NCBI GenBank assembly: GCA_903899375.1
Contig: CAIUIT010000090.1
Location: 1-39,799 of the forward strand
DNA length: 39,799 nt
Direction: 5' to 3'
Source: an uncultured Actinomycetes bacterium
GTDB taxonomy: Bacteria > Actinomycetota > Actinomycetes > Nanopelagicales > Nanopelagicaceae
In this document: positions 1 through 39,799 of the stretch, in pieces
How positions within the stretch are numbered: the first letter of the stretch is position 1
How the letters are laid out: every line of letters begins with the position of its first letter
Notes under the pieces: generated by a model
Told to the model about the DNA's origin: nothing
Databases searched by the model: none
Seen by the model: the letters and a program-made list of their open reading frames with translations, nothing else
Position numbers and translations under genes: made by a program

Positions 1-1
1 C

Positions 2-100
2 CTGTCCCCATGGGGGATGCAATTCGAATTAGTTACTTATCCAAACGGGAAAGCCTTTGATCACAATCCAGAGAAATTTGTTAAGAAGGTAAAGGAATAA
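2..100 (+). CDS. C-terminal fragment of a VOC-family (glyoxalase/dioxygenase fold) protein
   Basis: The first bases read as an open frame from base 2 to the TAA at 98-100, giving about 32 residues of a C-terminus. The piece contains SPWGMQFELVTYPNGKA, which matches the last strand of vicinal-oxygen-chelate proteins, where PWG.QFEL is common. The rest of the gene lies outside the window, so metal ligands and substrate cannot be judged. The stop codon directly abuts the ATG of the next gene at 101, and the AAAGGA just before the stop serves as that gene's ribosome binding site. The two genes are therefore probably co-transcribed. The family call rests on a short stretch. Confidence 0.55.
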   Translation: MSPWGMQFELVTYPNGKAFDHNPEKFVKKVKE

Positions 101-2299
101 ATGCCACTTCATCATAAGCACAAATCGACCGCTCCTTGGCTAGAAGTTGTTGTCATGCCGTCGGATTGGGATAACGCTGAGCCCGCTCTCTTAAAGAATA
201 TGCTCGTTGAGATGGTGCTTATCCGCACATTCGAAGAGTATTTACTGGAATTAGCGGCAGCATCTCTCATTCACGGACCGGTCCATTCGAGCATTGGTCA
301 AGAAGGTGGAGCTGTTGCATCAGCTCTTCCACTGCGCAGCGAGGATAGCGTTAACGGCTCGCATCGTGGGCACCATCAATTCTTAGCGAAGGTTTTGACG
401 CATCTTCAGCCCCAAGGCTTTGATCCACGTGCAGAATTCTCTCCAGCGGTGCGTGATCTGGTTTTACGTACCCTCGCCGAAATCGCCGGTCTAGATCGCG
501 GTTTTAGCCATGGTCGCGGTGGTTCCATGCACCTTCAGATGAAGGAAGCTGGCGCGATGGGCACAAATGCAATCGTCGGCGGAGGCGTTCCACTCGCAGC
601 TGGATTTGCTTGGTCGCATAAGTTCGCAGGCACTGATGCGGTTTCGGTGACTTACTTCGGAGATGGCGCGATAAACATCGGTTCAACGCTGGAAAGTTTT
701 AACTTAGCTTCAGCATGGAAGTTGCCCATCTGCTTCTTTATCGAAAACAATATGTATGCAGTGTCAACACATGTTATGGAATCAACGGGCGAGCCCCGTC
801 TTTCGGCTCGTGGCCAGGGATTTAATATCCCAAGCTGGAAAGTTGATGGTATGAACCCACTTGCCGTTCATATCGCGATGACAGAAGCGGTCGCCCACAT
901 GCGTGCTGGCAATGGGCCAACCATGATTGAAGCGGATGTCTATCGCTATTTCCACCAGAGTGGAACCTTCCCGGGCAGCGCCTTTGGATATCGCACTAAA
1001 GAGGAAGAGGCAAGTTACAAGGCGCGCGATCCCATTTTGCAGGTGTCATCTCATCTCATTCGCCGTGGCCTGATTACCCAAGCCGAAATTGATGCACTGA
1101 TTGCGCGTGGCAAAATGTTGATGGAAGAGACCGGAAATATCTTGCTCGAGCCAATTCCTGATTCCAATCCTCCTAAGCGCAAAATAAAAGATAGTGAATG
1201 GCCAGATCCAGCATTTGTTAATACAGGGGTACGTGGAGATCTGAGTGAATTTAACGGGGCTCGGTATTCAGAGTTATCAATATATCAAGGTGAAATTGTG
1301 GAAGCGAAGTTCATTGATTCCGTCGCTAAAGTCTTAGGTCGCCAGATGGAGAAAGATAGTTCTGTTGTTGTTATGGGTGAAGATGTCCATCGCCTAGCAG
1401 GTGGCACAAATGGAGCAACCAAAGGGCTGAAAGATCGTTTCCCTGATCGAATTCTTGGCACACCGATTAGCGAGAATGCATTTACTGGTCTTGGTGGCGG
1501 GATAGCTATCGATGGCCGTTTTAAACCGATCGTCGAATTTATGTACGCGGACTTCATGTGGGTTGCGGCTGACCAACTCTTTAATCAGATTGGCAAGATG
1601 CGCCACATGTTCGGCGGCTCGGGCGCTGTTCCTTTCGTATTGCGCAGCAAAGTTGCTATGGGAACTGGTTATGGTTCGCAACATTCTATGGACCCCGCCG
1701 GCGTCATGGCTACAAATCCCGGCTGGAGAATCGTTGCCCCAACTACTCCTTTTGATTATGTCGGACTAATGAATAGCGCATTGCTCTGCAAAGACCCAGT
1801 GATCGTGCTCGAACATGTTGATCTTTACAATTCAATGGGTCCCTCACCAGTGACCGATCTGGATTACTGCATTGAAGTGGGCAAGGCAGCGATTCGTCGG
1901 AGCGGTTCCGAGTTAACAATTCTGACTTATTTGGCGATGACCAACTATGTTTTGGAAGCGGTCGCGCAATACCCTGATGTTGATTGCGAAGTTATCGACC
2001 TGCGTTGGCTAGATCGCGCCAGCATCGACTGGGAGACGATTGGAGCTTCTATTAAGAAGACCGGCAATGTCTTGATCGCCGAACAAGGTGCGATCGGAAC
2101 TTCCTACGGGGGTTGGTTGGCCGATGAGATTCAAAGGAGATACTTCAAAGATCTCAAGGGTCCAATTGAGCGTGTTACAGGCGGGGAGGCCTCTCCGTCG
2201 ATCAGCAAGGTGCTGGAGCGGGCTGCAATTGCGAAGAAAGAAGAAGTAGTCAGTAAATTACAGGTATTGAAGGCATCCGGACGATTTAACGTTAACTAA
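101..2299 (+). CDS. Fused alpha/beta E1 component of a thiamine-diphosphate 2-oxoacid dehydrogenase
   Basis: This 732-residue cytoplasmic protein joins E1-alpha (about residues 30-370) and E1-beta (about 395-730), which are separate genes in most branched-chain or acetoin dehydrogenase complexes. The alpha half shows the ThDP motif beginning GDG at 187-189 and ending NN at 216-217, plus the HGRGGSMH segment at 137-144. The beta half starts with a typical AKFIDSVAKVL segment and has MGEDV, FMYADFMWVAADQ and a transketolase C-terminal domain. Such enzymes decarboxylate a 2-oxoacid (or cleave acetoin) and pass the acyl group to lipoyl-E2. No E2 or E3 gene is adjacent. The next gene encodes an aldehyde dehydrogenase, so an aldehyde-yielding reaction is conceivable. 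ATG at 101 follows AAAGGA. The substrate is not determined. Confidence 0.85.
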   Translation: MPLHHKHKSTAPWLEVVVMPSDWDNAEPALLKNMLVEMVLIRTFEEYLLELAAASLIHGPVHSSIGQEGGAVASALPLRSEDSVNGSHRGHHQFLAKVLTHLQPQGFDPRAEFSPAVRDLVLRTLAEIAGLDRGFSHGRGGSMHLQMKEAGAMGTNAIVGGGVPLAAGFAWSHKFAGTDAVSVTYFGDGAINIGSTLESFNLASAWKLPICFFIENNMYAVSTHVMESTGEPRLSARGQGFNIPSWKVDGMNPLAVHIAMTEAVAHMRAGNGPTMIEADVYRYFHQSGTFPGSAFGYRTKEEEASYKARDPILQVSSHLIRRGLITQAEIDALIARGKMLMEETGNILLEPIPDSNPPKRKIKDSEWPDPAFVNTGVRGDLSEFNGARYSELSIYQGEIVEAKFIDSVAKVLGRQMEKDSSVVVMGEDVHRLAGGTNGATKGLKDRFPDRILGTPISENAFTGLGGGIAIDGRFKPIVEFMYADFMWVAADQLFNQIGKMRHMFGGSGAVPFVLRSKVAMGTGYGSQHSMDPAGVMATNPGWRIVAPTTPFDYVGLMNSALLCKDPVIVLEHVDLYNSMGPSPVTDLDYCIEVGKAAIRRSGSELTILTYLAMTNYVLEAVAQYPDVDCEVIDLRWLDRASIDWETIGASIKKTGNVLIAEQGAIGTSYGGWLADEIQRRYFKDLKGPIERVTGGEASPSISKVLERAAIAKKEEVVSKLQVLKASGRFNVN

Positions 2300-2323
2300 G
2301 AAGTTCCAAGACAGGGGAAGCTC

Positions 2324-3754
2324 GTGGATATGCAATTGAAGACCGATCTATTCATCAACGGCCAATGGGTAAAGGGCGCGAGTTCTTTGCCAGTTATGAA
2401 TCCCAGCACTGGCGAGATCATCGCCGAAATTTCTATTGCGGATCAAGCACAGTGTGATGCTGCTATAACTGCCGCACACGATGCATTCCCGGCCTGGGCA
2501 AAGACGCCATCTCGCGTCCGCTCTGAAATTCTTCGCAAGGCATTTGAAATCATGACCGCAGAGTCTGATCAGATCGCGCAACTGATCTCAATGGAAAATG
2601 GCAAGACCTTCACAGACGCTAAAGGTGAAGTGAGTTACGCGGCAGAATTTTTCCGCTGGTTCGCTGAAGAAGCTGTTCGTACCCCTGGAGATTTCCGTCA
2701 TTCACCAAGTGGAGATAAGCGAATTTTGGTCACACACCAACCCATCGGAGTCTCTCTCTTGATTACTCCTTGGAACTTCCCTGCCGCGATGGCAACACGG
2801 AAGATTGGACCAGCGTTAGCAGCTGGTTGCACCGTGATCTTGAAGGCTGCAACGGAAACCCCACTTACAGCAATTTGGATCGTCGATATTATGCATCGCG
2901 CAGGAGTTCCAGCGGGTGTCGTCAACTTCATAATGCCCGAGAAGACCGGTGCGATGATCTCTCGCATGATGCACGATCCACGCCTGCGCAATGTCTCTTT
3001 CACCGGTTCAACTGAAGTTGGTCGGATTTTGATCAAGGAATCAGCTGACTTGGTTCTGCGTACATCCCTTGAGCTCGGTGGCAATGCTCCCTTTGTTGTC
3101 TTGGATGATGCAGATATTGATGAAGCGGTAAAAGGGGCCATGGTTGCCAAGATGCGCAACGGCGGAGCAGCATGTACTGCGGCCAATCGATTCTATGTAG
3201 CAAAATCTGTAGCAGAGGAGTTCACGCAAAAGTTCACCAAAGCCATGGATGACCTCAAGATGGCAGATGGCCTAGAAGCCGGTGCCCAACTCGGCGCTAG
3301 CGTCTCTCGTAAAGAGCGCGACAAGATCGCGCAATTGGTTGATTCCTCGGTTGCTGCTGGCGCCCAACTTCGTTTGGGTGGCGTAACGCCATCTGGCGAT
3401 GGTGCTTTTTATCCTGCCACCGTATTAACGGTGCAGAAAGATAATCCAATTTTGAACCATGAAGTCTTTGGTCCAGTCGCTCCAATCGTCACCTTTGATA
3501 CTGATGCCGAAGCGATTGCGCTCGCAAATTCCACAGAATATGGGTTAATTGCCTACGTTTATTCATCTGATCTAAAGCGCGCTATTAAGACTGCTGAAGC
3601 TTTAGAGGCGGGGATGATTGCCATTAATCGTGGCGTCGTTTCTGATCCTGCCGCTCCCTTCGGCGGGGTTAAGCAATCTGGATTGGGCCGTGAAGGCGGT
3701 TTCGCTGGTATCCATGAATTCCTTGAGACCAAATACATAGGCGTTGAGATTTAA
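2324..3754 (+). CDS. NAD(P)-dependent aldehyde dehydrogenase, succinate-semialdehyde dehydrogenase type
   Basis: This 476-residue ALDH-superfamily enzyme oxidises an aldehyde to the acid. Visible family features are TPWNFP (149-154), the cofactor motif FTGSTEVG (226-233), the general base Glu250 in LELGGN, and the nucleophile Cys284 in AACTAANRF. The C-terminal APFGGVKQSGLGREGG is typical of the GabD/SSADH subgroup. The segment before the catalytic Cys reads NGGAAC rather than the usual NAGQ.C, a small departure from the consensus. The chosen GTG at 2324 lies 4 nt after AGGGGAAG. The in-frame ATG at 2330 is an equally possible start and would remove only two residues. It follows the E1 gene by 24 nt and is likely in one operon with it. 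GabD is the best guess, not proven. Confidence 0.85.
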   Translation: MDMQLKTDLFINGQWVKGASSLPVMNPSTGEIIAEISIADQAQCDAAITAAHDAFPAWAKTPSRVRSEILRKAFEIMTAESDQIAQLISMENGKTFTDAKGEVSYAAEFFRWFAEEAVRTPGDFRHSPSGDKRILVTHQPIGVSLLITPWNFPAAMATRKIGPALAAGCTVILKAATETPLTAIWIVDIMHRAGVPAGVVNFIMPEKTGAMISRMMHDPRLRNVSFTGSTEVGRILIKESADLVLRTSLELGGNAPFVVLDDADIDEAVKGAMVAKMRNGGAACTAANRFYVAKSVAEEFTQKFTKAMDDLKMADGLEAGAQLGASVSRKERDKIAQLVDSSVAAGAQLRLGGVTPSGDGAFYPATVLTVQKDNPILNHEVFGPVAPIVTFDTDAEAIALANSTEYGLIAYVYSSDLKRAIKTAEALEAGMIAINRGVVSDPAAPFGGVKQSGLGREGGFAGIHEFLETKYIGVEI

Positions 3755-3816
3755 CCCCTCAAGAAACCTCCATGATCAGGAGTAGGCTTCATAAATCTAA
3801 ATAATAGGAGCCCCGC

Positions 3817-5553
3817 TTGCTCACTGCGATTCTGAAGAAATACCTGCGCCCTTATCGGGCGCAGGTATACCTCATTCTCTTGATGCTCCTTGTTCAAGCG
3901 ATTGCGAGCTTGTACCTACCTAATCTCAATGCTGATCTCATTAATAACGGGATTGCCAAAGGAAATGTTGGATACATCTGGCATATTGGAGAAATCATGC
4001 TGGCTTCTAGCGCTCTAGTTCTGGGAGCCTCTATTTGGCTGGCTTACCTGGCGGCTCGAGTGGCTATGGCCTTTGGCAGAGATCTACGCAGTGCGGTTTT
4101 TACCGCAGTGGAAGGATTCTCCGCTCGCGAACTCAATAAATTTGGTGCTCCTTCACTTATAACGAGAAATACCAACGACGTACAGCAAGTTCAACTCGTC
4201 CTCTTTATGGGCTTCACGATGATGATCGGTGCTCCAATCACTGGCATCGGTGCCATCATCATGGCCCTACGTTCAAATCTAAAACTTTCTTCCTTATTAT
4301 TAGTTGTCCTTCCAATAATGTCACTCTTAATTATTCTCCTTTTGCGCCGTATCGTTCCTGCCTTTCGCATGATGCAGGTAAAGATAGACAGAATTAATTT
4401 GGTGCTGCGGGAACAGATCGCTGGCGTCCGCGTTATTAGAGCTTTCGTGAAGACCAAGCAAGAGGAAGAGCGATTTGCCGAGGCTTCTCTAGATTTGATG
4501 CAGACGCAACTTCGGGTAACCCGCACCTTTGCAGTGATGTTTCCTTCACTTTCAATGATTCTCAACCTCTCTTCAGTAGCGGTGATCTGGTTTGGTGGAA
4601 AATTAATTGACTCCGGTAATCTACAAATCGGAAACATGACAGCATTTTTGACATACATCATGATGATTCTTAGCAGCGTCATGATGGCAATCTTTATGTC
4701 ACTTCAAATTCCGCGCGCTGCTGCTTGCGCTGAACGTATCCAGGAAGTTCTCGACACTCAATCCTCGGTGGTCGAGACGCTGACCCCCCAAAACCCCCAG
4801 AAGCGTTTAGGTGTGGTCGAGTTCGTGGATGTTGAATTTCGCTATCCAGGCGCAGAACACCCGATTCTTGCTGAGATTTCATTTGTCGCTCATCCGGGAG
4901 AATTCACCGCCATTATCGGTTCCACCGGCTCTGGAAAATCAACTTTGTTAAATCTAATTCCTCGTTTTATTGATGTTACTGGCGGATCGGTGAAACTAGA
5001 TGGAATAGATGTTCGCGATCAAGGGCTGGAAGCGCTCTGGTCTGAGATAGGTCTAGTGCCCCAGCGATCATTCCTCTTTGGTGGGACCGTGGCGCAGAAC
5101 TTGCGGTATGGCAAAGCAGATGCGAGCGATGAAGAGTTGTGGAGCGCCCTTGAAGTTGCACAGGCTCGTGATTTCGTTGATGAACTTCCTGAGAAGCTCG
5201 AATCGCGTGTTGCACAAGGCGGTACAAATTTCTCTGGCGGACAACGTCAAAGACTTTCGATTGCCAGAGCTCTAGTCAAAAAGCCGCAACTCCTGATATT
5301 TGATGACTCATTTAGCGCCTTGGATTACACCACCGATTCCAAATTGCGCAATGCCTTGCGCGAAGTAATGGGTCACACGACGATGATCGTTGTTGCACAA
5401 CGCGTTTCAACTATTTTGCAGGCGGATCAGATTGTGGTTCTCGATGAAGGAAGAGTTGTCGGTATTGGCACCCACGCAGATCTTATGAAAAACAGTGAGA
5501 CCTATCGAGAAATTGTTCTCTCGCAATTGAGCCCGCAAGAGGCGGCCTCATGA
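3817..5553 (+). CDS. ABC exporter half-transporter with degenerate ATP site (first subunit of a heterodimer)
   Basis: This 578-residue type IV ABC exporter subunit has an N-terminal six-helix membrane domain (about 15-300) and a nucleotide-binding domain (about 333-575). Walker A is GSTGSGKST (368-376) and the signature FSGGQ (472-476) is canonical. Walker B ends IFDD, so Asp497 replaces the catalytic Glu, and the switch His is Gln528 in VVAQRVSTI. These substitutions are typical of the catalytically weak subunit in heterodimeric exporters such as TM287/288, LmrCD or BmrCD. The partner is the next gene, which overlaps by 4 nt (ATGA). The start is TTG at 3817, preceded by ATAGGAG at good spacing. 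The likely role is export of lipids, peptides or drugs. The substrate cannot be told. Confidence 0.9.
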   Translation: MLTAILKKYLRPYRAQVYLILLMLLVQAIASLYLPNLNADLINNGIAKGNVGYIWHIGEIMLASSALVLGASIWLAYLAARVAMAFGRDLRSAVFTAVEGFSARELNKFGAPSLITRNTNDVQQVQLVLFMGFTMMIGAPITGIGAIIMALRSNLKLSSLLLVVLPIMSLLIILLLRRIVPAFRMMQVKIDRINLVLREQIAGVRVIRAFVKTKQEEERFAEASLDLMQTQLRVTRTFAVMFPSLSMILNLSSVAVIWFGGKLIDSGNLQIGNMTAFLTYIMMILSSVMMAIFMSLQIPRAAACAERIQEVLDTQSSVVETLTPQNPQKRLGVVEFVDVEFRYPGAEHPILAEISFVAHPGEFTAIIGSTGSGKSTLLNLIPRFIDVTGGSVKLDGIDVRDQGLEALWSEIGLVPQRSFLFGGTVAQNLRYGKADASDEELWSALEVAQARDFVDELPEKLESRVAQGGTNFSGGQRQRLSIARALVKKPQLLIFDDSFSALDYTTDSKLRNALREVMGHTTMIVVAQRVSTILQADQIVVLDEGRVVGIGTHADLMKNSETYREIVLSQLSPQEAAS

Positions 5554-7517
5554 GCCAGCGTGCACCACAAGCCAGTCGTCCACCCATGGCAGGCGGCGTT
5601 GGTAGAGGTGGCCCTATGGCTGGAATGATGGGTGGACCACCGCAAAAATCTAAGGATTTCAAGGGCTCCTTGCGGCGCCTTCTCCGCGAAGTTGGCGAGG
5701 AGCGCAAAACTTTGTACGCGGTCTTTGCTCTAATTTCTACCGCAGTAACAATTGGTTCCCTTGGTCCCAAGATATTGGGCCATGCAACGAACGATATTTT
5801 TTATGGATTCTTAGGTCGCAAATTGCCTGCTGGCCTCTCCAAAGCTCAGGTCGTTGCTGGACTGCGCGCCAAGGGCCAAAACACTTTGGCGGATGTGGTG
5901 AATAAGAGCGGAGTGATTCCAGGCAAAGGAATAGATTTCACCGCGGTGGCCCACTGGATTTACCTCGCAATTGGACTCTACATAATCTCATCTCTGTTTT
6001 TATGGTTACAGCAATACCTTATGGCCGGCGTTACTCAGAAGACCGTCTTTAGATTGCGTCGGTTGGCAGAGGAGAAGATCGGGCGCCTGCCACTTAGTTA
6101 TTTCGATGGCACATCTCGTGGTGACTTACTCTCTCGCGTTACCAATGATGTGGACAATATTTCGACGTCGATGCAGCAGGGCTTATCGCAGATATTAAAC
6201 TCAGTTTTAACGGTCGTTTCAGTGTTGGCCATGATGGTGTGGATTAGCCCGCTTCTTGCGCTCATTTCACTGGTAGCGATACCCCTTTCGATGTTTGCAT
6301 CGATTCGCATCGCGAAAGCCTCTCAGAAGCAATTCATTGCGCAATGGGATTGGACCGGAAAACTCAACGGCCACGTTGAAGAGATGCACACTGGTGCCGC
6401 GCTGGTAAAAGTTTTCGGTCGCCGCAAGCAAGCGATTACAGATTTTGGTGAGCTCAACGAGAATCTAAATCAAAGTTCCTTTAATGCGCAGTTCATGTCC
6501 GGCATCATCATGCCCTCAACAACATTTATCTCTAATCTGATCTACGTGGGTATTTCGGTACTAGGTGGTTATCGGGTGGCAACTGGAACCATGTCACTCG
6601 GTGACGTGCAGGCCTTTATTCAATACTCTCGTCAATTTGGTATGCCGCTTGCGCAGATTGCTGGTTTGATTAATACCGTGCAATCGGGAGTTGCATCTGC
6701 AGAGCGCCTCTTTGAATTATTAGATGCGCCGGAGGAAGAACCAGATCGCGAACCCAGCGTGCCGGTTGTGCGGGCGACGGGCGCGATCTCTTTTAAAGAT
6801 GTCTCATTCCGATATAAAGAGGATCAACCCCTCATCGAACATTTCAATCTTGATGTGGCTCCTGGGCAGACCGTTGCCATCGTGGGCCCAACCGGAGCTG
6901 GAAAGACCACACTAGTTAATCTCATTATGCGCTTCTATGAAATAAACGGCGGTCAGATTACTTTGGATGGTGTCGATACTCGCGACATCACTCGCGATGA
7001 TCTGCGCCGGCAGTTTGGCATGGTGCTACAAGATACCTGGCTCTTCTCCGGCACTATTCAAGAGAATATTGCCTTTGGTTCGGCCAATCCTTCTCTTGAT
7101 GCAGTGGCGGGCGCAGCCAAGGCAGCCAATATTGACCACTTTATTCGCGGCTTACCAGGCGGTTACGACTCGCTCTTAACTGATGAGAATGCATCGGTTT
7201 CCAATGGAGAGCGCCAGCTACTCACCATCGCCCGAGCATTCATGGCCGACCCAGCGGTGCTCATTCTCGATGAAGCCACCTCTTCGGTAGATACTCGCAC
7301 CGAGGTATTGGTGCAGCGCGCGATGGCCAAACTTCGCTTGGGTAGAACCAGTTTTGTTATTGCGCACAGACTATCCACCATTCGAGATGCTGACACGATC
7401 TTGGTGATGGATAAGGGAAGCCTCATTGAGCAAGGCAACCACGAAGAACTCATGGCCGCTAAAGGATTCTATTTTGACCTTTATGCCAGTCAATTTGCCT
7501 CTGCCGCGACTGAGTAA
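5550..7517 (+). CDS. ABC exporter half-transporter with intact catalytic Glu (second subunit of a heterodimer)
   Basis: This 655-residue partner of the preceding half-transporter has a Gly/Met/Pro-rich N-terminal tail (1-35), which is common in actinobacterial members. An approximately 45-residue insert (about 88-132) lies between the first two transmembrane helices and is predicted to be external. The nucleotide-binding domain starts near 411. Walker A is GPTGAGKTT (446-454), Walker B LILDE has Glu575, and His606 sits in VIAHRLST. The signature is VSNGE (550-554) instead of LSGGQ. The intact catalytic site would therefore combine this Walker A/B with the canonical signature of the first subunit, while the other site is degenerate in both halves. 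This complementarity supports an obligate heterodimer. Start ATG at 5550 overlaps the previous stop, indicating translational coupling. Confidence 0.92.
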   Translation: MSQRAPQASRPPMAGGVGRGGPMAGMMGGPPQKSKDFKGSLRRLLREVGEERKTLYAVFALISTAVTIGSLGPKILGHATNDIFYGFLGRKLPAGLSKAQVVAGLRAKGQNTLADVVNKSGVIPGKGIDFTAVAHWIYLAIGLYIISSLFLWLQQYLMAGVTQKTVFRLRRLAEEKIGRLPLSYFDGTSRGDLLSRVTNDVDNISTSMQQGLSQILNSVLTVVSVLAMMVWISPLLALISLVAIPLSMFASIRIAKASQKQFIAQWDWTGKLNGHVEEMHTGAALVKVFGRRKQAITDFGELNENLNQSSFNAQFMSGIIMPSTTFISNLIYVGISVLGGYRVATGTMSLGDVQAFIQYSRQFGMPLAQIAGLINTVQSGVASAERLFELLDAPEEEPDREPSVPVVRATGAISFKDVSFRYKEDQPLIEHFNLDVAPGQTVAIVGPTGAGKTTLVNLIMRFYEINGGQITLDGVDTRDITRDDLRRQFGMVLQDTWLFSGTIQENIAFGSANPSLDAVAGAAKAANIDHFIRGLPGGYDSLLTDENASVSNGERQLLTIARAFMADPAVLILDEATSSVDTRTEVLVQRAMAKLRLGRTSFVIAHRLSTIRDADTILVMDKGSLIEQGNHEELMAAKGFYFDLYASQFASAATE

Positions 7518-7536
7518 TTTCAGCCGCAAATCCCTC

Positions 7537-7555
7537 TCAAAATTCGGAATTTTGA
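7537..7555. repeat. Perfect short palindrome in the exporter/permease gap
   Basis: The arms TCAAAATTC and GAATTTTGA flank a single central G, a perfect 9-1-9 inverted repeat 20 nt after the exporter stop and about 95 nt before the APC permease start. It is AT-rich, has almost no loop and no T-tract, so it resembles an operator more than an intrinsic terminator. No regulator gene is adjacent, so the binding protein is unknown. Confidence 0.45.
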
Positions 7556-7650
7556 CCAGATAACTCTCGCATTAGGCCTCTTTTAGCCTGTAGGGTCAGC
7601 CGATATCTCACCCGCGCATCGCTGGATGCTCTCTACTCGGAGGTCTTTAC

Positions 7651-9150
7651 GTGGCGAAACACAATCAAGAAGAGAATGAAGTCGGCGAAAATAAATTAGC
7701 CTCAAATGTTTTAGGTCTCTTTGAGTCCTCCATCATGGGTATTGCTGGCTCTGCCCCTGCATACTCGATCGCAGCAACGACGGTCACCCTTGCGGTCACT
7801 GTGGGTCTCTTCGGTCCTGGAGAACTTCTCTACTCTGGAATTGCGATGTTCGGCGTAGTGATTGCCTTCCATTACATGGGAAAAGTTCGACAAAATGCGG
7901 GCGCGACATATATCTGGGTACGTAACGCGCTTCACCCCATCCTTGGATATTTGGCTGGATGGTCCCTAGTCACCGCATCAATCATTTTTGGACTCGTATC
8001 TACAGTTCCTGCTTCTACGGGTTTACTTTCACTCTTCACGAACAATCAAAATACGATCAGCAATGTTCACTGGACTACCTTTGTTGGCGCGCTTATCTTC
8101 ATTTTTATGGTGGCAATTATCGCTTACGGAATAAAATTCACCGCGAAAGCGCAAGTGGTAATGACGGTCATAGAGCTAGGACTGCTCTGGATATTTGATG
8201 TAATTGCCCTACTCCACCACCCACATACCCATCACTTTGACTGGGGCTGGTTCTCCTTTAACCAGATTAAGGCTTACACGACTCCAGATGTCGCTGCCGC
8301 TGCATTGAACCCTTTTGATTCAAAATATGCTGTAGCACATGGAATAAGCGCAATTTTGATCGGCGCAGTTTCAGGCGCTTTCTTCTATTGGGGTTGGGAT
8401 GTCACAGCTAACCTGAATGAAGAGACCAAAGATGGAAAGGACAATGCCGGTAAGGGCGGAATCGTCGGAATCTTCTTCGTCTTCTTTACCTTCCTATTAA
8501 CTCTCATCGCTATCAATATGGTGCTTAGCGATGCAACTTTGCACAATAGCAGCAGCATATTGAGTGATTTTGCCGCGGTCTTGATACCAGGCTGGTTCGG
8601 TAAATTCATCATCGTCTCCGTACTTCTTTCAACGGTCGCGACGATTGAGACACAGATGATTCAAGTAACGAGAACCCTCTTTTCAATGGGCAGAGATTTC
8701 ACGATGCCAGGTGCTTTTGGCCATGTGCATAAGAAATTCCGCACTCCTTGGAATGCGACTCTCTTTACTACCGTATTTGTGCTGCTCTTCTTTGTCGGCT
8801 CACAATTCATTACAAAGGTAAATGACATCGCACAAGCTGGGGTATCGGCAATTGGTATTCAAATTTGCTTCTACTACGCGCTTGCGGCAATTTCAGTGAT
8901 TGTCCTCTATCGCCATTATTTACTAAGAGACTTCAAGACCTTTGTGCTTGTCGGTCTCTGGCCCGCGCTCTCAGGGATATTCTTGATCGCAGTTCTCATT
9001 AAGGTCATTCCAACGCTTAGCCACCTCGCTCTCTGGGTTGGTGTGGGAACTGTTGCGATTGGCGTAGTACCAATGGCTATCTTCTGGAAGCAAGGTTCTA
9101 CATACTTTAATAAAGTAACAAAAGAGGAGCGCCGAGCGATTCTTGATTAA
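7651..9150 (+). CDS. APC-superfamily amino acid permease
   Basis: This 499-residue integral membrane protein has about 12 predicted helices. The N-terminal segment SSIMGIAGSAPAYS matches the first unwound helix of APC amino acid/polyamine transporters, and GATYIWVRNALHP (helix 3) and FYWGWDVTANLNEETKD (around helix 6-7) are typical of the family. It would import or exchange amino acids or amines across the cytoplasmic membrane. The start is GTG at 7651, 5 nt after CGGAGGTC, a clear Shine-Dalgarno. The 133-nt upstream gap contains the palindrome at 7537-7555 and presumably the promoter. Its 3' end overlaps the next transporter gene by 8 nt, so the two are translationally coupled. The substrate is not evident from sequence. 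Confidence 0.85.
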   Translation: MAKHNQEENEVGENKLASNVLGLFESSIMGIAGSAPAYSIAATTVTLAVTVGLFGPGELLYSGIAMFGVVIAFHYMGKVRQNAGATYIWVRNALHPILGYLAGWSLVTASIIFGLVSTVPASTGLLSLFTNNQNTISNVHWTTFVGALIFIFMVAIIAYGIKFTAKAQVVMTVIELGLLWIFDVIALLHHPHTHHFDWGWFSFNQIKAYTTPDVAAAALNPFDSKYAVAHGISAILIGAVSGAFFYWGWDVTANLNEETKDGKDNAGKGGIVGIFFVFFTFLLTLIAINMVLSDATLHNSSSILSDFAAVLIPGWFGKFIIVSVLLSTVATIETQMIQVTRTLFSMGRDFTMPGAFGHVHKKFRTPWNATLFTTVFVLLFFVGSQFITKVNDIAQAGVSAIGIQICFYYALAAISVIVLYRHYLLRDFKTFVLVGLWPALSGIFLIAVLIKVIPTLSHLALWVGVGTVAIGVVPMAIFWKQGSTYFNKVTKEERRAILD

Positions 9151-10528
9151 TAGCTCTTCCAAACGCCTTGAGATTGGCCCGGTTGCATTTCTAGTAGCCG
9201 GGCTGATGTTTATGCAGTTTTTAGATGGAGCAATTCTTCCCATTGCCGCTCCGACCATCGCTCGATCTTTTCATATTCTCTCAGCCCAAGTAGGTATCTG
9301 CGTCACTTCCTACATAGTGACGGTACTGGTTCTGATACCCATATCGGCATGGTTAGCAGATAAATTTGGGGTGCGCTTAATTCTCTTCACCAGTATTGCA
9401 ATCTTTATGTTGGGTTCGCTCTTATGCTCTCTCAGCAATAACCTTGTAGAACTTACTGCAATGCGAATATTGCAGGGTATAGGTGCGGCATCGATGGTTC
9501 CCGTTGGGCGCCTTATCTTGATGCGTTCGGTAGATAAGTCACAAGTTATTCGCGTGATTTCTTACTCGGTATGGCCTGCGCTGGCAGCGCCAGTGGTGGC
9601 GCCAGTGGTAGGTGGATTTATCATTGCCCACGCATCATGGCATTGGATCTTTCTTGTTAACGTGCCGATAGGTCTTATCGCACTCTTGATCGGCATAAAG
9701 ATTGTGCCCCGCGTTCCAGGCGGAAAAGTGGAACGATTAGATTGGTTGGGTTTCTATGGTTGCGCCCTAAGTTTGGGGTTACTGGTATTGGCAGCAGCAA
9801 ATTTGGGTTCCCCTCATATCAATTTAGTATCAACCCTTCTGCTACTCGTCGTGGGAATCGGAATTGGCCTACCCACCATTCGCCACTTACGGCGCTCGGC
9901 TGAACCATTGATTGACTTAAGCGTGCTTAAGATTCAAACGTTTCACTTGAATTGCACCAGTGGGCTGTTGTTTCGGGTCGCGCAAAATACCCCTCCATTT
10001 GTATTACCACTGCTCTTCCAAGATAAATTCGGGTGGAGCGCAGAGCGAGCTGGCGGAGTCCTATTCTTTTACATGCTAGGAAATCTCGTATTTAAAGTTT
10101 TCACAACTCCCCTCATGAATAAATTTCGCTTTAAACCTCTACTACTTCTCTCAATACTTTTAAGCGCACCCCTCACCCTGATCCTTGGATTAATCGGATC
10201 TTCTATCCCCTTCATCTGGTTGACACTCTTACTGCTTTTCGCGGGAGGAATCCGAACCATAGGAATGACCCTCTTCAACACCATCACCTTCGCGGATACC
10301 AATCAAGAGGTCATGGCACATGCAAATACCATTACCAATATGGTGCAGCAGTTGGCCTCTGTTATCGCCGTAGCTATCGCGGTAATTGCCCTCAACCTTG
10401 GTCGAGTCTTAGCCGGAACCCAGAATCAATTCACCTTTGCATTTTCATCCGCCGTTCTAGTGTTGGCGATTTCACTGTGGAATGTCACCTCTCTGCCTGG
10501 GACTGCAGGGGATTCACTGCGCAAATAG
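9143..10528 (+). CDS. DHA2-type MFS transporter (EmrB/QacA-like)
   Basis: This 461-residue major facilitator protein has 12-14 predicted helices. The N-terminus carries FLDGAILPIAAPTIAR, the helix-1 motif of DHA2 drug:H+ antiporters (usual form LD.TIVNVALP.I), followed by the loop 2-3 motif ADKFGVRLILF. The sequence is shorter than most 14-helix members. TTG at 9143 is the chosen start because it keeps all of helix 1. AGAGGAG lies about 14 nt upstream, longer than usual, and translation is probably coupled to the overlapping permease gene. The gene ends 15 nt before murT, so it may be co-transcribed with the MurT/GatD pair. Whether it exports a toxic compound or a cell-envelope precursor cannot be decided. 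Confidence 0.85.
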   Translation: MINSSSKRLEIGPVAFLVAGLMFMQFLDGAILPIAAPTIARSFHILSAQVGICVTSYIVTVLVLIPISAWLADKFGVRLILFTSIAIFMLGSLLCSLSNNLVELTAMRILQGIGAASMVPVGRLILMRSVDKSQVIRVISYSVWPALAAPVVAPVVGGFIIAHASWHWIFLVNVPIGLIALLIGIKIVPRVPGGKVERLDWLGFYGCALSLGLLVLAAANLGSPHINLVSTLLLLVVGIGIGLPTIRHLRRSAEPLIDLSVLKIQTFHLNCTSGLLFRVAQNTPPFVLPLLFQDKFGWSAERAGGVLFFYMLGNLVFKVFTTPLMNKFRFKPLLLLSILLSAPLTLILGLIGSSIPFIWLTLLLLFAGGIRTIGMTLFNTITFADTNQEVMAHANTITNMVQQLASVIAVAIAVIALNLGRVLAGTQNQFTFAFSSAVLVLAISLWNVTSLPGTAGDSLRK

Positions 10529-10543
10529 GCGTACTCTTAGTGA

Positions 10544-11665
10544 GTGCTTAGCCCAAGACTCCGCTTAGCGATTCTCGTGGCAAAGAGCGCCGGAGCCGCA
10601 TCGCGCCTTGTTGGCAATAAGGGCGAGACCTTACCTGGTCGAATCTTGCTCGCGATTGAACCGGAAGCGATCTCGCTCTTGGCACAGAACAAAGAGGTTT
10701 TTCTCGTTTCCGCAACCAACGGAAAAACTTCGACCACCAAAGCCGTCGCAGCTATCGTTTCGCAATTAGGTCCCGTTGCCACCAGTGGATCGGGTTCTAA
10801 CCTCGCCTGGGGAGCAGCTAATGCACTCATGTCCCCCGCACCTTATGCAGTACTCGAGATTGATGAATTGCACCTACCAGCCATCATTGCTCAGACTGAT
10901 CCAACCGTCGTTCTACTTTTAAATCTAACCCGAGATCAATTGCACCGCATGCATGAAGTGAAGCGGGTGGCCGATCGTTGGCACGTCGAATGTTCCGAAG
11001 CGACAAATACTGTCTTTGTCGCAGATATTGATGATCCTTTTATTAATTATGCGATCGTAAATGCAACTAATGTTGTTCGAGTTTCATTTGGAGGGAGAAG
11101 GCATCCAGATGGTGCAGTCTGTCCGCGCTGTGGGAGTTATTTAACATGGACTCGTGGGAATTATTCATGCACTTGTGGTCTTACCAACAAAATTTGCGAA
11201 GTTAAGTTGAAGAAAGGTTCAGCCGCATACCGCAATGCCGCTTTAGCGAATATTGTTGGCGAAGTGGTTGGGGCACCACCGATTGAATTTACAGAATTAG
11301 AACTCGAACGCAGCGTCACCAAAGAGATCGCCGGCAAGAACGCACACTTTCGTTTAACCAAAAACCCAGCTTCATGGACCGAAGCGCTGCAGTCTCAATT
11401 ACATACTGATGTCATCTTGGTGCTTAATGCGCGGCAGGTTGATGGCATTGATACCTCGTGGCTCTGGGACGTCTCCTTCGCAATACTTAAAGGCCACCGC
11501 GTAATTGTCTGTGGTGAGCGTGCTCTAGATATGGCTTACCGAATTCATGTCGAAGGAATCGAATCGCATGTCGTGGAAAACTTTGATGAGGCTTTCGCCC
11601 TTACTCAGGGCAGCGAAGTCACGGTCCTATCCGCGTATACGGCTTTCTTTGAGTTGGTGATGTGA
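10544..11665 (+). CDS. murT: MurT, ligase subunit of lipid II isoglutaminyl synthase
   Basis: This 373-residue Mur-ligase-fold protein, together with GatD, amidates the D-Glu of lipid II to D-isoglutamine using ATP and glutamine-derived ammonia, at the cytoplasmic side of the membrane. The ATP loop ATNGKTST is at 57-64. A Cys4 zinc-ribbon insert (Cys193, 196, 209, 211; CPRC and CTC) is specific to MurT among Mur ligases. Near the C-terminus, VDGIDTSWLWDV holds the Asp thought to be catalytic in the pneumococcal enzyme. The chosen start is GTG at 10544, 15 nt after the MFS stop, with no strong Shine-Dalgarno. The stop overlaps the start of gatD, the standard arrangement for this complex. Confidence 0.93.
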   Translation: MLSPRLRLAILVAKSAGAASRLVGNKGETLPGRILLAIEPEAISLLAQNKEVFLVSATNGKTSTTKAVAAIVSQLGPVATSGSGSNLAWGAANALMSPAPYAVLEIDELHLPAIIAQTDPTVVLLLNLTRDQLHRMHEVKRVADRWHVECSEATNTVFVADIDDPFINYAIVNATNVVRVSFGGRRHPDGAVCPRCGSYLTWTRGNYSCTCGLTNKICEVKLKKGSAAYRNAALANIVGEVVGAPPIEFTELELERSVTKEIAGKNAHFRLTKNPASWTEALQSQLHTDVILVLNARQVDGIDTSWLWDVSFAILKGHRVIVCGERALDMAYRIHVEGIESHVVENFDEAFALTQGSEVTVLSAYTAFFELVM

Positions 11666-12354
11666 TGCTAGAGATCATCCGAATCCACAATGAACTATTG
11701 GGAACATATGGAGATCGCGGCAACGCGGACGTACTTAAGTTCCGTGCGACAAAACGGAATATAAAGGCACGAATTACTGACATTTCATACTTAGATCCAC
11801 TCCCCAAGAGTGGCGATATTTACTTATTGGGGGGAGCAGAAGATGCTGCACAATTGCTCTCTCTCACCGCACTTCGCAAAGGATCGATACTTGCTCGTGC
11901 TGCAAATAAAGGCGCTGTTGTCCTAGCGATCTGTGCCGGATTCCAATTGCTTGGAACCAAATACGCAACGAGAGATGAAGAGTTTGCTGGTCTTGGGTTA
12001 CTTGATGTAATTACAACCCCTGGTGATAAGAGATTGGTGGGTGATATAGCCGTTCAAAGCGATCTCTTTGACGTTCCACTTACGGGATTTGAGAACCACA
12101 GCAGCGTTACAACGCTCGGGGCAGATGCCAATGCCTTTGGAAAAGTCTTGCAAGGTAATGGCAATGGCGTCGCTTCCCTTGACGGTGCAATTAATAGGAA
12201 TGTATTTGGAACGTACTTACACGGGCCGATACTGGCGCGTAACCCAGAATTTGCTGATTTACTCATCGAGCGGGCCATCGGTGAGGCTATTTCACCTCTC
12301 GATGATGAGCTTGCCCTGCGTTATGCAAAGTGGCGAAGGGCTCTGGTTAAGTAG
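11662..12354 (+). CDS. gatD: GatD, glutaminase subunit of lipid II isoglutaminyl synthase
   Basis: This 230-residue class I glutamine amidotransferase of the CobB/CobQ type supplies ammonia to MurT. The nucleophile is Cys91 in AICAGFQLLG and the catalytic His is His187 in YLHGPILARNPEFAD, close to Cys94/His189 of the Streptococcus pneumoniae enzyme. The N-terminal NELLGTYGDRGNADVL is typical of GatD. Either GTG at 11662 (4-nt overlap with murT) or ATG at 11665 (1-nt overlap) could be the start. Both imply translational coupling. A possible -10 box (TACAAT, 12357-12362) for the next gene follows directly after the stop. Confidence 0.93.
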   Translation: MMLEIIRIHNELLGTYGDRGNADVLKFRATKRNIKARITDISYLDPLPKSGDIYLLGGAEDAAQLLSLTALRKGSILARAANKGAVVLAICAGFQLLGTKYATRDEEFAGLGLLDVITTPGDKRLVGDIAVQSDLFDVPLTGFENHSSVTTLGADANAFGKVLQGNGNGVASLDGAINRNVFGTYLHGPILARNPEFADLLIERAIGEAISPLDDELALRYAKWRRALVK

Positions 12355-12494
12355 GTTACAATTAGATGTTGCATCCGCAACACAACTCACAGAACCTCTG
12401 TTTGTCACCATAAACAAGTTCGTTTGCGAGTCTTACGTCAGTCTTCACTGATAAGCACCACGAGACACGCATCTATGTCTCGATTGGTATAGCT
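12355..12494 (+). promoter_or_regulatory. Leader region of the DEAD-box helicase gene with several hairpins
   Basis: A candidate -10 box TACAAT is at 12357-12362, which would give a leader of about 125 nt. Four short perfect hairpins follow: TGTTGC/GCAACA (12367-12382), ACAGA/TCTGT (12389-12401), TCAGT/ACTGA with loop CTTC (12438-12451) and CGAGACA/TGTCTCG (12461-12482). The last ends 12 nt before the ATG at 12495, and no Shine-Dalgarno is visible in front of that start. A folded leader on an RNA helicase gene would fit cold-responsive or autogenous control, which is an inference. Confidence 0.45.
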
Positions 12495-14204
12495 ATGTCT
12501 ACGTTCCGCAATTTAGGTGTTACCCCTGCGCTCTGCGAGGCTCTTGAAGCCGAAGGCAAGACCGCCCCATTCCCCATTCAAACTGCCACCCTGCCTGATG
12601 CGATTAAAGGTCGCGATGTGCTCGGTCGCGGTCAAACCGGCTCCGGAAAGACGCTGGCATTTGGCCTAGCCATGCTTACGCGCCTCAACGGCCGTACCGC
12701 TAAGCCTCACAAGCCACTTGGCTTAATTCTTTCTCCAACTCGCGAGCTTGCAGTTCAGATCAATGAAGTTATTTCTCCACTTGCCCGCAAAATTGGCCTC
12801 TCTTCACAGGTTGTTGCTGGCGGACTTTCATACATCGGTCAGATTCAATCGCTCAAGCGTGGCGTACCTGTCATTGTTGCAACTCCTGGTCGTTTGATGG
12901 ATCTTCTCGAAAAGAAGCACATCGATCTTTCGGATGTCATGATCACGGTACTCGATGAGGCAGATCAGATGGCTGATATGGGATTCCTGCCGGTTGTTAA
13001 AGAGATTCTCTCTCTTACCCAAGAGGGCGGACAGCACCTTCTGTTCTCTGCCACCTTGGATCGCGATGTCGATACGATCGTCAAGCGTTTCCTCAAAGAT
13101 CCGATTACTCACTCACTCGAGAATGAAAAGTCTCGCGCAGCTGATATGACTCATCATCTCTTGTTGCTCGATCAGCAACATAAAGATGAGATTTCAACGC
13201 AGATCGCCGCACGCAATGGACGCACAATCTTCTTCGTTCGTACCAAACATGGCGCCGATAAGCTCGCTGAAAAGATGCTTCGCAGTGGCGTACCAGTTGG
13301 CGTGCTTCATGGTGGAAAATCTCAAGGTCAGCGCACTCGTGTTCTTAAAGCCTTTAAAGATGGACGCGCCTCAGCACTTGTCGCTACAGATGTAGCAGCG
13401 CGCGGTATCCACGTTGATGATGTCTCACTTATCGTGCATATTGATGCCCCTGCGGATCACAAAGATTATCTCCACCGTGCAGGTCGTACTGCGCGCGCTG
13501 GCGCAACAGGGACAGTAGTTACTCTTGCAACACACAAGCAGAAGAAAGCGGTTTTTGGAATTACTAACCGCGCTGCTGTGAAGTTGATCGAGAACAATGT
13601 TCGCCCCGGAGACTCAAAACTTCATGAAATCACTGGAGCACAAGAGCCATCTGGTATTCCAATCGCGGTGGAGGCTGAAAAGCCATCTCGCAATGATCGT
13701 AAGCCAGGAAGCCGTAGCCGTTCCAATGATCGCGGAAACCGCGACGGTAACTTCAAGGCCCGTAAAACTGGTGGAGGTCGCTTCGAAAGCCCAGCTAAGG
13801 CTGAAGGCGCTGAAGTTCGTACCGAGCGTCCAGAGCGTTCATATCAAGCTCCACGTGAAGAGCGCCGCCCTAGTACCGAACGTACGTTCAGTAATGATCG
13901 TCGTCCTGCTACAGAACGTAGCGATCGCCCATTCCGTTCTGCTCCTAAGAAGTGGGAAGACAAGGCGAGAGATTCACGCACGCGTGAAGAGAGCGCAACT
14001 CCTGCAGGAAATCGTGGTCGCGTCGAAGGCGTAGCTCGTCCTGCAAAGAAGGCACCTCGTATGCCGCTAGAAAAGCGCATTGCGCTTGAAAAGGCTGAGT
14101 CACGTGCCCGCACAGGAAAGCCTGCTGCTGGTCCAAAGAAGTTTAGCAAAGCTGGCGGAAAGCCTTTTAAGGCTGGAAAGCCAAGTCAGGCTAAGCGAGG
14201 CTAA
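12495..14204 (+). CDS. DEAD-box ATP-dependent RNA helicase with basic C-terminal tail
   Basis: This 569-residue protein unwinds RNA duplexes and in bacteria typically acts in ribosome assembly, mRNA decay or cold adaptation. All core motifs are visible: the Q motif with Gln29, motif I GQTGSGKT (46-53), PTRELAVQ, TPGRLMDLL, motif II DEAD (154-157), SAT, and in the second RecA domain ATDVAARGI and HRAGRTARAG. Residues from about 385 onward form a long low-complexity tail rich in Arg, Lys, Ser, Pro and Glu, typical of RhlE/DeaD-type proteins and probably RNA-binding and disordered. The tail shows several R.ERP-type repeats. The stop overlaps the convergent ATPase gene by 14 nt, and a terminator-like hairpin lies 24 nt beyond. 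No Shine-Dalgarno precedes the ATG. Confidence 0.93.
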   Translation: MSTFRNLGVTPALCEALEAEGKTAPFPIQTATLPDAIKGRDVLGRGQTGSGKTLAFGLAMLTRLNGRTAKPHKPLGLILSPTRELAVQINEVISPLARKIGLSSQVVAGGLSYIGQIQSLKRGVPVIVATPGRLMDLLEKKHIDLSDVMITVLDEADQMADMGFLPVVKEILSLTQEGGQHLLFSATLDRDVDTIVKRFLKDPITHSLENEKSRAADMTHHLLLLDQQHKDEISTQIAARNGRTIFFVRTKHGADKLAEKMLRSGVPVGVLHGGKSQGQRTRVLKAFKDGRASALVATDVAARGIHVDDVSLIVHIDAPADHKDYLHRAGRTARAGATGTVVTLATHKQKKAVFGITNRAAVKLIENNVRPGDSKLHEITGAQEPSGIPIAVEAEKPSRNDRKPGSRSRSNDRGNRDGNFKARKTGGGRFESPAKAEGAEVRTERPERSYQAPREERRPSTERTFSNDRRPATERSDRPFRSAPKKWEDKARDSRTREESATPAGNRGRVEGVARPAKKAPRMPLEKRIALEKAESRARTGKPAAGPKKFSKAGGKPFKAGKPSQAKRG

Positions 14205-14793
14205 TAACTCGATCAAAGTATTTAAAGATGGCGTCCTGATTGTGAGAAATCACCAGGACGCCATTCTCTTTCTTAAGCTCGGCAATCAACTCAATGATTT
14301 TGTTTGTAGATTCTGAATCTTGGGCACTAAAAGGTTCATCAAGTAAATAATATTTCGCGCGCTGGCTTAGCGCTAACGCCAAACTCACTCGCTCTTGTTG
14401 TCCGATAGAGAGTTCAGTGACCTTCTTATTCAGTAAAGATGTTAGACCTAATTGATCTACTAAATGGGAGTTATCTGCGATTCGCATCTTCTTCGGTAGG
14501 AAATGTAGAACTTCACTCACTGTATAAGCCAAAGTGAAAGAGCGGCGCTGTGGAGCGATTGAACGCAACAGCGCTTGTTCCTTAGCGCTTAATGAGCTGA
14601 CCGCTTTGCCATCAATTGTAATTTCTCCAGACTCCGCTTGGAGCAAGCCACCTATTAATTGAATCAGCGTGCTTTTGCCAGCCCCATTGGGTCCTGTGAG
14701 AAGCACGGCTTCACCAGTGTCTAGCCGATCATCAAAGTCTTTGTATATCTCGTGGTTACCTCGAGAGAAGGAAAGTCCCTTAATCTCAATCAT
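14191..14793 (-). CDS. ABC importer ATPase, heme/siderophore/B12 type (HmuV-like)
   Basis: This 200-residue ATPase powers the FecCD-type permease encoded just upstream. Walker A is GPNGAGKST (34-42), the signature is LSIGQ (128-132), the catalytic Glu is Glu153 in LLDEPFSAQD and the switch His is His184 in VISHN. It is shorter than most FhuC/BtuD/HmuV proteins (about 250 residues), and it ends soon after the H-loop, without the usual C-terminal part. The start ATG overlaps the permease gene by 8 nt, so it is the last gene of a binding protein-permease-ATPase operon. Its 3' end overlaps the helicase gene by 14 nt in opposite orientation and contains the helicase terminator hairpin. Confidence 0.87.
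   Translation of the reverse strand: MIEIKGLSFSRGNHEIYKDFDDRLDTGEAVLLTGPNGAGKSTLIQLIGGLLQAESGEITIDGKAVSSLSAKEQALLRSIAPQRRSFTLAYTVSEVLHFLPKKMRIADNSHLVDQLGLTSLLNKKVTELSIGQQERVSLALALSQRAKYYLLDEPFSAQDSESTNKIIELIAELKKENGVLVISHNQDAIFKYFDRVISLA
14228..14264 (+). terminator. Strong hairpin, probable terminator of the helicase gene, inside the opposing ATPase gene
   Basis: On the + strand ATGGCGTCCTG (14228-14238) pairs perfectly with CAGGACGCCAT (14254-14264). After a 3-nt bulge, GTGA (14242-14245) pairs with TCAC (14250-14253) around a GAAA tetraloop. The pyrimidine run TCTCTTTCTT follows. The GNRA loop and T-rich tail exist only in the + strand reading, so it is best read as the intrinsic terminator of the helicase gene. 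It lies within the coding sequence (H-loop region) of the convergent ABC ATPase. Confidence 0.7.
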
Positions 14794-15766
14794 GACTCAC
14801 CCACGATGCGCGCTTAATGCGAAGGAGAACGATCAGGGCTGGTGCTCCGAGGAGCGATGTCAGCAGACCCAGGGGAATCTCATTGGGTTGAAAGAGCGTC
14901 CGGGCTAAGAGATCAGCGAGCAGCAAAACAATAGCTCCGACCAGCGCGCTCAGAGATAACACCTTGCGATGAGCGGGGCCGATGAGTAAGCGGACAATGT
15001 GGGGTACAAGCAATCCGATAAATGCAATCGTTCCAACGGCACTAACAGAGGCACCAATGAGGAAAGCCAACCCGATAATTGCATAAAGTCGTAATCGTTT
15101 TGGATTTACACCTAGGTAATGAGATGAGCTTTCTCCGAGCGAGTAGATATCAAGGCGGCGAGACACCAAGAAGCAGATGATGATTCCGACTTCGATATAA
15201 GGAGCAATCATTCCCACGGTGGCATTGTTGAGCAGCGTCAGTGAACCAAAATTCCAAAAGGTAATGGATTGAATGCTTGGCTTAGGGGACATCGATATGA
15301 GCAGCCCGGCGAATGAGGTGAAGATTGCAGATACTGCGATACCTGTCAGTAAAAAACCGAAACCTTTACCTGGTGCGATCCATTGAACTAGTAGCGCAGT
15401 GAGCGCTGCTGCCAGTACCGCGGCTCCAATATTTGAGCGAGTTCCGTAGACAGAAGCACCCGAGGAGATGAGGGCGATGGTTCCAAGTGTTGCGCCGCTA
15501 GATAGTCCGATGAGGGTCGGCTCGGCCAATGGATTGCGGAAAATACCTTGGGCCACTGCTCCAGCTACTCCTAAACCTGCTCCGATAATTACTGCGCCTA
15601 AGGCGCGGGGAAACCTAACTTGCCAGACAGTTGTGGCATCAACGCTGTGTTTACCAATCAGCGAAAAGACCGAACTTTGTAACTGCAAGATGCCAATATC
15701 GAGTGAGAGCCAAAAGAGGAAGAGCAGGAGTGTAAAACCAGCCAGATATATAAGAATCTTCTTCAT
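14786..15766 (-). CDS. FecCD-family ABC importer permease (HmuU-like)
   Basis: This 326-residue membrane protein of the BtuC/FecCD/HmuU family has about nine or ten helices and forms the channel for heme, ferric chelates or cobalamin. Family features include the segment beginning WQVRFPRALGAVIIGAGLG near residue 48, GAVAQGIFRNPLAEPTLIG, and the coupling-helix region GLLVPHIVRLLIG.AHR. The gene overlaps the binding protein by 4 nt upstream and the ATPase by 8 nt downstream, indicating a tightly coupled operon. The ligand is inferred mainly from the HmuT-like binding protein. Cobalamin or siderophore transport is the alternative. Confidence 0.88.
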   Translation of the reverse strand: MKKILIYLAGFTLLLFLFWLSLDIGILQLQSSVFSLIGKHSVDATTVWQVRFPRALGAVIIGAGLGVAGAVAQGIFRNPLAEPTLIGLSSGATLGTIALISSGASVYGTRSNIGAAVLAAALTALLVQWIAPGKGFGFLLTGIAVSAIFTSFAGLLISMSPKPSIQSITFWNFGSLTLLNNATVGMIAPYIEVGIIICFLVSRRLDIYSLGESSSHYLGVNPKRLRLYAIIGLAFLIGASVSAVGTIAFIGLLVPHIVRLLIGPAHRKVLSLSALVGAIVLLLADLLARTLFQPNEIPLGLLTSLLGAPALIVLLRIKRASWVSHD

Positions 15767-16665
15767 AATTTCGCCGCAGCAATGACGAGAGGGCGCAAAA
15801 CTTTGGCCATTGGGATCGTTCGTGGTCCAAAGGAGAGCAGTAGCGAATCATCAACTGTTACTACCCGTTGGTGCTGACCTGCGGGAGTCTGGGCGATCCC
15901 CGGGAATTGCACTAGCCCTTTAATCCCACCGACAGAAACCAATCCCTTTGTCATAAGCAGCAAGACATCGGGTTGCAGTTTGATTAACTCTTCGGCGGTG
16001 AGCGCATTAAATGGATTCTTAAGCTTTGCCGCACCTACGTCGATAAAGCCATCAGCTTGCAGAATAGAATCTGCTCCTGAGCCTGGTCCACCTATCAAAT
16101 AGATAGATGCGGTCCCGCGCATATAAAGAAATGCAACTCTAATTGTGCTCTTTGCCGACTTGAATGAACTTACTTGCGCTTCCAGCGCAGCACCAGCTTT
16201 AGGGACACCTAAAGTCTTGGCGATCACACCTTCCTTTGCGTAGATATCCGCCAAGGTAAAAGCACTTGGAACGCTCACGATCCGAATTTTCGCAGCCTTA
16301 AGGGTTGCAATTGCCGTTACTGGAGATGTATTTGAATCTATAAAAACTAGATCTGGACGTTGGGAAAGTACCGCCTCCGCAGATACTTGCATCGCCGACT
16401 CATCGATTGGAATATTTTTGAGTTCTGGCATGGTGGAGGCGATATCTCGGCCTACCAAAATATTCTTGTATCCCAGCGCTGCGACAATCTCGGCCGCCCC
16501 ATTAGCGAGAGCAACTACTCGTTTGAATCGTGCTAATTCCCCGCTATGTACGATCGGCAACGAGACTTGGCTAGCATTTATATCCGACACCGCAGCTTGT
16601 GCTGTCGGAGAAAAGGAGAGGATGAGGGCGCTCAGTACCACTGCAGCAACCACCCGTGTTCTCAC
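15763..16665 (-). CDS. Periplasmic-type binding protein of a heme ABC importer (HmuT-like)
   Basis: This 300-residue cluster A-III binding protein starts with a signal peptide (about 1-24, cleavage after TAQA). The segment GGPGSGADS (192-200) preceded by MRGTASIYLI, the GLVSVGG segment near 241-247, and SFGPRT (278-283) are hallmarks of HmuT-type hemin-binding proteins. Actinobacterial HmuT proteins are usually lipoproteins, but no lipobox Cys is present here, so anchoring by lipid is unlikely. The start is GTG at 16665, with GGAGG on the minus strand about 15 nt upstream, a long spacing. The gene is first in the importer operon and diverges from two secreted proteins. One of two identical inverted repeats (16583-16609) lies inside its signal-peptide coding region and the other upstream. 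Vitamin B12 is the main alternative ligand. Confidence 0.83.
   Translation of the reverse strand: MRTRVVAAVVLSALILSFSPTAQAAVSDINASQVSLPIVHSGELARFKRVVALANGAAEIVAALGYKNILVGRDIASTMPELKNIPIDESAMQVSAEAVLSQRPDLVFIDSNTSPVTAIATLKAAKIRIVSVPSAFTLADIYAKEGVIAKTLGVPKAGAALEAQVSSFKSAKSTIRVAFLYMRGTASIYLIGGPGSGADSILQADGFIDVGAAKLKNPFNALTAEELIKLQPDVLLLMTKGLVSVGGIKGLVQFPGIAQTPAGQHQRVVTVDDSLLLSFGPRTIPMAKVLRPLVIAAAKL
16583..16609. promoter_or_regulatory. Inverted repeat TCCGACA-N13-TGTCGGA, copy 1
   Basis: The arms are at 16583-16589 and 16603-16609 with a 13-bp spacer, inside the 5' coding end of the HmuT-like gene. Exactly the same arms and spacing recur at 16689-16715, while the spacers differ. Arm centres are 20 bp apart, about two helical turns, as expected for a dimeric DNA-binding protein. 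The regulator is not identified. Confidence 0.6.
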
Positions 16666-16688
16666 CAGCGTATTCTGGCACCTCCTTT

Positions 16689-16715
16689 TCCGACATGGGA
16701 GGCGAAGTTGTCGGA
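16689..16715. promoter_or_regulatory. Inverted repeat TCCGACA-N13-TGTCGGA, copy 2
   Basis: The arms are at 16689-16695 and 16709-16715 in the 83-bp divergent gap between the heme importer operon and the secreted-protein genes. It lies 106 bp from copy 1, close to ten helical turns, so both sites would face the same side of the DNA. The position fits an operator controlling both directions. Confidence 0.65.
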
Positions 16716-16736
16716 GCGAAATTCCCTAATCTCTCT

Positions 16737-16742
16737 TAGATT
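16737..16742 (+). promoter_or_regulatory. -10 box TAGATT of a probable leaderless promoter
   Basis: TAGATT ends 6 nt before the ATG at 16749 and no Shine-Dalgarno is present, so transcription probably starts at the start codon. No convincing -35 box is visible at 16-18 nt spacing, though TTGTCG lies further upstream within the inverted repeat. Confidence 0.5.
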
Positions 16743-16748
16743 AACGCC

Positions 16749-17255
16749 ATGAAATCGAAGCTAGTGCCCGCTCTCTCTGGGCTCGTACTTCTCGTTATCG
16801 CTCTCGTTCTTTTTCTCCTCGTTCATGGTGGAACAGCCAATTCTGTGACAGGTCAAAACGGTGAAGTTCTAACCGTATCCAAAACAACTCAGGTGAGCGC
16901 TGGTGAGGCGATTAGCGTTTCTGGAAAGGGTTTTGATAAGACGGTCGGAATCTATGTAGAAATGTGCCAGATTGTTCCAGCCGGAACCCTGCCTAGCGTT
17001 TGCGGTGGCGGTCAGAATATGACGGGGGCAGGTGCTGCTTCATTTTGGATTTCGTCTAACCCGCCTAGTTACGGTAAGAATTTGGCTATTCCATTTAAAT
17101 CGGGTGGAACTTTCTCAGTTGGTTTGAAAGTGAAACCCTTGATCGGAAAAATTGATTGCCGGAAAGTTCAATGCGCAATCTATGTTCGCGCTGACCACAC
17201 CAGAACTCAGGATCGCACACACGATATAAAACTTCCCATAACATTTAGTAAATAA
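16749..17255 (+). CDS. Membrane-anchored extracellular protein with neocarzinostatin-like cysteine pattern
   Basis: This 168-residue protein has an N-terminal hydrophobic helix (about 5-27) without a clear cleavage site and a small all-beta-looking external domain. Four cysteines (73, 85, 137, 142) and the start of the domain (VSAGEAISVSGKGFDK) follow the pattern of neocarzinostatin-type Ig folds, in which two disulfides staple the domain. A D-H-x4-D-x3-D motif (149-159) and a PITF C-terminus recur in the neighbouring paralogue. The function is unknown. Its position opposite a heme-type importer, with an inverted repeat in between, suggests a surface ligand-binding or relay role, analogous to but not related in sequence to corynebacterial HtaA. 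That role is an inference. Confidence 0.7.
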   Translation: MKSKLVPALSGLVLLVIALVLFLLVHGGTANSVTGQNGEVLTVSKTTQVSAGEAISVSGKGFDKTVGIYVEMCQIVPAGTLPSVCGGGQNMTGAGAASFWISSNPPSYGKNLAIPFKSGGTFSVGLKVKPLIGKIDCRKVQCAIYVRADHTRTQDRTHDIKLPITFSK

Positions 17256-17286
17256 ATAAGTCACCCACTAGAAGAGAGATACATAC

Positions 17287-17727
17287 ATGAAGAAGAAGCT
17301 AATAGCCGCTATTGCAGTAGCACTGGTTGTAGCAGCGGCACCCCTAGCAAACGCTAAGGCAGTCGTTACTGCCACCCCAACCAAGAACGTCGTGCAAAAA
17401 GGTGCAGTAGTAACCTTCAAGTTTGCTAAGTTGCCTGCAAAGAACGGTGTTTACATTGAAGAGTGCATGGCTCCAGCGACAAAGGGTGCAACGCCTACTG
17501 TCTGCGATTCAGACCAGAGCGCACAAGCTTGGGTTTCAAATGTAAAAGCAGATATCGCACAAGGCGCTACATCAGGTAAGGGCAAGGTTAAGTTTAAGCC
17601 AGTTCCTTATTTCACTAATGGTGACTGCGTTCACACTACATGCGTCTTCTTTATAACAAATGATCACAACGCTGCCGGAGATAAATCCCAGGATCAGACG
17701 ATCCCGTTTACCTTCTCAGCTAAGTAA
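17287..17727 (+). CDS. Secreted paralogue with neocarzinostatin-like cysteine pattern
   Basis: This 146-residue protein has a classic Sec signal peptide, cleaved probably after LANA (residue 23). The mature part keeps four cysteines (60, 73, 114, 119) with nearly the spacing of the upstream protein. It shares GVYIEEC against GIYVEMC, PTVC against PSVC, and the D-H-x4-D-x3-D motif (126-136). It also ends in PFTF. The two genes are clearly tandem duplicates, one anchored and one released. Start ATG at 17287 follows GAGAG weakly. The gap to the upstream gene is only 31 nt, consistent with one transcript. The stop lies 4 nt from the end of the convergent TetR gene. A heme, metal or small-molecule binding role is possible but unproven. 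Confidence 0.72.
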   Translation: MKKKLIAAIAVALVVAAAPLANAKAVVTATPTKNVVQKGAVVTFKFAKLPAKNGVYIEECMAPATKGATPTVCDSDQSAQAWVSNVKADIAQGATSGKGKVKFKPVPYFTNGDCVHTTCVFFITNDHNAAGDKSQDQTIPFTFSAK

Positions 17728-17731
17728 TTAA

Positions 17732-18319
17732 CTAGTTTCTAGGTAGAGCTCGAAGTCCAGCTAGCGCGAAAGCAACAGCGCTCTGGATTTCGAGCTCTGC
17801 GTCATTTCCGGCATCAATTCTTACCGATGCGGCATCAGTAACACTCGCCAAGAGGGCGGCCGCAGCTCGAATATTGGAAATACCTGTTCCAACTAATGAA
17901 TCTTGTAGTGGTGCCATCATGCGACGGTGGCCCATAACGATCTCATCTTTACGCTCGTCAGGTGTATTAATCGTGTTTAACGACTTCACCAACATATGGC
18001 GACCATCGGCGACATAGCGCAAACTCTCTGTGATCCATAGTTCGATGCGCAGGTAAGGATCGCTCGCATCTGCAACTGCTTCGCTAAGCCTGCGGGTGTA
18101 ATAGTCGAGTTCTTCAAGGACAAGATCAGCAACCAAGTCTGCACTCGATGCGAAGTATTCGTAAATTGAACTACGGGCAAGTCCAGCTTTGGCAGCGACC
18201 GCTGCAACGGTAATCGATTCTGCGCCATCGGCGATTGCAAGTTCCATTGCAGCACTCATAAGTTGCTGGCGGCGCAATTCGCGATGGAGCGCAAGTGTCG
18301 GAGCTTGAATCTTTGGCAT
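17732..18319 (-). CDS. TetR-family transcriptional regulator
   Basis: This 195-residue regulator has an N-terminal helix-turn-helix (about 36-57, with ITVAAVAAKAGLARSSIYEYF), the strongest TetR signature. The C-terminal ligand-binding domain is family-typical but gives no clue to the ligand. Start ATG at 18319 lacks a Shine-Dalgarno on its strand. GATACT 9 nt upstream may be its -10 box. The gene diverges from an azoreductase, and the 87-bp gap contains a perfect 24-bp palindrome. It most likely represses both genes and is released by a quinone, azo dye or electrophile, an inference from known azoR regulators. Its last codons form one side of a long hairpin shared with the convergent gene. 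Confidence 0.9.
   Translation of the reverse strand: MPKIQAPTLALHRELRRQQLMSAAMELAIADGAESITVAAVAAKAGLARSSIYEYFASSADLVADLVLEELDYYTRRLSEAVADASDPYLRIELWITESLRYVADGRHMLVKSLNTINTPDERKDEIVMGHRRMMAPLQDSLVGTGISNIRAAAALLASVTDAASVRIDAGNDAELEIQSAVAFALAGLRALPRN
17745..17798. terminator. Long hairpin between convergent genes, inside the TetR 3' coding end
   Basis: A 16-bp arm at 17745-17760 (starting AGAGCTCGAAG) pairs with 17783-17798 with one G-U pair. After a 2-nt bulge, AGCGC (17763-17767) pairs with GCGCT (17778-17782) around a 10-nt loop. It starts 17 nt after the stop of the secreted paralogue and ends just before the TetR stop. There is no T-tract on either side, so the terminator call is tentative. 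It could instead act as an mRNA-stabilising or bidirectional 3' structure. Confidence 0.5.
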
Positions 18320-18352
18320 GAGGAGGTAAGTATCTCACTCTTTTCAAGTGGC

Positions 18353-18376
18353 GAATAGTTGAAATTTCAACTATTC
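18353..18376. promoter_or_regulatory. Perfect 24-bp palindrome, probable TetR operator
   Basis: GAATAGTTGAAA (18353-18364) is followed directly by its reverse complement TTTCAACTATTC (18365-18376). An additional half-site TCAACT occurs at 18385-18390, 18 nt after the one at 18367. TTGAAA (18359-18364) and TATATC (18381-18386, 16-bp spacer) could be the -35 and -10 of the azoreductase gene, so a bound repressor would cover the -35 box. Such symmetry between a divergent TetR gene and its target is typical. Confidence 0.8.
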
Positions 18377-18406
18377 TGAATATATCAACTAACAGATAGG
18401 TAAAAC

Positions 18407-19015
18407 ATGTCAGATTTGCTACACATTGAGGTTAGCCCGCTTGGGAATCACTCCATCTCCCGCTCAATCTCTAAAGAATTTCTCGCCGTTTTCACTGAAA
18501 AGAACCCCGGCGCCGTAATCGTGACTCGGGATCTGGCTGAAGATTCCATCCCACACCTTGATGGGGAAACGATCAACGCCGGTTACACCCCAGAAGCCAG
18601 CCGTTCAGCTTCCATGCTAGCCAAGCACGAATTTCGCACCACCCTGGTTGAAGAGGTCAACAATGCAAAGCACATTCTGATCTCAACTCCCATGTGGAAC
18701 TTCGCAGTTCCATCAGTCCTTAAGGCTTGGATCGATCAGATCATGATGCCAGGAGCAACGAAGGTGACTGGCAAAGTCACAGTTATAGTCTCTCAAGGTG
18801 GGTCATATGCAGAAGGTGCCCCTCGTGCCGGTTGGGATTGGCAGACTGGATATTTGAAGCAGGTTTTTAGCTCCATCGGCGCTACCGATATAGAAATCAT
18901 CTTGTCAGAGTTTGGCCTTGCTGGTGTTGTTCCTGCAATGGCGGATTTTGTCGAGCATAAGAGCGCTTCGATCGCCGCCGCCAAAAGCGCCGCAAAAGAG
19001 CGAGCAGCTGCTTAA
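18407..19015 (+). CDS. FMN-dependent NADH-azoreductase / quinone reductase (AzoR type)
   Basis: This 202-residue flavodoxin-fold enzyme reduces quinones and azo compounds with NAD(P)H via FMN in the cytoplasm. The N-terminal HIEVSPLGNHSISRSISKEF contains the FMN-phosphate loop. STPMWNFAVPSVLKAWIDQI (about 94-113) is the family signature that contacts the flavin ring, and VSQGGSY follows. Length fits the AzoR family. ATG at 18407 is preceded by AGGT at 18397-18400. The gene diverges from the TetR regulator across a perfect palindrome and is probably its main target, giving inducible protection against quinone or thiol stress. The stop overlaps the convergent transporter gene by 4 nt. Confidence 0.9.
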   Translation: MSDLLHIEVSPLGNHSISRSISKEFLAVFTEKNPGAVIVTRDLAEDSIPHLDGETINAGYTPEASRSASMLAKHEFRTTLVEEVNNAKHILISTPMWNFAVPSVLKAWIDQIMMPGATKVTGKVTVIVSQGGSYAEGAPRAGWDWQTGYLKQVFSSIGATDIEIILSEFGLAGVVPAMADFVEHKSASIAAAKSAAKERAAA

Positions 19016-19938
19016 GCTTTTACTCCACGACGTACATTCATGAACCGCGATGCGATCACTGCGCACATCGTCATTGCGGTTCCTGTTAATAGATAGCCAC
19101 TGACAGTTGTATGAGCAGCGGGAGCCAACCAATCAAAGAGCAGCGCACCAATTAATTGGCCGCTTACGCTAAAGGTGATGAAGTTAAGTAATCCAATATG
19201 TTTAAGTGTGTAGGCCGATACCGCGATAAAGGTAAGCCCAAATAAACCACCGAGATACAACCATGGAGTCGTCGGAAGTCGGCCAATAGTTCCGCCCCGA
19301 CTCATATTTATTGCTAAGGCAATAATCAAGAAGAACGTTCCAATAATAAAATTGAAGAACGTCGTCGCTAATGGGCGTTCTGAAACTACATTTACTCGAG
19401 CGTTGATTGCCTGTTGAAAAGCAACAACTATCCCAGCGATGATAGCAAGCAAAATCGGCAAAACCTTAAATGTAGAGTTGCTCAAATCTGGATAGACCGC
19501 AATTGACACGGAGAGAAGAGTCACCGCAGCTATCAATATCCGCGCAAATGTAACTGGTTTTTTACCGGATGGCGTTAAGCCGATTTTATCGACCAATAGC
19601 GAAGAAGCGGTTTGCCCTCCGACAAGTGAAATTGTGAAGATAGCAACTCCCACTTCTGGGACTGTTACACCTTGTGTGCAAAGAAATATGGTGCCCCCGA
19701 GACCCCCGAGCATCTCCCACCAAGCCAGACGTCCTGATCTGACCGCGGCGATAGTGCGCGAAATACCTTCGCGTTCCTTTTTAAAGAGCAGGGCAATCGT
19801 TATCAATACGACAGATCCCACTGTATTTGAGATTAAACCCGCGGCGATTCCATTATGGATTTGAAAGGAGAGTTCGCCATTAAATCGCGATTGCGCTGCT
19901 GTGAGTGTTCCCACCAAGACAGCTAAGGCTATATACAT
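19012..19938 (-). CDS. DMT-superfamily transporter of the YdcZ (DUF606) type
   Basis: This 308-residue protein has about ten hydrophobic helices arranged as two homologous halves, each starting with a short repeat (first half near residue 5 with AVLVGTLTAAQSRFNGEL, second near 165 with IIAGIVVAFQQAINARVNVV). This is the pattern of YdcZ/DUF606 family proteins within the drug/metabolite transporter superfamily. The substrate is unknown. The ATG shares its first base with the stop codon of the LCP gene (TAATG), so translation is coupled and both genes belong to one operon. The 3' end overlaps the azoreductase gene by 4 nt. Confidence 0.85.
   Translation of the reverse strand: MYIALAVLVGTLTAAQSRFNGELSFQIHNGIAAGLISNTVGSVVLITIALLFKKEREGISRTIAAVRSGRLAWWEMLGGLGGTIFLCTQGVTVPEVGVAIFTISLVGGQTASSLLVDKIGLTPSGKKPVTFARILIAAVTLLSVSIAVYPDLSNSTFKVLPILLAIIAGIVVAFQQAINARVNVVSERPLATTFFNFIIGTFFLIIALAINMSRGGTIGRLPTTPWLYLGGLFGLTFIAVSAYTLKHIGLLNFITFSVSGQLIGALLFDWLAPAAHTTVSGYLLTGTAMTMCAVIASRFMNVRRGVKA
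19042..19082 (+). terminator. Hairpin downstream of the azoreductase gene, inside the convergent transporter gene
   Basis: GAACCGCGATG (19042-19052) pairs with CATTGCGGTTC (19072-19082) with one G-U pair. After a 1-nt bulge, CGAT (19053-19056) pairs with ATCG (19067-19070) around a 10-nt loop. It begins 27 nt after the azoreductase stop. Only a weak T-containing tail (CTGTTAAT) follows. It is placed like the other two convergent-end hairpins, so a 3'-end function is plausible. Confidence 0.4.
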
Positions 19939-21095
19939 TAATTAACACACGGAATTCCAGAACCCGCAACGGAAGATCCATTAGCCAAATGTGCAAAGTT
20001 AAATTTAGTGGGTTTAGGTTTTGGCGTCGTACTAGGGCTCACACTCGCACCAGGCTTGGGAGAAGTCGTGACTTTTGGAGCTGGATAGAAGAGATCGTGA
20101 ACAAATTTTTGTACCGTTGGGATATCGATGATATTGACATCCTGCTTGTTGCGAAGAGCGTAGCCTTCGATAGGCAGGGTATGGAAAGTTATGTGACCGC
20201 CGGTAAGCGCTTTGGCCTGAGGCAAGAAACCAAGAACATCCCATCCAGCATCAATCACGACATCCTTCTTTGCAACGGTTAGCAGCGATTGCAATTTACC
20301 AAGATCTCCGAAGATGCCCTGCGTGCGGAATTTTGTGATCACTCCTGTAATAAATGCTTGTTGGCGATGGGTGCGATCTAAATCGCCATTTGGAAGACCA
20401 TGGCGCTGTCTCACAAATTGCAGAGCCTGTACGCCGGTGATGGTCTGTAGTCCAGCGGGAAAGATTGCTCCCGAGTATTGGGCATCATTTACCGCGCGAT
20501 TGAGGCAGACCTGAATACCTCCGAGAGCAGTGGCGAGGTCGTAGAAACCAACCAGATTGACCTCTGCAAAATGATCAATCGGAACGTTGAGCAGTTTAGA
20601 AATTGTTGAGATAGTTGCGGTGCGGCCAGCATCACGACTCAGTTTTTCGCGCTGTGGGTTTTGGACACCTTGTTTGATCAGCGCGTTCTCAGAGGTGTAT
20701 TTGGCCAACCCGTAGGCCTCTTTAATCTTCTGCATCCCCCACCCTTCAACCGCCACATAATCATCGCGCGGTATTGAAATGGCGACGGCGCTCTTACCGC
20801 CAGCAGGGATATGTATCAAAATCATGGTGTTGGTGTTGTAGCCACCTATCGAGGAGCTCGATCCAACGTGCATCAAATCGAGCAACTTGCGCGGAAGGTC
20901 ATTTCCGTTGGCATCGCGCCGCGAATCCAGACCGAGTAAGAGGATATTGGTATCCCCACCTGTGGATTGTTTGCTGCCTTTAAGAACGTTAGAGCGCGGA
21001 ATAGCGCTGCCCGCCGTCTTCTCGAAGAAATTGAATGAGAGGGCGAGGAGGGTTATTGCGATGGAGATTGTCGCGGTAACTCTCCTAAAGCGCAT
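19938..21095 (-). CDS. LytR-CpsA-Psr (LCP) family cell-wall glycopolymer ligase
   Basis: This is a single-pass membrane protein of 385 residues from ATG at 21095, with an N-terminal anchor (RVTATISIAITLLALSFNF) and an external LCP domain. Family motifs include TNILLLGLDSR, NTNTMILIHI, AISIPRDDYV, the Arg-rich VRQRHG and DLDRTHRQQAFI near the domain end. LCP proteins transfer teichoic-acid or arabinogalactan-like polymers from lipid carriers to peptidoglycan. The C-terminus is Pro/Thr/Lys-rich. ATG at 21095 is preferred over an in-frame GTG at 21134 because TAAGAT ends 7 nt upstream of the ATG (leaderless pattern) and the longer form would cross the start of the divergent gene at 21126. Confidence 0.9.
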   Translation of the reverse strand: MRFRRVTATISIAITLLALSFNFFEKTAGSAIPRSNVLKGSKQSTGGDTNILLLGLDSRRDANGNDLPRKLLDLMHVGSSSSIGGYNTNTMILIHIPAGGKSAVAISIPRDDYVAVEGWGMQKIKEAYGLAKYTSENALIKQGVQNPQREKLSRDAGRTATISTISKLLNVPIDHFAEVNLVGFYDLATALGGIQVCLNRAVNDAQYSGAIFPAGLQTITGVQALQFVRQRHGLPNGDLDRTHRQQAFITGVITKFRTQGIFGDLGKLQSLLTVAKKDVVIDAGWDVLGFLPQAKALTGGHITFHTLPIEGYALRNKQDVNIIDIPTVQKFVHDLFYPAPKVTTSPKPGASVSPSTTPKPKPTKFNFAHLANGSSVAGSGIPCVN

Positions 21096-21102
21096 GGCGC
21101 GA

Positions 21103-21119
21103 ATCTTACCGACTAGAGT
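21103..21119. promoter_or_regulatory. Back-to-back -10 boxes of a bidirectional leaderless promoter
   Basis: On the minus strand TAAGAT (21108-21103) ends 7 nt before the LCP ATG at 21095. On the plus strand TAGAGT (21114-21119) ends 6 nt before the ATG at 21126. The two boxes are only 5 bp apart and the start codons are separated by 30 bp. Neither gene has a Shine-Dalgarno. Each -35 region would fall inside the opposite gene. Confidence 0.6.
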
Positions 21120-21125
21120 CACTGC

Positions 21126-21869
21126 ATGGATCACGTCGGCGCTCTCGCCTTGGTGGGTTCTGGTGAATACCTGCCCGAAATGGCTGACCTAGAGGGCGAT
21201 TTGCTGAGAAGCGGTATAGAACGTGGTCTAAAGAACCGATATGTGCAGTTGCCGCTTGCCGCGGGTCGCGAAAGCGTTGGTCGCCTACGTTATTGGGAAG
21301 AGTTAGGTGCAGCGCAAGCAGAGCGGTTAAATACAGAACAGGTTTTCCTTCCAGTATTTTCCCGGAGCGATGCGATGCGCGAGGACCTGGCGGCGCAGAT
21401 AGAAGGTGCTGGACTTATTTATATATCTGGTGGCGATCCTTCTTACCTGGCCACCTCACTTATAAACACGCCTGTTTGGGAGGCGATCGAACGCAACTGG
21501 CGCAGCGGTAGCGCCCTCGCGGGGTGCAGCGCAGGTGCGATGGCGCTTTCGGGCGATATCCCAAATTTTCGCAAGCAGAGTGCGGTTGGAACGCCAGGAC
21601 TCAATCTCCTTCCCACGCTGCGCACCATCCCGCACTACAACAAATTCTTCGGTTGGATTCCAGATAGCGCAGCGAAGTTGATGGTCCACGCACCAGAAGG
21701 AGTCTGTGTCATAGGGGTCGATGAGATGACCGCAGCGGTAGCAGGTTTAGATCCTCGAACTAACTTTGAAACGCTGTTCTTCGCCGTACACGGAGTTGGC
21801 GGTGTGCATGTCTTAAGAGGTCAAGCGACTCATAAGTATGTGCGGGGTGAATTAGTTCAACTTCATTAA
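21126..21869 (+). CDS. Peptidase S51-family protein (dipeptidase E / cyanophycinase-like)
   Basis: This 247-residue alpha/beta hydrolase-like protein has a type 1 glutamine amidotransferase fold. The nucleophile elbow GCSAGAMALSG puts Ser135 in the position typical of peptidase S51. SGGDPSYL (101-108) is the conserved segment before it. The C-terminus contains VIGVDEMTAAV, also common in the family. Members cleave Asp-containing dipeptides or cyanophycin. No cyanophycin synthetase is nearby and the protein is compact, so a dipeptidase or uncharacterised hydrolase is more likely than a true cyanophycinase. The transcript is probably leaderless (TAGAGT 6 nt before ATG), sharing a promoter region with the divergent LCP gene. 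Confidence 0.78.
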   Translation: MDHVGALALVGSGEYLPEMADLEGDLLRSGIERGLKNRYVQLPLAAGRESVGRLRYWEELGAAQAERLNTEQVFLPVFSRSDAMREDLAAQIEGAGLIYISGGDPSYLATSLINTPVWEAIERNWRSGSALAGCSAGAMALSGDIPNFRKQSAVGTPGLNLLPTLRTIPHYNKFFGWIPDSAAKLMVHAPEGVCVIGVDEMTAAVAGLDPRTNFETLFFAVHGVGGVHVLRGQATHKYVRGELVQLH

Positions 21870-21872
21870 ACT
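21867..21872 (+). promoter_or_regulatory. -10 box TAAACT of a probable leaderless promoter
   Basis: TAAACT overlaps the stop codon of the S51 peptidase and ends 6 nt before the ATG at 21879. No Shine-Dalgarno is present, so the small membrane protein and the MFS gene may start from their own leaderless promoter. Confidence 0.45.
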
Positions 21873-21878
21873 TCATTC

Positions 21879-22280
21879 ATGCCCAAAAAGATTCTCCAAA
21901 GAGTTAATGCATTTAATGCTGGCTTAGCGGCAAAGATTACCTCTGGCGTAGCCACGATGTGGTGTGCCTATATTTTTGCCATTATCGCATTGATATCACT
22001 GCCTGCCGCTCTTAATACCGGAAACTTGATAACTATCGTCGCCTGGGTCGCCCAAACTTTCTTACAACTAGTTCTTCTCTCAATTATCATGGTTGGGCAG
22101 AATGTTGCCTCTGCATCGGTAGAGAAGAAGATCACCGAAACCCATACCGCCTCACTTGGTGAATTCGAATTAGCTAAGGAAGCGCGCGCCCTTAATCAAC
22201 AAGAGATCATCGAATTAAAGCAAATAGCTTCTGATATCCATCGCGTCCTCAAAGATATTGAGACTAAAACAACAAAATGA
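21879..22280 (+). CDS. Small two-helix membrane protein, DUF1003 / low-affinity iron permease-like
   Basis: This 133-residue protein has two central hydrophobic helices (about 23-44 and 50-74) and a charged, probably coiled-coil C-terminus (85-133) rich in Glu, Lys and Ala. The pair of helices followed by IIMVGQNVASASVEKK resembles the IMM..QNR segment after the helices in DUF1003 proteins and the small low-affinity iron permease family. No catalytic function is evident. The last bases overlap the start of the MFS gene by 4 nt, suggesting translational coupling and a possible link to that transporter. The family assignment is moderate only. Confidence 0.6.
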   Translation: MPKKILQRVNAFNAGLAAKITSGVATMWCAYIFAIIALISLPAALNTGNLITIVAWVAQTFLQLVLLSIIMVGQNVASASVEKKITETHTASLGEFELAKEARALNQQEIIELKQIASDIHRVLKDIETKTTK

Positions 22281-23506
22281 CCGTTCGAACCACTCTTGGC
22301 CATCGGTATATCAAGAGATTTTATCTAGCGCGCTTCATCTCTAATTTTGGTAATGGGATGGGTCCCATTGCGCTCGCCTTTGGAATTTTGCACTTGCCCC
22401 ATGGCAGCGCCAAGGAGTTAGGTTTTGTTTTGGGGGCGTTGACGGTGGCCTTGCTCTGCATGCTCCCCTTTGGTGGTGTTATCGCGGATAAGTACGGCCG
22501 ATTTAAAATGTTGGCGATTGCAGATATAACAGGTGGCATTGTCCTCATGGTGCAGGTCTACTTCTTTCACCTTGGCCACGTTCCGATTGCAGCTCTGCTA
22601 TTTTCAAATATTGGATTTGGTTTGATGTGGGGAATATTTTGGCCGGCTTTCTCTGGCGCTCTTCCAGCGCTCCTACCCGAGGAGCAGTTACAGCAGGGAA
22701 ATGCGATAAATCAATTCATTGCCAACTTTGCACTTATAAGTGGCACGGCTGTCGGTGGATATTTGATTAGTGCATTCGGCAGCACCGTTGCACTCTTTAT
22801 AGATGCCATAACTTTTATAATTTCGGGGACACTAGTTATTAGTTTTAGACACCTCACCCCTGCTCGCGCAGAAACGGGGAGCACTGTTCGAGCCGATATG
22901 CGCGAAGGTTGGCGGGTCTTCTCCTCATTTCCGTGGATAGTTATCACCGTGGCCGGCTTCTCTTTTGTTGTCATGGTCTGGGCGGGGGCCCAGGATGTTC
23001 TCGGCCCTGTTATCGCACTCAAGTACTTTCACGGTGCCAAATCATGGGCGATTGTGCTCACCTGTGAATCAATCGGATATGTAGTCGGTTCGCTAGTAGC
23101 TATCAGAATAAAGATTCGCTACCAGATGCGATTTCTAACGTTGATCTCCTTGACGGTGACTGCCTATCTGCTGGTTCTCTCCAAACCCGAGCCTTTGGTC
23201 GTTATTTGTATTAGCGCCTTCTTCTGGGGCATCACCCTCGACCTTTGGGGTGCGCTCTGGGGCACCGCTTTCCAACGGACAATTCCACGCGAAGCCCTAT
23301 CTCGCGCTTCTGCCTTCGACGGAATGGGAACGATGCTCTTGCGCCCCGTTGGGCTGGCGATAGCCGCTCCCCTCGCTAGCGTTTTAGGCGTGAGCCATAC
23401 GATGCTTGTCTTTGCTGCGGTTTCACTTCTCGTGATCGTGATCCTGCTTGCGATACCCGCGGTCAGGCAGATGGAGCTCCCGGAAACGCTCTCAGAGAAC
23501 TCTTAG
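22277..23506 (+). CDS. MFS transporter of the macrolide-efflux/EntS type
   Basis: This 409-residue protein has twelve predicted helices. The N-terminus (FYLARFISNFGNGMGPIALAF) and the loop after helix 2 (GGVIADKYGRFKMLAI) match MFS_3 family exporters such as MefA, EntS and related proteins. GNAINQFIANFALISGTAVGG in the fifth helix region is also typical (usual form NA..N......GP..AG). It would expel a hydrophobic compound or siderophore using the proton gradient. The start ATG at 22277 overlaps the preceding stop by 4 nt. Substrate assignment is not possible from the sequence. Confidence 0.87.
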   Translation: MTVRTTLGHRYIKRFYLARFISNFGNGMGPIALAFGILHLPHGSAKELGFVLGALTVALLCMLPFGGVIADKYGRFKMLAIADITGGIVLMVQVYFFHLGHVPIAALLFSNIGFGLMWGIFWPAFSGALPALLPEEQLQQGNAINQFIANFALISGTAVGGYLISAFGSTVALFIDAITFIISGTLVISFRHLTPARAETGSTVRADMREGWRVFSSFPWIVITVAGFSFVVMVWAGAQDVLGPVIALKYFHGAKSWAIVLTCESIGYVVGSLVAIRIKIRYQMRFLTLISLTVTAYLLVLSKPEPLVVICISAFFWGITLDLWGALWGTAFQRTIPREALSRASAFDGMGTMLLRPVGLAIAAPLASVLGVSHTMLVFAAVSLLVIVILLAIPAVRQMELPETLSENS

Positions 23507-23581
23507 GAACCATTGCGTATTATTTAGGGTCTAACGGCTTAAATGGCCCCTAGATACTTAAATGACGAAAGGGATAATTTG

Positions 23582-24742
23582 ATGTCAATCTTCCAGAAGA
23601 TCAATGGCCTGAGCACGATCTCTAAGCTCGCCATCGGCTTCATAGCTGGAGCTACCGCAATCGGTGGAGTAGCCACCGCCGCTAATAGTTTGACGTCATC
23701 AAGTGTCGTCACAGCTTGCGCCGATAACAACACAGGCGCTCTCTATGCGAGCACAACTGGAACATGTACGGGAAATCGCACCGTAGTAAGTCTGGGCAAT
23801 GGCTCATTAAAGAACATCATCAATAAAGTTGCACCTTCGGTTGTTACGGTTGATGTTCTCGACAGTACGGGTTCTGGTGATACTGGTTCCGGTGAAATTA
23901 TTAAATCAGATTCAACAGGTACGTATATTGTCACAAATAATCACGTGATCGATGCGCTTACTGTTGCCGGAAATCCTTACACACTAAACATAGATTTGAA
24001 TAATGGAACAAAGGTTCCAGCGACCCTTGTTGGCCGCGATATTTCATATGACCTTGCTGTCCTTCATGTCGCAACCCCTAATCTCCCAGTCATCGCAATG
24101 GGCGACTCTTCTACAATCTCTATTGGGGATCCCGTTATCGCTTTTGGATCACCACTCGGATTAACAGGAACTGTGACTGCAGGAATTGTTTCAGCCCTAA
24201 ACCGGCCCGTAACCACCCAGAGTTCTAACGCAACAACCCAGTCTTATGTTGATGCGATTCAAACCGATGCTGCTATCAATCCGGGTAATTCAGGCGGTCC
24301 CCTCACCGACTCCCAAGGGCGGATGATCGGTATTAATAGCGCAATTGCATCTAATGCTTCTACAGGTACAACGGCAGGTTCAATTGGGCTTGGATTTGCG
24401 ATTCCAGTGAATGAGGCACAACGCACCATCAATGAGATCATTACAAGTCCAACACATACATCAACCAGGCCAGTTCTCGGGGTCTACTTCAACCAGAACT
24501 ACACCGGGGTCGGAGCCAGCATCTCTCAACTTGTATCAGGTGGTGCAGCAGAAAAGGCTGGAATTCCAGTGGGCGCGATCATCACCAATATTGGTGGCAG
24601 TCGAATCCCAGATGCAGAAACCGCCATTGTTCGCATCCGTGCTTATGCTCCTGGAAGTACCGTCTCGATAACCGTGACCCTTCCAACCGGCGGCAGCAAG
24701 GTGGTTAGCGTTACCTTGGGATCAGCACCTTCGAATTCTTAA
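23582..24742 (+). CDS. HtrA/DegP-type membrane-anchored serine protease with PDZ domain
   Basis: This 386-residue extracytoplasmic protease has an N-terminal anchor (about 14-38), a trypsin-like domain (about 80-285) and a C-terminal PDZ domain (about 295-386). The catalytic triad is His121 (TNNHV), Asp157 (SYDLAVL) and Ser237 (NPGNSGGPL). It would act in quality control of envelope proteins. Between anchor and protease domain lies a short segment with two cysteines (46 and 62) and TGALYAS, similar to the C...TG.L.....C elements next to some actinobacterial surface proteins. ATG at 23582 is chosen because AAAGGG lies 8 nt upstream. An in-frame ATG at 23543 would add 13 charged residues before the anchor and lacks a Shine-Dalgarno. 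A -10-like TATTAT or TAGGGT lies at 23518-23530. Confidence 0.92.
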   Translation: MSIFQKINGLSTISKLAIGFIAGATAIGGVATAANSLTSSSVVTACADNNTGALYASTTGTCTGNRTVVSLGNGSLKNIINKVAPSVVTVDVLDSTGSGDTGSGEIIKSDSTGTYIVTNNHVIDALTVAGNPYTLNIDLNNGTKVPATLVGRDISYDLAVLHVATPNLPVIAMGDSSTISIGDPVIAFGSPLGLTGTVTAGIVSALNRPVTTQSSNATTQSYVDAIQTDAAINPGNSGGPLTDSQGRMIGINSAIASNASTGTTAGSIGLGFAIPVNEAQRTINEIITSPTHTSTRPVLGVYFNQNYTGVGASISQLVSGGAAEKAGIPVGAIITNIGGSRIPDAETAIVRIRAYAPGSTVSITVTLPTGGSKVVSVTLGSAPSNS

Positions 24743-24770
24743 AAGGTCAATCCGTGACAGACTAAGGGCA

Positions 24771-26525
24771 GTGAATTTACTTAACTTAGAGTCGGTCTCG
24801 AAAGCCTTCGATATCCGCCCACTTTTGGATGGCGTCTCACTCGGCGTCGCTCAAGGTGAGCGGATTGGTGTGGTTGGCCGCAACGGCGATGGTAAGAGCA
24901 CGCTCTTGAAGATAATGGCGGGCACTCTAGAACCCGATGAAGGTCGCGTCGCTAAATCCAATGCAGTTCACATCGGAATACTGAGCCAGGCCGATAACGC
25001 AGCCGCTGGAGCAACGATCCGAGAGGTCGTCCTAGGCGACTTACCGGTACATGAATGGGCTAGCAACAGTCGTATCCGTGAGGTGCTCCAAGGCCTCTTC
25101 GATGGCCATAGCGATGATCTACTCGACCGTAAATTCCACTCCCTCTCTGGCGGAGAGCGCCGCCGGGTCAACTTAGCCAAACTGCTGGTCTCAGATCTCG
25201 ATCTCATCTTGCTCGATGAACCAACAAACCATCTGGATGTTGAAGGTGTGGCTTGGCTCGCCTCACATTTAAAGTCGCGCATTGGCCTCTCGGTCGTGGT
25301 TATCACACACGATCGTTGGTTCTTGGATGAGATTTCAGATCAGATCTGGGAAGTAGTCGGGGGCAAGGTTCTGGAATACGAAGGCGGTTATTCAGCATTC
25401 GTACTCTCTAAAGCTGAACGATCTCGTCAATCTTCAGTTGAAGATAGCAAACGCAACATGCTGATTCGCAAGGAGTTGGCCTGGCTTCGACGCGGTGCAC
25501 CTGCGAGGACTTCAAAACCTAAGTTTCGTATCGATGCTGCAAATACTTTGATTGCGAACGAACCGCCACCACGAAACGAAGCAGAACTCCTCAATTTCGC
25601 CGCCAATCGTTTAGGTAATACCGTCTATGAATTGCACCAAGCCACCATTAAGGCGGGCGATTTAGAATTGCTCGAGAAGATCTATTGGAATATTGGCCCA
25701 GGCGATCGCATCGGAATTGTTGGAGTCAATGGCGCCGGCAAGACCACTCTTATGAAGGTACTAAACGGCGAAGGAAAGATATCTGCCGGCAAGCTCATTA
25801 CCGGTGTTACCGTTAAAGCTGCTTATCTCTCGCAACACCTGGAAGAACTGGATCCCACCTGGAGAGTATTAGAAGCAGTAGAAAAAGTGGCAAATCGCGT
25901 GCAGTTGGGAAATGGAAAAGAACTTTCTGCCAGCCAACTATGCGAACGCTTAGGATTTAATAAGGATCAACAGTGGACCCCGGTGGGAGAACTATCTGGC
26001 GGAGAGCGCCGCCGCTTACAACTCACGCGCCTACTCATGGATAGTCCCAATGTTCTACTGCTAGATGAACCAACCAACGATTTTGATGTCGAAACTCTCA
26101 CCGCACTCGAAGATTTATTAGATTCTTTCGGTGGCAGCCTCTTGGTTATTTCGCACGATCGTTATTTCCTCGAACGAGTATGCGACACCTTCGTTGGGTT
26201 GGTCGGTGATAAGTCTCTCCGAGATTTGCCGCGTGGGATCGATGAATATCTGGAAATGCGACGCTCTGCTTTATCTTCCTCCAATAAAGAATCCGGCGCC
26301 AAGAAAGAGTCGAGCATTCTGGAGCAGAAAGCTCTCAAGAAAGAGATCGCCCGCTTGGAAAAGCAGATGGAACGTCGCCTAGCGAGAATGAATGAGATTA
26401 CAGCTGAGCTTAATTCAGTGACCGCCGACCACAATAAATTGATAGAACTGCATACCGAACAAGAGAATTTACAGCGAGAATACGAAGAGCTCGAGATGGC
26501 TTGGTTAGAGCTGAACGTCTCTTAA
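24771..26525 (+). CDS. ABC-F family ATPase (Uup-like)
   Basis: This 584-residue soluble protein has two ABC domains and no membrane segments. Domain 1 has Walker A GRNGDGKST (36-44), LSGGERRRV and LLDEPTNHLD. Domain 2 has GVNGAGKTT, LSGGERRRL and LLDEPTNDFDVETL. The inter-domain linker contains AWLRRGAPARTSKPKFRI, characteristic of Uup. The C-terminus (about 505-584) is a coiled coil rich in Glu, Lys and Leu, also Uup-like. ABC-F proteins act on the ribosome or its assembly, and Uup is additionally linked to DNA branch processing. The start is GTG at 24771 behind a weak AAGGG. The 3' end overlaps galT by 21 nt in convergent orientation. Confidence 0.92.
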   Translation: MNLLNLESVSKAFDIRPLLDGVSLGVAQGERIGVVGRNGDGKSTLLKIMAGTLEPDEGRVAKSNAVHIGILSQADNAAAGATIREVVLGDLPVHEWASNSRIREVLQGLFDGHSDDLLDRKFHSLSGGERRRVNLAKLLVSDLDLILLDEPTNHLDVEGVAWLASHLKSRIGLSVVVITHDRWFLDEISDQIWEVVGGKVLEYEGGYSAFVLSKAERSRQSSVEDSKRNMLIRKELAWLRRGAPARTSKPKFRIDAANTLIANEPPPRNEAELLNFAANRLGNTVYELHQATIKAGDLELLEKIYWNIGPGDRIGIVGVNGAGKTTLMKVLNGEGKISAGKLITGVTVKAAYLSQHLEELDPTWRVLEAVEKVANRVQLGNGKELSASQLCERLGFNKDQQWTPVGELSGGERRRLQLTRLLMDSPNVLLLDEPTNDFDVETLTALEDLLDSFGGSLLVISHDRYFLERVCDTFVGLVGDKSLRDLPRGIDEYLEMRRSALSSSNKESGAKKESSILEQKALKKEIARLEKQMERRLARMNEITAELNSVTADHNKLIELHTEQENLQREYEELEMAWLELNVS

Positions 26526-27572
26526 TTGCGCAGCTGATTGCTCCGGCTCAAGGTCCATGATGAAAGCCCCCATAGCTGCTTCCGAGCCAGCTAAGTACTT
26601 AAGCTTTCCGGGCGCGCGTCGTATGCTCGTTATTTGCCAATGTAAACCTAATACATCACGACCGGTGCGCACCGGCGCTTGATGCCATGCTGCGATATAG
26701 GCCATGGGGATTCCAAAGACTCCATCCAGGCGCAGCAGCACCTCTTTAGCAACTTCTGGGAATGCATCTGCTACGGCATCAGTCAGCTCGGCAAGATCTG
26801 GAACGAATACCTTTGGCGCTACATGAATTTCAAATGGATAACGAGCTGCAAAAGGAACATAGGCGATCCAATGTTCATTCTGTGCAATTACACGAACTTC
26901 ATCTTTGATTTCGCGGGCAATAACACTAGTGAGTAGAGGTGTTTTTGTTTTATCGAAATGTGCTTGCGCAGCCTGTAGCATCTTGGTTGTCCGAGGAGTT
27001 ATAAATGGGTACGAGTAGATCTGCCCATGCGGATGATTGAGCGTGACTCCAACTTCCTCACCTCGGTTTTCAAAGACAAATACCTGTTCCACATATGGCA
27101 ACTGAGAGATTTCACGGGTGCGATCAATCCATGCCGATAAGACTGTGCGCATCTGCGCTAGGTCTAGGTTTCCAAAGCTGCCTTCATGCTGATCGGAAAA
27201 GACAACGACTTCGCAACGGCCGAGTGCTTGGATGGTTTCAGGAGGGAGCTGATCTGATGGCGCGGAAAAAGATGGAGAGCGGTTCTCGAAAACTACGACC
27301 TCGAAAGTGGAGTCAGCCACCTCGGTACCGAAATCACTCTTGGTTGGACAGAGTGGGCAGAACTCTTTGGGAGGCAAGAAGGCACGTGCTTGGCGGTGGG
27401 CTGCCATAGCGACCCATTCACCGGTGAGAATATCTTCGCGCATATCGCCTGGAAGGGGCCTGGGTTCAAAGGGCCGTGAATCAATTGCGGTACGGGCGAT
27501 AGATTCTCGGTCATAATAAAAAATCTGTCGACCATCAAACATTTGAAGTTCGGTGCGCTTCACAAAGGTCAT
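26505..27572 (-). CDS. galT: Galactose-1-phosphate uridylyltransferase
   Basis: This 355-residue Leloir-pathway enzyme exchanges UMP between UDP-glucose and galactose 1-phosphate. The active site NHPHGQ puts the nucleophilic His at 182 within HPH (180-182). Zinc-type cysteines CPLC are at 72-75 and VVVFENRSP precedes the catalytic region. Length fits the family. ATG at 27572 is preceded on its strand by TAAGAT ending 6 nt upstream and no Shine-Dalgarno, so the mRNA is probably leaderless. It diverges from an alpha-glucosidase with only 43 bp between the start codons. That suggests joint control of galactose- and glucose-containing oligosaccharide use. No galK or galE is visible nearby. Confidence 0.93.
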   Translation of the reverse strand: MTFVKRTELQMFDGRQIFYYDRESIARTAIDSRPFEPRPLPGDMREDILTGEWVAMAAHRQARAFLPPKEFCPLCPTKSDFGTEVADSTFEVVVFENRSPSFSAPSDQLPPETIQALGRCEVVVFSDQHEGSFGNLDLAQMRTVLSAWIDRTREISQLPYVEQVFVFENRGEEVGVTLNHPHGQIYSYPFITPRTTKMLQAAQAHFDKTKTPLLTSVIAREIKDEVRVIAQNEHWIAYVPFAARYPFEIHVAPKVFVPDLAELTDAVADAFPEVAKEVLLRLDGVFGIPMAYIAAWHQAPVRTGRDVLGLHWQITSIRRAPGKLKYLAGSEAAMGAFIMDLEPEQSAAQLRDVQL

Positions 27573-27578
27573 AGTGAG

Positions 27579-27609
27579 ATCTTAATCCATGAGCCCGTAT
27601 CGCTAGGAT
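27579..27609. promoter_or_regulatory. Divergent leaderless promoters of galT and the GH13 gene
   Basis: On the minus strand TAAGAT (27584-27579) ends 6 nt before the galT ATG at 27572. On the plus strand TAGGAT (27604-27609) ends 6 nt before the GH13 ATG at 27616. The whole divergent gap is 43 bp, too short for large operators. No obvious palindrome lies between the boxes. Confidence 0.55.
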
Positions 27610-27615
27610 TGCTAC

Positions 27616-29226
27616 ATGAATTCTCCAGTCTGGTGGCGTGATGCCGCGATCTATCAGGTGTATCCGCGTTCCTTTCGTGATAGCAATGGCGATGGCGAAG
27701 GCGATCTGCAAGGTGTGATTGCTGGATTGCCATATCTGGCAGAGCTCGGAGTGGATGCCATCTGGCTCAGTCCCTTTTATTCATCTCCCAATAAAGATGG
27801 CGGTTATGACGTCTCTAACCCCCGAGATGTGGACCCCCGCTTTGGAACGCTCGCAGATGCTAAAGAGCTGATCGATGCTTCTCACTCCCACGGGATTAAA
27901 TTCATCACCGATATTGTGCCGAACCACTTTTCAGCCGAGCACCGCTGGTTCAAAGAGGCGCTTGCCGCCCCCAAGGGTTCGATCGCCAGATCCCGTTTCC
28001 ATTTCTACGATGGTCGAGGTGAGAATGGCGAGATCCCACCCAATAACTGGATCTCAATCTTTCGGGGTCCTGCATGGACCCGAACTCCCGATGGACAGTG
28101 GTATCTCCATCTCTTTGATTCCAGCCAACCAGATCTCAACTGGAACAACCCGGATGTCGCTGCAGATTTTGAAGAGACTCTGCGCTTCTGGCTCGACCTT
28201 GGAGTAGATGGCTTTCGCATCGATGTCGCTCATGGCTCTGTAAAAGAAGATATTTTGGTTGACCATCGCGACCCAGAGCGCTTGGTTGACGCGTTGCGCT
28301 TAGATTTCTTGGAGATAAGCGAGAGTGAAAGAGCTGGATTGTTGGGCGATATTCCATTCTTTGATCGCGAAGGAGTGCACGAGATATATCGAAAGTGGCG
28401 CCGGATTCTTGATCAGTATCCAGGAGATCGAATGGCGGTAGCCGAAGCATTTGTTTATCCTTCGAGCCGAGCCGCCCGATATGTGCGAGCAGATGAACTC
28501 AATCAGGTCTTTAATTTCAATTTCATGATGCTGGGTTGGGATGCAACGGCGATGAAAGCCAGCATCGAACGTACTCTCGCAGAGCTGGTAGATGTAAAAG
28601 CGCCTGCCACTTGGGTACTTAACAACCATGACACTCCTCGCGTTGTGACCCGTATCGGTAGCGTTCGAAAAGCTCGTGCGCTCGCAATGCTGACTCATTC
28701 ATTGCCAGGCGGAATTTATATTTATCAGGGTGAAGAACTTGGACTACCGAGCGCAGATCTTCCCGATAGCGCGCGACAAGATCCAGCTTTTATTCGCAGC
28801 GGCGGTACCGACAAGGGGCGCGATGAGTGCAGGGTCCCCTTGCCTTGGGATTCCACTCAACCTAATTACGGTTATGGCACCGGTACTCCTTGGTTGCCGC
28901 AACCAACCGATTGGGCACAGTATGCAATGGACGTTGAAGCGAAAGATTCAGCTAGTAGCTGGGCTCTTTATAAGAAGAGCCTTTCGCTGCGCCACTCCCA
29001 TCCAGCACTGGGAGGAGAGGGAGTTCCAACTTGGGTCGAGGCACCAGAGGGAGTTATGCACTTTACGCGCGAACCTGGGCTAGAGGTGGTTGTAAATACA
29101 AACGAAACGACTGTAGAGATTGCGATTTCAGGAAGATCGATCTTGCTTGAATCGGCAAGCGGAAGCTCACATCGCGAGGGTCGGTTGTCTATCGCAGCCA
29201 ACACAACCGTCTGGTTACAGCGCTAG
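27616..29226 (+). CDS. GH13 alpha-glucosidase (oligo-1,6-/maltose-type)
   Basis: This 536-residue cytoplasmic enzyme has a TIM-barrel GH13 domain. It starts with WWRDAAIYQVYPRSF, the standard opening of alpha-glucosidases in subfamilies such as GH13_30. The catalytic nucleophile is Asp203 in GFRIDVAHG, the acid/base is Glu277 in AVAEAFV, and the transition-state Asp is Asp339 in NNHDTPR. It would release glucose from maltooligosaccharides, sucrose, trehalulose or isomaltose-like sugars imported by the adjacent ABC system. No signal peptide is present. The stop (29224-29226) directly abuts the stop of the convergent permease gene with no gap. Confidence 0.93.
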   Translation: MNSPVWWRDAAIYQVYPRSFRDSNGDGEGDLQGVIAGLPYLAELGVDAIWLSPFYSSPNKDGGYDVSNPRDVDPRFGTLADAKELIDASHSHGIKFITDIVPNHFSAEHRWFKEALAAPKGSIARSRFHFYDGRGENGEIPPNNWISIFRGPAWTRTPDGQWYLHLFDSSQPDLNWNNPDVAADFEETLRFWLDLGVDGFRIDVAHGSVKEDILVDHRDPERLVDALRLDFLEISESERAGLLGDIPFFDREGVHEIYRKWRRILDQYPGDRMAVAEAFVYPSSRAARYVRADELNQVFNFNFMMLGWDATAMKASIERTLAELVDVKAPATWVLNNHDTPRVVTRIGSVRKARALAMLTHSLPGGIYIYQGEELGLPSADLPDSARQDPAFIRSGGTDKGRDECRVPLPWDSTQPNYGYGTGTPWLPQPTDWAQYAMDVEAKDSASSWALYKKSLSLRHSHPALGGEGVPTWVEAPEGVMHFTREPGLEVVVNTNETTVEIAISGRSILLESASGSSHREGRLSIAANTTVWLQR

Positions 29227-30168
29227 CTACTTAACAGAACCGGCGAGCAAGCCTCTTACGAAATAACGCTGGAGTGAGAAGAAGACAACGAGCGGCACGA
29301 GAATTGTGACGAAGGCGCTGGAAGTTAATAGCTCCCAGTGACTTCCCCATGTTCCAGCAAGTCCCGCAAGCTTGTTGTTGAGTGGATCGATACCTTCAGT
29401 TCCTCCTGTGAATGTAAGCGCAACGAGAAGATCGTTCCACACCCAGAGAAATTGGAAGATCGTGAAAGCCGCAATTGCCGGAACCGAGAGTGGCAGAACT
29501 ATTCGACGAAAGATCATGAAATGGCTAGCGCCATCAACATTGGCCGCTTCCATCAGATCTCTCGGAAGTGAAGAGATGAAGTTGTGTAATAGGTAAATTG
29601 CCAAAGGTAGAGCAAACATGGTGTGAGGGACCCATATACCGAGGAACTTTCCGGCAATGTGTAGCGCCGGGACTAGGGTCACGCTACCAATGTGAACACC
29701 ACCAGTGAAGAGATTTAGGAGTGGAACTAGAGCTACCTGAATTGGAACAATCTGAAGCGCGAAGATTCCGTAGAAAACCGCATCGCTGCCACGAAACTTT
29801 ACCCACGCTAGGCAGTAAGCAGCCATTGTTGCAAGTGTGATTGGAAATATGACAGCGGGAATCGTGATAACAAAAGAGTTGATGACGTAAGGCATGATTC
29901 CATTAGGTATTCCACTTACTGTGCTTGAGCTGAAAATCGCAGAGTAATTACCCAAGGTTAGATGCGGATGTATAAATAAATTCCACCAGCCGGTGGCTGA
30001 AATATCAGATTTACGGCGGAACGATGTTGTAAATAGTCCTAGGGTAGGAATTGTCCAGAAGATGGCGATGATCCAAACCGTGATGGTTGCTCCACGGCTT
30101 CCAAATAGTTTACGGCCAGCGTTGGGCTCAGCGAGCTTTGGCGCTTTGTTACGAGTTAACAGGCTCAT
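29227..30168 (-). CDS. Sugar ABC transporter permease, MalG-like
   Basis: This 313-residue permease of the binding-protein-dependent carbohydrate importer (CUT1) family has six predicted helices. The EAA loop reads EAANVDGASHFMIFRRIVLPL, with the conserved Gly seven residues after EAA, and contacts the ATPase. The ending VRGLLAGSVKG-like tail (VRGLLAGSVK) is typical of MalG homologues. Its start overlaps the preceding permease gene by 4 nt. No ATPase gene lies in the operon, so a shared MsiK-like ATPase encoded elsewhere is likely, as is common in actinobacteria. Confidence 0.92.
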   Translation of the reverse strand: MSLLTRNKAPKLAEPNAGRKLFGSRGATITVWIIAIFWTIPTLGLFTTSFRRKSDISATGWWNLFIHPHLTLGNYSAIFSSSTVSGIPNGIMPYVINSFVITIPAVIFPITLATMAAYCLAWVKFRGSDAVFYGIFALQIVPIQVALVPLLNLFTGGVHIGSVTLVPALHIAGKFLGIWVPHTMFALPLAIYLLHNFISSLPRDLMEAANVDGASHFMIFRRIVLPLSVPAIAAFTIFQFLWVWNDLLVALTFTGGTEGIDPLNNKLAGLAGTWGSHWELLTSSAFVTILVPLVVFFSLQRYFVRGLLAGSVK

Positions 30169-31145
30169 GCGATTGTCCGCTCCCGACGTAGATTCATAAT
30201 GTTGTAGACCAGGACAGGGATAACAAGCAAGAAGAGAACGATCGCCATTGCAGCTCCACGCCCTGCGTCGTAACGGATAAAGGTCTCGGAGTACATCTCG
30301 TTTGCGAGAACCGATGTTCCAAAGTTTCCGCCGGTCGATGCCCGGACGATATCGAAGAGTTTAAGAGTTGCAACGACCATGGTGGCTAGTACAACGATGA
30401 AGGTAGAACGGACCATTGGGAAGGTGATTCCACGGAATAAGCGCCAGCCCGTTGCTCCATCGAGAGATGATGCCTCCATGATGTCTGCAGGTACATTCTT
30501 GATAGCTGCAGAGAGGATCACCATTGCAAAACCGGTCTGCGACCAGACGAAGACAACCATCAACAAGAAAGTGTTAAGTGGCTGGGTTAAGAGCCAGTTG
30601 GGTGGCTCAAAGCCCAAGTGGTGGGCGATAGATGACATCAGCCCAACCTGGGGTTGGTTTGGGTTTGCGAACTTGTAAACAAATTCCCAGACGATCGAGG
30701 CGCCAACAAAAGAGATGGCCATCGGCATAAAGATTAAGGATTTAGCTACAGACTCACGGCGCATGCGATCGAGGAGAATCGCGAGGAGCAGTCCCAGGCC
30801 GGTGGTGACGATAGGAGTAAGAAGAATCCAGAAGACGGTATTTCGGAGCACGATACGCATGCTCGGATCGGTAAATAGCCATTGATAATTGTTAAATCCA
30901 ACCCAGTGTTTAGAGGCTGAACCTTTAAAACTTAGGAGCAAGGTGCGAATGGCCGGACCAAGCAGACCAAAGAGGAGAAGGATAAGCGCCGGTCCAAGGA
31001 ATACAACAATCGCAATTGGACGCTGCTTCTTGCCATTTGCTTTACCAGCGATGAAGAAAATTACCGCAAGGACAGTAAGAAAGATCGCAATAGCTGCAAA
31101 CATTTGACCAAGCTTGGGAAGATTTTCGCTCCAGAAACTAGGCAT
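30165..31145 (-). CDS. Sugar ABC transporter permease, MalF-like
   Basis: This 326-residue CUT1 permease has an N-terminal helix pair followed by the six-helix transport core. The EAA loop (EASSLDGATGWRLFRGITFP) is clearly seen. The WLFTDP and FWILLTPIVTTGLGL segments are similar to AglF/MalF proteins of alpha-glucoside importers. ATG at 31145 lies 119 nt from the stop of the binding-protein gene. The gap holds a strong hairpin (31208-31245), which would lower read-through so that permease levels stay below binding-protein levels. ATP hydrolysis must come from an ATPase outside the window. Confidence 0.92.
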   Translation of the reverse strand: MPSFWSENLPKLGQMFAAIAIFLTVLAVIFFIAGKANGKKQRPIAIVVFLGPALILLLFGLLGPAIRTLLLSFKGSASKHWVGFNNYQWLFTDPSMRIVLRNTVFWILLTPIVTTGLGLLLAILLDRMRRESVAKSLIFMPMAISFVGASIVWEFVYKFANPNQPQVGLMSSIAHHLGFEPPNWLLTQPLNTFLLMVVFVWSQTGFAMVILSAAIKNVPADIMEASSLDGATGWRLFRGITFPMVRSTFIVVLATMVVATLKLFDIVRASTGGNFGTSVLANEMYSETFIRYDAGRGAAMAIVLFLLVIPVLVYNIMNLRRERTIA

Positions 31146-31207
31146 GGACTCTCTCTCATCTACTGAACTGAATATTAAAGTGCAAGATTAACTTGAATTA
31201 GTTACAA

Positions 31208-31245
31208 AAGTAATGGCGGGGGCTCTACGGCCCCCGCCATTACTT
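31208..31245 (-). terminator. Intercistronic hairpin between sugar-binding protein and permease genes
   Basis: A 16-bp perfect stem pairs AAGTAATGGCGGGGGC (31208-31223) with its complement at 31230-31245 around a 6-nt loop. On the minus strand it follows the binding-protein stop by 19 nt and is followed by TTGTAAC, so the T-run is only TTTT. It could act as a partial terminator or block 3' exonucleases, giving excess binding-protein mRNA, as in mal-type operons. Confidence 0.75.
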
Positions 31246-31264
31246 GGACCTGCTATTTACTTAC

Positions 31265-32617
31265 TTAATTGCTTGCTGATGGCCAAGCTGCGTCGATCTT
31301 TGCAGCAACTGTCTTCACTGGTGTTCCATTTGCGAACCAGTCGGTGAATCCAGTCCATTCAGCCCCGTTTCCGATAGCAGCTGGCATAGCGTCAGATGCG
31401 TCGAATACGAAGGTTGAATGTGAATCAGAGAGGTACTTAGCAGACAAAGCATCCAAAGGATTGGAATACGTTGCAGCAGGTACGCCACTGTTAGCGCTCA
31501 ACCAACCACCGTTGGAACCTGCAGCCTTAATGCGGCTGACTGCCCATTGTGGTGTTGAGAGGAAGGTCTGAACTTCAACAGTTGCCTTGTTTGAGTTAAA
31601 GGCGAGGTAGAACTCTCCGCCACCCTCAACAGGTGTTGTTACAGCTGGATTGATGCCTGGGAGGTAGTAAACCCATGCATCGCCAGTTGGCGAAACAACA
31701 GAACCCTTTGGCAATGAAGCAGCGATGAACGATGCCTGCTGAAGCTGCATGCAACCACCTGAAGGAATTCCGGTGACTGCATCTTGGAAGGATGTTGTAG
31801 CAATGGTCGAAACCTTGCCAACATACTTGGAGTTACCCATCCAGCCCCACACAGTGTTCATTGCGTGAATGATTGGAGCATCTGAGAAGTATGCACCCTT
31901 CTTGTGTGCGATCCAGTTGTTGTAGACAGTTGCACCGGCTTCGCGGACAACTACCTCTTCGAGCCAGTCAGTTGAAGGCCATCCGGTAGCTCCACCAGAA
32001 CCGATACCGCCGCACCATGCTGTTTGACCAGCTGCAGCCATCTTGTCTGATTGTGTAAACATATCTGCCCATGTTGTTGGGACGGTGTAGCCATACTTAG
32101 CGAATTGCTTTGGTGAATACCAAACCAATGACTTCAAGTTAGCTGAGTTAGGTGCTGCATAGAATCGTCCGCCTACAGAACCTAGATTACGCCAGCTCTT
32201 TGACCAGTAGCGGTTGATGTTGTTAACAACTGCTGAAGGGGCTGGGACAGCTTGGCCAGTTGCGACCATCTGTGCGATTAAGCCTGGCTGTGGAACGAGA
32301 GCGAGATCTGGGGCAGTGCCACCAGCGACGCGAACTGGAAGTTGGGCTTCGAATTGATCGGAACCATTCCAGTTGATCTTGATACCTGTGCAAGCGGTGA
32401 AATCAGCAGATGCTTTCGCATAACGTGTGAGCTCGTCGCCTACGACAGATGTGAATACTTCAACGGTCTTGCCCTTTTGAACGGCATAACCAGAACCAAC
32501 GTTGGCACAAGCAGCTGCTGAAGTTCCAGCATAAGCCGCAGGAGCAACGAATGTTGCAACAAGCGCAATGGTCGCTGTGGCTACGCCAGCAAGCAAACCT
32601 TTTTTGCTAATCGACAT
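31265..32617 (-). CDS. Extracellular sugar-binding protein of a CUT1 (alpha-glucoside type) importer
   Basis: This 450-residue solute-binding protein begins with a Sec signal peptide (KKGLLAGVATATIALVATFVAPAAYA, split here as KKGLLAG, AGVATATIALVA and TFVAPAAYA) cleaved after AYA. The mature part is a two-lobed ABC binding protein similar to AglE, with a GGTAPDLALVPQPG segment typical of the family. No lipobox Cys is at the cleavage site, so it is secreted or wall-retained rather than lipid-anchored. ATG at 32617 is preferred because AAGGA lies 8 nt upstream. An upstream GTG/ATG-type extension to 32659 would put extra residues before the signal peptide. The gene is followed by the hairpin and the two permeases. 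Confidence 0.9.
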   Translation of the reverse strand: MSISKKGLLAGVATATIALVATFVAPAAYAGTSAAACANVGSGYAVQKGKTVEVFTSVVGDELTRYAKASADFTACTGIKINWNGSDQFEAQLPVRVAGGTAPDLALVPQPGLIAQMVATGQAVPAPSAVVNNINRYWSKSWRNLGSVGGRFYAAPNSANLKSLVWYSPKQFAKYGYTVPTTWADMFTQSDKMAAAGQTAWCGGIGSGGATGWPSTDWLEEVVVREAGATVYNNWIAHKKGAYFSDAPIIHAMNTVWGWMGNSKYVGKVSTIATTSFQDAVTGIPSGGCMQLQQASFIAASLPKGSVVSPTGDAWVYYLPGINPAVTTPVEGGGEFYLAFNSNKATVEVQTFLSTPQWAVSRIKAAGSNGGWLSANSGVPAATYSNPLDALSAKYLSDSHSTFVFDASDAMPAAIGNGAEWTGFTDWFANGTPVKTVAAKIDAAWPSASN

Positions 32618-32781
32618 ATTTATATTCCTTAAGGGGTAATCGCAGTCCGATCTCCCCATGAAGATCGATTCCCGCGGTGTGGGTATATTGTAAGAGCGAA
32701 TACTTGAGTGGCCTAGTCAGAGGCAGGTCAAAAACGCTTAAAAGCCCTATAAATTAATAACAATTTGGTAACGGAGATACT
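32618..32781 (-). promoter_or_regulatory. Promoter and leader region of the sugar-binding protein operon
   Basis: On the minus strand a -10-like TACAAT is at 32692-32687, which would give a leader of about 65 nt. A short hairpin CGATCT/AGATCG (32648-32667) with an 8-nt loop lies in that leader. An upstream TTGACC is too far from TACAAT to be its -35. The rest is AT-rich and shows no LacI-type operator that I can recognise. Confidence 0.4.
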
Positions 32782-34191
<1,410 letters not shown>

Positions 34192-35571
34192 TTAATGGGC
34201 AGATGCCCGAACCGCCGCTGCGACGGATGTTACAACCCGAGGATCGAAGACGCTAGGGACTATGAAATTTGCATTGAGCTGATCTGAACTAACGCAGTCA
34301 GATATTGCGTATGCAGCAGCTACCAGCATCTTGTCTGTGATCTTATGAATCCGACCATCTAGAAGACCCCTGAAGATTCCAGGGAAGGCCAACACATTGT
34401 TAATTTGGTTCGGATGATCGCTGCGACCTGTTGCAACAACTGCGGCGTACTTGCGTGCGATTACGGGATCAATCTCTGGCTCGGGGTTGGCCAAAGCGAA
34501 GACAATCGAACCTGGCGCCATAGCTGCGACATCGGATTCCGTTAATACATTTGGTGCACTCACCCCGATAAAGATGTCAGCTCCAACCATGGCATCGCTG
34601 AGCGAACCGCGGAAATCACCGGGATTGCAATTATCAACGAACCAGGTACGCATAACATCATCACCAGGTTTGTTCTCGAAGACCAGACCGTCTTTATCGA
34701 AGCCAATAATATTCTTTGCCCCACTAGCAACGAGAAGACGAGCAACTGCAGTGCCTGCAGCTCCCGCACCACTCATGACGATTTTGCTATCTGCAAGGTT
34801 CTTTTTTACAAATTTAAGTGCATTTGTCATCGCGGCGAGCACAACGATTGCTGTTCCATGCTGGTCGTCGTGAAAAACTGGAATGTCCAGTAGCTCGCGC
34901 AATCGGCGTTCAACTTCAAAACAGCGTGGAGCAGATATATCTTCGAGATTAATTCCTCCATAGACCGGAGCGATGATCTGTACTGTGCGGACGATCTCAT
35001 CGACATCCTGGGTATCCAGGCATACCGGCCAGGCGTCGACATCAGCAAAGCGTTTGAAGAGCGCTGCCTTGCCTTCCATAACCGGAAGTGCAGCTTCCGG
35101 GCCGATGTTACCCAGGCCAAGAACTGCGGAACCATCTGTAACTACCGCGACGGTATTTCGCTTGATGGTTAACCGGCGAGCATCTTCTGGGTCGGCAGCA
35201 ATCGCTTGGGAGATACGTGCTACCCCGGGAGTGTAAGCGCGCGACAAATCATCACGAGTTTTCAAAGGGACTTTTGAATTGACTTCGATCTTGCCGCCGA
35301 GGTGTAATAAAAATGTCCGATCACTCACTTTACGAACTGTAAGCAAGGGATTTTCTGAGATTGCAGCGCTGATCCGTTCGGCATGTTCGCTGTCCAGTGC
35401 ATCACAAGAGACATCTACAGTTACTCGATCGATGAATGATTCGACAACATCAAGGGCGGTGATTGAAGCGCCCGCCGCGGTGATCGCAGCAGTAATCTCG
35501 GCAACAGGCTGTGCCGAAGGCGGACCTTCAACACGAATTGTTATTGCATATCCAGGACTGGTTGATGCCAT
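34192..35571 (-). CDS. NAD(P)-dependent malic enzyme with N-terminal ACT-like domain
   Basis: This 459-residue enzyme decarboxylates malate to pyruvate. Residues 1-75 look like an ACT-type regulatory domain (YAITIRVEGPPSAQPVAEIT), common in actinobacterial malic enzymes. The catalytic part includes SRAYTPGVARI, VVTDGSAVLGLGNIG, DDQHGTAIV and a Rossmann nucleotide motif SGAGAAGTAVARLL. The domain order suggests allosteric control by an amino acid or similar small ligand. The ATG shares one base with the upp stop codon (TAATG), so translation is coupled. This pairing of a central-carbon enzyme with uracil salvage is unusual. Confidence 0.92.
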   Translation of the reverse strand: MASTSPGYAITIRVEGPPSAQPVAEITAAITAAGASITALDVVESFIDRVTVDVSCDALDSEHAERISAAISENPLLTVRKVSDRTFLLHLGGKIEVNSKVPLKTRDDLSRAYTPGVARISQAIAADPEDARRLTIKRNTVAVVTDGSAVLGLGNIGPEAALPVMEGKAALFKRFADVDAWPVCLDTQDVDEIVRTVQIIAPVYGGINLEDISAPRCFEVERRLRELLDIPVFHDDQHGTAIVVLAAMTNALKFVKKNLADSKIVMSGAGAAGTAVARLLVASGAKNIIGFDKDGLVFENKPGDDVMRTWFVDNCNPGDFRGSLSDAMVGADIFIGVSAPNVLTESDVAAMAPGSIVFALANPEPEIDPVIARKYAAVVATGRSDHPNQINNVLAFPGIFRGLLDGRIHKITDKMLVAAAYAISDCVSSDQLNANFIVPSVFDPRVVTSVAAAVRASAH

Positions 35572-36209
35572 TACACAACTCCGTATAGTCGGTCGCCGGC
35601 ATCGCCTAGGCCGGGGATGATGTAGCCCTTCTCGTTCAATTTTTCATCTAAAGCTGCGGTAACGAGAGTTAGATTGGCTTTCGTCCCTGCGAACTCTTTC
35701 TCCAGCGCGGCGACACCTTCGGGTGAAGAGAGGATGCAGATCATCGTGATGTCCGTTGCACCTAAATCAATTAAGTAATGAATTGCAGAGATCAAAGTTC
35801 CACCGGTAGCGAGCATAGGATCGAGCACAAAGCACTCGTGGTTGTGTAAATCTTGAGGAAGTCGATTGGCGTAGGTCTTTGCTTGCAGGGTGTGTTCGTC
35901 GCGAACCATTCCTAAGAAGCCGACCTGAACTGATGGCATCAACCGGAGCATTCCTTCGAGCATGCCAAGGCCAGCGCGCAAGATCGGAATAACGACCGCG
36001 TCAGGCTTTGCCATTAGTGCGCCCTGAGCCATTGCGACTGGAGTTTTAACCGTGACTGGCACGGTCTTCACATCACGGGTGGCTTCATAGGCGAGCAAGG
36101 TGACGATTTCGCCAACTAGTTCCCGGAAGATCGATGAAGGGGTTCTCTCGTCGCGGAGAACGGTCACTTTATGGGTGATGAGCGGGTGCTGTGCTACATG
36201 GACTTTCAC
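35571..36209 (-). CDS. upp: Uracil phosphoribosyltransferase
   Basis: This 212-residue enzyme converts uracil and PRPP to UMP. The PRPP loop [10 protein letters not shown] and the C-terminal uracil-binding segment [15 protein letters not shown] are diagnostic. Length matches known UPRTs when the start is GTG at 36209 (giving [13 protein letters not shown]). A longer in-frame extension upstream has no family resemblance and would cross the promoter and the start of the divergent gene. TAAAGT ends 7 nt before the GTG and no Shine-Dalgarno is present, so the mRNA is probably leaderless. The gene is followed by malic enzyme with a 1-nt overlap. Confidence 0.95.
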
Positions 36210-36216
36210 GAGCCCG

Positions 36217-36222
36217 ACTTTA
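36217..36222 (-). promoter_or_regulatory. -10 box TAAAGT of a probable leaderless upp promoter
   Basis: On the minus strand TAAAGT (36222-36217) ends 7 nt before the GTG at 36209, and the leader lacks a Shine-Dalgarno. The divergent tadA-associated gene starts at 36274. GATAAT lies only 3 nt before that ATG, so its own start site is less clear. Confidence 0.5.
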
Positions 36223-36273
36223 CCCGCGGAATCCAACCTTGTCGCGTATCCCAATCGGTGAGACGATAATGCT

Positions 36274-36753
36274 ATGACGAACCAGGCTGAGTTCAACACA
36301 GATGACTTCGGCGTGATTGCTTGGCGTGAAGATGGAGTGTGGCGCGCCTCACGGCTCGTCAATACTCGTGATCTTGGTTCAATTATGGATCAGTTGAAAG
36401 CTCAACAAGGCGAAGGCGGATCTATTGCTCTCATCGCGATTGATGAAGAATTCTTCCTTATTGCTCGGTGCAGCGGCTCTACGATGCAAATGATGTTGAG
36501 CGATGTTACCTATGCGATTGAATATGAAATCGCCGCTGATTTGATCGACGCTTTAGATCTTCCATACCCAGAAGATGAAGATGATCCACAACCTGGCGGT
36601 GATGTCGATCTTCTGACCGATTTTGGAATAAGCGCAATGGATCTTGAAGTTATGAGTGATGACTTAGAGATGTACCCAGAAGAGCAGATCACGGTGCTCG
36701 CTGGACGTTTGGGTTTCAGCGACCAGTTTGATCAACTGTACGATCGCAATTAA
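36274..36753 (+). CDS. tRNA adenosine deaminase-associated protein
   Basis: This 159-residue acidic protein is typical of actinobacteria, where it regularly precedes tadA. Conserved elements are [12 protein letters not shown] near the N-terminus, the alternating [10 protein letters not shown] segment, and a long Asp/Glu-rich part ([12 protein letters not shown]) followed by an alpha-helical tail with [15 protein letters not shown]. The molecular role is not established. It may assist TadA. The stop shares one base with the tadA ATG (TAATG). No Shine-Dalgarno precedes ATG at 36274. Confidence 0.9.
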
Positions 36754-37205
36754 TGGTGGATTACATTCCCCTTATGCGCGAAGCGATCGAAATCGCAAAG
36801 CTTGCTCTGGTAACAGATGATGTGCCCGTTGGAGCTTTAGTAATCAATCCTGCTGGGGCGATAGTTGGGCGTGGGAAGAATCTTCGAGAGATAAATAAGG
36901 ATCCAACTGCTCATGCAGAAATGGTGGCGCTACGTGAGGCCGCTTTAGTGCACAATAATTGGCGCCTTGATAATCACACTTTGATTGTGACCTTAGAGCC
37001 GTGCGCCATGTGCGCGGGAGCGATTGCGCAATCGCGGATGAAGACAGTGGTCTTTGGAGCGTGGGATGAGAAAGCCGGAGCCGTCGGTTCGGTCTGGGAT
37101 ATCTTGCGAGATCCGCGAAGTCCACATCAGGTTGAAGTAGTTGCTGGCATTTTGGAAGAAGAATGCGCTGCACTCTTGCGGGAATTCTTTAAAGAGAAGC
37201 GTTAG
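36753..37205 (+). CDS. tadA: tRNA adenosine(34) deaminase TadA
   Basis: This 150-residue zinc enzyme converts wobble adenosine 34 to inosine in tRNA-Arg(ACG). The zinc and catalytic residues are His54 and Glu56 in HAE and Cys84/Cys87 in PCAMC. Length and TAHAEMVALREA fit the TadA family rather than cytosine or guanine deaminases. The ATG overlaps the preceding gene by 1 nt, so both are translated together. A tRNA-Ser gene begins 17 nt downstream of the stop, the usual neighbourhood for tadA in many bacteria. Confidence 0.94.
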   Translation: MVDYIPLMREAIEIAKLALVTDDVPVGALVINPAGAIVGRGKNLREINKDPTAHAEMVALREAALVHNNWRLDNHTLIVTLEPCAMCAGAIAQSRMKTVVFGAWDEKAGAVGSVWDILRDPRSPHQVEVVAGILEEECAALLREFFKEKR

Positions 37206-37209
37206 GGCG

Positions 37210-37215
37210 TATCCT
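37210..37215 (+). promoter_or_regulatory. -10 box TATCCT of tRNA-Ser
   Basis: TATCCT ends 7 nt before the mature 5' end of the tRNA at 37223. With the spacing seen at protein genes in the window, transcription would begin at or next to the first tRNA base, needing little 5' trimming. No clear -35 is visible. Confidence 0.4.
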
Positions 37216-37222
37216 CACCCCT

Positions 37223-37310
37223 GGTGGCGTGTCTGAGTGGCCTAAAGAGCACGTCTCGAAAGCGTGTGTTGGGTAACCAACCGTGGGTTCAAATCCCACC
37301 GCCACCGCCA
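37223..37310 (+). tRNA. tRNA-Ser with anticodon CGA
   Basis: The 88-nt gene folds as a class II tRNA: acceptor GGTGGCG pairs with CGCCACC (37300-37306), discriminator G at 37307, and CCA is encoded at 37308-37310. The anticodon stem CACGT/GCGTG closes the loop CTCGAAA with anticodon CGA at 37257-37259, reading UCG. The long variable arm is GTTGG-GTAA-CCAAC, and the T arm has GTGGG/CCCAC. Identity elements fit serine. Confidence 0.95.
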
Positions 37311-37321
37311 TAAAGTTTCAG

Positions 37322-39679
37322 CTACTGGTGATTAATAATGATTTCGTACGATGGGTTGAGAATTACAAGGTTGCCATCAGTTTCGCCGACCATACCTTCA
37401 GCGCACAATATGGAGCCGACTTCGAGCCCTGTGATCTCGCGTCGTCCGATAAATTGCAAGGTGATTCCGCCCGTTTCATCCCAAATCTCGATATCGACAT
37501 GAGGTGTTGAATTTGCAGGAGCATTTCGGATGTTAGTTACATGTCCAGTGACATGGGCCCGATGGCGCCATTGTGCGGCAGCGATGGGGTGGATATTTTC
37601 AGCGTAATGGCTGGTCTCTTCGAGTGTTATTGGTTCATCATCTAAACGACGAGTTTGAGATTTGGCAGGGATCTCTTCTGTGAGATCAGTTCCATGCTCT
37701 TCATGAACGGTTATTTGCCCACCGGTAATGATTCGCTCGACGTCAAATGGAATAATCGTCGCAACAACGCGTGGTAACTGCGATATAGGATCGGCAATTG
37801 CTTCAGCGGTGCGATCATGCATAAGGCGCCCAACAAAGCTGGAATACGAACGGCGAGGAAGTAGAAGTGTGAGTTCTACATCGGGTGATGTCGTTGCCCT
37901 AATCGCGTAATCAAGCGCGGCATTAGGAAGTCTGCGATCTGGGCAGTCAATAAATTCAATTGCTACATCTGCAAGAGCGGGATTGAGCATCCACGCTTTC
38001 TTTATTTCTTCTGCATGTTGATCATCGAGCACGAAGTGCACAGCTGAAACGCTGCGTGGGTTTACACTGCGCGCATAGCGGACCGCTCCAATTGTTGCTA
38101 GATCCACAATGTCCACGAGAACTGTTACCTCGTGGCGAGCAATAGTTACCGCACGAGTATTAATAGCATCAACTTTAAGTGCCGTTTGTTCCAAGCGATA
38201 TCTGCGGTTGAGGCGATTGAGCGCATAAACCAATATTGGTGTAATCGCTAAGACGACCCAGGCACCTTCGGTAAATTTAACCACTGCGAAAATTACGATG
38301 ATGCACGCAGAGACAATTCCAGAAAGTAAGTTAACAATGTTTCTATATGCCCAGCCCTTTGTTCGTTCTCTGCGTGCTTTCGATGCCATCCCAAAGCCGA
38401 CGAGAGAAAATCCGGTAAATACTCCCAACGCATAAAACGCGACCAGGCGATTAACTGAGCCGCCGGTTACCAGCACCAGCGTTGTTGCACCAGCTGCCAA
38501 GACAATAATTCCATTTGAAAATGCTAGGCGGTGTCCGCGCTTACTCAATTGACGGGGCAGGAATCCATCATTGGCAACAAAGTTAACAAGATAAGGGAAG
38601 CCAGAGAATGCAGTATTTGCACCAGTAATCAGGATCAACATGGTTGCTGCCTGCACAACATAGAACCAGACGGTGCCAAAAGTCGCCGATCCCATGGTTG
38701 CTTTTACGACTTGTGAAATCACGGTAGGTGAACCAGATGTATACGGCGTGGAAAATGTTCTATGCGCAAAGTAAGAAACACCAAAGACCATCGAGCCTAG
38801 AATCACTGACATAGCAACCAAGGTCTTGCGTGCGTTCACACCTTCTGGAGTGCGGAAGAGTGAAACACCGTCAGAGATTGCTTCAAGGCCAGTTAGTGAG
38901 GATCCGCCGTTTGCAAATGCGCGGAGCAAGATAAAGATTGCAGCAAAACTTAAAAGACCTTGAGCATGTCCGATGGCTACGGCACCGTGCAAGGTCGATG
39001 GATCATATTTTGGCAGGGTGCCGCGCATGATGCGGTAGATACCTGTTATGAACATAACCGTGAGTGAAATTACGAAGAAATACGTTGGCAGAGCGAAGGC
39101 GGCTCCGGCCTCTTTAACTCCGCGAAGATTTCCAAAAGTCAAAATTCCAATCACAACCAAGGTCATAATCACTTTGTAAGGTTGCAAGGCGGTGAACGTC
39201 GACAGGATTGCATCAATGCCCGCGGATGATTGAATCGCGACGGTCACGGTGTAATCGAGCATCAAGGCAACGGCAGCAATTTGAGAGAAGAGTGGTCCTA
39301 AATTATCTCGTGACACCACGTATGCCCCACCGGATCGCGTGTAGACCTGTACGACTTCGCGATATGAGAAGGTAACAATGACAAGCACGATGAGTACGAC
39401 CACTGTCATCGGCATCAAGATGCTAAATGCAGCTATGCCAAAAGCTGGGAGTAAGGCTAAAAGAATCTGCTCAGAACCGTATGCAGATGACGAGATGCAA
39501 TCGGAAGCCAGAATTCCTAGCGCGAATGTTTTGCTCAAACGTTGATGTGAAAGCGAGTGCCTATTGAGTGGCTTTCCTAAAACGGCCTTCTTGAGTTTGT
39601 AAGAAAGCGGGTCTTTCAGGTGGGCGTGCTCCTTGAGAACCTTGGGCTGCGGAGCGTCATCTATCCAAGCTTTTGGCAC
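37322..39679 (-). CDS. KimA-like potassium importer (APC fold) with C-terminal OB-fold fusion
   Basis: This 785-residue membrane protein has three parts. Residues about 45-490 form a 12-helix APC-type transporter similar to KimA/YdaO high-affinity K+ importers (SSSAYGSEQILLAL, GGAYVVSRDNLGP, LDYTVTVAIQSSAG). Residues about 505-660 form a cytoplasmic alpha/beta domain like that of KimA. Residues about 700-785 form an OB-fold with VTGHVTNIRN, DIEIWDETGGITLQFIGR, ITGLEVG and ILNPSYEI. The OB part closely resembles a separate small protein encoded beside TrkA and APC permease genes in other actinobacteria. Start GTG at 39679 follows AAGAAGG. It ends 12 nt beyond the convergent tRNA-Ser. Potassium is inferred from family similarity. 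Confidence 0.88.
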   Translation of the reverse strand: MPKAWIDDAPQPKVLKEHAHLKDPLSYKLKKAVLGKPLNRHSLSHQRLSKTFALGILASDCISSSAYGSEQILLALLPAFGIAAFSILMPMTVVVLIVLVIVTFSYREVVQVYTRSGGAYVVSRDNLGPLFSQIAAVALMLDYTVTVAIQSSAGIDAILSTFTALQPYKVIMTLVVIGILTFGNLRGVKEAGAAFALPTYFFVISLTVMFITGIYRIMRGTLPKYDPSTLHGAVAIGHAQGLLSFAAIFILLRAFANGGSSLTGLEAISDGVSLFRTPEGVNARKTLVAMSVILGSMVFGVSYFAHRTFSTPYTSGSPTVISQVVKATMGSATFGTVWFYVVQAATMLILITGANTAFSGFPYLVNFVANDGFLPRQLSKRGHRLAFSNGIIVLAAGATTLVLVTGGSVNRLVAFYALGVFTGFSLVGFGMASKARRERTKGWAYRNIVNLLSGIVSACIIVIFAVVKFTEGAWVVLAITPILVYALNRLNRRYRLEQTALKVDAINTRAVTIARHEVTVLVDIVDLATIGAVRYARSVNPRSVSAVHFVLDDQHAEEIKKAWMLNPALADVAIEFIDCPDRRLPNAALDYAIRATTSPDVELTLLLPRRSYSSFVGRLMHDRTAEAIADPISQLPRVVATIIPFDVERIITGGQITVHEEHGTDLTEEIPAKSQTRRLDDEPITLEETSHYAENIHPIAAAQWRHRAHVTGHVTNIRNAPANSTPHVDIEIWDETGGITLQFIGRREITGLEVGSILCAEGMVGETDGNLVILNPSYEIIINHQ

Positions 39680-39759
39680 GATTACCTTCTTCTTGAGTCA
39701 TGGCCCAATAAATGCATCAGGTGCAGATGATTATTTTAGGGTTAAACCCCCGAAATGAT

Positions 39760-39799
39760 TGGCGGAGAATGAGGGATTTGAACCCTCGAAAGGTTGCCC
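39760..39799 (-). tRNA. Partial tRNA-Ser (3' part)
   Basis: Only the 3' part is in the window. On the minus strand, CCA ends at 39760, discriminator G follows at 39763, and ATTCTCC forms the acceptor 3' strand. The T arm GAGGG/CCCTC has loop TTCAAAT, and ACCTTTC is part of a long variable arm. The long arm and discriminator G indicate serine. The anticodon lies outside the window. Confidence 0.8.

Follow-up and report, generated by a model that had tools for sequence, protein, structure and literature searches.

What does an OB-fold domain do at the end of a potassium transporter? The question is raised by a single gene close to one end of the 39,799-nt stretch of Nanopelagicaceae DNA analysed here (the window), in which a transporter of the KimA type and an OB fold are read as one protein.

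A KimA-type transporter and an OB fold in one protein

The gene lies on the minus strand at 37322..39679 and encodes 785 amino acids in a single open frame, with a GTG start preceded by a Shine–Dalgarno-like AAGAAGG. On the same strand, residues 27–499 (38183..39601) form a KimA transmembrane domain of 12 helices, with 8b70 as its best PDB match, and residues 500–648 (37736..38182) a PPAT-like alpha/beta cytosolic domain, modelled as an alternation of strands and helices. They are followed by a flexible linker (residues 649–697, 37589..37735; pLDDT < 50 over 654–694) and by the OB-fold domain (residues 698–785, 37325..37588), which was recognised by PF01336, by a structural model (ma31e7356cfe9) and its structure matches, and by homology to stand-alone OB proteins. 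KimA, the PPAT-like domain, a linker of about 50 residues and the OB domain in one protein are a real fusion, and the architecture proposed by a first-pass annotation (KimA, a cytosolic alpha/beta domain and an OB fold in one frame) was confirmed by homology, profile and model. Chance, an assembly error or another local artefact is ruled out by the purifying selection on the OB domain (dN/dS = 0.02 against the closest relative, with a similar value for the transmembrane domain) and by its fusion in nearly all relatives.

The full-length model has a pLDDT of 72, with residues 654–694 lacking structure, and a pTM of 0.61, at which the placement of the OB domain relative to the rest is unreliable. 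Across 45 homologues the linker ranges from 44 to 71 amino acids with a mean identity of 24%, compared with 65–70% for the transmembrane, cytosolic and OB domains. Judged by this pattern of conservation, with constrained OB and transmembrane domains joined by a free linker, the protein is built as if a regulatory subunit were tethered to it.

Immediately downstream of the fusion lies a tRNA-Ser(cga) at 37223–37310. Upstream of the fusion, positions 39760–39799 of the window look like a fragment of another minus-strand tRNA-Ser, and relatives carry a tRNA-Ser(gga) upstream of their fusions. In one member of the family (G094, L043:3276-5619), KimA and OB are encoded in two frames that overlap, the sign of either a split gene or an erroneous frameshift.

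Distribution of the fusion among actinobacteria

Within the window's family (f1), 103 of 121 genomes gave a match, 2 of these by weak chance-level matches only, and the fusion is present in nearly all matches of full length. Named relatives in the family include Candidatus Planktophila and Nanopelagicaceae. A profile scan of named genomes, with the fused alignment as its query, returned 80 loci, all of them fused. At class level, the fusion occurs in about 14 actinobacterial families (f1, f4, f7, f10, f11, f12, f14, f18, f21, f24, f27, f34, f38 and f41); the OB of f4 and f38 has diverged so far that a profile finds it but a single-sequence search does not. The fusion is thus widespread and not peculiar to the window's genome.

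KimA-clade members without an OB domain also occur, as tandem copies in f4 and as copies in f19, and genomes of f36 (for example L241 and L242) hold a solitary KimA relative with no OB match. The tandem unfused pairs in f4 (L130:3112-9647 and L134:2932-9462) lie beside a protein of ~650 amino acids with weak TrkA-like matches.

A stand-alone OB protein in the ceoBC locus

The first-pass annotation had also pointed to a similar OB protein encoded by a separate gene in other actinobacteria. Such a protein exists, and the similarity holds in a profile comparison: fused and stand-alone OB sequences (45 versus 20) aligned with hhalign at 99.85% probability (E 9.4e-31, 35% identity), and the two are homologous. 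DGxG, GRRxI and NPxY motifs are common to both, whereas the stand-alone protein comes from a separate gene beside DUF3159 or ceoC and is net positive. M. tuberculosis Rv2694c is presumably a member of this stand-alone family.

We found the stand-alone gene in one conserved locus in all 20 sampled loci, drawn from 20 further genomes of nearly all different families. As far as contigs reach, the order is DUF4193–DUF3093–dut–OB–(DUF3159)–ceoC–ceoB–KimA–TrmA, and OB and KimA share a strand. The expected proximity to TrkA-type genes and an APC permease is therefore a fixed place, not a random one. Unrelated conserved genes lie in the locus as well, and so neighbourhood alone is no proof of partnership. 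In 354 genomes outside f1, OB and KimA were both present in 283, both absent from 42 and found singly in 29 (11 + 18), an odds ratio of 60 with a Fisher p of 6e-30 that overstates the case because related genomes are not independent. The OB gene remains in the locus of one genome (L225, G201) from which KimA is gone from its place. In a coordinate comparison of 28 genomes, 8 had no nearby KimA among the best matches listed, a signal due at least partly to that restriction and to the listing of a paralogous KimA; in one of the 8, G135, the locus does hold KimA.

An old fusion of a paralogous KimA

An unrooted tree of 66 KimA proteins and B. subtilis KimA (BsKimA) placed the KimA of the ceoBC locus (K1), unfused in 20 of 20 cases, on one side of a 100% branch, and the fused KimAs in a second clade with a few unfused members. 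Because fused KimA forms its own paralogous clade, the fusion is old and does not consist of neighbours run together; a recent fusion of adjacent genes is rejected. A KimA/APC permease does adjoin the stand-alone OB gene, but the fused KimA is not this permease: the tree assigns it to a paralogous clade. K1 belongs to the same transporter family (~33–37% identity) and has an OB partner gene in its locus; K1 is unfused, whereas the window's KimA is fused. In the OB tree, a single change separates fused from stand-alone sequences, on a weakly supported branch (82; only 88 columns). The simplest reading of these trees would be one old actinobacterial fusion with later OB losses in some paralogues. 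The simplest account of the present distribution would likewise be that the fusion replaced the KimA/OB pair in some, partly streamlined, lineages, although an unrooted count gives no proof of direction.

Joint replacement of KimA and OB

In the window's own genome, the ceoBC locus is intact on contig C35 (L099:3580-8651), with exactly KimA and OB missing. TrmA, CeoB, CeoC, DUF3159, dut, a thioesterase, DUF3093 and DUF4193 keep their order and orientation; dut and DUF3159 overlap by 4 bp at the expected OB position, and the starts of TrmA and CeoB lie ~12 bp apart. We observed the same absence of KimA and OB from the locus in two other genera (L115 and L116). In two further lineages the separate OB gene is gone, and the fusion either occupies KimA's position (L109) or adjoins TrmA (L105). 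Fused and separate forms lie side by side in L100, genus g14 has both forms, and genus g6 retains the genes as separate units and lacks the fusion. The loss together of exactly KimA and OB where the fusion exists is the strongest evidence that OB works with KimA. The Rosetta-stone link originally proposed from the fusion itself is strengthened accordingly at the loci where the fusion took over (L099, L105, L109, L115 and L116).

A predicted K+/H+ symporter in a family with few other K+ importers

The phmmer match to B. subtilis KimA (6s3k, E 2e-95) covers residues 27–564 of the window protein and so runs from the transmembrane domain into the cytosolic domain, and a Foldseek search with the full-length model put the KimA structures 8b70, 8b71 and 6s3k on top. 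Identity to B. subtilis KimA is ~30%, with the same K+ and H+ residues: D36, Y43, T121, T230, E233 and Y377 (numbering after PMC6994465 and PMC10284832) are conserved without exception, both in the window protein and in each aligned homologue that covers them, D36 falling in the missing end of the partial L110. The window protein is thus, by prediction, a KimA-type K+/H+ symporter of the KUP family and of the B. subtilis type. Unlike B. subtilis KimA, it has both a linker and an OB domain. KimA-like proteins of Streptomyces have been listed previously (PMC10117811).

Of the 121 family genomes, none has TrkH above cut-off (11 of 14 control genomes do), 1 has KdpA and 4 have Kup, while TrkA_N is present in 118 and DUF3159 in 114. 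Among the importer types searched (TrkH, KdpA and Kup), KimA–OB would thus usually be the family's only recognised K+ importer. Trk/Ktr systems have a TrkH membrane subunit, whereas this family has no TrkH above cut-off and its CeoB/CeoC pair is therefore without the canonical partner. In actinobacteria CeoB/CeoC go by the name of a Trk system, despite the lack of a TrkH gene in their locus. Work on M. tuberculosis (PMC6375644, PMC12136442) has studied CeoBC as a Trk system for K+ uptake, and a term search of these two texts found mention of neither TrkH nor a neighbouring Rv269x gene.

Possible inputs to the OB domain

The KimA of B. subtilis has a c-di-AMP pocket in its cytosolic domain and is inhibited by this nucleotide (PMC10284832), which had been suggested as one option for the OB domain. 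This option fails in the window's family, where none of the 121 genomes yielded a diadenylate cyclase domain (DAC, PF02457), as against 11 of 14 known genomes in the control. Among fusion-bearing genomes outside the family, DAC is present in 9 of 10 tested and absent from G266; its absence from both the family and G266 means that c-di-AMP cannot be the fusion's general input. The window protein, like most relatives, retains R337, a c-di-AMP contact, but the BsKimA pocket motif HNQS (579–582) has become HD[QR]T (N580 to D, Q581 to Q or R, S582 to T), and the pocket neighbours P479, V506, F565 and F568 are not retained in the alignment to BsKimA. With no DAC and an altered motif, c-di-AMP is rejected as a ligand in the window's lineage, and with the established pocket in the cytosolic domain, not in OB, a c-di-AMP-sensing OB domain is hardly credible. 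A different small nucleotide (ATP, ADP or ppGpp) that is sensed by OB and gates KimA without CeoB/CeoC would be unlikely, though less so: the cytosolic domain of KimA has a nucleotide-binding (PPAT) fold (PMC6994465), and the conserved GRR and NPxY motifs of OB could form a putative pocket, but GRR is lost in about one third of fused OBs outside the family.

The fold of the domain invites another reading, in which OB binds single-stranded RNA, DNA or tRNA, as a nucleic-acid job or as a tether for the transporter, and its link to K+ is indirect. The C-terminal 88 residues score 24–25 bits (E 2–3e-5) against the PF01336 OB model, just missing the curated cut-off of 27 bits, and AlphaFold folds this part into a five-stranded OB barrel (mean pLDDT 87, barrel > 90). 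Its best VIA-align match is an archaeal RPA OB (Z 13.1, 87 residues aligned, rmsd 2.3), with further matches to PolC, RecG and AspRS/AsnRS OBs (Z 11–13). PF01336 matches 18 of the 20 stand-alone proteins, weak RecG-wedge matches occur and the stand-alone OBs are net positive (mean +4.2); a PDB sequence search with the stand-alone profile returned chance-level matches only. Function is not shown by fold alone, however, and the window's OB, mostly at 10–20% identity to PF01336, RecG-wedge and RPA OBs in structural alignment, sits in a transporter and not in a nucleic-acid enzyme. OB was replaced jointly with KimA and not with a nucleic-acid enzyme, and the family's fused OBs are net negative on average (−1.9, range −5 to +1), a drop in charge that speaks against general nucleic-acid binding, with the caveat that genome GC differs too. 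We regard nucleic-acid binding as quite improbable. Less likely still in our estimation would be an OB domain that merely stabilises the transporter or aids its assembly, with no switchable role: the variable linker and the loss of OB in some clade members are in keeping with it, but strong purifying selection on OB and its invariant motifs are not.

Discussion

Our data favour, on balance, an OB domain that serves as a dedicated working part of the KimA transporter. The genomic link between KimA and OB is well supported; ligand and mechanism are our inference. A KimA-type K+/H+ symporter would here carry its own regulatory subunit: the small OB protein, in most actinobacteria a separate product of the ceoB–ceoC–KimA locus, would be tethered to the transporter. 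Hanging below the cytosolic domain on a flexible linker of ~50 amino acids, OB may dock on the KimA dimer and thereby tune K+ uptake, both contact and regulation being predictions. The leading candidate for its input, put forward tentatively, is the CeoB/CeoC RCK pair, the alternative being a cytosolic ligand bound by OB. A bolder and more doubtful extension is that CeoB and CeoC are RCK gating subunits of the KimA symporter, OB their adaptor and the fusion a minimal version of that assembly. If true, an RCK pair with an OB protein and a LeuT-fold symporter would be a third way of regulating a K+ importer.

A literature search, with most subscription papers outside its scope, found nothing on a KimA–OB fusion or on the role of the OB protein, and Rv2694c and DUF3159 in passing mentions only. 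The fusion and the joint replacement would now assign to a K+ transporter an OB protein that is conserved across most actinobacterial families sampled and, we assume, also present in M. tuberculosis. The apparent absence of c-di-AMP synthesis from the family raises the question of how KimA is controlled when its known inhibitor is missing. For the abundant freshwater Nanopelagicaceae, KimA–OB should be a central, and probably an essential, transporter.
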